Made by a program: the position numbers and the translations under genes. From contig JAJBVL010000077.1 in NCBI GenBank assembly GCA_020859845.1, positions 1 to 48,438 on the forward strand: a DNA stretch of 48,438 bases. The letters are read 5' to 3'. The notes beneath the pieces were generated by a model, which saw only the letters and a list, made by a program, of their open reading frames with translations, was not told the origin of the DNA and did not search any database. Source of the DNA: Bacteroidales bacterium. Its GTDB lineage: Bacteria; Bacteroidota; Bacteroidia; Bacteroidales; Muribaculaceae. Below, one piece after another: positions 1 through 48,438 of this stretch (positions are counted from its first letter, which is position 1; each line of letters starts with the position of its first letter).

Positions 1-2
1 AA

Positions 3-58
3 AAGGCAAAAGTCAAGAGGCAAAAGTCAAAAGGCAAAAGTCAAGAGGCAAAAGTGGC
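3..58. repeat. 14-bp tandem repeat at window edge
   Basis: About four consecutive copies of a 14-bp unit, A(A/G)AGGCAAAAGTCA, alternate between an AAAGG and an AGAGG form. The last copy ends in GTGG and runs up to the stop codon of the chorismate synthase gene. The array is cut by the window edge, so its full length is unknown. No coding sense is seen. Confidence 0.8.
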
Positions 59-70
59 CATGCGGAATAG

Positions 71-1147
71 CTACATTCGGCAGGTCTTGTTGGCGAGATA
101 GGCATCGAGAACCACCATGGCAGCCATGGCCTCCACCACTGGCACTGCTCGCGGCAAGACGCATGGGTCGTGGCGACCTCGCGCCTTGAGGGTCACTGGC
201 TGACTGGCATCGTTGATGGTCTCCACCTCGCGAAGCAACGTGGCCACAGGCTTAAAGGCCACGCGGAAGTAGATGTCTTCGCCATTGGATATGCCACCCT
301 GAATGCCACCAGAATGATTGGTGAGGGTGTGTATCTCCCCTTCTTCGTTGACCCTAAAACGGTCGATCATCTCGGAGCCCAGACGACCACACTCCGCGAA
401 ACCCATGCCATAGTCAAAACCCTTGGCGGCATTGATGCTCATCATGGCGCCAGCCAGTAGGGCATGGAGCTTGCCAAAGGCTGGGTCGCCGAGGCCCACG
501 GGGCATCCGCGTATCAGTCCCGTGACGACGCCGCCGATGGTGTCGCCGGCCGCCTTGACGCGCTCTATCTTCTCGCGCATACGCTTGGCGATGGCCGGGT
601 CGGGGCAACGCACGTCGTTGGAGTCGATCGAGGCGAGGTCGTAGTGGAGATAGTTGGGCTCTAAGGCGATGTCGCCCACCTGGGAGGTATAGGCATAAAT
701 CTCAATCCCTACGGTCTGCAGCACCTGACGGGCAAATGCGCCAGCCACCACCCTCGAGATGGTCTCGCGGGCCGACGAGCGCCCCCCTCCCCGATGATCT
801 CTCAGCCCATACTTGCGGGTAAAGGTGAAGTCAGCGTGGGAGGGGCGAAAGGTGTGGCGCACATTCTCGTAGTCGGCCGAGTGATGGTCGGTGTTCTCCA
901 CCATGAATCCAATAGGAGTGCCGAGGGTGCGGCCCTCGAAGAGGCCCGAGAGCACCTTCAGACGGTCTTTCTCATCGCGGGCCGTCACGATTGACGATTG
1001 TCCGGGGCGCCGGCGGTCGAGCTGGCGCTGCACCTCGTCAAGGTTGATTTCCACTCCGGCGGGGATGCCGTCAATGACGCCCCCTATGGCCGGGCCATGC
1101 GATTCGCCGAAACTCGTCAGGCGATAGATATGTCCTATTGTATTCAT
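71..1147 (-). CDS. aroC: Chorismate synthase
   Basis: Converts 5-enolpyruvylshikimate 3-phosphate to chorismate with reduced FMN, the last shared step of aromatic amino acid synthesis, in the cytoplasm. The 358 residues are full length for the family. Visible signatures are FGESHG at residues 13-18, RRRPGQ at 45-50, the [10 protein letters not shown] and [13 protein letters not shown] blocks around 97-129, and [18 protein letters not shown] near the C terminus. The ATG start gives the conserved family N terminus [18 protein letters not shown]. It lies 57 bp downstream of the sialidase gene on the same strand, but the pathways are unrelated and no shared promoter is evident. Confidence 0.97.
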
Positions 1148-1204
1148 TTGTCAGAGGATTTTTGGCAGGATTTGGCAGGATTGGTAGAGAGGGTTAGACA
1201 ACGC

Positions 1205-2824
1205 TTATTTTACAAGGTCGGTGAGCTTTACGGCTTGGAAAAGCATGTGGGCTTGGCTCGACTCGTAGAAGATACCCACGGTCTCCTCGTCGATCATCGA
1301 GAGGCATGAGTAGCCCCAGCCATCTTCCTCGTCGATCATCACTTGCTGGCTTAGGGGCCAAGTGACGCCGCCGTCGGTGCTCACCTTGATGGTGATATGG
1401 TTGCGGTCCTTGGTGGTGTCGGGGTTGGAGAAGATAAGGAGGTCCTTGCCGGTCACGTTGTCCTTAGCGTCGACATGGATAAGGGAGGCCATGCAGACTG
1501 GCTCGCGCAGCGACGTGCGGCTGGAGATATGCTCCTTCCACGTCTGGCCAAGGTCGGTGGTGGTGTAGACGGCGCGGCTGCCACCACGGTTGTCGCGCAT
1601 GTTGAGCATCAACACACCGGGCTCCACCTCGGCCACCTGAGCCTCTGTGGTGTTGCTGCGGGCAGCGTTGTGCATGTGCCATGTCAAGCCATGGTCCTTG
1701 CTATACATGATGCCGGCATTGGGGATGCGCAGCGAGTCGATATACTGAGTGGGGAACACGAGGGTGCCATCCTTCATGGTGATACCGCGGCCAGGGCCTT
1801 GGAGGAGGAAGTACCACGAGGGGTCCTTCACCTGCTCGGTGACGTTGATGGGCTCGCTCCAGGTCTTACCATCGTCCTCGCTCTTGACCATCATAAGCTG
1901 TGCGGTGGTCTCCTCGGTCATGCCGGGCATGGAGTTGAACCACGCGCGACCGTTGCCCATACCGTGGGTCCAGGCAGCCACAATCCAGATGTTGCCATTG
2001 GTCTCGTCGACGAGGATCGAGGGGTCGCCACAACCGTTCTGACCGGCAGGCAGACCGCCATATTCGCCAAACGTCATGGCCACGCGCATGGGATCCCACG
2101 TCTGGCCCTTGTCGGTGGAGCGGCTGACGCCTATATCCACGTGTTCCTGAAGGTCGGCGCTGTTGTTCCAGCGTATGTCGTAGACACCGAGAAGCGAACC
2201 GTCGTTGCTGGTGACGAGGCCTGGGATGCGATAGGAAGCCGAGCCATCATCGCCGGCGTGGCGCACACCGATACCCACACGGCGCGTTGCCGAAGGGCTA
2301 TCCCATGCTATCTCTGCGGGCTGACCGTTGAGGGTGGCCTGCGGCAAGTCGACGTCGACCTTAGTCAAGAGCGAAGCCTCGGGCTTCATCTTGATGCTCA
2401 CCCAGTAGTAGTTGGGGCCAGGGAGCATCTCCTGGTCGGAGGCGAGGGTGACGCTCTTGCCGGGCTTGTCTACTGAACTCTGCTTCACTGAGTAGGAGGG
2501 ATTGGCAGCGCGAGTCTGGCCTGGGGTGCTGCGCGAGATGTAGCTAACAGGGGCAAAGGCTTTACCCTTTCGAGCGGGAGCCTCAACGCCGCTATAATAG
2601 AGGGTGACACTCTCAATGGCCTCCATGGGGGTGGCGTCGGAGAAGGTGAGGGTTACGTCGTTGAGACGGTCGCCCTTGTCGGCATCGACGCGCATCTCCA
2701 GCAGGATGTTGTCCTCACGGTCAATGAGGATAGGTATTTGAGGATTTTTCACGTTGAGCGTCGTTGATGCCCAAGCAGTGGCGGCCAGTAGAGAGAGGCC
2801 GAGGGTCATAGCGGTTGCTTTCAT
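1205..2824 (-). CDS. nanH: Secreted exo-alpha-sialidase (GH33)
   Basis: Predicted to release terminal sialic acids from host or dietary glycoconjugates outside the cytoplasm. Residues 1-19 form a signal peptide (MKATAMTLGLSLLAATAWA). Residues about 20-180 are a beta-rich N-terminal domain of the kind preceding Bacteroides sialidase catalytic domains. The beta-propeller follows, with the YRIPG arginine motif at 198-202. At least five Asp-box repeats are visible: STDKGQTW, SEDDGKTW, SKDHGLTW, TTDLGQTW and STDGGVTW. Candidate catalytic residues are the Glu in the AEVEPG segment and the Tyr in WGYSC. A TAATTTTG -7 element lies upstream with a weak -33. No sialic acid catabolism genes are nearby, so it probably acts alone or with distant loci. 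The gene symbol rests on family resemblance. Confidence 0.93.
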   Translation of the reverse strand: MKATAMTLGLSLLAATAWASTTLNVKNPQIPILIDREDNILLEMRVDADKGDRLNDVTLTFSDATPMEAIESVTLYYSGVEAPARKGKAFAPVSYISRSTPGQTRAANPSYSVKQSSVDKPGKSVTLASDQEMLPGPNYYWVSIKMKPEASLLTKVDVDLPQATLNGQPAEIAWDSPSATRRVGIGVRHAGDDGSASYRIPGLVTSNDGSLLGVYDIRWNNSADLQEHVDIGVSRSTDKGQTWDPMRVAMTFGEYGGLPAGQNGCGDPSILVDETNGNIWIVAAWTHGMGNGRAWFNSMPGMTEETTAQLMMVKSEDDGKTWSEPINVTEQVKDPSWYFLLQGPGRGITMKDGTLVFPTQYIDSLRIPNAGIMYSKDHGLTWHMHNAARSNTTEAQVAEVEPGVLMLNMRDNRGGSRAVYTTTDLGQTWKEHISSRTSLREPVCMASLIHVDAKDNVTGKDLLIFSNPDTTKDRNHITIKVSTDGGVTWPLSQQVMIDEEDGWGYSCLSMIDEETVGIFYESSQAHMLFQAVKLTDLVK

Positions 2825-2957
2825 GGCGCTAATCTGTCGTTTGTTGTTGGATGAAAATTTTTTGGGTTATGAATGGCAAAATTACATATAATTTATGAAA
2901 CTGCCTAATATAATTTAGGTGATAGGGCAAAAAATGTAGTGGGAGGGGCTTCAAATG

Positions 2958-2989
2958 TTTGCTCAGTAGCAAAAGTTTTCCTACCTTTG
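2958..2989 (+). promoter_or_regulatory. Bacteroidetes-type promoter
   Basis: TTTG at 2958-2961, a 20-bp spacer, then TACCTTTG at 2982-2989. It sits about 65 bp before the ATG at 3055 and argues against the longer in-frame start at 2959, which would fall inside the promoter. Confidence 0.7.
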
Positions 2990-3054
2990 CCTCACGTCTA
3001 CCAACGTTTTTATTCATTTGTCCTTATCTACCTTATCCCCTCCCCCACCACGTT

Positions 3055-3924
3055 ATGACACTACGTTCCCTGACCCTCTCCTTTCTTCTACTCATGGCTC
3101 TCACCCCTGCGCTTAGCGCCCAGGAAAACCCCATCTACATTTACCAATGGGAGCCTTTCGTGTTTCAGCCCGGGCAGCTCACCGACAAGTTTATGGTGGG
3201 CACCGACATCCTTATCGACGGCTCGGGGCGCGCCTATGTCAACCCCCGCACTCAAGAGATGGAAGCCATCAACAAGGCTGCCCTCGAAGGACTGGGATTC
3301 GTGTGGCGCCTACGTGATGCAGCCCAGGACACAACGCTCCATCCCCAGTTGAGGATAAGCGGCGTGGTGAGCAACATGCACGTCAATGGCCAATCGATAG
3401 TCACCGACAACGACAAGCAAAACATGGGTCCACAGATAGTGACCCGTATGGAGACGATGGAGTACAAGGCCAGCATGAAGCTCCTGCTGGAGATTACCAA
3501 CCTACAGACAGGCGAGGTGACGAGCCACACCTTCTCGCTCAACAACGACGACCAAGGCACCGTCACCACCGAGCAGCAGGCAGTCAACTTCATCAAGCTG
3601 CTGATGGAAGTGGAGATGATACGCTATCTCAACGACCTCTTCCCCCTCTCGGCCAGAGCCGTGGTCACCGCCGAGGAGAAAAACGCCGCCACGAGCGTCA
3701 AGCTATCCTTTGGAAAGAAATTTGCCGTTTCGCCGGGCATCACTCTACAGCTACTAACCCTCAAGCCTGGCTCCAACAAGCCCAAAGCGCTGGGCGAAGT
3801 GGAGGTGAAAGGCAGCGCCGACAAAGGATGGGCTCTCAACTGCGCAGTCACCAAGAAGGGTCGCGACATACTGAAATATCTCTCTCAGGAACCCGAGGCT
3901 ATCCTCATCGTCCGCCAGAAATGA
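3055..3924 (+). CDS. Secreted protein of unknown function
   Basis: A 289-residue protein that I do not recognise. Starting at 3055 gives a clean signal peptide (MTLRSLTLSFLLLMALTPALSA, cleavage before QENPIY); an upstream in-frame start would bury this behind 32 extra residues and overlap the promoter. There is no lipobox Cys. The mature part is mixed alpha/beta with no catalytic motif visible. It contains a segment with alternating polar residues (residues about 100-190) and a Lys-rich C terminus. It is probably periplasmic. An imperfect hairpin (CGGG-C-TGTC / GACA-A-CCCG, 3943-3965) follows the stop codon without a convincing T-run. The next gene is the two-component regulator after 233 bp. 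Confidence 0.75.
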   Translation: MTLRSLTLSFLLLMALTPALSAQENPIYIYQWEPFVFQPGQLTDKFMVGTDILIDGSGRAYVNPRTQEMEAINKAALEGLGFVWRLRDAAQDTTLHPQLRISGVVSNMHVNGQSIVTDNDKQNMGPQIVTRMETMEYKASMKLLLEITNLQTGEVTSHTFSLNNDDQGTVTTEQQAVNFIKLLMEVEMIRYLNDLFPLSARAVVTAEEKNAATSVKLSFGKKFAVSPGITLQLLTLKPGSNKPKALGEVEVKGSADKGWALNCAVTKKGRDILKYLSQEPEAILIVRQK

Positions 3925-4157
3925 GCCTATATAAAAGAAAAGCGGGCTGTCATCTCGACAACCCGAAGTTCTTTAACCTTAAATCTAATACCATGAAAAA
4001 ACACAGTGCAAATATAGTAATTATACACTTAGAACACGCTTGGGGTAGGAGTGTTCGGGAGGCATATACGATTTAACATTCTTTAATACTCGGATAATGT
4101 CTACAATTAGTAACTTTACACTCGAAATAATATACCATCTATCACTCCCCCATACCA

Positions 4158-4868
4158 ATGAGAATCAGAATACTGGTAATTGACGATGAGGAAGCATTGT
4201 GCGAGATCCTCAAATTTAACCTTGAGAAGGAAGGCTATGAAGTCGACTGCGTGTATAGCGCCGAGGAGGCGTTGACTCTCGACCTATCGAGCTATTCTCT
4301 TATGATAGTGGACATTATGATGGAGCGGCTGAGCGGTTTCGACTTTGCGAAACGTGTGAGGTGCGACGCCGCCACGGAGGAAATCCCCATCATCTTTTGC
4401 TCGGCGCTCAATGGCGAGGACGACACCGTAATGGGTCTCAACATCGGCGCCGACGACTATATCACCAAGCCGTTTGTCATCAGCGAAGTGTTGGCTCGCG
4501 TGAGGGCCGTCTTGCGTCGCAGCCAGGCCTCGCGCCAATGGGCCTACAACGTGTCGAAGAGCCTTTACGAGCCCGACATCACCTTTCACAACCTGCGCAT
4601 CGACCGCAACGAGAAGCTCTGCTACCTCGACGGCGAAGAAATCAACCTGACGAAGACCGAGTTTGACATCCTGCTCTTTCTTCTCACCCATCGCAACCGA
4701 ATCTACTCGCGCGAAGAAATCATAAAGAATGTGTGGAGTGGCGACGTCATCGTCACCCATCGCACCATCGACACCAACATAGCCCGCCTGCGCAAGAAGA
4801 TAGGCGAATATGGCAACAACATCGTGACACGTCTGGGCTTCGGATATGGCTTTAAAGAGACGCCTTAG
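4158..4868 (+). CDS. OmpR/PhoB-family response regulator
   Basis: Cytoplasmic DNA-binding regulator of 236 residues. The receiver domain spans residues 1-122, with acidic pocket D9/D10, phosphoacceptor D52 (MIVDIMM), switch Ser82 and Lys104 (TKPF). A winged-helix DNA-binding domain occupies about 138-233 (LTKTEFDILLFLL, then TNIARLRKKIG and TRLGFGYGF). The histidine kinase gene starts inside its 3' end (23-bp overlap), indicating translational coupling. Upstream, TAACTTTA (about 4115) resembles a -7 element. PhoB-type direct repeats lie just downstream of the gene pair, which makes a phosphate-like role conceivable; that is inference, since the stimulus cannot be read from sequence. Confidence 0.93.
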   Translation: MRIRILVIDDEEALCEILKFNLEKEGYEVDCVYSAEEALTLDLSSYSLMIVDIMMERLSGFDFAKRVRCDAATEEIPIIFCSALNGEDDTVMGLNIGADDYITKPFVISEVLARVRAVLRRSQASRQWAYNVSKSLYEPDITFHNLRIDRNEKLCYLDGEEINLTKTEFDILLFLLTHRNRIYSREEIIKNVWSGDVIVTHRTIDTNIARLRKKIGEYGNNIVTRLGFGYGFKETP

Positions 4869-6330
4869 TTATCGGTGGCGACTCTTCATCCCCCTGGTGG
4901 GTATGATGTGGCTCATCATCTTCGTGCTCTTTGCTTATCAGTACAAGCGCGAAGTGAACTATCGTGCCGAAAACATCAGCAAGCAGCTCTCAATCATCAA
5001 TAGCCGCATCATCGACGCTTACGAAAACGACATCGACCTGACGCCGTTTATGAACTTTGTGGCGCAATACTTTGACAACTCCATGTTTGAGGAGGTGATG
5101 GTGAGCGTCTACGACAAGGATGGCAAGCTCGTCTACTCGATAGGCCAGCCTATCCTCCAAGACTTCTCGGAGGCCGGCCACACAGCCGAGTTTCTCGAGG
5201 CCGAGCGCCACGGCATGGGCAACGACAACCGTGCCAAAGGAGGCCAGATGGCCTACTTCATGGCTCGCAAGAGCAACGACGGGGAGATCTATGTCCACAC
5301 CGCCATGCCCTACACCGTCACTCTGGCCGACGCCCTCAAGGCCGAGCCCGACTTCTGGGTGATAGTGATAGTGCTGGCCATCGTGGTGACAGCCATAGCG
5401 TATTATTCCACCAGCTTCCTGTCGCGCAACGTCACCCTGCTGCGCGACTTTGCCAACTCGGCCAACGACCCTTCGCGAGTGGAGGAGCTCGACGAGCATA
5501 AATTCCCCCACGACGAGCTGGGCGACATATCGCGGGAGATAGTGAAGCTCTACCGCGACAAGAATCGCGCCGTGGAGCAGAGCGACCGCGAACACAAGGT
5601 GGCTCTCCACGCCATCGAGGAACAGGCACGCATCAAGCGCCAACTCACCAACAACATCAACCACGAGCTGAAGACGCCCGTGGCCATGATAAAGGGCTAT
5701 CTCGACAGCGTGGTCTCCACCCCCGACATGCCCGACGAACTACGTCAACGCTTCCTCTCAAAGGCGCAGGAGAGCACCGAGCGCCTGTGCTCACTGCTGA
5801 GCGACGTCTCGGCCATCACCCGGCTGGAGGACAGCGTCAACAACATCCCGCTCACCGAACTCAACTTCCACGACCTCGTATTTACCATCGCCGACGAGAT
5901 GAAGGAGGCGGGTATGCTCGGCGACATGACGTTTGAGTTTTCAATCCCCCTCACTTGCAAAGTGAAGGCCAACAACAACCTACTGACAGGCGTGGTGACC
6001 AACCTCATCAAGAACGCCGTGGCCCACTCGCGAGGCACGCTGATAGGCCTCAACCTCGTAATCCAGAGCGATCATTATTACACCTTCTCTTTCTACGACA
6101 ATGGCATAGGGGTGCCAGAGGAGCACCTGAGCCACCTCTTTGAGCGCTTCTACCGCATCGACGCCGGACGCTCACGCAAGGCCGGAGGCACAGGCCTCGG
6201 CCTCTCTATCGTCAAGAGCTCTATCGAAGCAATGGGAGGCACCGTGGCCGTCCAAAACCGCTCCACCGGAGGCCTTCACTTCCTCTTCACACTGGAGAAA
6301 TGGGAGGAAAAAGGAGGGAAAGAGTGTTAA
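4846..6330 (+). CDS. Membrane sensor histidine kinase
   Basis: A 494-residue sensor partnering the overlapping regulator gene. Transmembrane segments at about 12-31 and 170-188 enclose an extracytoplasmic sensor region of about 140 residues. A linker containing a long helix (about 195-265) precedes the HisKA domain with phosphoacceptor H273 (INHELKTP). The catalytic domain shows the N box (NLIKNAVAHS, 386-395), G1 (DNGIGVP, 418-424), F box (LFERFYR) and G2 (GGTGLGLS, 447-454). All key residues are intact. The start at 4846 (ATGGCTTTAAAG) gives a basic N terminus before TM1. The sensed ligand is unknown. Confidence 0.93.
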   Translation: MALKRRLSYRWRLFIPLVGMMWLIIFVLFAYQYKREVNYRAENISKQLSIINSRIIDAYENDIDLTPFMNFVAQYFDNSMFEEVMVSVYDKDGKLVYSIGQPILQDFSEAGHTAEFLEAERHGMGNDNRAKGGQMAYFMARKSNDGEIYVHTAMPYTVTLADALKAEPDFWVIVIVLAIVVTAIAYYSTSFLSRNVTLLRDFANSANDPSRVEELDEHKFPHDELGDISREIVKLYRDKNRAVEQSDREHKVALHAIEEQARIKRQLTNNINHELKTPVAMIKGYLDSVVSTPDMPDELRQRFLSKAQESTERLCSLLSDVSAITRLEDSVNNIPLTELNFHDLVFTIADEMKEAGMLGDMTFEFSIPLTCKVKANNNLLTGVVTNLIKNAVAHSRGTLIGLNLVIQSDHYYTFSFYDNGIGVPEEHLSHLFERFYRIDAGRSRKAGGTGLGLSIVKSSIEAMGGTVAVQNRSTGGLHFLFTLEKWEEKGGKEC

Positions 6331-6360
6331 AACTACTTAATATCTTAACTTGACACCGCA

Positions 6361-6407
6361 TTGTAACACGATTGTCATTAAGCTGTGATATTCGTATAGT
6401 AATTTTG
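6361..6407 (+). promoter_or_regulatory. PhoB-box-like direct repeats with -7 element
   Basis: Three heptamers lie exactly 11 bp apart: TTGTAAC (6361-6367), TTGTCAT (6372-6378) and CTGTGAT (6383-6389). The spacing and the core CTGTCAT-like sequence match the direct-repeat organisation known for PhoB-family binding sites. Ten bp later a Bacteroidetes -7 element TAATTTTG (6400-6407) follows with no TTTG -33, as expected if an activator substitutes for it. The downstream product is the candidate small RNA. Which regulator binds is inference; the neighbouring response regulator is the obvious candidate. Confidence 0.55.
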
Positions 6408-6412
6408 TGGGC

Positions 6413-6580
6413 GTAAGTTAATGAAACCATTAACCTAACCTCGCTTAGGTAATAAAAGATATAGGAATCTATACCTATCCCAATCAGAAAAAAGATATTG
6501 CATAATAGTAATTAAGAGACCAATAAAACTGTAGATTCGCACGGCATGTCGGTAGACACCCCAGTGCGAATCGCTTTTTT
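6413..6580 (+). ncRNA. Candidate structured small RNA, ~168 nt
   Basis: Sequence between the kinase and enolase genes that starts 5-6 bp after a -7 element and ends in a strong intrinsic terminator, without a credible reading frame. Predicted stems: GTTAATG/CATTAAC with loop AAAC (6417-6434), CCTAA/TTAGG (6434-6449), TATAG/CTATA near 6460-6473, then the terminator hairpin 6534-6572, which has TGTC/GACA nested inside its loop. An A-rich single-stranded middle (about 6480-6530) could be a target- or protein-binding region. Enolase has its own promoter downstream, so this is not simply its leader. No known RNA family was recognised. Confidence 0.5.
6534..6580 (+). terminator. Intrinsic terminator
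   Basis: A perfect 9-bp stem GATTCGCAC/GTGCGAATC (6534-6542 with 6564-6572) encloses a 21-nt loop that can itself fold, followed by GC and six T (6575-6580). It ends the candidate small RNA and probably also read-through from the kinase gene. Confidence 0.85.
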
Positions 6581-6629
6581 ATGGGAGTTAAGGATGATAA
6601 AATGGCAAAAATTTTTTCATTGCCGATTG

Positions 6630-6660
6630 TTGTTTATGATAGGAAAAGTAGCTAACTTTG
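6630..6660 (+). promoter_or_regulatory. Enolase promoter
   Basis: TTG at 6630-6632, a 20-bp spacer, and TAACTTTG at 6653-6660, 51 bp before the enolase ATG. Confidence 0.75.
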
Positions 6661-6669
6661 CGGTGTTAG

Positions 6670-7998
<1,329 letters not shown>

Positions 7999-8043
7999 TC
8001 CTCAACGCGCTTAGATACAAGTTTGTACCATCCCACTCCAAAT

Positions 8044-8069
8044 AACGGCGCCTTTGGCGCCGTTTTTTT
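8044..8069 (+). terminator. Enolase terminator
   Basis: AACGGCGCC (8044-8052), loop TTT, GGCGCCGTT (8056-8064), then a T-run to 8069. Confidence 0.95.
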
Positions 8070-8134
8070 GTTAGGGGGGTAAACTTAGAGCATTTTTTAT
8101 ACATCGCACCTCTTGCTTTATCCCTCAATTTTAT

Positions 8135-8165
8135 TTTGTCGTATGGGAGAAGTTGTGTAAATTTG
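8135..8165 (+). promoter_or_regulatory. Promoter abutting the start codon
   Basis: TTTG (8135-8138), a 19-bp spacer, and TAAATTTG (8158-8165). The nearest sensible ATG is at 8171, so the transcript would have almost no leader. This excludes the in-frame ATG at 8153, which lies upstream of the -7 element. Confidence 0.65.
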
Positions 8166-8170
8166 TCGGT

Positions 8171-8713
8171 ATGAAAACAATTGAACGACACAATGGAAAA
8201 TCGAAGAGGATCGCTATAGGGGTGATGCTCAGCGCTGTTGTAGTAGTAGCGCTCAGCCTGGCCAGTTGCTGGGGCTCCTCCGACGCTGTGGAGGAAGACC
8301 TGCAGCAAGCCGAAATGGCCATAGCTCAGGGCGACATGCGCTCGGCAAGCAGCATCGCCAACCACATCGTGGGCGACCGCAACCTTACCGACCTTACGCC
8401 TCGCCAGTTGGGACGTCTGTCGATGGTGTATATGCAGCTTGCCGACAACACCGACCCCGCCGACTACGTGGCCAGCGCCACCGACTGCTACCGCCGCGCT
8501 TATGCTGCCGACGAGGATTCGGCCACGGCCTATTATAGCGGCGTGGCTCCCGAACTGACACGCTATGCCTTGATGCTCACGCGTATCGTCAACGGCTCCC
8601 GACGCGCTCTCACCGACAGCATCGCCGCCGGCGACACCATCTACACTCTCGACACCCCTGAAGACTCCCTCACCTTAGACCTCGATACCATCCCTAATGC
8701 TCAACATCTATAA
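8171..8713 (+). CDS. Lipoprotein with TPR-like helices
   Basis: A 180-residue envelope lipoprotein of unknown role. A basic N terminus and hydrophobic stretch end in a lipobox (LSLASC, Cys at about residue 29). The mature part is helical: segments EEDLQQAEMAIAQGDMRSA and the YRRAYAADEDSATAYY region look like degenerate tetratricopeptide repeats. The C terminus is acidic. Its last 17 bases overlap the start of the AddA-like gene, so the two are probably co-transcribed. The start at 8171 is chosen from the promoter position. Confidence 0.8.
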   Translation: MKTIERHNGKSKRIAIGVMLSAVVVVALSLASCWGSSDAVEEDLQQAEMAIAQGDMRSASSIANHIVGDRNLTDLTPRQLGRLSMVYMQLADNTDPADYVASATDCYRRAYAADEDSATAYYSGVAPELTRYALMLTRIVNGSRRALTDSIAAGDTIYTLDTPEDSLTLDLDTIPNAQHL

Positions 8714-11700
8714 GGCCTCGGCAGGCTCGGGCAAGACCTTCACCTTGACTTACGAATACCTGCGTCTGCTGCTGGGCATCACCGACCCTGAGACCCTCCG
8801 CCGCCGCCTCAATACACATCCCTCACAACCCCATCGCTCAATCCTCGCCATCACCTTTACTAATAAGGCCACCGAGGAGATGAAGCGGCGCATACTCCAC
8901 GAGCTGGCAGTGCTGGCCAAGGCCGAGCCAGGGTGGACCTCTCCAAGCCCATATCAGGAGCGGCTGATGAAGGAGCTGGAATGCACCTCCGAAGCCCTGC
9001 AAGAGGCCTCGCTCAGCGCCTTGCGCTCCCTGCTCTACGACTTCAACTTCTTTCACATAAGCACCATCGACAGCTTCTTTCAGAAGGTGCTCAAGACGTT
9101 TGCTCGCGAAGCCGAGCTGACTGGCGACTTCAACGTGGTGCTTGACGACAAAGAAATACTTCAGGAGGCCACCCACCAACTCTTCACAAGCTTCAACAAT
9201 CGCCATCTTGACAAGCCCGGAAAGTTGGCTCTCCAATGGATTACCGACTATCTGGTGGAGCAGGCCGATAATGGGAGAAGCTACTCACTCTTCAATCGCA
9301 GCTCCAACACGTTTAACACATTTATTAAGGCGATTGATGCCCTCAACAATGAGCAATTGGCCGTCCATCGCAAAGAAATTACCGAATATCTGAGCGACCC
9401 CGAGCGCATTATAGCCTTCAACGAGCAGCTCAGGGCCAAACTAAATATAAACATAAAAATAAAAGAAGCTGCAAAACGAGCTTTAGACCTTGCAAATGTT
9501 TACGACCCTGCGCCTACTCTATCAAAAAATCCAAAAACTCTCCTTAAAAAATTAGCAGAGACTGGTTTATCTAAGTGGAACCCCGCGGCAAAAACGTTTG
9601 AATCAATCTTAAACGACCCTAACAATGCTTTCAAAAAGGAGTCTTTAAAAAAGATACAGGTCCCTTTAGATTTATCAAATGCTATTTTGTATGCAATTGA
9701 AATAGCCTCCTCCAACTATAAGGAATGGTCTATAGCATACAATATAAAGAGGCAGATTTTCCAATTGGGAATAGTGGGGCGCATCTACGAAGAGGCCAAC
9801 GTGTTGTGTCAAGACCGCAACTTCCTGATGCTTAGCTCCACCAACAGCATCCTCCAACGCATCATCGGCGATGACGACGCACCATTTATCTACGAGAGAA
9901 TGGGCAACTGGTATCGCCACTTCCTCATCGACGAATTTCAAGACACTTCGGTGCTTCAATGGGCTAACCTCCGCCCCCTCGTCAACGAGAGCCTGGCCAC
10001 CGAGCAAGACAACCTCATCATTGGCGACGAAAAGCAGTGTATCTATCGCTTTCGCAACAGCGACTACTCACTGCTGCAACACCAGGTGGAAGAACAATAT
10101 CAAGGGCGAGTGAAGGTACATGGACAAGAGCCTTCGAGCAACACCAACTGGCGAAGCAGCGCCACGGTAGTCGACTTCAACAACCGTCTCTTCGAAGCCA
10201 TCATATCAGCCCAAGACCTCACCGACGCCAGCGACATCTACGCCAACGTGAAGCAGCAAGTGTCGCCCAAAGGGCAGCGCAAGCCGGGCATTGTGAAGAT
10301 ACGCGCATGTAATATCGCAGCCAAAGATGACGATGGCAGCTCCCTGGATGGGATGGTGGAGGATATACGCCGCCAGCTGGAAAGCGGATATCGCCCATGC
10401 GACATCGCTATCTTGACCTCGACCAAGGCTGACGGACAAACATGTATGAACTATCTGCTGCAAGCAAGAGCCAACGACCCCACCTTCCCTCCTTTTAATA
10501 TCGTAAGCGAAGAGATGATGGTCTTGGAGAGTTCGCCGGCTGTGAAACTCATTCTTAGTGTGCTCCGCTCAATGGCTTTCCCAGTCTCAGAGCCAGAAGA
10601 TCCAGAAGATTCAACCCCCGACGAAGCGCCTACCCATCGTCGGCGCCAACGCAAGAGCCGCCGACAGACGATGGAGATGCTCAACCGCTATGAATACCTC
10701 CTCAATCAAGGGGAGCAGCCCCAAGAAGCTCTGCGCCGCGCTATCGACTCCTCATGCCAAGTGTTTACCACCGACGACGTAGCCAAAGGCGGAGTGCTGG
10801 GCCTCTCTTCGCTCATAGAGCATATCATCCACCTCTTTATCTCCAAGGAACAGCGCCAGAGCAATTGCGCCTTCCTCTCGGCCTTCATGGATGTGATAGT
10901 CGACTACACCTCCCGTGGCCCCAACGACCTTTACAGCTTCTTAACCTGGTGGGATGTAAACAAAGACAATCTAAAGGTAAGCTCTCCCAACGACGAACAA
11001 GCCATCAGCATCATGACCATCCATAAGTCGAAAGGATTGGAGTTTCCCTGCGTCCATCTCCCTATCATCAAGGGAGGGCCCACCGACAATCTTTACAAAA
11101 CGCTCAAGTGGTTTAAGATGGCACCTTTGGATGGTATAGACCCAGCTATAACTCCTCCCTTCCTACCCTTGAAGTTGGAGAAATGGATGGTGGACACCCC
11201 CTTTGAGAAGCAATACCTGGAGGAACAGGACGCCACCATCATTGATGGGCTCAACAAGCTTTACGTGGGTTTCACTCGCGCCATCAACGAGCTTTCTATA
11301 CAGATTTATACGGCCAATAAGAAAGAAAGCTACCCTACGATGATTTCTGAAGCCGTCAAGCAAGCTTTTGGCCACGACCTCGGCCCCGACTCGCCCTTAG
11401 AGCTCGGCGCCCCTACCCGCCCCATGAAGGAAGAAAAGAAGCCTCGCACGGCCTTGGAGCCTTCCTGCTCAGAGGGCATTGACAGCTATCAGCCAATGAT
11501 ACGCAGCGACATCTGGGATGGCACCACTATCACCGACGTGGATGGCTACAATCTGAGCCGACCCCAAGACCGTGGGCTTATGCTCCACGAGGTGATGAGC
11601 CATATAGCTACGATTGTTGACGTAGACCGAGCTTTTAAGATCGTAGAACGCACATGGCACAACAGCGAGGCCGACACCAGCGCTCTCAAGGCGTGGCTTA

Positions 11701-11996
11701 AGGCTCAATTGACACGCCCCGACGTGGCGCGATGGTTTGCCCCCGACGTGAAGCGACTGCTGCGCGAGCGCCCCTTGACCAACTTTGATGGACGGCCGTT
11801 GCGCCCCGACCGTGTGGTGTGGACCGCCGACGGGTATGTTGACGTGATCGACTATAAGTTTGGTCCTATCGACATGGTGAGATACCCTCTGCAGGTGAGA
11901 GAATACATGAGAGCCCTGACCGACATGGGCTGTCGCAACGTCCGCGGCTACATCTGGAGCTTCAAAGACGACTCCATAATGCAAGTCACCCTCTAA
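8697..11996 (+). CDS. AddA/RecB-like helicase-nuclease
   Basis: A UvrD-family superfamily 1 DNA helicase with a C-terminal RecB-type nuclease, expected to process double-strand breaks for recombination. Of 1099 residues, Walker A is ASAGSGKT (7-14), motif II DEFQDTS (about 412), motif III GDEKQCIYRFR (about 443), motif V MTIHKSKGLE (about 773) and motif VI LYVGFTRA (about 855). The nuclease core VIDYKFG is at about 1052, preceded by HEVMSH and followed by QVREY. The usual AddB-like partner is not next to it; the downstream genes are DUF4494 and YggS. Residues about 247-358 are encoded by an AT-rich stretch unlike the rest of the gene. It overlaps the upstream lipoprotein gene by 17 bp. Confidence 0.93.
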   Translation: MLNIYKASAGSGKTFTLTYEYLRLLLGITDPETLRRRLNTHPSQPHRSILAITFTNKATEEMKRRILHELAVLAKAEPGWTSPSPYQERLMKELECTSEALQEASLSALRSLLYDFNFFHISTIDSFFQKVLKTFAREAELTGDFNVVLDDKEILQEATHQLFTSFNNRHLDKPGKLALQWITDYLVEQADNGRSYSLFNRSSNTFNTFIKAIDALNNEQLAVHRKEITEYLSDPERIIAFNEQLRAKLNINIKIKEAAKRALDLANVYDPAPTLSKNPKTLLKKLAETGLSKWNPAAKTFESILNDPNNAFKKESLKKIQVPLDLSNAILYAIEIASSNYKEWSIAYNIKRQIFQLGIVGRIYEEANVLCQDRNFLMLSSTNSILQRIIGDDDAPFIYERMGNWYRHFLIDEFQDTSVLQWANLRPLVNESLATEQDNLIIGDEKQCIYRFRNSDYSLLQHQVEEQYQGRVKVHGQEPSSNTNWRSSATVVDFNNRLFEAIISAQDLTDASDIYANVKQQVSPKGQRKPGIVKIRACNIAAKDDDGSSLDGMVEDIRRQLESGYRPCDIAILTSTKADGQTCMNYLLQARANDPTFPPFNIVSEEMMVLESSPAVKLILSVLRSMAFPVSEPEDPEDSTPDEAPTHRRRQRKSRRQTMEMLNRYEYLLNQGEQPQEALRRAIDSSCQVFTTDDVAKGGVLGLSSLIEHIIHLFISKEQRQSNCAFLSAFMDVIVDYTSRGPNDLYSFLTWWDVNKDNLKVSSPNDEQAISIMTIHKSKGLEFPCVHLPIIKGGPTDNLYKTLKWFKMAPLDGIDPAITPPFLPLKLEKWMVDTPFEKQYLEEQDATIIDGLNKLYVGFTRAINELSIQIYTANKKESYPTMISEAVKQAFGHDLGPDSPLELGAPTRPMKEEKKPRTALEPSCSEGIDSYQPMIRSDIWDGTTITDVDGYNLSRPQDRGLMLHEVMSHIATIVDVDRAFKIVERTWHNSEADTSALKAWLKAQLTRPDVARWFAPDVKRLLRERPLTNFDGRPLRPDRVVWTADGYVDVIDYKFGPIDMVRYPLQVREYMRALTDMGCRNVRGYIWSFKDDSIMQVTL

Positions 11997-12003
11997 CGAT
12001 TAC

Positions 12004-12026
12004 GCGATTCAGCGATTCAGCGATTA
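12004..12026. repeat. 8-bp tandem repeat
   Basis: Three copies of GCGATTCA (the last one GCGATTA) lie in the 52-bp gap after the helicase-nuclease gene. No function is evident. Confidence 0.8.
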
Positions 12027-12048
12027 AATATCTTCAATATAATATACT

Positions 12049-12510
12049 ATGTGGTTTGAATGCAAAGTACGCTTTGACAAAATGATGGAAAATGGGCTCG
12101 TAAAGAAAGTAACTGAGCCCTATATGGTCGACGCCTTGAGCTTCACCGAAGCCGAGGCTCGTATTATCCAAGAACTTACCCCCTTCATCTCGGGCGAATT
12201 CTCAGTAGCGGCCGTCAAAAAGACCAAGATATCCGAAATCTTCTGGGACGACTCGGCCGACAAATGGTATCTCGTGAAGCCAGCCTTCATCACCATCGAT
12301 GAAAAGACGGCCGTGGAGAAGCGCTCTGTAAGCCAGATATTGGTGGCAGGCAGCGACTTCAAGGGAGCCTACGACAACTTCCTCGAAGGCATGAAAGGTA
12401 CCATGGCGGACTATGATATAGTCAGTATCCAAGAGACTCCCCTGATGGATGTCTTCAAAGCCAATCTCTCAGGACCTGTAGGCAACAACAGCAATGACAG
12501 CAATAAGTAA
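12049..12510 (+). CDS. DUF4494 family protein
   Basis: A 153-residue cytoplasmic protein of a Bacteroidetes-specific family (DUF4494) recognised from MWFECKVRFDKMMENGLVKK and the EAEARIIQELTPFISGEFSV segment. It has no signal peptide or membrane segment and no known function. Its end overlaps the YggS start by 17 bp. The pairing of this family with YggS appears familiar from other Bacteroidales, which suggests a link to pyridoxal phosphate homeostasis (inference). Confidence 0.85.
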   Translation: MWFECKVRFDKMMENGLVKKVTEPYMVDALSFTEAEARIIQELTPFISGEFSVAAVKKTKISEIFWDDSADKWYLVKPAFITIDEKTAVEKRSVSQILVAGSDFKGAYDNFLEGMKGTMADYDIVSIQETPLMDVFKANLSGPVGNNSNDSNK

Positions 12511-13159
12511 CCGACTCCAGCACATACTCTCGACACTGCCCGAAGGCGTCAGCCTCACGGCAGTGTCGAAATTTCATCCCATAGAGGATATACGCGACGC
12601 TTACGCCGCAGGACAGCGCATATTTGGCGAGAGCCGCGCTCAAGAGCTGGCCGAGAAGGTCCCTCAGATGCCCGACGACACACGCTGGCACTTCATAGGC
12701 CATCTGCAGACCAACAAGGTGCGCCAAGTGGTGCCTCTCGTGGAGATGATCCAGAGCGTGGATAGCGAGCGGCTGCTGGCAGCCATCGACCGCGAGGTGG
12801 AGCGCCAAGGGCTGAAGCCCCTGCGCATACTGCTACAAGTGCATGTGGCGCTTGAGGAGACCAAGACAGGCTTCCTCCCCGAGGAACTACTGGCCTTGGC
12901 GCCACAGATAGCTGAGCGTTATCCCCACGTGGAGGTGGCGGGCGTGATGGGGATGGCCTCCAACGTCGACGACGAGGAGCGCATACGCTCCGACTTCCGT
13001 AGGATAGCCCAAGTGTACCATCAGCTACGCCAAAGCGTCTATGCCAACTCCGCTGCTTTTGACACTCTGAGCATGGGCATGAGCCACGATTATCCCCTTG
13101 CAATAGCCGAGGGAGCCAACATGGTAAGGATAGGAACCGACATTTTTGGCGAACGTTAA
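12494..13159 (+). CDS. YggS-type PLP homeostasis protein
   Basis: Pyridoxal-phosphate-binding alanine racemase-fold protein of the YggS/YBL036C/PROSC family. It has no substrate turnover of its own but buffers PLP in the cytoplasm. At 221 residues it is full length. PLP lysine K26 lies in AVSKFHP; further family marks are FGESRAQE, WHFIGHLQTNK, IQSVDSERL, GVMGMAS and LSMGMSHDYPLAI with IGTDIFGER at the end. It is coupled to DUF4494 by overlap. Confidence 0.95.
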   Translation: MTAISNRLQHILSTLPEGVSLTAVSKFHPIEDIRDAYAAGQRIFGESRAQELAEKVPQMPDDTRWHFIGHLQTNKVRQVVPLVEMIQSVDSERLLAAIDREVERQGLKPLRILLQVHVALEETKTGFLPEELLALAPQIAERYPHVEVAGVMGMASNVDDEERIRSDFRRIAQVYHQLRQSVYANSAAFDTLSMGMSHDYPLAIAEGANMVRIGTDIFGER

Positions 13160-13181
13160 AAAAATTTCACTTCAAATGTGA

Positions 13182-13211
13182 TTGTCGGTACAAGAAAAAC
13201 TCTTAACTTTG
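13182..13211 (+). promoter_or_regulatory. MFS gene promoter
   Basis: TTG (13182-13184), a 19-bp spacer, TAACTTTG (13204-13211), 51 bp before the ATG at 13263. Confidence 0.75.
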
Positions 13212-13262
13212 TGCATTATCCATGCTGAAGCAAATCTAAACCAATAAATCAATTATAACACG

Positions 13263-14600
13263 ATGTCACAACAGAAAAAGCAATGGGCAGCTATCATCAT
13301 AATGATAGCTCTATTCGCAATGATTGCCTTCGTCACCAATTTGTGTTCGCCAATGGCCATCATTGTTAAAAATCAATTCGGAGCCTCCAACGTCTTGGCA
13401 CAGGTGGGCAACTATGGTAACTTTATCGCATACCTCGTGATGGGTATCCCGGCTGGTATGCTTATTAAGAAATTTGGCTACAAGACCACAGCCCTCATTG
13501 CTCTTGCCGTGGGCATCGTGGGCATTCTCGTTCAGTGGATGAGCGGCTGGGAGTCGATTTCGAGCTTCGGCGTTTACCTCATCGGCGCCTTCATCTCGGG
13601 CTTCTGCATGTGTATGCTCAACACCGTGGTCAACCCTATGCTCAACATCCTCGGTGGTGGTGGCAACTCGGGCAACCAGTTGATCCAGATTGGTGGTGTG
13701 TTCAATAGCTCGGCTGCCGTGGCTGTCTACATCATCATGGGTGCTCTCATCGGCGACGCCGCCAAGGCTCATATCTCCGACGCCACCCCCGCGCTCTTCA
13801 TAGCTCTGGGCATCTTCGTGCTGGCCTTCATCATCATCGCCTTCACCAAAATCCAGGAGCCAGAATCGCAGGTTGAGGCCCACAACGACAAGAACGACAA
13901 GTATAGCGCCTTCTCCTTCCGCCACTTCAAGCTGGGTATCCTTGCCATCTTCCTTTACATGGGTATCGAGGTGGGCGTGCCTACCTACATCCTCCAGTTC
14001 CTTACCGCGCCTGTAGAGGGTAGCCCTGAGGCCTTGGAAGCTCTCGCTGAAGGCAAGCAGATAGCTTACGGTATGGGTATGGATGCCGGTATCGTAGGTC
14101 TTATCGTGGCTGTCTACTGGCTGATGATGCTCATAGGGCGTTTCGTAGGCGGTATCATTGGTGGCAAGGTTTCGGCCCGCGCCATGATCACTATCGCTTC
14201 GATGGCCAGCATCCTGCTTGTGGCCTTCGGTATGTTTGCTCCTCTGAGTTCCACAGTCAATGTTCCCGGTATCGACTGGGCCAACCTTACGATGATCTGG
14301 GCTGAAGTGCCTGTAGGTATCTTCGCATTTATCCTCGTGGGTCTCTGCACATCAGTGATGTGGGGCGGTATCTTCAATATGGCCGTAGAAGGTCTGGGCA
14401 AGTACACCGCTATCGCTTCGGGTGCATTCATGACCATGGTATTTGGTTGCGCCGTGATGGTAGCTATCCAGGCTTGGGTAGCCGACATCACCCTCAACTA
14501 CATGACGAGCTACTGGGTAGTGCTCTTCTGCGCCGCTTACATCCTCTTCTACGCTCTGATAGGTAGCAAGAACGTCAACAAAGACATCCCCGTAGATTAA
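13263..14600 (+). CDS. MFS transporter, FHS sugar-permease type
   Basis: A 445-residue inner-membrane transporter with about 12 hydrophobic helices. Start and topology resemble fucose/glucose-galactose (FHS) permeases: a conserved N-terminal helix, MGIPAGMLIKKFGYK in the TM2-3 loop (motif A-like), GVFNSSAAVAVYIIMGALIGD, and the second-half motif MMLIGRFVGGIIGGKVSAR. A cytoplasmic loop rich in charged residues (about 200-220) separates the halves. The substrate cannot be fixed; no catabolic genes are adjacent. It is monocistronic, with its own promoter and terminator. Confidence 0.88.
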   Translation: MSQQKKQWAAIIIMIALFAMIAFVTNLCSPMAIIVKNQFGASNVLAQVGNYGNFIAYLVMGIPAGMLIKKFGYKTTALIALAVGIVGILVQWMSGWESISSFGVYLIGAFISGFCMCMLNTVVNPMLNILGGGGNSGNQLIQIGGVFNSSAAVAVYIIMGALIGDAAKAHISDATPALFIALGIFVLAFIIIAFTKIQEPESQVEAHNDKNDKYSAFSFRHFKLGILAIFLYMGIEVGVPTYILQFLTAPVEGSPEALEALAEGKQIAYGMGMDAGIVGLIVAVYWLMMLIGRFVGGIIGGKVSARAMITIASMASILLVAFGMFAPLSSTVNVPGIDWANLTMIWAEVPVGIFAFILVGLCTSVMWGGIFNMAVEGLGKYTAIASGAFMTMVFGCAVMVAIQAWVADITLNYMTSYWVVLFCAAYILFYALIGSKNVNKDIPVD

Positions 14601-14620
14601 TCTCCCCGGCGGATTTCAAA

Positions 14621-14652
14621 TTGCTTCATTAAAAAATTGTTTCATTAAAAAG
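14621..14652. repeat. 16-bp direct tandem duplication
   Basis: TTGCTTCATTAAAAAA is followed directly by TTGTTTCATTAAAAAG (two mismatches), between the MFS stop codon and its terminator. Confidence 0.75.
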
Positions 14653-14692
14653 GTGGCCGCGATTGTAAAGTTGCGGTCATCTTTTGTTTTTT
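14652..14692 (+). terminator. MFS gene terminator
   Basis: GGTGGCCGC (14652-14660) pairs with GCGGTCATC (14673-14681) using G-U wobbles, followed by TTTTGTTTTTT. Confidence 0.8.
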
Positions 14693-14736
14693 ATTGACAA
14701 AAGCAACGGATTCTACCCCACGATGCAACAAATGAA

Positions 14737-14768
14737 TTTGGGTATTTGGCTTGGTTTGCCTAACTTTG
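14737..14768 (+). promoter_or_regulatory. Transketolase promoter
   Basis: TTTG (14737-14740), a 20-bp spacer, TAACTTTG (14761-14768), 30 bp before the ATG. Confidence 0.8.
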
Positions 14769-14798
14769 CACACAGAATCTAAGATAAAAAACTGAAAT

Positions 14799-16826
14799 AT
14801 GAGAGCGACCCTCAACTCAGCAGCCGACAACATACGTGTCTTGGCTGCCTCTATGGTAGAAAAGGCCAAATCAGGCCACCCCGGCGGTGCTATGGGTGGT
14901 GCCGACTTTGTCAACGTACTCTACTCACAGTTTCTAATCACCGACCCCGACAATCCACGCTGGATTGCCCGCGACCGTTTCTTCCTCGACCCAGGCCACA
15001 TGTCGCCTATGCTCTATAGCGTGCTGGCCCTCTGTGGCTACTACACCCTCGACGAGCTCAAGGAGTTTCGCCAGTGGGGTAGCGTCACTCCTGGCCACCC
15101 AGAGCTCTGCCCCGAGCGTGGGGTGGAAAACACATCGGGTCCGCTGGGCCAAGGCCACACGATGGCTGTGGGGTGCGCCCTCGCTGAGCGCTTCCTCCAA
15201 GCCCGCTTTGGCGACACTGTGGCCCACAAGACCTACGCTTTCATCTCCGACGGAGGCATCCAAGAGGAGATATCGCAGGGAGCAGGCCGCATTGCTGGCT
15301 ACCTGGGGCTGAGCAATCTCATAATGTTTTACGACGCCAACAAGGTGCAGCTCTCCACCAACGTTGACGCTGTCGACGACGAAGATATAGCAGCCAAGTA
15401 TCGCGCCTGGCATTGGAACGTATTGGAGGTTGACGGCACCGATCCCGAGGCCATAGCCCATGCCCTTGAGGCAGCTATCGCCGAAGATAAGCGCCCCACC
15501 CTCATCATTGGCCACACCATCATGGGCCGCGGCTGTGTCAAGGCCGACGGCTCGTCGTTTGAGGGCCAATGCTCCACCCACGGTCAGCCTCTGAGCAAGA
15601 GCGGCGCCGATGTGGCCAAGACCATAGAGAATCTTGGTGGCGACCCCGAGAATCCTTGGGTGATACGCCCTGAGGTGGAGGAGCTATACGCCAAGCGCCG
15701 CGAGGAGCTGCGCGCCATCGTGGCCAAGCGCCACGAGCAGGAACGCGCCTGGGCCGAAGCCAACCCCGAGCTGGCAGCCAAGCTCCAGGACTATATTGAT
15801 GGCAAGCTCCCCGAGATTGACTATAGCGCCATAGTCCACAAAGCCAATGTGGCTACCCGCACCGCCTCGGCCGACGTGCTGGCAGTGCTGGCCCAGAAGG
15901 TGGGAAATATGATAGTGTCGAGCGCCGACCTCGCCAATAGCGACAAGACCGACGCCTTCCTCAAGCATACCCACCCCTTTGTCAACGGCGACTTCTCAGG
16001 AGCCTTCCTCCACGCTGGCGTGGCTGAGCTGACAATGGCATCGATAATGAACGGCATCGTGCTCCACGGAGCAATGATAGCCGCCTGTGGCACCTTCTTC
16101 GTGTTCTCCGACTATATGAAGCCTGCCGTCCGCATGTCGGCACTGATGGAACTCCCCGTGAAATACATCTGGACCCACGATGCCTTCCGTGTGGGCGAAG
16201 ATGGACCTACCCACGAACCTGTAGAGCAGGAGGCACAAATACGCCTTCTCGAAGAACTCCGCAACCTTTCAGGACGCCGCTCGCTGCTGGTGCTTCGTCC
16301 GGCTGACGCTGCCGAGACCACCGTGGCATGGGAAATGGCGATGAACAACGACAAGACCCCCACGGCTCTTATCCTGTCGCGTCAAGATGTCAGCGACCTC
16401 CCCTCAGTGACCGATAGCCGCTACGATGAGGCCCAAGGCACACGGCGCGGAGGCTACGTAGTGATGGAGGCTCCCGGCTCGCTGGTGACTCTGGTGGGCA
16501 ATGGTAGCGAGGTGTCGCTACTGTGTGAAGTGGCAAGCAAACTCGACGAAGAGGGTATACCCGCTCGCGTAGTGTCGGTGCCCTCCATCGGTCTCTTTGA
16601 GGAGCAAGACGAGGATTATCGCCATAGTGTGATACCTCCCAAGATGCCAACATTTGGCCTCACCGCTGGTCTACCCTCTACCCTGCGTGGTGTAGTAGGA
16701 GCTGGAGGTCGCATCTTCGGCCTCGACCACTTTGGCGCATCGGCTCCCTACAAGGTGCTCGATGAGAAGTTTGGCTTTACTGTTCCGGCAGTTTTAGCCC
16801 AAGTGAAATCTTACCTTGGGCGTTAA
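14799..16826 (+). CDS. tkt: Transketolase
   Basis: Thiamine diphosphate enzyme of the non-oxidative pentose phosphate pathway, moving two-carbon ketol units between sugar phosphates. The 675 residues are full length. Seen are H27 in KSGHPGGAMG, substrate loop LGQGHTMAVGCALAER, ThDP/metal site ISDGGIQEE followed by DANKVQLS, the pyrimidine domain with THDAFRVGEDGPTHEPVEQ (catalytic Glu and His region), and the C-terminal domain (VSVPSIGLFEEQ). The metal motif lacks the usual leading Gly-Asp pair (Ser-Asp instead). It is followed after 27 bp by a DUF4923 gene, possibly read through. Confidence 0.97.
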   Translation: MRATLNSAADNIRVLAASMVEKAKSGHPGGAMGGADFVNVLYSQFLITDPDNPRWIARDRFFLDPGHMSPMLYSVLALCGYYTLDELKEFRQWGSVTPGHPELCPERGVENTSGPLGQGHTMAVGCALAERFLQARFGDTVAHKTYAFISDGGIQEEISQGAGRIAGYLGLSNLIMFYDANKVQLSTNVDAVDDEDIAAKYRAWHWNVLEVDGTDPEAIAHALEAAIAEDKRPTLIIGHTIMGRGCVKADGSSFEGQCSTHGQPLSKSGADVAKTIENLGGDPENPWVIRPEVEELYAKRREELRAIVAKRHEQERAWAEANPELAAKLQDYIDGKLPEIDYSAIVHKANVATRTASADVLAVLAQKVGNMIVSSADLANSDKTDAFLKHTHPFVNGDFSGAFLHAGVAELTMASIMNGIVLHGAMIAACGTFFVFSDYMKPAVRMSALMELPVKYIWTHDAFRVGEDGPTHEPVEQEAQIRLLEELRNLSGRRSLLVLRPADAAETTVAWEMAMNNDKTPTALILSRQDVSDLPSVTDSRYDEAQGTRRGGYVVMEAPGSLVTLVGNGSEVSLLCEVASKLDEEGIPARVVSVPSIGLFEEQDEDYRHSVIPPKMPTFGLTAGLPSTLRGVVGAGGRIFGLDHFGASAPYKVLDEKFGFTVPAVLAQVKSYLGR

Positions 16827-16853
16827 TAGTACACTCTCAAACCTCTCATAAAA

Positions 16854-17546
16854 ATGAATGTGAAACAGATTATTCTACGGACCCTTGTCCTGGCAGTATG
16901 TATCATGGTCGGTCTCAGCAGCCAGGCCCAGCTTAGCTTGGGCAACATCGTAAAGGGTCTCGCCAATCGCGACTCCACCTCCACCACATCATCGTCCAGC
17001 TCAAGCGGCTTGGGATCCACACTCTCAAGCCTCTTTGGCGGCCTCCTCTCCACCGACAAGCTATCGGTGAGCGACTTGGTGGGCACTTGGAATTATTCAG
17101 CACCTGCAGTGTCGTTCCAGAGCGAAAACCTGCTCCAGAAAGCTGGAGGCGCAGTGGCTGGCAGCACCATCGAAGGAAAGCTCGAGAGCTACTACAAGAT
17201 GGCAGGCTTTGACAAGCTTACGCTTACCGTGGCCGAGGATAGCACATTCACGATGACTGGACGCACCACTCTCAAGGGCACACTGGCTCCTTACGAAGCC
17301 GATGGCTCGCAGGCCAACTTCCAGTTTAAGTTTAAGCTGGCTGGCAAGCTCAACATTGGCTCAATGGATGCCTACGTGGTGAAGAGCAACAATCAGTTGC
17401 AACTCATGTTTGACGTCACGAAGCTCATCACCATACTGAAGGCCGCTGGCAGCATTTCGGGCAATTCTACCCTCCAGAGCGTCGTCTCGCTGCTGGAAAG
17501 CTACGATGGCATCTGTGCGGGCTTCGAGTTGACCAAGTCCAATTAG
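16854..17546 (+). CDS. DUF4923 family secreted protein
   Basis: A 230-residue exported protein with a signal peptide ending at SSQAQ (about residue 24), a Ser/Thr-rich linker (STSTTSSSSSSGLGS) and a conserved lipocalin-like region beginning DLVGTWNYSAPAVSFQSENLL. The latter marks the Bacteroidetes family DUF4923. The function is unknown. Acidic SDT-type residues and a beta-barrel-like strand pattern (TLTVAEDSTFTMTG, FQFKFKLAGKLNIG) fit an envelope protein. It lies between tkt and a glycosyltransferase gene, with 16 bp to the latter. Confidence 0.85.
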   Translation: MNVKQIILRTLVLAVCIMVGLSSQAQLSLGNIVKGLANRDSTSTTSSSSSSGLGSTLSSLFGGLLSTDKLSVSDLVGTWNYSAPAVSFQSENLLQKAGGAVAGSTIEGKLESYYKMAGFDKLTLTVAEDSTFTMTGRTTLKGTLAPYEADGSQANFQFKFKLAGKLNIGSMDAYVVKSNNQLQLMFDVTKLITILKAAGSISGNSTLQSVVSLLESYDGICAGFELTKSN

Positions 17547-17562
17547 TAGCTCGCAGAGAGAG

Positions 17563-18366
17563 ATGGTCAACGTCTCTATAGTGACCTACCACACCGACCT
17601 GCAAGAGCTACGGCTCTGTCTTGAATCATTGACTGCTGGAGTTGTCGCCACGATATTCGTGGTCGACAATTCCAGCAGCCCTTCTATTGAGGCCTTCTGC
17701 AAGAGCTATCCACGCCATATAGAGTATATCCCCCACCCCAACGATGGCTATGGGGCAGCCCACAATGTGGCTATGCGACGGTCAATAGAGCAGGGTGTAA
17801 AGTATCATCTTGTGCTTAATAGCGACGTGGTGTTTGAGCCCGAGGTGCTGTCCACCATCCACGGCATAATGGATACCAATCCCCGGATAGGCACCCTGCA
17901 ACCACGCATCGTGGGCCTTGATGGAGAGATGCAATACACCTGCCGAGCTCTTCCCACCCCCGCCGACCTGCTCCTGCGTCGCTTCCTCCCCGCGTGGATA
18001 GGGCGACACTCCCGCGACCGCTACCTGCTAAAGCATCTCGACTCAACGAAGCCCCACGACATCCCTTATCATCAAGGGAGCTTCATGTTTCTAAGGGTGG
18101 AGGCGCTTAAGGAGACCGGGCTCTTTGACGAGCGCTTCTTCATGTATCCCGAAGATATCGACTTGACGCGTCGACTGCATCGTCGCTACTTGACGATGTA
18201 CGATCCTACGACGACCATAGTCCACGCTCATCGCGCCGCCTCCTATAAGTCGGGGCGTATGCTATGGATTCATATCAGCAATATGTGTCGGTATTTCAAC
18301 AAATGGGGATGGCTCCACGACCCCGAGCGCCGAGAGTGGAACCACGAGCTTATGAAAGGCTCCTAA
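17563..18366 (+). CDS. Family 2 glycosyltransferase
   Basis: A 267-residue GT-A fold transferase of the rhamnosyltransferase (WbbL-like) subgroup, presumably adding a sugar to a surface glycan. Motifs: VSIVTYHTDLQELRLCLESL at the start, VVDNSS, NDGYGAAHNVAMR, the metal site LNSDVVF, QGSFMFLRVEAL, and the acceptor/base segment FDERFFMYPEDIDLTRRL. No other polysaccharide genes are near, so the glycan is unknown. It ends 8 bp from the convergent ABC transporter ATPase gene. Confidence 0.9.
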   Translation: MVNVSIVTYHTDLQELRLCLESLTAGVVATIFVVDNSSSPSIEAFCKSYPRHIEYIPHPNDGYGAAHNVAMRRSIEQGVKYHLVLNSDVVFEPEVLSTIHGIMDTNPRIGTLQPRIVGLDGEMQYTCRALPTPADLLLRRFLPAWIGRHSRDRYLLKHLDSTKPHDIPYHQGSFMFLRVEALKETGLFDERFFMYPEDIDLTRRLHRRYLTMYDPTTTIVHAHRAASYKSGRMLWIHISNMCRYFNKWGWLHDPERREWNHELMKGS

Positions 18367-18374
18367 AAAAAGGT

Positions 18375-19130
18375 TTAGGAAAGGATTACTCTACGGCGCT
18401 GAGCGTCAAAGGTGACGTTGGTGCTGGTGAATAGGCGATCTATGTGGCCGCTCCCTATCATTTTAGGCGTAGGGAGATAATAGAGATGGGGAGAATCTAT
18501 CAAGGCAATGTCATCGGCCAACTCAAGAGCTATATCAAGCTCGTGGGTGGAGAACACGATAGTCTTCTGCTGCTGATGAGCCAACTGAGCCAGAAGAAGA
18601 CATAATTCATAACGGTTGGGGAGGTCGAGAAAGCTTGTGGGCTCATCGAGCAAGATAATGGGGGTGTCCTGAGCCAATGCACGAGCTATCATCACGCGCT
18701 GACATTCGCCATCGCTCATGCGGTCCATCGGTCGATTAATATAGCTTTCCATCCCCACCAGCCGCAAGCTCTCCTCCACTATTCTCTCATCCTCCGCCGA
18801 TAGTCGGCCTATCCAGTCGGTGTAAGGAGCGCGCCCCATAGCCACCACGTCGTGACACCGCAGATTCTCCACTCTCACCCTCTCGGTGTTGACAAAGGCC
18901 AGGAAGCGTGCACGCTCCTGAGGGGTCAGCGCCAAGATATTTTTGCCGTCAACCACCACTTCTCCACCCAATGGTTTGCTCAGCCCCGCCACGGCTCTGA
19001 GGAGAGTCGACTTTCCTGCTCCATTTCTACCCAGAAGGGCTATGAGCCGCGAGCGAACAAACTCAGCCGAGGCATCCTCAATCAAGAAGCGTCGGCCATA
19101 ACCCACAGAGAGATGATGTAGACTAATCAT
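18375..19130 (-). CDS. ABC transporter ATPase (BtuD/FecE-like)
   Basis: A 251-residue nucleotide-binding subunit for a siderophore/cobalamin-type importer. Walker A GRNGAGKST is at 34-42 and Walker B ends in ILLDEPTSFLD. The signature is MSDGECQRV instead of the canonical LSGGQ, and the switch His lies in FSTHELD. It follows the permease gene by 10 bp and closes this minus-strand run. Assignment to vitamin B12 rests on the riboswitch-controlled B12 receptor operon 7 kb upstream on the same strand; iron chelates remain possible. Confidence 0.92.
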   Translation of the reverse strand: MISLHHLSVGYGRRFLIEDASAEFVRSRLIALLGRNGAGKSTLLRAVAGLSKPLGGEVVVDGKNILALTPQERARFLAFVNTERVRVENLRCHDVVAMGRAPYTDWIGRLSAEDERIVEESLRLVGMESYINRPMDRMSDGECQRVMIARALAQDTPIILLDEPTSFLDLPNRYELCLLLAQLAHQQQKTIVFSTHELDIALELADDIALIDSPHLYYLPTPKMIGSGHIDRLFTSTNVTFDAQRRRVILS

Positions 19131-19140
19131 AGGCGATATC

Positions 19141-20154
19141 TTAACTTCGATATTTGAGCACTACCCATATCACGATAGGGATACCGAGCAGCGCCGTGAT
19201 AGTGTTGATGGGGAGTAAAAGCCATTTGGCTACAACGTCGCAGAGAAGCATCGTGGCGGCTCCTACAAGCACTACGGCCGGCATCAAGTAGCGATGGTCG
19301 GAATTGCTTATCAACGCTCGCGCCACATGGGGCATAGCCAATCCTATAAAACCTATTGGGCCACAGAAAGCAGTGACACCTCCCGCCAGAAGGGTTGTTG
19401 AGAGGAAGATGAGCGAGCGACTACGGCGCATATTTAAGCCCATCGACACGGCATACTGCTCGCCGAGGAGCAGGAGATTGAGAGGCTTGATGGTGATGAT
19501 GGCCAGATAGAGGCCCACAGCCACGATGATGGTCATAATCCATAGCTGAGTGGGGGTGACATCGCCCAGCGAGCCCATGGTCCACACCACATAGCTCTTC
19601 AAGGCATCCTCCTTGCTGAGATACTGGAGTATCTGGACGATGGCGCCTACTCCCGACGAAAACATCATACCCAGGATGAGGATTACCATGATATCCTTGA
19701 TGCGAGCGCTGAAAGCCGCTATCAAGACCAGGACAGCACCCGAGCCCACCAAGGCCGCTCCGATAATGCCAAGCGAAGATATCATTGACGACGCGCCGAT
19801 ACCCAGCAATGGTCCTCCAAGCACCGCCAACGCTACGCCCAGACTCGCTCCCGAGGAAATGCCAAGCACATAGGGGCCAGCCAGCGGATTGCGAAACACT
19901 GTCTGCATCTGCAGACCGCTCACCGAGAGAGCCACCCCAACCAAGATAGCCACCACCGCCTTGAGCAAGCGAATATGGCGCACAATCTTGATGGTGGCAG
20001 CCGAAGCCTCATCGCTCCCCCACAACCCTTGCCACACCTCGCGAGCCGACAATCCCACACTCCCCACCATCATATCGACGATGAAGAGCGCCACAATAAT
20101 GGCCAGCAGAAGGATATAGAGGGACCAACTTTTTGCCACAGCTATTTGTAACAA
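19141..20154 (-). CDS. FecCD-family permease (BtuC-like)
   Basis: Inner-membrane permease, about 337 residues with roughly ten helices. Family marks: MVGSVGLSAREVW, a QTVFRNPLAGPYVLGISSGA motif typical of BtuC/FhuB/FecD, and GPIGFIGLAMPHVAR near the C terminus. No ATG opens the frame at the expected place: candidates are TTG (20152-20154), which sits in a hairpin, or GTG (20137-20139), giving VAKSWSLYILLL. I give the longer form. No periplasmic binding protein (BtuF) gene is present in the window. Confidence 0.88.
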   Translation of the reverse strand: MLQIAVAKSWSLYILLLAIIVALFIVDMMVGSVGLSAREVWQGLWGSDEASAATIKIVRHIRLLKAVVAILVGVALSVSGLQMQTVFRNPLAGPYVLGISSGASLGVALAVLGGPLLGIGASSMISSLGIIGAALVGSGAVLVLIAAFSARIKDIMVILILGMMFSSGVGAIVQILQYLSKEDALKSYVVWTMGSLGDVTPTQLWIMTIIVAVGLYLAIITIKPLNLLLLGEQYAVSMGLNMRRSRSLIFLSTTLLAGGVTAFCGPIGFIGLAMPHVARALISNSDHRYLMPAVVLVGAATMLLCDVVAKWLLLPINTITALLGIPIVIWVVLKYRS

Positions 20155-20167
20155 CCCCTACGGGGTT
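20153..20167 (-). repeat. Short perfect hairpin at permease start
   Basis: AACCCC-TAC-GGGGTT, a 6-bp perfect stem that overlaps the possible TTG start of the permease and is flanked by more G/C runs. It could hide the start or be a small repeat element. Confidence 0.55.
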
Positions 20168-20239
20168 GGGGGGAGGTTTGGTTGATTTAGGCTAATTATC
20201 AGAGTTGAAACCCGCCACAGGGCCACATTGTTTGAAGCC

Positions 20240-21022
20240 TTAATTGGTGGTTGTTGTCTCCACTTTTTCGATGTAGGATGTGCTGACGTAGCCTTCTTGG
20301 CCGTTGTAGTGTACGAGGGCAAAGCCTTCGGAGTCGGCATAGACTTCGATCTCGTCGCCTTGCTTGTAGGTGCCGATCACGGAAGCGTTGGAGGATGGCA
20401 TAGCGCGGATGTTGAGCACACGAGCCGTGACGCGATAGCGCGTCGTGGGGTTGACCACAGTCTCTATCACTGTCGGTTCATCGTTGGCATGCTTCATCCA
20501 GTTGTAGCCCATCCATCCTCCCAGTCCAAATACGATGAGCAGAAAGATAGTGGCGTTGTAGAAGCAGAAACGAAGCGCAAACACCAGAATGGCCACGATA
20601 TAAGCAATGACGATAGTGCCGATATAAGCTATCACGCCACCAATTATGGCCAGCACTGTATGGCCTACTCCTGTCCAGAAGCTATCGCAAAAGCCTGAAA
20701 TGACATATATCAGCAGACCTATTAGGGCTGCACCCATCACGATGTAGGTGGTCCATTCTACGAGTTTCTCTACGCTGTCGCCGATCCAGTCGCCGATGCC
20801 ACTTATGAAGTCGTTAAAGCGGCCCCACAAGCCGCGACTGCGGCGCGACGAGGATGTGCGGGAAGATGGATAGGTAGTTGTTGTAGTACGAGTTGTAGAG
20901 CCAGCAAACGAGGAGAGATTGCCCAGATTGAGACGCCCTGTGCGAGGGTCAAAACCTGGGGGCAACACCTTGTTCCACCGGCCAGTGGCGGGGTCAAACC
21001 CCGGGGGTAGTGTATTAGCCAT
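20240..21022 (-). CDS. Membrane protein with C-terminal SH3 domain
   Basis: A 260-residue last gene of the ubiquitin-like cassette; function unknown. The N terminus carries two copies of LPPGFDPxTGR (residues 5-15 and 20-30), then a Thr/Ser/Arg-rich linker. Three or more hydrophobic segments follow between about 90 and 180. A bacterial SH3 (SH3b) domain occupies about 190-255 (RVTARVLNIRAMPSSNASVIG, YKQGDEIEVYADSEGFALVHYNGQEGYVSTSYIE). Whether the SH3 domain faces the periplasm or cytosol is open. Its start overlaps the AAA+ gene end by 8 bp. The TGRW element echoes TGKW in the 62-residue protein upstream. Confidence 0.85.
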   Translation of the reverse strand: MANTLPPGFDPATGRWNKVLPPGFDPRTGRLNLGNLSSFAGSTTRTTTTTYPSSRTSSSRRSRGLWGRFNDFISGIGDWIGDSVEKLVEWTTYIVMGAALIGLLIYVISGFCDSFWTGVGHTVLAIIGGVIAYIGTIVIAYIVAILVFALRFCFYNATIFLLIVFGLGGWMGYNWMKHANDEPTVIETVVNPTTRYRVTARVLNIRAMPSSNASVIGTYKQGDEIEVYADSEGFALVHYNGQEGYVSTSYIEKVETTTTN

Positions 21023-23282
21023 TTGTTACGTTTCTAAACATTACTCGCCCACCGAAGACAAAAGCTTCAATAGGCTGCTGTTTCGACACCTCATTGTTGA
21101 CGATAGCCATGCTAAGGGCATCGATGACATGGTTGTTGACCACGCGCTTTACGGGACGGCCGCCATACTCTGGCTGATAGCCATTGGCCTCCACGAAGTC
21201 GAGGATTGAGGTGTCGTAAGTCAAGTCGATACCGTTCTTCTTCAGGCGCTTGGCGGCGCTCTTGAGCTGGAGCTCGCCAATCTTGCGGATATCCTGGCGC
21301 GTCAAGGGCAGGAACATCACTGTCTTGTCGATACGGTTGATAAACTCGGGAGCCACGCGCTGCTTGAGCTGCTGCATCACAGCGTCGGTGGCTTGCGCTA
21401 TGCGGTCGGGGGTAGGTTCCTGGCCTGTGAGATAGCGCATGATGGCTGGCTGACCCACATTGGAGGTCATGACGATAATCGTGTTTTTGAAATCCACTAC
21501 TCGCCCTTGTCCGTCGGTCATACGGCCATCGTCGAGCACCTGTAGCAGCGTCTCAAACACCTTGGGGTGAGCCTTCTCAAACTCGTCGAAGAGCACTATG
21601 CTGTAAGGCTTATGACGCACAGCCTCCGTCAGCTGTCCACCCTGCTCATAACCTATATAGCCGGGAGGCGCTCCGAAAAGGCGACTGACGGTGTGCTCCT
21701 GCTGATACTCGCTCATGTCGATGCGCACGATGGCATCGCGCGAGTGGAAGAGGAATTCGGCCAGTGCTTTACATACCTCTGTCTTGCCCACGCCTGTGGT
21801 GCCCAAGAAGAGGAAGGAGCCGATGGGACGCGAAGCGTCGTTGAAGCCCATGCGGCTACGGCGTATGGCATTGGCCACCGCGCTGATGGCCTGGTCTTGC
21901 CCTATCACCTGCTCATGGAGATGCTCTTCGATATGGCGGAGGCGCTCGGTGTCTTCCTCGTCCATGCTTTGCATAGGTATACCGGTCCAGCGGGTGACGA
22001 TGTCCATCACGTCCTTGTCCTCCACGGTCTGTCGCGAGGTCTCCATGTGTACGTAAGCGGCAGCCTCGTCGAGCAAGTCGATAGCCTTGTCGGGGAGGCG
22101 ACGGTCGGGGATAAAGCGATGGCTGAGGTTGACAGCGAGCTCGGCTACACTGTCGGGGATTGTCACCTTATGGTGTTGCTCGAAGCGCTTCTTGACAATC
22201 TTCAACACCTCAGCAGCATCCTCGGGCTTTAGCTCGTCGACAGTCACCTTCTGGAATCGCCGCTCAAAGGCCTTGTCTTTCTCGATATGCTGAGTGTATT
22301 CGTCGGTAGTGGTGGCACCAAGGATTTTTATGGAGCCACGCGCCATCTCGGGCTTTAGGAGGTTGGCAATGGGGTTGTTGGCGCCAGCATGAGAGCTGAC
22401 GAGAGTATGTATCTCATCAATAAAAAGCACCACCGAGGTATCCTGCTTCAGTTCGTCGACCATCTTGCGCATCACCTCTTCGGCGTTTCCTATCGAGTCG
22501 AGTACACCGAGGTCGAGCTGATAGATTTTAAGATTCTTGAGATCGTCGGGCACCTCACCGTTGAGCAACTGGCAAGCCAACCCCTCTACGATGGCCGTCT
22601 TGCCTGTGCCGGGAGCACCTACCAGAATAGGATTGTTTTTGGTGCTCAGGCTGAGAATCTGAAGCACACGCTTTATCTCAGCGTCGCGACCGATGGCTCG
22701 ATGGAGCTTGCCCTCGCGTGCCTGTTCTATCCAGTTGGTGCAGAATTGCTCCAGCGTGGGGCAGTTGTTGGCGCGCGTAGACTGCGGTTCGCGAGGGCCG
22801 CTTTGGCCCATGCCTCCTCCCTGACGCATCTCAATGGCCGTCTCCATGGCTCGCGTGGTGATGCCTACGCTCTCGCCAAGCATCTTCATTGGGCCTTGCA
22901 CCAAGAAAAGCGATGCCAATAGCGCGCCGTGAGGAAACCTCAAAGGAGCATTCTGAGGCATGCTTCCTTCTATATTCATGGCGAGGTTGATGGCTTGTCC
23001 GAGGCTCGACGACATTGGGAGCTGGCGGCTATGACCACCACGAGGCATATTGTTGAGAATCTGCCCTACAGCTCCGTAGAATGCTCCATGGCCAGGAAAG
23101 GAGGAGCGTCCATCGTCGCGAAAGGTGGTCACCGTCAAGAAGTCTTCTACCTCAGGAGCGTAACGCTGCTGCAAAACGATAAACAGGAGTGGGGTATCTA
23201 TCTCAGCCAAGCCCATCTGCTGGGCAAACTGTCCAGCGTCGTTGAGAAGAGTCGACAGCTCTTGTTGGAGTGAAGATGCCAT
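21015..23282 (-). CDS. ClpA/B-like double AAA+ unfoldase
   Basis: A 755-residue Hsp100-type ATPase. A divergent Clp N domain (1-150) and a Gly-rich linker precede NBD1, with Walker A GAPGTGKT (222-229), Walker B LFIDE (286-290) and Arg finger ERRFQ (about 340). NBD2 has Walker A GTTGVGKT (494-501), pore loop GYIGYEQGG (541-549), Walker B VLFDE (563-567), sensor TSNVG and FINRID. The ClpB coiled-coil middle domain is missing (NBD1 runs into RWTGIP at 431-436), and no IGL/IGF ClpP-binding loop follows TSNVG. It therefore looks like a stand-alone remodelling ATPase. It lies 37 bp after the E1-like gene. Confidence 0.93.
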
Positions 23283-23319
23283 AAGAGATAATAAAGATAT
23301 GGGAGGGGGAATATATATG

Positions 23320-24588
23320 TTAAAGCTTATCTAAGTCGATCGAAGTGTCAATCTTGATTGACGAGGCTTCGGGGCCAAACTCCTTGGCGAAGTCTTGCCC
23401 GAGGTCGAGCGAAGTGGCGTTGCCACACTGTGCGCAGCCGCCATCACGCTCCATCTCTACCCCATACCAGCGCATAATCGTGGGCATGTGGCCTGGATTG
23501 GCAAACGAGGCCCAGTTGGTATAGTTGCGCTCGCGGCGGTTGGCCCACATATAGTAGGGGTATATGAGCTCTTCTTCCAGCGACTGAATACCTGAGGCTG
23601 CGCCACGCGAGAGCTCCACCAGAGCCAGTTTCACCATCATGTTGGTCATAGGCTCTATGTCGGCGCTAAGACCCACTTGCACCATGGCATCGGCATCCTC
23701 AGCCGAGGTATAAGCTGCTATCTGGCCATTGGCGCGGGCAGAGGCCTCATCGGTGATTTCCTCCATCGTGGCATCATACCATCCATTGCCCAGCAGACAG
23801 CAGTAGCAGGGACCTCCGGGCCGATAGTGGAACACGTCGCCCCCTTCGGCGCGAGTGATGGCTCGTCCATAGATAGCGGGGGTGGCAGTGGCCACGGCTG
23901 CCGAGTTGATGTTAAATCGCGAGCGATTGTTGTCGGTAGCGCAGATTACCAGGTCGGCTTTGGCCGTCTCTTGGAGGAGGAGTTGGGGATCGTCGTTGAT
24001 GTTGATGGGAAACTTCTCCACCTTGGCATAAGGATTCTTGCCAAGGATGGCTTCCTCTATGACGTCGGTCTTCAGTCGCCCGAGGTCGCGTGTAGTCGAT
24101 GTGTGGCGGGCAAGGTTATGGAGCTCTACTCGGTCAAAGTCCATGATGGCAAAATGTCCCACGCCGGCTTTGGCCAGCTCGATGGCTATCTGGGAGCCAA
24201 AGCTACCGAGACCCACTATCATCACGCGCTTGCCTTCAAGGATATTTAGCTCCAGGAGACCCTTGTTGCGCGAGTAAAGGTCTTCCTTGGCCGGGATAAT
24301 CTCAGGCGCAAGCCATGCCTGCGACTGTGGATGCCACACCTGAGCCTCGCCCTCGGCGTTGACCTTCACCAGTATGCGCGAAGGGTCGTAAGGCTCATCC
24401 AGCTGCTCCTTGGTGAAGGTGACTGTCTGCTGGTGGCCGAAGCTATGGGTGAGGGGGTGGAAGTGGAGATGCCACACGCCCTCCCCTTCCCATTCATATC
24501 CAATGCCCTCGGTGGTCTGCACACGAGGATTGGTGGCGAAGCGCTTCAGCTCCTCGCCATCAATATAGAAGACAGGCTTTGGTGTCAT
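23320..24588 (-). CDS. E1/ThiF-like adenylating enzyme
   Basis: A 422-residue member of the ubiquitin-activating E1/ThiF/MoeB superfamily, predicted to adenylate a protein C terminus. The first ~100 residues are a beta-rich domain I cannot assign. The Rossmann adenylation domain has MIVGLGSFGSQIA (123-135), D150 and the DFDRVELHNLARH segment (150-162), K173, and CATDNNRSRFNIN (216-228). Paired Cys motifs CYCC (261-264) and CAQC (385-388) look like a split zinc site, as in ThiF/MoeB. Its ATG overlaps the stop of the 62-residue gene by 4 bases (ATGA). Confidence 0.92.
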   Translation of the reverse strand: MTPKPVFYIDGEELKRFATNPRVQTTEGIGYEWEGEGVWHLHFHPLTHSFGHQQTVTFTKEQLDEPYDPSRILVKVNAEGEAQVWHPQSQAWLAPEIIPAKEDLYSRNKGLLELNILEGKRVMIVGLGSFGSQIAIELAKAGVGHFAIMDFDRVELHNLARHTSTTRDLGRLKTDVIEEAILGKNPYAKVEKFPININDDPQLLLQETAKADLVICATDNNRSRFNINSAAVATATPAIYGRAITRAEGGDVFHYRPGGPCYCCLLGNGWYDATMEEITDEASARANGQIAAYTSAEDADAMVQVGLSADIEPMTNMMVKLALVELSRGAASGIQSLEEELIYPYYMWANRRERNYTNWASFANPGHMPTIMRWYGVEMERDGGCAQCGNATSLDLGQDFAKEFGPEASSIKIDTSIDLDKL

Positions 24589-24773
24589 GATGCAAAGCCT
24601 TCGCGGGTCATCTCATTGACCACGAGACCCTCGCGTGGAGGAGCCTGTGTGGCAGGCACCACTTGCCATTTGCCGGTCTCGGTGTTGTATATCATGTTGT
24701 TGTTCTTCGAGCCTTGGCCGTCGTTGCGTACGGCTTCGGCCATTTGGTCGAGGTTGATATTTTCAAAAGCCAT
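24585..24773 (-). CDS. Small 62-residue protein, possible modifier
   Basis: Not a recognised family. It is hydrophilic, with no signal peptide, membrane segment or Cys. It contains NTETGKWQVVP (30-40), related to the TGRW repeat of the SH3 membrane protein, and two REG triplets (47-49 and 57-59). There is no C-terminal Gly-Gly, but Gly59 is followed by only three residues (FAS), so trimming by the adjacent JAMM peptidase could expose it (speculation). The 4-base overlap with the E1-like gene supports it being real and functionally tied to it. It may be a modifier, an adaptor or a substrate. Confidence 0.75.
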   Translation of the reverse strand: MAFENINLDQMAEAVRNDGQGSKNNNMIYNTETGKWQVVPATQAPPREGLVVNEMTREGFAS

Positions 24774-24817
24774 AATGGGGATAATTTAAGATGAAGAATG
24801 ATTGGGGGAATTGGGGA

Positions 24818-24837
24818 CCCGGCAAATAATTGCCGGG
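24818..24837 (-). other. Intercistronic hairpin
   Basis: Perfect 8-bp stem CCCGGCAA/TTGCCGGG with a 4-nt loop, in the 98-bp gap between the E2-like and 62-residue genes. No T-run follows in the direction of transcription, so it is more likely an mRNA processing or stability element than a terminator. Confidence 0.6.
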
Positions 24838-24871
24838 CACGGAAGCGCCCTTATGGAACGGGGAGCGGAAG

Positions 24872-25306
24872 TTAGGGGTTGGTTTGGGTGTTGAGGTAAT
24901 AGCTCATGGTCTTGCCGGTGCGCAAGTGGGCGCGATACATCTCTATCCAGAGGCGACATTTCATGTAGACCTTCCAGAGAGTAACGTCGGGAGTCCAACA
25001 TGAGTCGTTGTAGTGGCAGAGCTGGGTCCAGCCGTTCCAGGGGGTCAGGGTGTGATTGTAGTGGGAGGCGGAGTTCATGGGCTTGCCGTCCTTGGTGTAA
25101 AGCATCTGCTTCACGTAGACCTTGGGCTTGTTTTCGGGAAACATAGAGAGGTCGAAGTAGAGCAGATAGGCAGCGCCATCGTTGGCCACCACTGCACATT
25201 CCATATAAGGCTGCGAGGTGCCTATCTGGCAAAATCGATACATGTTTTGAGGCAAGTAATACTGCATCACTTGCTTCTCAAGAAGGGCACGTTGTGAGGT
25301 TATCAT
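24872..25306 (-). CDS. E2-like (UBC-fold) protein
   Basis: A 144-residue protein with the layout of a ubiquitin-conjugating enzyme. A strand pair ends in YLLYFDLSMFPENKPKVYV (the FP..P pattern at 49-65). A His-containing segment SHYNH (81-85) follows. The candidate catalytic Cys97 is in WTQLCHYN, then comes CWTPDVTLWKV (103-113, compare W-P..tl in E2s) and C-terminal helices to HLRTGKT. Assignment is by pattern, with no close homologue recalled. The gene starts within an ATGA overlap with the JAMM gene stop, so the two are translated together. Confidence 0.78.
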   Translation of the reverse strand: MITSQRALLEKQVMQYYLPQNMYRFCQIGTSQPYMECAVVANDGAAYLLYFDLSMFPENKPKVYVKQMLYTKDGKPMNSASHYNHTLTPWNGWTQLCHYNDSCWTPDVTLWKVYMKCRLWIEMYRAHLRTGKTMSYYLNTQTNP

Positions 25307-26367
25307 AGATCAAAAAGGGAGGGTGTATAGGGGGTGTTGGGATTGTTGGGGTTGTTGGGGTTGTTGTCGTGAGTATGGTCTTCGAAGGCAGCCCACCATT
25401 GGTCGAAGGCGAAGGGGATGTCATGGTCTTGACATTCAAGACTCCAAGCAGGCGTGGGCATCATCGTCCCCTGACGCAGAAATTGAGGTGGCTCCTGAGG
25501 GAAGCGGGAAGGGAACCTCACTTCAAAAGCGCCATTGTCGATGTTGAGATTCACCATGCCAGTCTCGTCCATCTGGGTCTGCACACTCAGACCAGCATAC
25601 CGCTCCTTGACGGTGGCTACTATATGCTTTAGGCGGTCGATGTTGCCCGTGCGTTTCAGCCAGTTGACGCCGCCAAGCATAGGCCCTTGCGGCGCAGGTT
25701 GAGAGTTTGTCGCTGCATGCTCGCTCACCAAGCGCTGCAGGCCATGGCGCGGCTCGCGTGTGCGTGGATGGATAAGCACCTGAGCCAATTCACGATCGAT
25801 AATGGGCCGGAATGGACTTTCCATATCCTTCACTTTCCATAAGGCCTCGCAATAGTGATCAGGATCGCTCTCATGGAAGGTGTAGGGATTGATGGCGCTA
25901 TAGCCATCGCGATAGTTGCCTATGCAGAGCAGGAGGTGGCGCAGTGGCACACGCTCCAGGGCGTGAAACATCGTCGAAGCATCATGGCCACTTGGTCGAG
26001 CCAAGCCCAGCTGATGATGGGAATGCCATTCACCTATGTGTTGAAGGCCATAGCGGTCGAGCAGCAGATTGCCCACGAGGTCGAGGTAGCGCAAATCCTG
26101 ATTGAAGAAGGCTTGCTCATGATTGGCATCGCGTCCAGGACCTATGACATAGAGCACCACCGGCGCTCCTTGATTGGTCCAAAAGCCAAAGAGCTGGCCT
26201 CCGGTCTCGATATTGGGATAATCTCGGATGCAGCGCGAGAGATAGTCGAGCTCGCTACGATAGATTATAGCCAACGGAGAAGGATGCCTCTCATCAATTA
26301 GCCCGGTTGGTGGAAGTGGGGTGGCAAATGAGGACTCACTTCGGCGAAAGGGGTTGGGGAAGCTCAT
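25303..26367 (-). CDS. JAMM/JAB peptidase fused to E2-like domain
   Basis: A 354-residue first gene of the cassette. The N-terminal domain is a JAB1/MPN+ metallo-isopeptidase with Glu54 in ETGGQLFG, zinc ligands His115 and His117 (EWHSHH), and Ser126 and Asp129 (PSGHD). The His-Asp spacing is one residue longer than the classic HxHx10D. Residues about 232-330 look like a non-catalytic UBC/RWD-type fold (FEVRFPSRFPQEPP, 281-294) with no Cys in the expected place. The tail (333-348) is Asn/Pro repeats. It is predicted to cleave isopeptide bonds or process a modifier. A promoter lies at 26419-26450. Confidence 0.88.
   Translation of the reverse strand: MSFPNPFRRSESSFATPLPPTGLIDERHPSPLAIIYRSELDYLSRCIRDYPNIETGGQLFGFWTNQGAPVVLYVIGPGRDANHEQAFFNQDLRYLDLVGNLLLDRYGLQHIGEWHSHHQLGLARPSGHDASTMFHALERVPLRHLLLCIGNYRDGYSAINPYTFHESDPDHYCEALWKVKDMESPFRPIIDRELAQVLIHPRTREPRHGLQRLVSEHAATNSQPAPQGPMLGGVNWLKRTGNIDRLKHIVATVKERYAGLSVQTQMDETGMVNLNIDNGAFEVRFPSRFPQEPPQFLRQGTMMPTPAWSLECQDHDIPFAFDQWWAAFEDHTHDNNPNNPNNPNTPYTPSLFDL
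25335..25370 (-). repeat. 9-bp coding repeat (Asn-Asn-Pro)
   Basis: On the coding strand AACAACCCC repeats about three to four times and encodes the Asn-Asn-Pro tail of the JAMM protein. Units are in frame, so copy-number change would alter tail length without frameshift. Confidence 0.8.
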
Positions 26368-26374
26368 AAGTGAT

Positions 26375-26416
26375 GGGTATAAAAGGTTAAATTAACACTA
26401 CTAGCATGTTATACCC
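26375..26416 (-). promoter_or_regulatory. Inverted repeat at start of cassette
   Basis: GGGTATAA (26375-26382) and TTATACCC (26409-26416) form a perfect 8-bp inverted repeat spanning the expected transcription start and leader. The interval also holds GTTAA-A-TTAAC. It could be an operator or a leader hairpin. Confidence 0.45.
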
Positions 26417-26418
26417 AA

Positions 26419-26450
26419 CAAAATTAATCTTTTCTATCTAATAATGCAAA
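26419..26450 (-). promoter_or_regulatory. Promoter of ubiquitin-like cassette
   Basis: Reading the minus strand: TTTG (26450-26447), a 20-bp spacer, TAATTTTG (26426-26419), about 52 bp before the JAMM ATG. It gives the cassette a start separate from the B12 receptor operon. Confidence 0.7.
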
Positions 26451-26530
26451 TTTATTAACGAAATATGTGCTTAACCTCTTATTTGTGGTCATTCCGCCCA
26501 CTTTTAGGCCATGATATGGCCAAATTTTCT

Positions 26531-28567
26531 TCAAAATTTAGGCGTGATGCCTATAAAAAACTCGAAGTTGATGCCCGGCATAGGACGAGAGAGTACCGAG
26601 AGATAATCTTCGTTGAAGAGATTATTGACGGCGAGCTTCAGGTCGAGGTTGACCCAGCGGGTATACACCACGCGCCCCAAGGAGACGTTGCTCATATAAT
26701 ATTTAGGCAGCCGGCCCGAGAGGGTGGTCTCGTTGCTACTCATGGTGAAGCGCTCGGAGTAGAAAGCCCACTGGTAAAGGAAAGTCCACGACCGCCACGA
26801 CAAGCGGCCAGTGGCTGTGGCAGAATGACGGGGGACATACGGCAATTGCTTACCCACCGACTTGTCGGCCACCGACATCGGCTCGCCACGATTGATGGAG
26901 GGTGTCCAAGAGTAGGTGGCGTTAAGGTCAAGCAGCCAGTCGGGGTGGAATTGCCACGACAGGGAGCTTTTGGCCTCCAGGCCGTAGGCATGGACCTTCT
27001 TGACATTGCGCGGCGAGAAGAAACCTTTGGGGGTAGGGAGCCATATTATCCAGTCGTCGATGTAGGAGTCAAACCACGTCAAGCCACCGCTCCATACCCA
27101 CTTCCCCGCCCTGCCGGTGGAGAACGAGGCGCCGACATCGTAGGTGAAGCCACTCTCGTTCTTCAAGTCGGGGTTGCCACCGGGGAGAAAATAGAGGTCG
27201 TTGAGCGAGGGAAACTTGTAGTTGCGAGATATGGAAGCGCGTGCCGTGATATTTCCCCGCCGGCTTATGACCCCATCCACAAAGAAGGCAGGGATGATAG
27301 GGGCCCAGCGGTCGCCCATCATGTCCTCGCGTAGCACCACCGACAAGCCCAGCCGAGGCGTTGGTTGCCACTTGGCGGAGACGGCCCCCGACATCTCAGC
27401 GCGCTTCTTGTCGTAGCCCACCGTGGCATTGTCGCCATCCTGCAGCACGATGTTTTTGTCGTCTGACTTCACCAAGTGTTGGTATAGAGCCAAGTTGGCA
27501 GTAAACATCCATTGACGGTTGGCGGAGTAGAGCTGGCCTTCGCCTTGTCCGTAGAAGGTATTCACTCGAGAGCGCGAGCGTGTCATGGTCTGCATACCAC
27601 CAGCGCCACCCACGTCGCGCTTATAGTCGTAGGCCATCCACGTATGGATATAGCCAGCCTTCACATTTGTGCTCCAGCTGTAGCGAGTGTGGCCCCACGA
27701 AAGGATGGCGCGGAGAGTGTTTTCGCGTTGCCGGTTGTCAAACGACGTGTAGTCGGCATAGTCGGTGGTAAGCAACGGCAACTCGCGATTGCTATGGATA
27801 AACCACGCACTGAGGCCCAGGCGGTCGCCTCGCAGCGTGTTGTAGTACACCTCTTGGAGCAGATGAAGGTCGCGGAAAGCGCCGCTCTTATTTCGCTCCT
27901 TAGGGTAATATTGGCCTATGATCTGATGGTTGTCGTCGTAGATGTTGAGCTTCTTGTCGTGGTTGGTATATTTGTAGTCGTTGGGTGAGGAAGAGTAGAC
28001 AGCACGCGTAGAGGATGTCCAATGCTCCGAGCCATAACTCACGCGGAGAAACTCGTCAAACGTCTTAAACGACCCGATGCCTTGCACATACTGCATGTTC
28101 AAGCCCTCCTCCGCCTCGGGGAGAGTGGCGAGCCTTACCAATCCTCCAAGACCTCCGCCAGCCTCGTTGACCGAGGATGTGCCGTGGAGCAATGAGGCTT
28201 GATCGATAAAGTAGGCCGGGATAGTGGAGAAGTCGGTAGAGCCCAGCATGGGGTTGTTGATCTTCATGCCGTTCCATGTCACTTGTGTATGGCTCGGCGA
28301 AGTGCCACGAAACGACACGGTGGATAGCGTGGCTCTACCGTAGCTCTTCACGAAGATAGGCGTGTTGAAGGTCAAGATATCGGCCATCGACAACGCAATG
28401 TTTTCCTTGAGGGTGGCAGAGTCGAGCGCGGTCTTCTGCACCCCTATATCGCGCATAGGGCGCTTTCCCACCACAGTCACCTGAGGCAACTGTCGATGCT
28501 GAGCCCAAGCCATCGATGGGAGACAGAGCGATAATATTAGCAGGCGTAGTAGAGCTTTCATTTCCAA
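26531..28567 (-). CDS. TonB-dependent receptor (BtuB-like)
   Basis: A 678-residue outer-membrane receptor. Signal peptide (ends SMAWA-Q, about residue 22), TonB-box-like QVTVVGKRP, plug domain to about 150 (NTPIFVKSYGRATLSTVSFRG; HTQVTWNGMKINNP; GGLGGLVRLAT), then a beta-barrel ending in an aromatic residue (GITPKF). Substrate cobalamin is inferred from the riboswitch and the BtuG-like partner encoded just upstream. Its start overlaps the propeller gene by 10 bp. Confidence 0.92.
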   Translation of the reverse strand: MEMKALLRLLILSLCLPSMAWAQHRQLPQVTVVGKRPMRDIGVQKTALDSATLKENIALSMADILTFNTPIFVKSYGRATLSTVSFRGTSPSHTQVTWNGMKINNPMLGSTDFSTIPAYFIDQASLLHGTSSVNEAGGGLGGLVRLATLPEAEEGLNMQYVQGIGSFKTFDEFLRVSYGSEHWTSSTRAVYSSSPNDYKYTNHDKKLNIYDDNHQIIGQYYPKERNKSGAFRDLHLLQEVYYNTLRGDRLGLSAWFIHSNRELPLLTTDYADYTSFDNRQRENTLRAILSWGHTRYSWSTNVKAGYIHTWMAYDYKRDVGGAGGMQTMTRSRSRVNTFYGQGEGQLYSANRQWMFTANLALYQHLVKSDDKNIVLQDGDNATVGYDKKRAEMSGAVSAKWQPTPRLGLSVVLREDMMGDRWAPIIPAFFVDGVISRRGNITARASISRNYKFPSLNDLYFLPGGNPDLKNESGFTYDVGASFSTGRAGKWVWSGGLTWFDSYIDDWIIWLPTPKGFFSPRNVKKVHAYGLEAKSSLSWQFHPDWLLDLNATYSWTPSINRGEPMSVADKSVGKQLPYVPRHSATATGRLSWRSWTFLYQWAFYSERFTMSSNETTLSGRLPKYYMSNVSLGRVVYTRWVNLDLKLAVNNLFNEDYLSVLSRPMPGINFEFFIGITPKF

Positions 28568-29628
28568 GCAAAAGCGCCGGGAATCACCCCGACATAAAAC
28601 GAATCAATTAGCTGCCCATCCTCGCTATAGCGATATATCATGCCCGGTTGCTGATAGTCGATGGCATCGGCCACATAGACATCACCGTTGAAGGGGCTTA
28701 CTGTCAAGCCATAATAAATCGTGGATTGATACTCCAAGAAAGGCTTCACTGGCAGGCGCGAGGCCATCACGTCCATGCGCCAGATGTCGTTGTTGATCCA
28801 ATAGAGCATGGTAGCATCGCCATTATGCTGAAGCTCGGTGGGCGATTCGCCGAGGGCAAACTTCCACGACTGCTCAACGGAGAATGTCGCGGCATCTATC
28901 TTCCAAAGCGTGGGCGCCTCGTAGCCGTAGGGAGAGCCTTCATAGCCGCCGTCGCTCATCACCCATAGTTTGCCATAGGCATCAAGCACTATCGAGTTGG
29001 GCTGTAGGCCTACTGTGAGCTGGTCTACTATCTCATCGGTGGTGGAGTCAATCTTGAGCACTCGGTTTTGGTAGCTCCAGCAGGTGACATAGACGTAGCG
29101 CCCATATTGGACCATCTGCTCCGTGGAGCCGCTTTCCATGGTCATGTCGGGGACGGTGATGTAGCCCGTCACTTGATACGTCTGAGGATTGACAACAAAT
29201 ATACGATTGTCCCAGAGCTGGGTGACGTAGGCTTTGGTATCGCTCAGGAAGTGGATATAGCGAGGCGATGCGAGATTCTCTATACGCCCCACTTCACGAA
29301 AGGTAGTGGCATCGATGGCAAAGATTACATGGCTATTGTTGACCACAATCCATCCCACGCCCTTACGCACCACCATCGACTGGGCCACATCGCCAAGCTT
29401 GTAGCCGTTGGCGCGGAGAAACACTTCGTTTTCCACCTCCATGGTCGTGGGGTCGTAATAGCTCAGGGTGGCGTTGCCATACTGGAAATTGCCCTCGTTG
29501 GTGATGAAGAGGCCTTCGCCTGTGGCGTCAAAGTCCTCCATGTCCACATAGTCCCACTTCATACACCCTCCCAATCCTGCCATCAGGAGGGTCAGAGCTA
29601 ATAATATGCCCAGCCGTCTACTCTTCAT
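28558..29628 (-). CDS. BtuG-like surface beta-propeller lipoprotein
   Basis: A 356-residue lipoprotein (lipobox LGGC at about residue 22) with YncE/DUF5074-type propeller blades: GLFITNEGNFQYGNATLSYYD, IFVVNPQTYQVTGYITVPDM, NSIVLDAYGKLWVMSDGG and the closing VGVIPGAFAWK. In Bacteroides, BtuG proteins of this kind bind vitamin B12 at the cell surface with picomolar-range affinity and cap BtuB. The gene order here (PKD protein, propeller, receptor) and the overlaps on both sides (11 and 10 bp) match that use. Confidence 0.9.
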   Translation of the reverse strand: MKSRRLGILLALTLLMAGLGGCMKWDYVDMEDFDATGEGLFITNEGNFQYGNATLSYYDPTTMEVENEVFLRANGYKLGDVAQSMVVRKGVGWIVVNNSHVIFAIDATTFREVGRIENLASPRYIHFLSDTKAYVTQLWDNRIFVVNPQTYQVTGYITVPDMTMESGSTEQMVQYGRYVYVTCWSYQNRVLKIDSTTDEIVDQLTVGLQPNSIVLDAYGKLWVMSDGGYEGSPYGYEAPTLWKIDAATFSVEQSWKFALGESPTELQHNGDATMLYWINNDIWRMDVMASRLPVKPFLEYQSTIYYGLTVSPFNGDVYVADAIDYQQPGMIYRYSEDGQLIDSFYVGVIPGAFAWK

Positions 29629-31426
29629 TAGCCGTCATGCTATAGTCGCTGATAGAGAACACCTCACACGAATTTTCGCCTATCGCCCCCGACTCTGCCA
29701 GGAGGGCTTGCTGCACCTTCACGAAGTCGATATACTGCAGATTGACCAGTGTCTGGTCGGGATAAATGGCGTTGGAGATATGGAAACCCGTTCGCTGAGG
29801 ATAGCCCTCGATGTTGTCGCTGCCAAGATTGTCGGCGTAGCCCCAGTCGTAGGCGGGGTTGATCCATGTCCCTGAGTCGGTCTTCTGGTTGCGAGCCTCA
29901 AGGCATGTCCCATAGAGGGTATAGCTGTCGGCCTCTATCCAGGCTGGATAGTAATAGTCCTGAGAGTGGAAAGCACTGAGATAGCTGACCACCCCCGTCT
30001 CGCCATTGCTGGCCTTCCACGGCGTGTTCATGCCCGGCGATGAGGGTCGGTAATAAGTGACGGCAAAGTCTTGCTGGGTGGAGGAGAGGCCCGTCTCGCT
30101 GCCTCGTAGCTCATACCATTCGTCGTCGGGGAGGCCATTGCCGTTGGTGTCTTGGCTCACCCACACCACTCCCGGCTCGCAAGAATTGACAAAGGCATTG
30201 CCTTGTATAGCAAAGTCGTACTCGCTGCCATTGGCCACGATGCTGTGATCAAATCCCACGATAACATATCCGCCAAAACTACCGAGCGACACGAAGAGCT
30301 TTTGATCCAAGCGATTGAAAGCCCACTCGTTGGCTGCCTCGATGGTGGTCTCAGCGCCAGTAAATCCTCCAGTTGAAGAAGTCTCGTTGATAAATTGACC
30401 GGGAGCGGGGACGTATTCATATACTGCTGTCTGATAAGCCGATGAAGAGGCAGTCTTGGCGCGCAGCTGACCAGCTTCGCTTGGCGACAGGCAGGTCACC
30501 TTCACCTCGGCAGAGCCAACCCCGGCGCCTTGCTCCACATTGCGTGTCAAGGCCTTGGTAGAAGCGCGGCTCATTTTCTCGCTGACGCTGACCGTCACGT
30601 AGTAGACCCCGGTCTCCGATGGCTCGAAGCGCAGGGTGGATAGGCCACCTTCCACCTCCTCGCCGTTGACGCTCCAGGTGTATTGTGGGTCGTCGAAAAG
30701 GTCGATAAGGGGGGTTAAGAAGATTGGGCGTCCCAAAAGCACATAGCGGTCGGTCGACGGTTGGAAATAGCTCTGCTGTGGGAAACGTACATCGTAGGGC
30801 ATTTCGTCGACCACCTCCACTGTAAATTCCTTGGTAGCGGTGCCATCCACATTAGAGGCGTTGATAGTAATGGTATAATTGCCCAGCTCTATCTGATTGA
30901 AGGTGTAGGAAAGCTCCTCCCCTACCTTCTCCCCATTGAGCAGCCACTCTATAGAGAATCCCTCCATATCGGCATGTTGGATATCGGGAGTGAAAATATA
31001 ATCGGTCGATGCCATCACCTTAAGGCCTTGTTCAGGCAGTGACAACGAGATGAGGGGGGGTGTCAGTTCCACCACTTCTACGCGCACGTCCTCCTTCACT
31101 GTATAATAGTCGGTGATGACGTTGAAGGTCAAGTAGTAGGTGCCGAGGGCATCCCAGGCTCGTGTCAGCGTAAGCTCGTTGCCCACTATCTCAGAGCCTT
31201 CATACCATAGATAAGAGGCACCCGTGGAGTTGGCCACGATAGGAGTAATGGTGAGTGGTTGCCCCACCTTGGTGGAGTAGATACCAGTCTCGTTATCAAA
31301 GGTTACTACGGGTTTTTGTGGCTTTTCCTCGGCTGGATCGTTGTCGGAGTTGCACGCTGTGGTCAGCTGACCCAAGAGAGAGGCCAATAGGATTGGGAAG
31401 CCAAAAGAGAGCTGTCGTGATGTCAT
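29618..31426 (-). CDS. PKD-domain surface lipoprotein of B12 locus
   Basis: About 602 residues starting at ATG 31424-31426, giving MTSRQLSFGFPILLASLLG and lipobox LTTAC. A longer frame to 31495 would intrude into the riboswitch leader and is rejected. Three PKD/Ig-like beta-sandwich domains fill about 30-300. The C-terminal domain has GGYVIVGFDHSI and SQDTNGNGLPDDEWYELRGSE, a Ca-binding-like acidic segment often seen in proteins beside Bacteroidetes cobalamin receptors. It is probably a surface accessory for B12 capture; direct binding is not shown by sequence. Confidence 0.85.
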   Translation of the reverse strand: MTSRQLSFGFPILLASLLGQLTTACNSDNDPAEEKPQKPVVTFDNETGIYSTKVGQPLTITPIVANSTGASYLWYEGSEIVGNELTLTRAWDALGTYYLTFNVITDYYTVKEDVRVEVVELTPPLISLSLPEQGLKVMASTDYIFTPDIQHADMEGFSIEWLLNGEKVGEELSYTFNQIELGNYTITINASNVDGTATKEFTVEVVDEMPYDVRFPQQSYFQPSTDRYVLLGRPIFLTPLIDLFDDPQYTWSVNGEEVEGGLSTLRFEPSETGVYYVTVSVSEKMSRASTKALTRNVEQGAGVGSAEVKVTCLSPSEAGQLRAKTASSSAYQTAVYEYVPAPGQFINETSSTGGFTGAETTIEAANEWAFNRLDQKLFVSLGSFGGYVIVGFDHSIVANGSEYDFAIQGNAFVNSCEPGVVWVSQDTNGNGLPDDEWYELRGSETGLSSTQQDFAVTYYRPSSPGMNTPWKASNGETGVVSYLSAFHSQDYYYPAWIEADSYTLYGTCLEARNQKTDSGTWINPAYDWGYADNLGSDNIEGYPQRTGFHISNAIYPDQTLVNLQYIDFVKVQQALLAESGAIGENSCEVFSISDYSMTANEE

Positions 31427-31461
31427 TGTCAGGGCGATAAACAATATAACTATCGCACGCG

Positions 31462-31550
31462 GAAGACCCTGCCGAAGGAAGCGTAAACTCTCCACTCGAT
31501 CTCCCGCGAGCTTTTGGTTAATAGTGAATAAAAAGAGGGATGGGTCTTCT
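31462..31550 (-). promoter_or_regulatory. Possible riboswitch expression platform
   Basis: In the leader RNA the B12-box core GAAGACCC (minus-strand sense of 31542-31549) is perfectly complementary to GGGTCTTC (31469-31462), 36 bases before the start codon. Pairing would be exclusive with the ligand-bound fold and could be the switching helix. Confidence 0.45.
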
Positions 31551-31705
31551 GACTTGCCTCACGCCAAGGGTAGGTGTCTTGCGTCTTCCCAGCCGCGAGG
31601 GCCAGTGACTTAGAGTGCAAGATGCGTTGTGGTGGTTCTCGGAGAGAGCGCCACGGAGGTTTACAGCAGCGGGAACTGTTCTGGACTTTCACCAGATTCC
31701 AATCA
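31535..31705 (-). promoter_or_regulatory. Cobalamin riboswitch
   Basis: On the minus strand the aptamer opens with GGAATCTGGTGAAAGTCC (31700-31683), then CCCGCTGCTGTAA, and ends with the B12 box GGCAAGTCAGAAGACCC (31558-31542). These are the signature blocks of adenosyl/hydroxocobalamin riboswitches. It sits between the promoter at 31725-31755 and the PKD lipoprotein gene and should repress the surface B12 uptake operon when cobalamin is plentiful. Confidence 0.95.
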
Positions 31706-31724
31706 TTCCTCAATTAATTGACCA

Positions 31725-31755
31725 CAAAGTTAGCCGTTTTGTTCTACTTCTCAAA
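31725..31755 (-). promoter_or_regulatory. B12 operon promoter
   Basis: Minus strand: TTTG ending at 31752, a 19-bp spacer, TAACTTTG (31732-31725), 20 bp before the riboswitch aptamer. Confidence 0.8.
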
Positions 31756-31951
31756 AATTTTTTACAAGAAAGACTGCTCTGTCCCCATTGCTATTTGCTT
31801 TACCCTACCGTCATGTTTTTAGGCTCTGTTACACATCTGAATCCCATAAAGACTCTTTTATCGGCCACAAATAGCCACTGCCCCCATCATAAATAAGATA
31901 TAGCACGCCTCACTCATAACTTCTATTTACATTACTGCATTCAAAACGTCT

Positions 31952-32016
31952 TTACAATCGTCTGATTTGTCTATATACATATCTTATTTGTCTATTTTCT
32001 TTAAGGGTGATTGTAA
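31952..32016. promoter_or_regulatory. Nested repeats upstream of C10 protease
   Basis: Inverted repeat TTACAATC (31952-31959) / GATTGTAA (32009-32016) encloses two copies of ATTTGTCTAT (31965-31974 and 31986-31995) exactly 21 bp apart, two helical turns. This looks like a binding site for a dimeric or tandem regulator. The rest of 31760-32100 holds no gene; a small hairpin AGAGGA/TCCTCT lies near 32046-32065. Confidence 0.45.
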
Positions 32017-32100
32017 GATTTTGCCAATTCACATATCCTATCTATAGAGGAGGATCTTTCCTCTTCAAAGTTTTATAATAAAATTAAACAATCCAATCTC

Positions 32101-33546
32101 ATGAGAAAACCCTCTCATTTAGTAGCCGTCTGCGCATTGGTGCTCATAGGCTGCTCTCAACAAGGTCCATTAACGGACCAGGAAACGGAAAGCCCGTCGC
32201 AATTGACTGGAGCTCTCCTTAACGTCCCCGACACCGTCACTGTGGTGGAGAGTTCGAGTGCTCTCAACGTGGCCGCAGCAGTGCTCGCAGAGAACGGCTC
32301 ACGCTCAACCGGAAGAATCCCCGATGATGTAAAGACTGTTAGCAACGAAGACGGCATCCCTCTTTACTACGTTGTCAACCTTCTGGGAGGAGGATACGTA
32401 GTGGTGTCGGCAACGCGTGACTACACTCCCATCATTGCCTATTCCGAAGATGGACATTTCTCCATTCCGCTAGGAGAAGAGAACGGCGTCTCCCTATGGA
32501 TGGCTCTCCAAGAAGAGAACATCAGGCAGGCATCAGCTCAGCCCGACAGCGTGCGACTTGCCTTCCGCCAAGAATGGAGCCGCTACAACCCAAGCTCACA
32601 AGAGCTGCCCACTCAAGGCCAATCCAGGAGTCTCGAACCCTCGCAGATCTACGACATAAGCTATGCAGTCTCAGAGTGGCGGAACCAGGGCTACTATGTC
32701 TATTCCTATGAGAATTTCCAAGCGACTCCCGAGTATATCGCCCTCACAGAAGGGGAGCGTTCTCAAATGGAACAATGGTACCATTTCAACGAAGTGTATG
32801 GTTTCGACCCCTCGGAGACTGTATTTGTTAGGATAAAATATAACACACAAACCACCAGCACTGGTCCTCTTCTCTCCACCACATGGGGCCAAGATATGGG
32901 ATACAACAAGTATGTCCCTAATTATACCACCTCAAAACCCTACAATTGGCCCCTGGGATGCAATGCTGTCGCCGCTGGACAAATAATGAGGTACCATGAA
33001 AAACCTACCACCTATAGTTGGAGTCAAATGCCAGATGATACTCCAAGCGATGTGACAGCAGCCTTTCTGTACGATGTCGCTGAGGCCTGCAACACTTCCT
33101 ATTATCAGAGTTATGCCGAAGCTTCTGTAGCAAATGTTAAATCTGCTTTAAAATCTTTTGGCTTTACTTCTTCAACGAGTGCTAATTATACCCAAAGTCA
33201 AGTTCAAAGCCAGATTAATAATGCTCGCCCCGTATTTATGAGAGGAGATGACTCCACATATGGAGGACACGCGTGGGTATGCGACGGTTACAGACTCTCC
33301 TATTCCACTACTGAGATCTCGATGATGGCTTATGTAGGAGAATATTATTCTATGGCAGGGTCAAATTCTATGGAAAATTTATGGTCAAGAACTACTCAAG
33401 GAGGAAGTTCCTCATATTTCCATAACAATTGGGGATGGAGTGGAAGTGCTAATGGATGGTTTAGTACTGGCACTTTTAACCCAACAGTGGGCTCTGTAAG
33501 CTATAATTTTAACAATACATTAAGGATCATTTATAATATCTATTAA
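32101..33546 (+). CDS. C10 (streptopain-like) cysteine protease lipoprotein
   Basis: A 481-residue secreted protease. Signal peptide with lipobox (LVLIGC, Cys at about 18), a long inhibitory prodomain to about residue 255 (YYVVNLLGGGYVVVSATRDYTPIIAYSEDG is typical of C10 propeptides; quoted only to show type in parts: LLGGGYVVVSATRD), then the papain-like domain. The catalytic Cys is at about 287 in WPLGCNAVAAGQ. The catalytic His is at about 388 in YGGHAWVCDGY, and Asn/Trp lie in HNNWGWSGSANGWF. From about 33060 the coding DNA becomes clearly more AT-rich than the prodomain part. The serpin gene begins 18 bp downstream on the same strand. Confidence 0.93.
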   Translation: MRKPSHLVAVCALVLIGCSQQGPLTDQETESPSQLTGALLNVPDTVTVVESSSALNVAAAVLAENGSRSTGRIPDDVKTVSNEDGIPLYYVVNLLGGGYVVVSATRDYTPIIAYSEDGHFSIPLGEENGVSLWMALQEENIRQASAQPDSVRLAFRQEWSRYNPSSQELPTQGQSRSLEPSQIYDISYAVSEWRNQGYYVYSYENFQATPEYIALTEGERSQMEQWYHFNEVYGFDPSETVFVRIKYNTQTTSTGPLLSTTWGQDMGYNKYVPNYTTSKPYNWPLGCNAVAAGQIMRYHEKPTTYSWSQMPDDTPSDVTAAFLYDVAEACNTSYYQSYAEASVANVKSALKSFGFTSSTSANYTQSQVQSQINNARPVFMRGDDSTYGGHAWVCDGYRLSYSTTEISMMAYVGEYYSMAGSNSMENLWSRTTQGGSSSYFHNNWGWSGSANGWFSTGTFNPTVGSVSYNFNNTLRIIYNIY

Positions 33547-33564
33547 CCAAGTCATTTTATACCT

Positions 33565-34812
33565 ATGAAACGTTTTCTTCACTTTTGTATAGGACTTATA
33601 GGCATAAGTTTTTGTATTTCCAGCTGTTCCTCCAACGATGAGCCACAGGACACAGAGGACCAGAATCCTCGTGTAGATATAATCCTCTCGCGTAGCGAGA
33701 AAGTGATGGTAGACAACAATCTTTCTTTCTCCGTTGACCTTCTTCAGGCTATCGACTCCCTAAGGGAAGGGAATTTCATGGTGTCACCTCTGGCATTGGC
33801 CAACAACCTCGTATTCTATGCTAATGGAGCCTCAGGAGAGACCCTAGAGGAGATACTCAGCGCAATAAATCCAACTGGTACATCCATCGAGGAACTGACC
33901 CAACTGTACAGGCGGCTCCAATCTCTGCTCCCCTCGCTGGACAAGCAGTCGGAGGTAGGGATGTATGGATGCTTCGCCCGCTGTAAAAAATTGTTGTCAT
34001 CCCTTTCTCCCACATTCGTTGACCAAGTTTCCGATCTGAATATTGAGACCTTACCAATCTATGATTCCCAGACGGAAATGCTTGATGCCGTAAGGAAATG
34101 GTCAAAAGAAATGGTAGGAATTGATCCTGACTACGGTGACCTTTACCAGGAATCTTCCTTGGCCGCGATTACCCTCAACGCTGTTTCTTTCCGCGGCACT
34201 TGGAGAAATGCCTTCTACTCAGAGAGCACTTATAAAAGCAATTTCTATGGGCGCAATTCGACATCGCGCGTGGAGATGATGCACCGAGCATTCACTACAA
34301 AAGCTTGGGCTGAGGATGGCATATCGTGGGTGGTGTTGCCTTACGGCAACGAGGCTTACTCTATGGTGATTGCCATGCCCGATGAAGGAGCAGACCCAAA
34401 AATCACACTTCCGCTCGAGTGGCCCAACGAGCAATTTAGCTCAAAAGTGGATCTTAGCCTCCCAAAATTCACACTTGAAGACCACATGGATGTAAAAGAG
34501 GCGTTAAAGGCTATCGGCATCACGACAGCCTTCCAGGACAACGCCGACTTCTTCGATATGTATGAATGGCCAGACAGCATGAAGGAGCATAAAAATATCA
34601 CCATGAAATTGGGTCCTATTCTGCAAGATTCTAAGATTGAGGTTGAGGAATCTGGCACGGTGGCTACTACAGTCTCCAGTGCTTCACAATTTGTACAGAC
34701 CGCTAATCCGACTTCGCTTAATGAAATTGTAGTGGACCATCCCTTCTACTTCTTCATCCGCGAGCAGAGCACTGGCCTTATCCTCTTCATGGGTAAGATA
34801 GAGAATTTATAA
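33565..34812 (+). CDS. Serpin lipoprotein, inhibitory type
   Basis: A 415-residue protease inhibitor anchored by a lipobox (CISSC at about 20). Serpin landmarks: FMVSPLALANNLVFYANGA (helix B), TLNAVSFRGTWRNAF (strand 3A), and the C-terminal VVDHPFYFFIRE and GLILFMGKIENL. The reactive-centre hinge EESGTVATTVSSAS keeps small residues and Thr at P14, as in true inhibitors. Counting from hinge Gly as P15 puts Gln at P1, Val at P2 and Phe at P3. It directly follows the C10 protease gene, so control of that enzyme or of host proteases is plausible (inference). Confidence 0.94.
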   Translation: MKRFLHFCIGLIGISFCISSCSSNDEPQDTEDQNPRVDIILSRSEKVMVDNNLSFSVDLLQAIDSLREGNFMVSPLALANNLVFYANGASGETLEEILSAINPTGTSIEELTQLYRRLQSLLPSLDKQSEVGMYGCFARCKKLLSSLSPTFVDQVSDLNIETLPIYDSQTEMLDAVRKWSKEMVGIDPDYGDLYQESSLAAITLNAVSFRGTWRNAFYSESTYKSNFYGRNSTSRVEMMHRAFTTKAWAEDGISWVVLPYGNEAYSMVIAMPDEGADPKITLPLEWPNEQFSSKVDLSLPKFTLEDHMDVKEALKAIGITTAFQDNADFFDMYEWPDSMKEHKNITMKLGPILQDSKIEVEESGTVATTVSSASQFVQTANPTSLNEIVVDHPFYFFIREQSTGLILFMGKIENL

Positions 34813-34855
34813 AAACCAGCAACCCGATTCCTATATAGGATTTAAGACAAAATGG

Positions 34856-34885
34856 GCCGTGACACCAGTCACGGCTCATATTTTT
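34856..34885 (+). terminator. Terminator of protease-serpin operon
   Basis: GCCGTGAC-ACCA-GTCACGGC, an 8-bp perfect stem, followed by TCATATTTTT. Confidence 0.85.
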
Positions 34886-34919
34886 GCCCATGCATAGATA
34901 ATATGAGGCACCTATTATT

Positions 34920-35543
34920 TTATTGATTGACAAGCATGCTTTGCATCGTTTCGGTGGCTTTGGTGGGACCTACCGTTGCCTCAAGGATGGCGCCAGCAAA
35001 CTGGAGCGTAGTGCCGGGACCTTCTGAGGTAATAAGCCGCCCATCGACCACTACTGGCTGCTTAATGTAGGTGGCCCCGCCCTGCTCCAAGTCTTTTTCA
35101 AGGCCGGGATAGCACGTGGCCTTTCTGCCCTTAAGGATGCCGGTAGGAGCCAACACTACAGCAGGGCCAGCGCAGATGGCAGCCACCTTGCCTCCTTCGT
35201 TCCATTGATTGAGGATAATGTCGTTGACCTGCTGGCATGCGTGGAGATTAGGAGCCCCCGGCACGCCACCAGGGATGATTATCCACTCGGCTTCCTTGGG
35301 GTCAATCTGGCTGATAAGCGAGTCGGCCACAAGCTTTTGTCCTGTAGCTCCTGTCACTATTGGGTTGTCCGTGATCGACACGGTGACTACCTCGAGGCCG
35401 CCACGGCGCAGAGCATCGACAGTGGCCACAGCCTCTACCTCTTCTACGCCATCGGCATAGAAGATATACGAACGTTTTGCTTCCATAGAAAATGTTATTG
35501 AGAGAGCCGCTACGAGCGGCATCATTGTTTTTAAACAATTCAT
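34920..35543 (-). CDS. DJ-1/PfpI family protein
   Basis: A 207-residue member of the DJ-1/YajL/PfpI superfamily: FYADGVEEVEA (acidic partner Glu), nucleophile-elbow Cys in AAICAGPAVVLAPTG, and the closing TSEGPGTTLQFAGAILE. Roles in the family are redox sensing and protein or glyoxal protection. The first 19 residues (MNCLKTMMPLVAALSITFS) look like a weak signal peptide, unusual for this family. An internal ATG at 35484-35486 (MEAKRSYIFYADG) would give the normal cytoplasmic form. Start choice decides the compartment and is unresolved. Confidence 0.9.
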   Translation of the reverse strand: MNCLKTMMPLVAALSITFSMEAKRSYIFYADGVEEVEAVATVDALRRGGLEVVTVSITDNPIVTGATGQKLVADSLISQIDPKEAEWIIIPGGVPGAPNLHACQQVNDIILNQWNEGGKVAAICAGPAVVLAPTGILKGRKATCYPGLEKDLEQGGATYIKQPVVVDGRLITSEGPGTTLQFAGAILEATVGPTKATETMQSMLVNQ

Positions 35544-35583
35544 CAGTACAGTTAATTTTATCTCAGTTAAGATTCATTCTTTT

Positions 35584-35625
35584 GCGGCGGAGGCCGCCGC
35601 TTAATGAGCAGCGGAGGACCGCTGC
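35584..35625. repeat. Twin GC-rich palindromes
   Basis: GCGGCGG-AGG-CCGCCGC (35584-35600) and, 7 bp later, GCAGCGG-AGGA-CCGCTGC (35608-35625): two perfect 7-bp stems with nearly identical loops. A third, GCCGCT-ACG-AGCGGC, is at about 35505-35519 inside the DJ-1 gene start. No T-runs follow, so these resemble a REP-like pair rather than terminators. Confidence 0.7.
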
Positions 35626-35681
35626 ACTGCGAAAAATACTTTCATTTAGCAAAACGCGCAAAGAGCCAAAGATGTTTTTCT

Positions 35682-37013
35682 TTACTTCATGTCTTTATGG
35701 CGCGTGAAGAGCCAGTCGCGGATGGGGTCGATGGTGTAGGCATAGCGCCACGTCTGCATGTGGCCCGAGGCACCAGCTGTGTCTTGTCCTGGCTCAAAGA
35801 CTGTGCCGGGAGCATAGACGGTATAGTAAATCTGAGCTGGACGCGAGGTGATGTCGTCAAAGGAGAACTGCATCATTTCGTCACCCCACTTGGCATCCCA
35901 CAGCCCACGGTTGATCATCACACCATTCTTGGCCAGCCCCTCCATCATTTCGTTTTGGGTAGGGAATGCTTTGTGGTCGTCGGCCGACACGGTGACCCAA
36001 TAAGAATAGTTGGAGAGTGGTGCTGTCTGGTCAACCACCCACTGGCAGGCTACGAGATAGGCCGAAGCAAAGAGGTCGGGATAGGTGACCATCATGTAGA
36101 TCGACATCATGCCGCCCATTGACTGCCCAGTAGTGTAAATGCGGTCGGTATCCACTGGATACTTCTCGGCTATATCCTTGACGAGGTTGACAGTGACGCC
36201 CACCAGCGGCGACACCTTGCCAGCGTCGCCCACCGTTACTTCGGGATATTGAGGAGCCACAACGATGCAAGGATGCTTGGCCTGATTTTCTGGCTCTGCC
36301 CATACCACAGCGCCGAGGCCCTGCATGAGAGGGGTGAGCTGATAGGTGCCTACGCAGCTGGCATCTTCCATAAAGAGCACCATGGGTACACGTCCCAGAT
36401 CCTCTATGTTGTCGGGGACAAAGATATTATACCCCAATTCCAAGCCGCTTGCCTGGTCGGTAAATGTGGCTTGCTTAAATTGGTCAACCACGAGATTCAC
36501 CTGGCCTTCGGTTGTGATTGTCTGGCCATCGGGCAAGGTCACTGTAGCTTTTGCCTCGCGGAAAGGATGATTGTTGGGCGCCATCTGTCCGGGACCGCCA
36601 GGGCCGGCACCCTGACCAGGAGCCACTCCACGGCGCTGACCCACTTGTGGCGCTACACCTCCACGAGGACCTCCGCCAGGACGCAAGGCTTGGGTCTTGA
36701 GGAGGGCCGTGCTGTCGCTCGCCGATAGATGGAGGATTACATAGCGACCTTTCTGGGAGTCATCGCTCATGGTTACCTCAGGGCTGACAGTTACACCAGT
36801 CACCGTCCGTCCTTTTACGCTAAAATCTTGAGGATTGACTTCTGTAGGGGTGATTTCTTCGGCATATTGCAGGGCTACACCAGTAAAGGTCAATCCGTCG
36901 CCATACACTTGGGTGACGGCAACTGCTTTTTCTGGCTTGTTTAAATCAGCTGCAAAAAGGCTCATGGCTCCAGAGACCATCAGGAGCGCCGTCGCGAGGG
37001 TAAGTCTGTTCAT
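35682..37013 (-). CDS. Secreted esterase/peptidase (alpha/beta hydrolase)
   Basis: A 443-residue exported serine hydrolase related to feruloyl/PHB-depolymerase-like esterases. Signal peptide (ends SLFAA, about 22). An N-terminal Ig-like domain to about 105 is followed by a Gly/Pro/Arg-rich linker (about 110-145). The catalytic domain starts at LGYNIFVPDN. Nucleophile Ser is in TTGQSMGGMMS; a candidate Asp is in the SADDHKAF region and a His in ASGHMQTWRYAY. VAPQYPEV and oxyanion-type LFMEDASC are consistent. Substrate is unknown. A TATTTTTG -7 element (37054-37047) precedes it. Confidence 0.85.
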   Translation of the reverse strand: MNRLTLATALLMVSGAMSLFAADLNKPEKAVAVTQVYGDGLTFTGVALQYAEEITPTEVNPQDFSVKGRTVTGVTVSPEVTMSDDSQKGRYVILHLSASDSTALLKTQALRPGGGPRGGVAPQVGQRRGVAPGQGAGPGGPGQMAPNNHPFREAKATVTLPDGQTITTEGQVNLVVDQFKQATFTDQASGLELGYNIFVPDNIEDLGRVPMVLFMEDASCVGTYQLTPLMQGLGAVVWAEPENQAKHPCIVVAPQYPEVTVGDAGKVSPLVGVTVNLVKDIAEKYPVDTDRIYTTGQSMGGMMSIYMMVTYPDLFASAYLVACQWVVDQTAPLSNYSYWVTVSADDHKAFPTQNEMMEGLAKNGVMINRGLWDAKWGDEMMQFSFDDITSRPAQIYYTVYAPGTVFEPGQDTAGASGHMQTWRYAYTIDPIRDWLFTRHKDMK

Positions 37014-37074
37014 CTTATACTCTTATTTTGATTAAACATCTACGGACAAAAATACAAAATTTTTGCTCCCAGAT

Positions 37075-37116
37075 AAAAAAGAATCCCGCGTTTTTTCGTC
37101 CGCAGGATTCTTTTTT
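37075..37116 (-). terminator. Intrinsic terminator, likely bidirectional
   Basis: Stem GAATCCTGCG/CGCGGGATTC (one G-U pair) with T-runs on both sides: T6 on the minus strand at 37080-37075 and T6 on the plus strand at 37111-37116. It ends the three-gene secreted cluster whose last stop is at 37137. Confidence 0.9.
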
Positions 37117-37136
37117 AGTGCTATATACGGTAGTAC

Positions 37137-38198
37137 TTAATTGAAAGTATAAGTTCCTAGTACGCTTGCCGTCAACGTCTTGCTGAAAGGCTTACCAACA
37201 TAATTTCCATACTGCCCATAAACACTTATTGTATATGAGCCAGCGCTTGGAAATTGAATGTAGGTATAAACGTTAGGTTCAACCATAAATATCGCATCTG
37301 TAGGGTAAGGCAATGGCAATATGGAGGCCCCGTTATCTACGCTCCAATAGAACGTCGAATTAGACTCATTACAAACCACCTTAAAATGACTCTCTAACCA
37401 CGGGCTTCCATATTCTACCATCACAATATCGGTCACTATCGGCTCCCACGAGCATAGCACATTGATGGATGGCAACGGGTATGTAAGCCCTTGGGCTGTA
37501 TGCAAAGAAGCGCCTATTGTCGTGTCGGAACCCATATTCACTACTATTGAAGAAGACCCTTGGCCAGAGACAATAGTAGTTGGATAACTAACCGTCCATA
37601 CAAAAGAGCCTGTTGAAGGAGGATTAGTAATCGAATAGGTCTTATTGACATATTGGCCTGGGGTGTCTAAGGCAATCACCTTCTCTCCTTGGATACTATT
37701 GTTGAGAGCATAATATTTCAAGGTAGCCCCCTGATAATAAGGACAATCGTAGATGGAATGATCGTAGAGAGGCAAGAGACCCCACTTAGACCTGACCTGA
37801 TATCGCGAACCCATCACAACGGCTGAATGGTCAACCGTTCCAGATTGATAATAGACTACTCTAGATGCTGTTGAGGAATATTGCGACATACCAGCAAAAC
37901 TTCCATCGGTCCAAAACATAGAGGGATTGTTAAGCCATGAGCTGCTCTTTGATCCTCCAGCCGAAACCCACCAAGCATAGGAATGACAATTATAATTGCG
38001 GTCCCATGTGTCCACTTGTGTGGCATTAGGGTATAAAACTTCATGATTTATTATGCTCTGCTCTATTTCCTCCGCAGTATAATTACTATTGTAGGTTCCT
38101 TGTAGATAACTTCCTCGGGGGGTATAAACATCAGTGCCAGTAACACTCATTGTAGAAGTTAAGCCCAATATCCACAAGCACATATTTCTGAGTATCAT
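37137..38198 (-). CDS. Predicted secreted papain-like cysteine hydrolase
   Basis: A 353-residue exported protein with a hydrophobic N terminus. Residues about 40-160 carry NYNCHSYAW (candidate nucleophile Cys71), DHSAVV (His124) and RSKWGLLPLYDH with DCPYY, an NlpC/CHAP-like arrangement of an amidase or peptidase. I do not recall a named family. The C-terminal half contains two Ig/PKD-like beta domains (strand patterns around 170-260 and 265-350). It is the last gene of an AT-rich cluster of three secreted products, 6 bp after the preceding lipoprotein gene. Catalysis is inferred from motif spacing only. Confidence 0.75.
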   Translation of the reverse strand: MILRNMCLWILGLTSTMSVTGTDVYTPRGSYLQGTYNSNYTAEEIEQSIINHEVLYPNATQVDTWDRNYNCHSYAWWVSAGGSKSSSWLNNPSMFWTDGSFAGMSQYSSTASRVVYYQSGTVDHSAVVMGSRYQVRSKWGLLPLYDHSIYDCPYYQGATLKYYALNNSIQGEKVIALDTPGQYVNKTYSITNPPSTGSFVWTVSYPTTIVSGQGSSSIVVNMGSDTTIGASLHTAQGLTYPLPSINVLCSWEPIVTDIVMVEYGSPWLESHFKVVCNESNSTFYWSVDNGASILPLPYPTDAIFMVEPNVYTYIQFPSAGSYTISVYGQYGNYVGKPFSKTLTASVLGTYTFN

Positions 38199-38204
38199 GG
38201 GGAC

Positions 38205-38987
38205 TTAATTAATGGTGCGACGATTCACTAAATATATCATATCCTCTGGGCCGTCATTTTTGTCAACCTTTATTTTATCTCCCGTAGAAAGATTATAGTA
38301 CTCATTTCCACATTCCACTACGTCTTTCTCTATGGAATATGCAACATATGCCGCTCTCAAGAGATCAGACGAAGAAGTGTAATAGAAAAGAACATTATCT
38401 ATATCCATATCATTACCTCTTGCATTATTGCATATTTCTTTTGTTATGGATTGAAGAAGGGAGGAATAATCCTTACCATCAATCACAATCTCCTCTTGAA
38501 TGTATTGATATTCCTTTGAGGAATAGAGCTCAGAAGTCAGAGCAGTTGAAAATATTAGTTCTTTTGATGAATTAAAGGCTGCTTCAACTTTAGAGCCTGA
38601 GATAATACGCCCATCTGAATAATAGAAGACATTACCCTTATTCTTTGTTGTAAGATAATTAAGTTTATCTACCACATTAAATGAGATGCCTATACAAGGC
38701 GCATTATCGTATGTGAATCTATAGATATCTTCTGCTAACACTGGAGTATTAGAGCTAATATAGAGGTCATTTTTTACATCTTGGTTTTCGCTTCCCAACT
38801 CTTTACCCTTTTGAAGCAGGGTTGCTAACCATGCAGGGTAAGTATCGATATCTCCATTCCAAGAACCCAGGACATTGCCCTCGAAAGTAATATCTAAGTT
38901 CTCGTCATTGTCATCAGAAGAGCAAGCAGCTACTCCTAAGAATAGCATAACTGTCGCAAAAAATTTAGCAATATTTTTCATAATCAT
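38205..38987 (-). CDS. Lipoprotein of unknown function
   Basis: About 260 residues, with lipobox VAACSSDDND (Cys at about 22). No family was recognised. It has an acidic, Tyr/Ser/Asn-rich mature part with no catalytic motif. An FEGNVLGSWNGDID segment is like the start of a lipocalin-type domain. ATG at 38985-38987 overlaps the upstream stop by 4 bases; a second ATG (38979-38981) gives MKNIAKFF and may be the true start. Lying between a small lipoprotein and a cysteine hydrolase gene, it could be their inhibitor or partner (inference). Confidence 0.75.
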   Translation of the reverse strand: MIMKNIAKFFATVMLFLGVAACSSDDNDENLDITFEGNVLGSWNGDIDTYPAWLATLLQKGKELGSENQDVKNDLYISSNTPVLAEDIYRFTYDNAPCIGISFNVVDKLNYLTTKNKGNVFYYSDGRIISGSKVEAAFNSSKELIFSTALTSELYSSKEYQYIQEEIVIDGKDYSSLLQSITKEICNNARGNDMDIDNVLFYYTSSSDLLRAAYVAYSIEKDVVECGNEYYNLSTGDKIKVDKNDGPEDMIYLVNRRTIN

Positions 38988-39238
38988 TTGTACTGGGATA
39001 AAAAGTTAATAATTCGTTCATAAGCATAAGCTGTAACAGGGAAATGGATATTCAAGAAAAAATCCATCATGTTGTCATACATCCCCCAGTTGACTTTGGG
39101 GAATGTCCATTGGTCGGCCTTTACTTCTAAAGAAGAGGCTCGCGAATTGAGCTCAGCATCTCGTGTAGCTATCTGATTAGCTTCGTTGCAAGACATTAAG
39201 CTTAATAAAGCCAAAGCGGCACATAAATGCTTTTTCAC
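38984..39238 (-). CDS. Small lipoprotein, 84 residues
   Basis: Signal peptide and lipobox (LSLMSC, Cys at 17), then only about 67 mature residues ending in an aromatic-rich stretch (WTFPKVNWGMYDNMMDFF). No family was recognised. It is the first gene of the AT-rich three-gene run, coupled by ATGA to the next lipoprotein. Confidence 0.75.
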   Translation of the reverse strand: MKKHLCAALALLSLMSCNEANQIATRDAELNSRASSLEVKADQWTFPKVNWGMYDNMMDFFLNIHFPVTAYAYERIINFLSQYK

Positions 39239-39299
39239 TAACTTTAATGGTTGGTATTACGGTTAAGAAAAATGTGAATTTAGGATGTTTATTCATGTG

Positions 39300-39307
39300 C
39301 AAATTTA
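39300..39307 (-). promoter_or_regulatory. -7 element of secreted cluster
   Basis: TAAATTTG on the minus strand, 62 bp before the 84-residue gene. No TTTG is seen 19-20 bp upstream, so activation or a weak promoter is likely. Confidence 0.45.
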
Positions 39308-39439
39308 GGCAAACAAGTTAGAATTACCATTGATATACCTAAATTTTTAACATTTTTTATTCCATCACCTCTTTAACTCAGTTCCTTTTTTTCGGATAGA
39401 GGGAAAATTTTGGAGAAGTCCAAAAACCGTGAAGGTAAT

Positions 39440-39470
39440 TTTGTCATTTATCGTATATACTCTAACTTTG
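39440..39470 (+). promoter_or_regulatory. Calcium ATPase promoter abutting its ATG
   Basis: TTTG (39440-39443), a 19-bp spacer, TAACTTTG (39463-39470), only 8 bp before ATG 39479. The in-frame ATG at 39410 lies upstream of the promoter and is therefore rejected. Confidence 0.7.
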
Positions 39471-39478
39471 CAGCGAAA

Positions 39479-42184
39479 ATGAGACCTCAACATATCACTG
39501 GCTTGACCGATGCCCAGGTGCTCGAAAGCCGCAAACTTCATGGAGCCAACATCCTCACCCCCCCTAAAAAGGAGTCGGTCTGGAAGAAATTTCTTGAGAA
39601 GTTTAAGGACCCTCTCATCATCATACTTCTGATAGCAGGTGTCCTTTCAATCGGTATCTCCTGCTACGAGTACTGGAGCCTTGGAGATGGCTTCGGTGTA
39701 TTCTTTGAGCCTATCGGTATTTTTATTGCCATACTCTTGGCCACTGGCCTTGCTTTCTTCTTTGAAATGAAGGCCGACCGCGAGTTTGCGATTCTCAACC
39801 AAGTCAACGACGACGAGCCTGTGCGTGTGGTGCGTAACAACACCACCATCGAGATACCCAAGAAAGACGTGGTGGTGGGCGACGTGGTGCTCCTCTCCAC
39901 TGGCGACGACGTACCGGCCGACGGAGAGCTCCTCGAAGCTATCACCCTTACGATGGACGAATCTTCGCTCACAGGCGAACCAGCATGCCACAAAACCACC
40001 GACCCCAACGACTTTGATCCCGAGGCTACCTACAAGTCCAACTACGCCCTGCGAGGCACCAAAGTGATGGAAGGCCACGGCATAATGCAAATAGATAAAG
40101 TGGGCGACGCAACGGAGAACGGTAAAGTGTTTGAGGAAGCTCAAATTGACGACAGCGTCAAGACCCCACTCAACGAGCAACTCGAGCGCTTGGGTGCACT
40201 CATCTCCAAGGCAAGCTATGGTTTTGGTATCCTCATCATTATAGGTCGCTGCATAATGTATTACTTCGACCCTCGCTTTGCCGAGGCTGGAGGATTTATG
40301 ACCGTCGACTTCGGAGCCTACTTTCTCCAGACGATAATGATAGCCGTGACGCTCGTGGTGGTCTCCGTGCCAGAAGGATTACCAATGGCCGTCACCCTCT
40401 CGCTGGCGTACTCTATGCGACGCATGCTCAAGACCAACAATCTCGTGCGCAAGATGCACGCCTGCGAGACCATGGGAGCCACCACCGTAATCTGCACCGA
40501 CAAGACGGGCACCTTGACCCAAAACCAGATGCAAGTGGCCGTAGCACGCTTCTTCCCGGGCGTCTCTCCTGAGATAATCGCCGAAGGCATGGCTGTCAAC
40601 TCCACAGCGTCGCTCGACCTCTCGGGCGACAAGCTAAAAGCCTTGGGCAATCCCACTGAAGGAGCCCTTCTGCTATGGCTAAGAGCACAAGGCCGCGACT
40701 ATCTGACACTCAAAGAGAATGCGCCACGCATAGCCGAGCTGCCTTTCACAACCGAGCGCAAGTATATGGCAACCATTGTGAAATCGGCAGTGACTGGCAA
40801 GCCCATGCTCTATGTAAAAGGGGCGCCTGAGATAGTGTTGGGGCTCTGCAAAAATGTGGCTGGAGGCGTAAGCCGTGAGGAGATTGCCAGTCAACTTCTA
40901 GCCTTCCAAAAGCAAGCTATGCGCACCCTCGGCTTTGCTTACCAAGAGCTAAAGAGCGCCGATGGAGTGACAGAGAATGGCCAGCTAAAGGCCTCCGACC
41001 TAACCTTTGAGGGGATAGTAGCAATCTCCGACCCCGTGCGCTCAGATGTCCCCGAGGCAGTCAAGGAGTGTCTTGACGCTGGTATAGGTATCAAGATCGT
41101 GACTGGCGACACCCCCGCCACAGCCCGTGAGATAGGTCGACAGATAGGCCTTGTCAACGCCACCGACGACGATAGCTGCATCATCACCGGTCCCGAAGTG
41201 GCCGCACTCTCCGACGCTCAACTGCGCGAGCGCGTAGCCTCTTTCAAGATAATAGCTCGCGCACGACCCACCGACAAGAAACGCCTCGTGGAGGCCCTTC
41301 AGACCAATGGGCAGGTGGTGGCCGTCACCGGCGATGGCACCAATGACGCTCCGGCTCTCAAAGCGGCCCACGTGGGTCTCTCGATGGGCGATGGCACCTC
41401 GGTGGCCAAGGAAGCCTCCGACATCACGATTATCGACAACTCGTTTGCCTCAATAGGACGCGCCGTGCTCTGGGGGCGTTCGCTCTTCCAAAACATCCAG
41501 CGCTTTATCCTCTTTCAGATGACAGTCAATGTGGCAGCCTCCTTCATAGTGTTGGCTGGAGCCTTTATGGGCACCGAGTCGCCGCTTACCGTCACCCAGA
41601 TGCTATGGGTCAACCTTATCATGGACACCTTTGCCGCCGTAGCTCTTGCCTCCCTGCCTCCATCGATGGCCGTGATGCACGACCGCCCACGCGACCGCCA
41701 GTCGTTTATCATCACCCCTACAATGTGGGGCGACATTATTGGCGTAGGGGCTATCTTTTTCTTTCTGCTTCTGGGACTGCTTTACATCTTTGAGCATAGC
41801 GACATCACGTCGTTGTCGCAACTCTGGGGGCTACGTCTCGGGGAGAAGAATCCCCTGACGCCCTACGAAATCAGCCTCTTTTTCTCGATATTCGTCTTCT
41901 TGCAGTTTTGGAATCTCCTAAATGTAAAAGCATTTAAATCAGGACGCTCAGCGCTCCACTTTAAGAATTGCAAGGGATTTATGCTGATAGCTGTGCTCAT
42001 CCTTGGGGGACAGATACTGATAGTGGAGCTGGGAGGACAATTTTTCTCTGTGACGCCGCTCAGATTTATGGACTGGGTATGGATTATCGCCTCTACCTCG
42101 CTCGTGTTTTGGATAGGCGAAGGTATGCGTCTCACCACTAAAAAAAGTTTTCTTCATACGAGTAAACATTATGGTAAGAATTAA
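39479..42184 (+). CDS. Calcium-translocating P-type ATPase (PMCA type)
   Basis: About 901 residues, a P2B-type pump exporting Ca2+ across the inner membrane. Starting at MRPQHITGLTDAQVLESRKLHG matches the normal N terminus. Landmarks: TMDESSLTGEPA actuator loop, M4 ion site VVSVPEGLPMAV, phosphorylation site CTDKTGTLTQNQ (Asp at about 341), nucleotide-domain MLYVKGAPE, hinge VTGDGTNDAPALK, and M6 WVNLIMDTFAA. The promoter position excludes an upstream extension of 23 residues. It is monocistronic. The 148 bp after it contain no gene that I can support. Confidence 0.95.
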   Translation: MRPQHITGLTDAQVLESRKLHGANILTPPKKESVWKKFLEKFKDPLIIILLIAGVLSIGISCYEYWSLGDGFGVFFEPIGIFIAILLATGLAFFFEMKADREFAILNQVNDDEPVRVVRNNTTIEIPKKDVVVGDVVLLSTGDDVPADGELLEAITLTMDESSLTGEPACHKTTDPNDFDPEATYKSNYALRGTKVMEGHGIMQIDKVGDATENGKVFEEAQIDDSVKTPLNEQLERLGALISKASYGFGILIIIGRCIMYYFDPRFAEAGGFMTVDFGAYFLQTIMIAVTLVVVSVPEGLPMAVTLSLAYSMRRMLKTNNLVRKMHACETMGATTVICTDKTGTLTQNQMQVAVARFFPGVSPEIIAEGMAVNSTASLDLSGDKLKALGNPTEGALLLWLRAQGRDYLTLKENAPRIAELPFTTERKYMATIVKSAVTGKPMLYVKGAPEIVLGLCKNVAGGVSREEIASQLLAFQKQAMRTLGFAYQELKSADGVTENGQLKASDLTFEGIVAISDPVRSDVPEAVKECLDAGIGIKIVTGDTPATAREIGRQIGLVNATDDDSCIITGPEVAALSDAQLRERVASFKIIARARPTDKKRLVEALQTNGQVVAVTGDGTNDAPALKAAHVGLSMGDGTSVAKEASDITIIDNSFASIGRAVLWGRSLFQNIQRFILFQMTVNVAASFIVLAGAFMGTESPLTVTQMLWVNLIMDTFAAVALASLPPSMAVMHDRPRDRQSFIITPTMWGDIIGVGAIFFFLLLGLLYIFEHSDITSLSQLWGLRLGEKNPLTPYEISLFFSIFVFLQFWNLLNVKAFKSGRSALHFKNCKGFMLIAVLILGGQILIVELGGQFFSVTPLRFMDWVWIIASTSLVFWIGEGMRLTTKKSFLHTSKHYGKN

Positions 42185-42332
42185 AGGCAAAAATACAGAA
42201 AGATAATAATTGTCCGAGATAATATAAAGCCATACTTCGACGAGAATGGCATCTACAAAATTGGGCTATTTGATTTTCTCCTGAGTAAAATAGAAATGCT
42301 CTGAGAAGACTATAACAGTCGATTATAGAGAT

Positions 42333-42749
42333 TCATTTGGTGAAGAAGAAAAAGACGGCAGCCCAAGTGGGGTCGACGTCCTTGGCATAGCCGAGGGTGC
42401 GGTAAGAGCTGTCAAGCACACGCCCATCATCCTTCACATATCCGAGGATTTTATATCCGCCATCCTTTATCGTGCCATCATCCTTGACATAACCCACTAT
42501 GCGATAGCCCTCATCGAGCACGCGGCCATCGCTCTTGAGATAGCCTACGGTGCGATACGAGCCATTCTGGATAGTGCCGTCGCTTTTGATGTAGCCTATG
42601 GTGCGATAGCCACTGTCTTGTATCGTGCCGTCCTTCTTCACATAGCCCACAATGCGATAGCCCCTGTCAGTAATTGTCTGAGCCTCGAGGCCCTGTGAGG
42701 CCATAAAGCAGAGGCTTATCGCAATCAAAAAAGACAGCCATTTTCTCAT
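42333..42749 (-). CDS. 5-fold beta-flower repeat protein
   Basis: A 138-residue secreted protein: signal peptide to about 23 (GLEAQ), then five to six 17-residue repeats of the form GYRxxGYxKxDGTIxDx, ending in GYAKDVDPTWAAVFFFF. This matches the small Bacteroidetes beta-flower family; its role is unknown. It lies 7 bp downstream of the Nudix gene and is probably co-transcribed. Confidence 0.88.
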   Translation of the reverse strand: MRKWLSFLIAISLCFMASQGLEAQTITDRGYRIVGYVKKDGTIQDSGYRTIGYIKSDGTIQNGSYRTVGYLKSDGRVLDEGYRIVGYVKDDGTIKDGGYKILGYVKDDGRVLDSSYRTLGYAKDVDPTWAAVFFFFTK

Positions 42750-42756
42750 AAACGTA

Positions 42757-43305
42757 TCAGCTTAGCAAGCCCTCTATATATGCTTTATAGAGCGGGGCCA
42801 CCATCAGAGCTTGTATCATCTCCCCACGCTCAAGAATCTTCACCACCTCGGTCTTCTCCATGAGGATCACTTCCAGATCCTCGGTGGCATCAAGATGTCG
42901 GCTGCCCGTTGGTTCTACTCCTTGAGCAAGAAAGGTGTAGCTAAGATTGCTGAAGGAGCCAGGGTTGGCCGAGAGGGTCATGAAGTGGGTCCATTCGCCA
43001 CCCTCATAGCCTGTCTCCTCGAGCAATTCGCGCTTGGCAGCAGCCAGAGGCTCTTCGCCGGGCTCTACCACGCCAGCAGGGATTTCTATTCCCGTCTGGC
43101 CCAAAGCGTGGCGATACTGGTGCTCCATAATGAGGCGTCCGTCGGTAGTGAAGGCTATGATGTTGATCCACGAAGGATATTCAAGAACGTAGTATTCATC
43201 GTTGACGCGTCCATCGGGGAGCAACACCTTGTCGCGCCTCGCCGTAAGCCAAGGGCGCTTCACGAGATACTCCGAGGAGAGAATCTTCCATTTTCTTTCT
43301 TCCAT
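42757..43305 (-). CDS. Nudix hydrolase (ADP-ribose pyrophosphatase type)
   Basis: A 182-residue cytoplasmic pyrophosphohydrolase. The Nudix box is GVVEPGEEPLAAAKRELLEE followed by TGY, complete with all metal-binding Glu residues. The order of strands before it (EYPSWINIIAFTTDGRLIMEHQYRH) and Pro-Gly after it (LSANPGSFSN) fit ADP-ribose/nucleoside-diphosphate-sugar hydrolases. A TATATTTG -7 element lies in the 119-bp region shared with the divergent Fur-family gene. Confidence 0.92.
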   Translation of the reverse strand: MEERKWKILSSEYLVKRPWLTARRDKVLLPDGRVNDEYYVLEYPSWINIIAFTTDGRLIMEHQYRHALGQTGIEIPAGVVEPGEEPLAAAKRELLEETGYEGGEWTHFMTLSANPGSFSNLSYTFLAQGVEPTGSRHLDATEDLEVILMEKTEVVKILERGEMIQALMVAPLYKAYIEGLLS

Positions 43306-43424
43306 CGTTTGCTACATTAAATGGTGAGGCCACAAATATACAATCTTTCTTTCAGATTCCCTCTCATTTATCCAATGTTTTTGACTACTTTTGCATGAGG
43401 GCATCATAAATCCTCATTTCCATT

Positions 43425-43847
43425 ATGAGCTTCCCAAGAGATATCACTGAAGAGCAGATATTCAGCAACAAAGGCCTCCGACCCACCGCCAACCGCATAC
43501 TCGTGTTGCGTGCTATCCGCACTCATCACCATCCCGTCAGCCTGGGCTGCCTGGAAGAAAATCTGCCGACGCTCGACAAGGCCAGCATCTTTCGCGCTCT
43601 GCGCGATATGGCCGAGGCCGACGTGCTCCACACCATCGACGACGGCACAGGGTCGCTGAAATACGAGGAATGTTCAAGCCTCTCAGGCTGCCATCCCGAG
43701 GAAAATCATATCCACTTCACTTGCGAACGCTGTGGGGAGACCATCTGTCTGGAGGATGTCAGCGTACCCCGGGTAAAGCTCCCAGAAGAATACGAAGTGC
43801 ACCACCTCACATATCTCGTTAAGGGTATCTGCCCCAAATGCAGATAA
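43425..43847 (+). CDS. Fur-family metalloregulator
   Basis: A 140-residue repressor. A winged helix (GLRPTANRILVLRAI; KASIFRALRDM recognition helix) is followed by the dimer domain with HIHFTCERCGETICL and a C-terminal GICPKC: two CxxC pairs forming the structural zinc site. ENHIHF provides metal-sensing His residues. The combination resembles Zur or Fur; which metal is sensed cannot be told. The adjacent remnant efflux gene and the divergent Nudix gene show no clear Fur box. Confidence 0.9.
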   Translation: MSFPRDITEEQIFSNKGLRPTANRILVLRAIRTHHHPVSLGCLEENLPTLDKASIFRALRDMAEADVLHTIDDGTGSLKYEECSSLSGCHPEENHIHFTCERCGETICLEDVSVPRVKLPEEYEVHHLTYLVKGICPKCR

Positions 43848-43850
43848 TGC

Positions 43851-44016
43851 TTATTTTTCTCTCGCCTTGAAGAAACGCTCCTGAAGTGTCTGGAAGATTA
43901 CGAAGAGCATTGGCCCCTGGATAACTGGCGCTGACACGTACAGTGGGAGGAGCTATCGTGGGAAACTGTTCGAGTGGCAGACGGCTAAGGCCTATCAGAC
44001 CAATAATCACAATGGA
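43851..44016 (-). pseudogene. RND efflux pump remnant with internal deletion
   Basis: In one frame the minus strand encodes IVIIGLIGLSRLPLEQF and then PTIAPPTVRVSASYPGANA, the conserved N-terminal block of AcrB/MexB-type pumps, without the first ~10 residues or a start. At about 43905-43915 the sequence jumps, in another frame, to LFVIFQTLQERFFKAREK and a stop (43851-43853), the typical pump C terminus. About 1000 residues are missing. It shows that a full pump gene once stood between the Fur-family and flavodoxin genes. Confidence 0.8.
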
Positions 44017-44093
44017 TTACAAATATGAGCCGCAGAGCAAAGCCCTTTGTCTAATTTTGAAGTAATTTTGCGATACCAAACTCTCAATCCAAA

Positions 44094-44657
44094 ATGCGAA
44101 CTCTATTATTAATGCTTGCAGCCATGCTCAGTCTGAGCAGCTGCGCCCAACGACAGAAAGAACAGACTATGGACCCCGCTTCACCAAAGATTCTCGTGGC
44201 CTACTTCTCAGCCACTGGCACCACCGAGCGCATAGCCAAAGCCATGGCCGAGGCTACCGGCGCCACCCTTTACGAGATTACCCCCTCGCCACGCTTCACC
44301 GCAGCCGACCTTGACTGGAACAATCCCAAGAGCCGCAGCTCCGTGGAGATGAAAGACCCTGCATGCCGCCCTTCGCTTGGAGGCTCGGAGATTGATGCTT
44401 CGGCCTACGACGTGATATTTATTGGTTACCCCATCTGGTGGGACCTTGCACCTCGCCAAGTCAACACTTGGATAGAGAGCCAGCAGCTCGAGGGCAAGCG
44501 CATGATTCCATTTGCTACCTCGGGAGGCTCCACTATCACCGGCAGCGTCAGAGACCTACGTCGCCTTTACCCTACTATCGACTGGACCGACGGCCGACTG
44601 CTCAACGTGGCTCCCCAGAAAGCTGCCTCCTGGGCCAAGAGCCAATCTGGCCAGTGA
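44094..44657 (+). CDS. Lipoprotein flavodoxin
   Basis: A 187-residue flavodoxin-like protein with a lipobox (LSLSSC, Cys at 17), so it is envelope-anchored rather than cytoplasmic. FMN phosphate loop SATGTTERIAKAMAEA, then YDVIFIGYPIWWDLAPRQVNTWI and FATSGGSTITGS form the isoalloxazine-binding loops. Likely an extracytoplasmic flavin electron carrier or quinone/flavin reductase. It has a TAATTTTG element shortly upstream (about 44070). Confidence 0.9.
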   Translation: MRTLLLMLAAMLSLSSCAQRQKEQTMDPASPKILVAYFSATGTTERIAKAMAEATGATLYEITPSPRFTAADLDWNNPKSRSSVEMKDPACRPSLGGSEIDASAYDVIFIGYPIWWDLAPRQVNTWIESQQLEGKRMIPFATSGGSTITGSVRDLRRLYPTIDWTDGRLLNVAPQKAASWAKSQSGQ

Positions 44658-44680
44658 AACGAGCGCCCATGCACTACAGA

Positions 44681-44761
44681 AATCACAATTCGTTGTGATT
44701 TTCCTTTGTAGTATCATAAATTTATCTTATTTTTGTAGCCAAATCACAATCTATTGTGATT
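44681..44761 (+). promoter_or_regulatory. hipB promoter between two operators
   Basis: Operator 1 AATCACAA-TTCG-TTGTGATT (44681-44700) and operator 2 AATCACAAT-CT-ATTGTGATT (44742-44761) are perfect palindromes 61 bp centre to centre. Between them lies TTTG (44705-44708), a 19-bp spacer and TATTTTTG (44728-44735). HipB binding at both sites would flank the polymerase site and allow looping or double blockade. The hipB ATG is at 44773. Confidence 0.85.
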
Positions 44762-44772
44762 TGGCCACAAAA

Positions 44773-44976
44773 ATGAATTATAAAGAGATAGGAATACAAA
44801 TCAAAGAGAGAAGAAAATTCCTGAACATCACACAACCCACGCTAGCCGCTTTGGCCGGAGTGGGTCTAAACACTTTAGTGGCTATCGAGCGCGGCAATGG
44901 CAATCCTAAAATCGAGACTTTATTGGCTCTTCTGGATACACTCGGATTGAAGTTTGACATCACCCTTAAAGATTGA
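44773..44976 (+). CDS. hipB: HipB-like antitoxin/repressor
   Basis: A 67-residue Xre-family helix-turn-helix protein: IGIQIKERRKFLNITQPTLA, then ALAGVGLNTLVAIERGNGNP. The start at 44773 directly follows the second operator; longer in-frame extensions would read through the operators and overlap the flavodoxin gene. As in other HipB proteins it should dimerise, bind the palindromes and autorepress. It is followed by HipS after 5 bp. Confidence 0.93.
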   Translation: MNYKEIGIQIKERRKFLNITQPTLAALAGVGLNTLVAIERGNGNPKIETLLALLDTLGLKFDITLKD

Positions 44977-44981
44977 AAATC

Positions 44982-45308
44982 ATGAGAAGGTGCAAAGTAT
45001 ATGTACACGGTATAGAAGCTGGAATCCTAACCGAGGCCGACTCCCCAAGAGAGTATTTATTTCTCTACCACCAAGATTATATTGCCCGAAAGCTTCCCCC
45101 TGTAAGCCTTACTATGCCTCTAAGGGAGTCGGAATATAGATCTCCAGTGCTTTTCCCCTACTTCTTTAATATGCTTTCTGAAGGTGCAAATCGCGCCGTA
45201 CAGTCTTCCTACCTTCATATCGACAAGGACGACGATTTTGGCATACTATTAGAAACGGCTCTTTATGACACCCCAGGCGCCGTCACTGTCTCACCGATTG
45301 TTGAATAA
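44982..45308 (+). CDS. hipS: HipA N-terminal-domain protein (HipS-like)
   Basis: A 108-residue stand-alone version of the HipA N-terminal subdomain: KVYVHGIEAGILTE and YLFLYHQDYIARKLPPVSLTMPLRESEYRS, quoted here as two adjacent pieces, then LFPYFFNMLSEGANR. In HipBST systems this piece is a separate gene and acts as antitoxin to the kinase. A TTG at 44973 is possible, but ATG 44982 is preferred. It lies 2 bp before the kinase gene. Confidence 0.88.
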   Translation: MRRCKVYVHGIEAGILTEADSPREYLFLYHQDYIARKLPPVSLTMPLRESEYRSPVLFPYFFNMLSEGANRAVQSSYLHIDKDDDFGILLETALYDTPGAVTVSPIVE

Positions 45309-45310
45309 GC

Positions 45311-46315
45311 ATGAACTCCAAGGAAATACACGTTTGCCCCTCCCTCCTTATCGAAGGCCATACTACCTATTGCAATCAGGCTTTGAAAAGGCTTTTTGAC
45401 GGCAAAGCAGTAAGTCATATATTGGATTTTGATTCCCCTACTTTTACTGATTATAGTGGTCTAAAAGCATCCTCTAACGTAGGACGTCTATCTCTATCTG
45501 GAGCCCAGCCTAAATTAGGTCTACTTCTTGGAGAACAAGGCACCCTAAGATATTCGACGGAGAAAGAGCAAAGCACCTACATACTTAAGCCACGACCGAT
45601 AGGGTATCAACTCATAAACCATGACTACTGTGCGGCTAACGAACATCTTACCATGCAAATGGCCTCACAAATATATGGAATTGAGACTGCACCCAATGGA
45701 ATATGCTTCTTTCGTGATGGAGAAATGGCTTATATCACGCGCCGTTTTGATGTCTATTCCAAAGGGAAGTATGCTTTGGAGGACTTTGCTTCTCTTATGG
45801 GGCTCACAAAGGCCAATGGTGGCTCTGATTTCAAATATAATAACGGAAGTTATGAGGATTGCGCTGAAATTATTCGCAAATTTGTCAAGGCTGCTCCAGT
45901 AGACATTTTAAGATTTTTCAAGGTGGTGCTTTTCAATTTTATCACCCTCAACGACGATGCTCACCTCAAAAACTTTAGTCTCATAAGTTATGGGAAAGAA
46001 TATCGACTCTCTCCGGCCTATGATCTGATAAACACTTCTCTCCAGATTTATGAACCCCGTATTTTCGCACTCGATAGAGGATTGTTCAAAGAGGGAATGC
46101 ACTTGACCGACACTCGCCAAGTATCGGCCGACGACTTCATTGAATTGGGAAGACGTATAGGTCTTCCTCAAAAAATAGTAATGCAAGAAATAAAGAGGTT
46201 TTCATCTCCTAATCCTAAAGCCGATGCATTGATTGGTCGCTCTTTCCTTTCCGCTGACCTCAAACGCGCATACCTTCGCAGCTATCATTATCGCCAGACC
46301 ATGATTCAGCTCTAA
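45311..46315 (+). CDS. hipT: HipT/HipA-like toxin kinase
   Basis: A 334-residue serine/threonine kinase toxin without the HipA N-subdomain. The Gly-rich loop region has RLSLSGAQPK with Ser61-x-Ser63, the same SxS autophosphorylation layout as in HipT. The catalytic segment LNDDAHLKNFSLI is at about 212-224 and the Mg-binding segment SPAYDLINTSL is at about 233-243. Family members phosphorylate aminoacyl-tRNA synthetases (GltX for HipA, TrpS for E. coli HipT); the target here is unknown. It is somewhat AT-rich relative to neighbours. Confidence 0.92.
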   Translation: MNSKEIHVCPSLLIEGHTTYCNQALKRLFDGKAVSHILDFDSPTFTDYSGLKASSNVGRLSLSGAQPKLGLLLGEQGTLRYSTEKEQSTYILKPRPIGYQLINHDYCAANEHLTMQMASQIYGIETAPNGICFFRDGEMAYITRRFDVYSKGKYALEDFASLMGLTKANGGSDFKYNNGSYEDCAEIIRKFVKAAPVDILRFFKVVLFNFITLNDDAHLKNFSLISYGKEYRLSPAYDLINTSLQIYEPRIFALDRGLFKEGMHLTDTRQVSADDFIELGRRIGLPQKIVMQEIKRFSSPNPKADALIGRSFLSADLKRAYLRSYHYRQTMIQL

Positions 46316-46437
46316 CTCAACTAAGGCTCCGTTCTACACAAATCGTTAACGCTGGGGCGTATTTTACTTTTAATTAATCTTTCTGCAACATTTTTGAAAC
46401 ATAGAGCGCCTATCTTCGCCGCTATAATCAAGAATGT

Positions 46438-47055
46438 ATGCAAGAGGCGTTGACCATACTAGACCAACTGGATGGGCAACTGCTACTGTGGCTGCGTTCG
46501 GCACATTGCAACTTCATTGACGAGGTAATGGAGGAGGTGACAGGGCGTCGGCTATGGCCGCCCTTCTATCTGTGGCTGGTGTGGTTCATGGTCAAGCGGC
46601 TCGGTTGGCAAAAAGGACTAATGATGACCTTGATGGCAGGGGTAGCCGTGGGGATAACCGACTGGACTTGCGCCTCGCTGATACGTCCAGAGATAGGGTG
46701 CCTGCGCCCGAGCAATCTCGCTGGCGAGATTGCTCCCCTGGTGCGCATCATCGACGACTATCGAGGAGGACCTTATGGATTCCCCTCATGCCATGCAGCC
46801 AATACAGCCTGCCTGGCTGCTATGGTTAGCTTAACTTTGCGTCAACGCTGGGTCACAACAATGATGGTAGCCTGGTGTATTCTGGTCAGTTACTCACGAG
46901 TATATTACGGCGTGCATTATCCTGGCGACCTTCTTGCAGGATGGTTAGTGGGCTGCACTATAGCGTTGATTTTATGGAAAGTCCATAAGCTGATTACTCA
47001 GAGAAGGGGTCCTAAGCAGGCGAAGTGTCCTCGTCTTCGAGTTCGCAGCCAGTAA
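46438..47055 (+). CDS. PAP2-family membrane phosphatase
   Basis: A 205-residue integral membrane phosphatase of the lipid phosphatase type. Motifs: LIRPEIGCLRP (C1 region), GFPSCHAANT (C2) and SRVYYGVHYPGDLLAG (C3), with five to six hydrophobic helices. Possible substrates are undecaprenyl diphosphate or phosphatidyl lipids. It ends in a basic tail (RRGPKQAKCPRLRVRSQ). Its last 44 bp overlap the convergent thioesterase gene. Confidence 0.92.
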   Translation: MQEALTILDQLDGQLLLWLRSAHCNFIDEVMEEVTGRRLWPPFYLWLVWFMVKRLGWQKGLMMTLMAGVAVGITDWTCASLIRPEIGCLRPSNLAGEIAPLVRIIDDYRGGPYGFPSCHAANTACLAAMVSLTLRQRWVTTMMVAWCILVSYSRVYYGVHYPGDLLAGWLVGCTIALILWKVHKLITQRRGPKQAKCPRLRVRSQ

Positions 47056-47506
47056 AGCCATATTCTCGCTCTACCAGCTCGCGAGGATACTGCAGATAGA
47101 CCACTTCGGCCGAACTGCACACCTCATCCTTACTGTTGAGGAGCTCCACGAGCAGAAACACGTAGCGACGCATGTCCTTCAGATGGGTAGCCTTGACACG
47201 CAGCGGGCCATCGGCCATCAGCACTGGCTTGTGGAACTTCACTTCCATCTTGGTGGTGATGCCGGCCGTCTGGCGGAAAGCATTAATCCACCACTCAGCA
47301 GCCTCATCGAGCATCATGGCCTGCACACCGCCGTGCACTACCCCGGGCCAGCTCTCATAGTTGACCGACGGATTCCACTCGCCCCACAGCACATTTTCGT
47401 CGGCTACGTAAAAGTGCATATGCAGGCCAAAAGGGTTGTGGGGAGCACACCCTATGCAATTGTAGCCCTCCTTTCCGAGCCACGGATTCTTTACTCTTCG
47501 ATACAT
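47012..47506 (-). CDS. PaaI-type hotdog thioesterase
   Basis: A 164-residue acyl-CoA thioesterase-like protein: NCIGCAPHNPFGLHMHFY, the hotdog core GVVHGGVQAMMLDEAAEWW (catalytic Asp/Glu region) and GITTKMEVKFHKPV. The substrate is unknown. The -7 element TAAATTTG lies just upstream (about 47530). It is convergent and overlapping with the PAP2 gene. Confidence 0.9.
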   Translation of the reverse strand: MYRRVKNPWLGKEGYNCIGCAPHNPFGLHMHFYVADENVLWGEWNPSVNYESWPGVVHGGVQAMMLDEAAEWWINAFRQTAGITTKMEVKFHKPVLMADGPLRVKATHLKDMRRYVFLLVELLNSKDEVCSSAEVVYLQYPRELVEREYGFTGCELEDEDTSPA

Positions 47507-47790
47507 AACAGAATTCTATTATCCTACAAATTTACATAATCTTGATGAAGCGAGGGCTTTTCTATGAAAGTAAATGTTCAAATTAACATTAAATATTAAC
47601 TTTCTCTTAACTCCGCGGCGTTAGCTTTCGCAATGCATACAGGAAAGAAGCTACTATGAAGCTGGATGGAAGTTGTTTTTTTACTCCTCCAAAGGCGTTT
47701 ATATCAAATCTTTTGTGTAACTTTACTATGTGTTGAGAATTTTTTCTTCATAAATTGAGAATTTAATATAATAAGCTGCAAATCAAAGAC

Positions 47791-48438
47791 ATGGAATACA
47801 AACGGCCACAATATCATCTCTTAAAAGCGAGGCTCTCAGAACCTCGCAACTTCATGCAAGTAGTAGTAGGGCCACGCTAAGTAGGGAAAACTACACTTCT
47901 CCTTCAACTGATTGAGGACCTGCCTATTCCTTATACTATGGCCAGTGCGGATGATGTCATTGATGCGAATGTGGGCTGCTCTGCGGCTTACAAAAGTACG
48001 CTGTTGATTCAGCACGAAAATACAATTCCATACCAAAATTCCAAGTTTATAACAACGCCCTTCGTAATGCCTTCTTGCGCAAAAACTTTATGCAGGAAGC
48101 AGGGGATAACGAAGCATGGGGCCGACAAATTGAATCTGCTGTAGGGAGTCATCTCATCAACCAATGCGAAGAGGCGGGTTGTCGACTTTTTTATTGGAGA
48201 GAAAAAAGTATGGAAGTAGACTTCATCATTGAATCCCAAAGCTCTCTCATAGCTTTAGAGGTGAAAAGCGGACATCGTTCAATGAACGCTGGACTTCCCA
48301 CCTTTAAAGAACGTTTTCATCCCAAGCAAGCTCTTATCGTTGGAACAGGAGGTTTCTCCTTAGCTGACTTCCTTAGCACTAAATTCACTACTGTCCGGAG
48401 AAATTTTCCCACAATAGAAGTTGAGGAGACTCTACCGG
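47791..48438 (+). pseudogene. Decayed AAA+/DUF4143 ATPase gene
   Basis: Begins as a normal member of the family (MEYKRPQYHLLKARLSEPRN) but Walker A reads GPR-stop-VGKTT: the expected Gln codon is TAA at 47878-47880. After VIDAN (about 47970) the sequence jumps, with a frame change, to GLQKYAVDSARKYNSIPKF and QVYNNALRNAF, the start of the DUF4143 C-terminal part. About 200 residues are lost. The remaining C-terminal half (GRQIESAVGSHLINQ, YWREKSMEVDFIIE, ALEVKSG) is open to the window edge. Upstream 47507-47790 holds no gene; TAACTTTA near 47719 may be a relic promoter. Confidence 0.85.

Follow-up and report, generated by a model that had tools for sequence, protein, structure and literature searches.

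A putative protein-conjugation core and a hairpin motif shared with neighbouring genes in a Bacteroidales operon

The window (the whole 48,438-nucleotide stretch of Bacteroidales DNA that was analysed) carries an operon with a four-gene core, constant among its relatives, predicted to encode a JAMM peptidase, an E2-like protein, a protein of about 60 residues (hereafter, p62) and an E1. A short motif of p62, predicted to form a hairpin, recurs near the start of partner proteins encoded downstream; this sharing is a new observation, absent from an earlier interpretation of the DNA (hereafter, the sequence-only reading). Our judgement is evenly poised on whether the locus encodes an accessory immune-type protein-conjugation system, in which p62 would be joined to proteins and the hairpin would serve as an address. 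The fuller model is held more tentatively: a peptide modifier that is not a beta-grasp protein, together with a coevolving hairpin address of 8–12 residues, may wire cassette proteins into the E1-E2-JAMM core, and the Clp motor, where present, may act on the result.

Locus layout and the constant core

The features of the operon are given in Table 1. The minus strand carries all six ORFs, and the short overlaps and gaps described in the sequence-only reading were reproduced. The JAB and E2-like genes overlap by 4 bp, the E2-like and p62 genes are separated by 98 bp, and p62 and E1 again overlap by 4 bp; a gap of 37 bp leads to the Clp gene, which overlaps the SH3 gene by 8 bp.

Table 1. Features of the operon, in positions of the window
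Feature	Positions	Strand	Basis
JAMM/JAB peptidase with C-terminal E2-like domain, 354 aa	25303-26367	-	Prok-JAB, PADLOC JAB
E2-like protein, 144 aa, presumed catalytic Cys97	24872-25306	-	conserved motif residues
Codon of E2-like Cys97	25016-25018	-	computed from ORF coordinates
p62, 62 residues, presumed modifier/tag: helix, hairpin, tail GFAS	24585-24773	-	family member in 45/45 loci
p62 hairpin motif YNTETGKW, residues 29-36	24666-24689	-	alignment; hairpin inferred from sequence
E1/ThiF-type adenylating enzyme, 422 aa	23320-24588	-	ThiF 6.6e-33
Double AAA+ ClpA/B-type motor, 755 aa	21015-23282	-	AAA_2 1.5e-64; AAA, AAA_lid_9, ClpB_D2-small
Membrane SH3b protein, 260 aa, about three hydrophobic segments, N-terminal hairpins	20240-21022	-	SH3_3 5.2e-13
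SH3 protein hairpin motif FDPATGRW, residues 9-16	20975-20998	-	motif search
SH3 protein second hairpin motif FDPRTGRL, residues 24-31	20930-20953	-	by eye

Relatives were drawn from 71 loci found in one genome scan. More distant ThiF relatives (27 loci: L059, L060 and L062-L086) were excluded before counting, and the counted set comprises the window and 44 others, with near-copies among these 45 (the E1 proteins of L050 and L051, for example, are 99.3% identical). The order JAB-E2-E1 on one strand is found in 45/45 loci, with the JAB gene of L055 lying off the contig, and a p62-family sequence, gathered by its position, sits between E2 and E1 in every one. The grouping is not due to chance. 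The co-occurrence check proposed in the sequence-only reading was thus run, and the dispersal that would have spoken against it was absent for the core. The six-gene unit described there stands in part: the four-gene core is constant, and Clp plus SH3 is one cassette among several, with both genes in 12 of the 45 loci. Clp is present in 28, SH3 in 20 and neither in 9 (contig ends cut some loci). Cassette type tracks the E1 tree, with 8 changes against a shuffled mean of 23.4, so free swapping of cassettes is unsupported.

Predicted enzymes, motor and membrane protein

The JAMM assignment was borne out by family matches and by the motif. The Prok-JAB match (4.4e-5, 23.8 bits) is slightly below the cut-off of 25, the PADLOC JAB model matches at 6.5e-12, and the residues of the JAMM motif E...HxH...SxxD (Glu54, His115, His117, Ser126 and Asp129) are identical in 43/43 aligned proteins, an alignment that omits L040 (partial) and L055 (absent). 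A PDB profile search with the C-terminal part returned 18 matches, of which 15 are named E2 enzymes, mostly UBE2L3 (E 0.15-0.60), two are named L3A2-1 and one is a peptidase (0.041). By hhalign, residues 226-328 score 36% against the E2 family of this locus and residues 329-354 score 1.1%.

For the E2-like protein, the proposed catalytic cysteine does fall at residue 97, and an E2-type active site is supported by Cys97, His98, His85 and Trp104, present in 43/43 aligned proteins (L017 and L055 left out); Pro106 is found in 37/43. Neither this protein nor p62 gave a family match above cut-off, and no E2 was retrieved from the PDB with E2-family profiles. A distant homologue (L064) matches E2-ntca at 2.3e-5 and UQ_con at 5.8e-5, both under the curated cut-offs. 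Compared by hhalign with canonical UBC, UQ_con, Prok-E2_B and Prok-E2_E sets, the family scores 1.2, 0.5, 2.5 and 3.3%, respectively, values that hardly exceed those of unrelated segments (of 16 segments taken from the locus's remaining families, 14 reach no more than 0.44%, and the other two belong to JAB). The UBC fold is therefore putative, drawing on the motif residues and a chain of weak, sub-cut-off matches. As a separate observation, hhalign against DUF7665 gave 52%, for a single sequence only.

The E1 has intact adenylation motifs, as had been proposed. Gly126, Gly128, Gly131, Asp152, Asn158, Arg161, Lys173 and Asp219 are invariant in 44/44 aligned proteins (the split L045 omitted), and PDB profile matches include MoeB (3.2e-25), ThiF and MccB. 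Cysteines 261/264 and 385/388 are presumed to bind zinc, and the N-terminal segment of about 100 residues is without a family match. No fully conserved candidate catalytic cysteine was found among the aligned E1 proteins, a point absent from the sequence-only reading.

The double AAA+ motor and the membrane SH3b protein of the sequence-only reading were likewise recovered. Walker A and B motifs of both Clp rings and the D2 pore loop GY[VI]G[YHF] are retained in 27/27 aligned proteins (partial L030 left out), and the tyrosine of the D1 pore loop is missing in all 27. In the same aligned region no ClpP-type binding loop was seen by eye in any of the 27, by comparison with what we take to be its motif. 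Like ClpB and ClpA, the protein has a pair of AAA+ rings, and its D2 small domain is of ClpB type; it differs from them in the lost D1 tyrosine and in scoring 763 bits against a ClpB cut-off of 1232. Its gene is the third Clp locus of the genome, and identity with the housekeeping ClpB was rejected because the genome carries a separate ClpB. In the SH3 protein, hydropathy places hydrophobic segments at residues 94-112, 130-148 and 149-167.

The small protein p62 and the shared predicted hairpin

A PDB profile search with p62 found no full-length relative; the single match with E <0.01 (SAKe6BC, 2.9e-4) covers the hairpin only, as does a Pfam Kelch_1 match (0.029). No ubiquitin-like family was matched in Pfam or in the PDB profile search and the protein ends GFAS, which does not fit a beta-grasp modifier ending in glycine, the fold being judged from sequence alone. 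The conserved tail of p62, also absent from the sequence-only reading, is G-[FY]-A in 33/37 main-clade loci; of the main-clade p62 proteins with a free end, 23/33 end in alanine, and that of the window ends GFA-Ser. In the SH3-only clade (8 loci) p62 lacks G-F-A and has tails such as KDYYM, with a C-terminal alanine in 0/8.

The hairpin motif of p62, [FY][ND]xx[TS]Gx[FWL], is carried by 24 of the 122 non-Clp genes lying downstream and by 0 of 404 flanking control ORFs; with the SH3 family removed, 17 of 105 downstream genes retain it. The pattern was composed after the sequences had been viewed, so its p value is descriptive. Carriers include the membrane SH3 protein, small membrane proteins, a P-loop protein and a beta-sandwich-like protein near a DUF4407/dynamin set. 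Hairpins of p62 and its partner are more alike within a locus than across loci (20 loci, p = 5e-5), and they remain so when the permutation is stratified by cassette type (p = 2e-4). It is the SH3 clade that drives this covariation (10 loci, p = 4.5e-4), which is weak in the other 10 loci (p = 0.07, or 0.11 by identity). In L034 and L057 the TG is lost from both p62 and partner, and M-[ST]-F is common to both.

Conjugation of p62 itself has to be weighed against a role as a regulatory or docking subunit of E1/E2, in which case another protein of the locus would be conjugated and the hairpin would recruit those substrates. A free p62 tail is not always encoded, since p62 is fused in frame to E1 in 4/45 loci (L029, L030, L032 and L061) and the E1 of a Bradyrhizobium relative (L160) has, by eye, a p62-like N-terminus. 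The annotated part of the L160 CD-NTase ends FGA, like conjugated cGAS tails, and helix-hairpin-like repeats appear by eye to be fused to E2 in L062 and L063. This alternative is nonetheless unlikely: the p62 tail is kept at or near the very end in those 33 main-clade loci, as expected of a conjugated C terminus, and by eye the 24 hairpin proteins have no common C terminus. Every p62-E1 fusion but that of L032 may contain an internal ATG.

If p62 is the modifier, E1 would adenylate its tail (...G-F-A) and the acyl group would pass to Cys97 of the E2, perhaps straight from the adenylate, since no candidate catalytic cysteine is fully conserved in E1. The E2 would then attach p62 to proteins, and the JAMM enzyme would trim and remove it. 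The hairpin may be an address read by one core enzyme, and cassette proteins, because they carry the same address, would be recruited, as substrates or as effectors, to where conjugation takes place. Docking should involve the core rather than Clp, since hairpin proteins also occur in L025, L046 and L055, where no Clp gene was found. In the window, the Clp motor may act by pulling proteins that are marked with p62 or bear the hairpin, chiefly the membrane SH3 protein. The system would presumably fire during phage infection or another stress; we know of no phage resistance for it. If true, ubiquitin-like conjugation would not require a ubiquitin fold, a hairpin and a tail within some 60 residues being sufficient, and what is learned from the conjugation of cGAS in CBASS would be extended. 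The hairpin would serve as a portable address through which effectors could be linked to a conjugation core, and E1, E2, JAMM and Clp would form a bacterial tag-and-unfold pathway of few genes and without a proteasome.

Distribution, neighbours and related systems

The distribution is sporadic: the system was found in 7/149 genomes of the window's family and 3/295 of its order, the window's own genome being counted in both. Downstream of the core in L026 are Leo-type dynamins (LeoA 2e-123, LeoBC 3.5e-88). On a Bradyrhizobium plasmid, JAB-E2-E1 of L160 is followed by a CD-NTase, a Cap4-SAVED nuclease and a TIR gene. For these reasons an immune-type role was preferred over envelope remodelling, the main role suggested in the sequence-only reading. 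The related proposal of protein quality control or envelope maintenance, in which conjugation would mark envelope proteins for extraction by Clp, is consistent with the intact ATPase motifs of both Clp rings, with an SH3b membrane protein in 20/45 loci and with a strongly hydrophobic segment flagged in 9/24 hairpin proteins. We consider it improbable, in view of the sporadic distribution, the dynamin or CBASS genes beside relatives and the 17/45 loci in which no Clp was found (contig ends cutting some).

Searched against plasmids, the window E1 gave 84 records, none covering 80% of the protein, the best (36.5%) from Bradyrhizobium; the Bradyrhizobium E1 as query gave two records at E <= 1e-30, both Bradyrhizobium barranii. 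A phage search gave four weak records, and viral contigs yielded no relative. Insertion of the operon beside a TonB receptor is possible. In L154 (G038) FecCD lies 1.19 kb from the receptor, compared with 6.4 kb in the window, and the other 18 of the 20 TonB-receptor loci sampled (one being the window) have no FecCD within a flank of <=1.5 kb; this empty-site test is weak.

The E1, E2 and JAB set is held in common with type II CBASS (Cap2 E1-E2, Cap3 JAB and cGAS/CD-NTase), and the core of L160 sits with CD-NTase and Cap4-SAVED genes. According to the accessible text of PMC10097602, type II CBASS conjugates cGAS, which has no beta-grasp fold, via a C-terminal glycine or alanine, and Cap3 cleaves tandem cGAS after the C terminus of the first copy. 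The G-[FY]-A tail of main-clade p62 may be comparable. In contrast to the E1-E2 fusion of Cap2, E1 and E2 are separate ORFs here in 45/45 loci; the window JAB has an E2-like domain, p62 and the hairpin address are additional, and no CD-NTase match was found among the six window genes.

Bub operons were reportedly defined by Ye, Gong, Corbett and co-workers. The available parts of PMC11354881, PMC13373217 and PMC12687455 describe E1, E2, a protease and a small modifier encoded together in Bil (BilA-D) and Bub operons. By that account (PMC11354881), BilA contains a pair of ubiquitin-like domains, whereas p62, at 62 residues, has no such match. A literature search gave no title or abstract start naming the present gene set; its coverage leaves out most subscription papers, along with preprints and the primary Bub papers, so absence from print is not established.

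The FtsH-ternary systems of Kaur et al. 2020 have an AAA+ chaperone and a Ubl coupled to EAD1, modifier and effector carrying the same small adaptor, and Aravind and colleagues propose homotypic bridging by EAD copies of adjacent genes (PMC7159879, in its accessible portion). The likeness, one adaptor on a core component and an effector, is in principle only: in those systems an E2 domain and a RING-type E3 are attached to the Ubl, and vWA-MoxR components take part (same portion of PMC7159879), whereas here a short hairpin is shared and Clp serves as the motor. No EAD family appeared among the Pfam matches of 35 p62 members, a result limited to whichever EAD models the Pfam copy searched contains. 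That the hairpin likeness reflects common ancestry of a short self-binding module, with JAB-E2-E1 acting on p62 alone, finds a parallel in EAD copies of adjacent genes, which tend to be closest kin in that same text (PMC7159879), and is improbable given that a motif of about 8-12 residues would be short for a self-binding domain.

JAB, E1 and E2 also occur together in PRTRC and 6d-type operons, including a Bacteroides example (Iyer et al. 2006; PMC1779556, as far as its accessible text extends). The PRTRC_ThiF model scored 21.7 bits against a cut-off of 144.75, and the 6A-MBL cap2_3 model 26.4 (JAB) and 62.2 (E1) bits against a cut-off of 320. The 6d E2 is described in that text (PMC1779556) without the classical histidine, whereas His85 is invariant in the E2-like proteins aligned here.

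Layout, distribution and constant core

The six open reading frames of the operon lie at the positions assigned in the sequence-only reading, all on the minus strand. Neighbours overlap in three cases (4, 4 and 8 bp) and are separated by 98 and 37 bp in the other two. Family scans returned matches to Prok-JAB (slightly below the cut-off), ThiF, ClpA/B-type double AAA+ and SH3_3; there was no family match above cut-off for the E2-like gene or for p62, the 62-residue protein encoded between the E2 and E1 genes, and no PADLOC match. In the window, part of a genome of 2.9 Mb in 112 contigs, the operon is flanked by a TonB receptor and a FecCD permease gene, and the surrounding locus looks, from its gene content, like one for uptake of a metal complex or cobalamin. 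Among 19 other receptor loci, one (L154, genome G038) has its receptor and FecCD genes 1.19 kb apart; in the remaining 18, no FecCD gene was found within a searched flank of at most 1.5 kb.

Counting the window's genome, E1 was detected in 7 of 149 genomes of the same family (6 of 30 genera; E <= 1e-30) and in 3 of 295 genomes of the order at E <= 1e-60. Scanning the genome collection with the E1 alignment yielded 71 loci. Of these, 44 (L016-L058 and L061) were counted together with the window (n = 45), and 27 more distant ones were excluded ahead of counting. Host labels are mostly Bacteroidota, plus two Fibrobacter, one Treponema, one Desulfovibrionaceae and one 'Clostridium' MAG (L054) whose label is doubtful.

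The gene order JAB, E2, E1 on one strand is found in all 45 loci (in L055 the JAB gene is off the contig), and each locus has a p62-family sequence between its E2 and E1 genes. This sequence is fused in frame to E1 in L029, L030, L032 and L061, and in L020 it forms the end of a 162-residue ORF. Across this set, the constant core is thus one of four genes as judged from gene order. The proposed six-gene unit holds for these four, but not for the remaining pair: downstream of the core, Clp was found in 28 loci and the SH3 membrane protein in 20; only 12 loci have both, and neither was found in 9, some of the last group ending at a contig boundary (for example L038). Since the cassette types require 8 changes on the E1 tree (44 rows) versus a shuffled mean of 23.4, the tree indicates that they have for the most part descended together with the core, with occasional change.

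Conserved residues of the enzymes

The eight nucleotide-site residues of E1 are identical in 44/44 aligned rows (L045, with a split E1, was omitted from these rows), in agreement with the intact adenylation motifs reported earlier. Cys261 and Cys264 are present in all 44 rows and Cys385 and Cys388 in 43, the exception being L038, which is ended by the contig edge. These four are the only general cysteines, and by position we take them to be the zinc pairs of MoeB/ThiF; at Cys216 and in the column at Thr315, cysteine occurs in 68%. With the general cysteines presumed to bind zinc, no fully conserved candidate for a catalytic cysteine remains, and for this reason it is plausible that E2 would be loaded directly from the adenylate. 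The closest solved relatives of E1 in a PDB profile search are MoeB, ThiF and MccB, the last of which is peptide-adenylating. The JAMM assignment is likewise upheld, as Glu54, His115, His117, Ser126 and Asp129 are conserved in 43/43 aligned proteins.

In the E2-like protein, Cys97, His98, His85 and Trp104 are conserved in 43/43 aligned members and Pro106 in 37/43. E2 enzymes carry the pattern H..., [IL]C, W-x-P, to which the conserved residues are close. Single members match RWD in 3/43 cases (best 0.0035), Prok-E2_E in 2/43 (best 0.0096), UQ_con in 2/43 (best 0.11) and DUF7665 in 13/43 (best 0.001), and the family profile picks up two proteins of the ORF set, in L059 and L064 (see the table). 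The E2-like domains previously assigned to this protein and to the JAB protein fared differently in profile searches. A PDB search with the E2-like family profile found no E2, and hhalign against known E2 sets gave only 0.5-3.3%; the C-terminal part of JAB, however, gave 18 PDB matches up to E = 1, of which 15 are named E2 enzymes (E 0.15-0.60, mostly one protein, UBE2L3), two are named L3A2-1 and one is a peptidase. JAB residues 226-328 aligned with the E2-like family at 36% in hhalign, where 14 of 16 test segments gave 0.44% or less. Sequence support for a UBC fold in the E2-like protein is indirect.

Coordinates of observed features, and hairpin segments of cassette proteins (L, relative loci)
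Locus	Position	Feature	Observation
Window	20240..26367, minus strand	Operon	Hairpin segments FDPATGRW and FDPRTGRL in SH3 protein
Window	18375-20154, 26531-29628	Surroundings of operon	DUF5074 beta-propeller, TonB receptor, FecCD permease, ABC ATPase
L045	9127-10404	E1 in two ORFs	Desulfovibrionaceae MAG; broken gene or assembly error
L059	2886-3356	Picked up by E2 profile (3e-5)	UQ_con 0.02
L059	2886-10936	E2-like, JAB and E1 genes	Distant relative, Chloroflexi bacterium 54-19; two more proteins with membrane helices and E2-like looking segments (by eye)
L064	8330-9616	Picked up by E2 profile (5e-5)	E2-ntca 2.3e-5, UQ_con 5.8e-5, both below curated cut-offs
L062, L063	922-1722, 846-1676	E2-like proteins adjoining JAB, E1 and SH3 membrane genes	Two tandem N-terminal helix-hairpin-like repeats (by eye), possibly a p62 array joined to E2
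L043	13932-15113	P-loop protein	Starts with MPSIYNPTTGTI; strict pattern misses hairpin owing to Ile
L160	9916-10787	CD-NTase beside JAB, E2 and E1 genes	NZ_CP088281.1; N-terminal-like stretch out of frame with annotated gene; frameshift or annotation matter
L161	569-1729	ThiF-type E1, 387 aa stop to stop	MT836827.1, unverified faecal phage scaffold; 33.6% identity to window E1 over half its length
L023		Cassette protein	Hairpin segment MAIKYNERTGEFEEV
L029		Cassette protein	Hairpin segment MAYRYDEKTGEF
L025		Cassette protein	Hairpin segment MSDMNDLVYNPVTGMFE
L036		Cassette protein	Hairpin segment MALVYNEETGNF

The p62 tail and a segment shared with cassette proteins

In p62 proteins a probable helix comes first, followed by a segment of the type LVFNPETGEFEQV and a tail of the type VVTDMTKDGFAA. 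G-[FY]-A is found at or near the p62 end in 33/37 loci of the main clade. Among the 33 free-ended main-clade proteins, 23 end in Ala and 29 carry G-[FY]-A, followed by no residue in 15, one in 13 and five in one; L039 entered this count as its first module alone, the second module of its ORF ending in FGG. The spacing is as if the tail were trimmed. The tails of the SH3-only clade (8 loci) are also aromatic but differ from this form. For the short tail together with the p62-E1 fusions, the best precedent found, by analogy, is the cGAS of type II CBASS, which lacks a beta-grasp fold and is conjugated via a C-terminal Gly or Ala, and whose tandem fusion is cleaved by Cap3 after the first cGAS (PMC10097602).

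A p62-type segment recurs near the start of many cassette proteins. The pattern [FY][ND]xx[TS]Gx[FWL], sought in the first 80 residues, occurs in 24/122 downstream non-Clp genes spread over 19/45 loci and in 0/404 ORFs outside the operon at the same loci, an enrichment to be read as description because the pattern was set after the sequences had been read and the length limits were unequal (80 aa for control ORFs versus 60 aa). The weak matches of p62 to Kelch_1 (0.029) and to the PDB protein SAKe6BC (2.9e-4, restricted to the hairpin), which we take to be a designed Kelch-type propeller, fit a shared segment that would form a hairpin.

Covariation was assessed in 20 loci whose p62 and partner segments could be aligned by eye. 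Left aside were L046 and L020, where the length changes; the near-copies L042, L058 and L061; the SH3-only clade, which could not be aligned; and loci in which no partner was recognised. At the last four positions of the 8-mer, agreement is greater within than across loci (p = 5e-5; p = 2e-4 when permuted inside cassette type). The SH3 clade accounts for the signal (10 loci, p = 4.5e-4), which is weak in the other 10 (p = 0.07; 0.11 by identity). In L034 and L057 the TG of p62 is replaced by M-[ST]-F, and M-S-F also appears in their SH3 protein; the two cases are not independent, as their E1s are 67.5% identical. Because hairpin proteins are present at loci with no recognised Clp gene (L025, L046 and L055), a reader of the hairpin should, on this distribution, be a core protein.

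Cassette proteins, neighbouring genes and probable role

In the 27 aligned Clp homologues, Walker A and B of both rings and the D2 pore loop GY[VI]G[YHF] are kept throughout, the D1 pore-loop Tyr is gone in all, and no ClpP-type loop was seen by eye. As these motifs are generally understood, the kept D2 loop, the lost D1 Tyr and the lack of a ClpP-type loop suggest an unfoldase that would pull through D2 without feeding ClpP. Besides this motor, the window's genome encodes ClpB and a further Clp-type protein. In the SH3 protein, about three hydrophobic segments separate the N-terminal hairpins from the SH3b domain. Downstream of the SH3 gene, L020, L047, L050 and L051 show by eye either series of similar-looking genes of about 450 residues, with starts such as ...IFPIPVG..., or, in the case of L047, a CxxxCxxC motif of radical-SAM-like type.

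Judged by its enzymes, the operon belongs with the prokaryotic E1-E2-JAB systems, but its presumed modifier, p62, does not look like a beta-grasp protein in family and PDB searches. The gene set is not named in the titles or abstract openings of the literature searched, whose coverage is incomplete; to us, both the hairpin address and the Clp cassette are new. The closest idea to a shared hairpin address in that literature is the FtsH-ternary system, in which a Ubl coupled to EAD1 and an EAD1-bearing effector are proposed to meet (PMC7159879).

Several relatives lie beside defence genes. In L026 the core is followed by two hairpin proteins, a DUF4407 membrane protein and a pair of dynamins called LeoBC and LeoA by PADLOC, and L028 has dynamin-type GTPases with weaker Leo matches (1.4e-13 and 1.3e-8). 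In L160, which lies on a plasmid of Bradyrhizobium typed as conjugative, relatives of JAB, E2 and E1 precede a CD-NTase, a Cap4-SAVED nuclease and a TIR gene; the N-terminus of this E1 resembles p62 by eye. These Leo-type dynamin and CBASS neighbours and the sporadic spread make a role in immunity or stress conflict more likely than envelope upkeep, and the envelope remodelling suggested earlier is rated the less likely on the same grounds.
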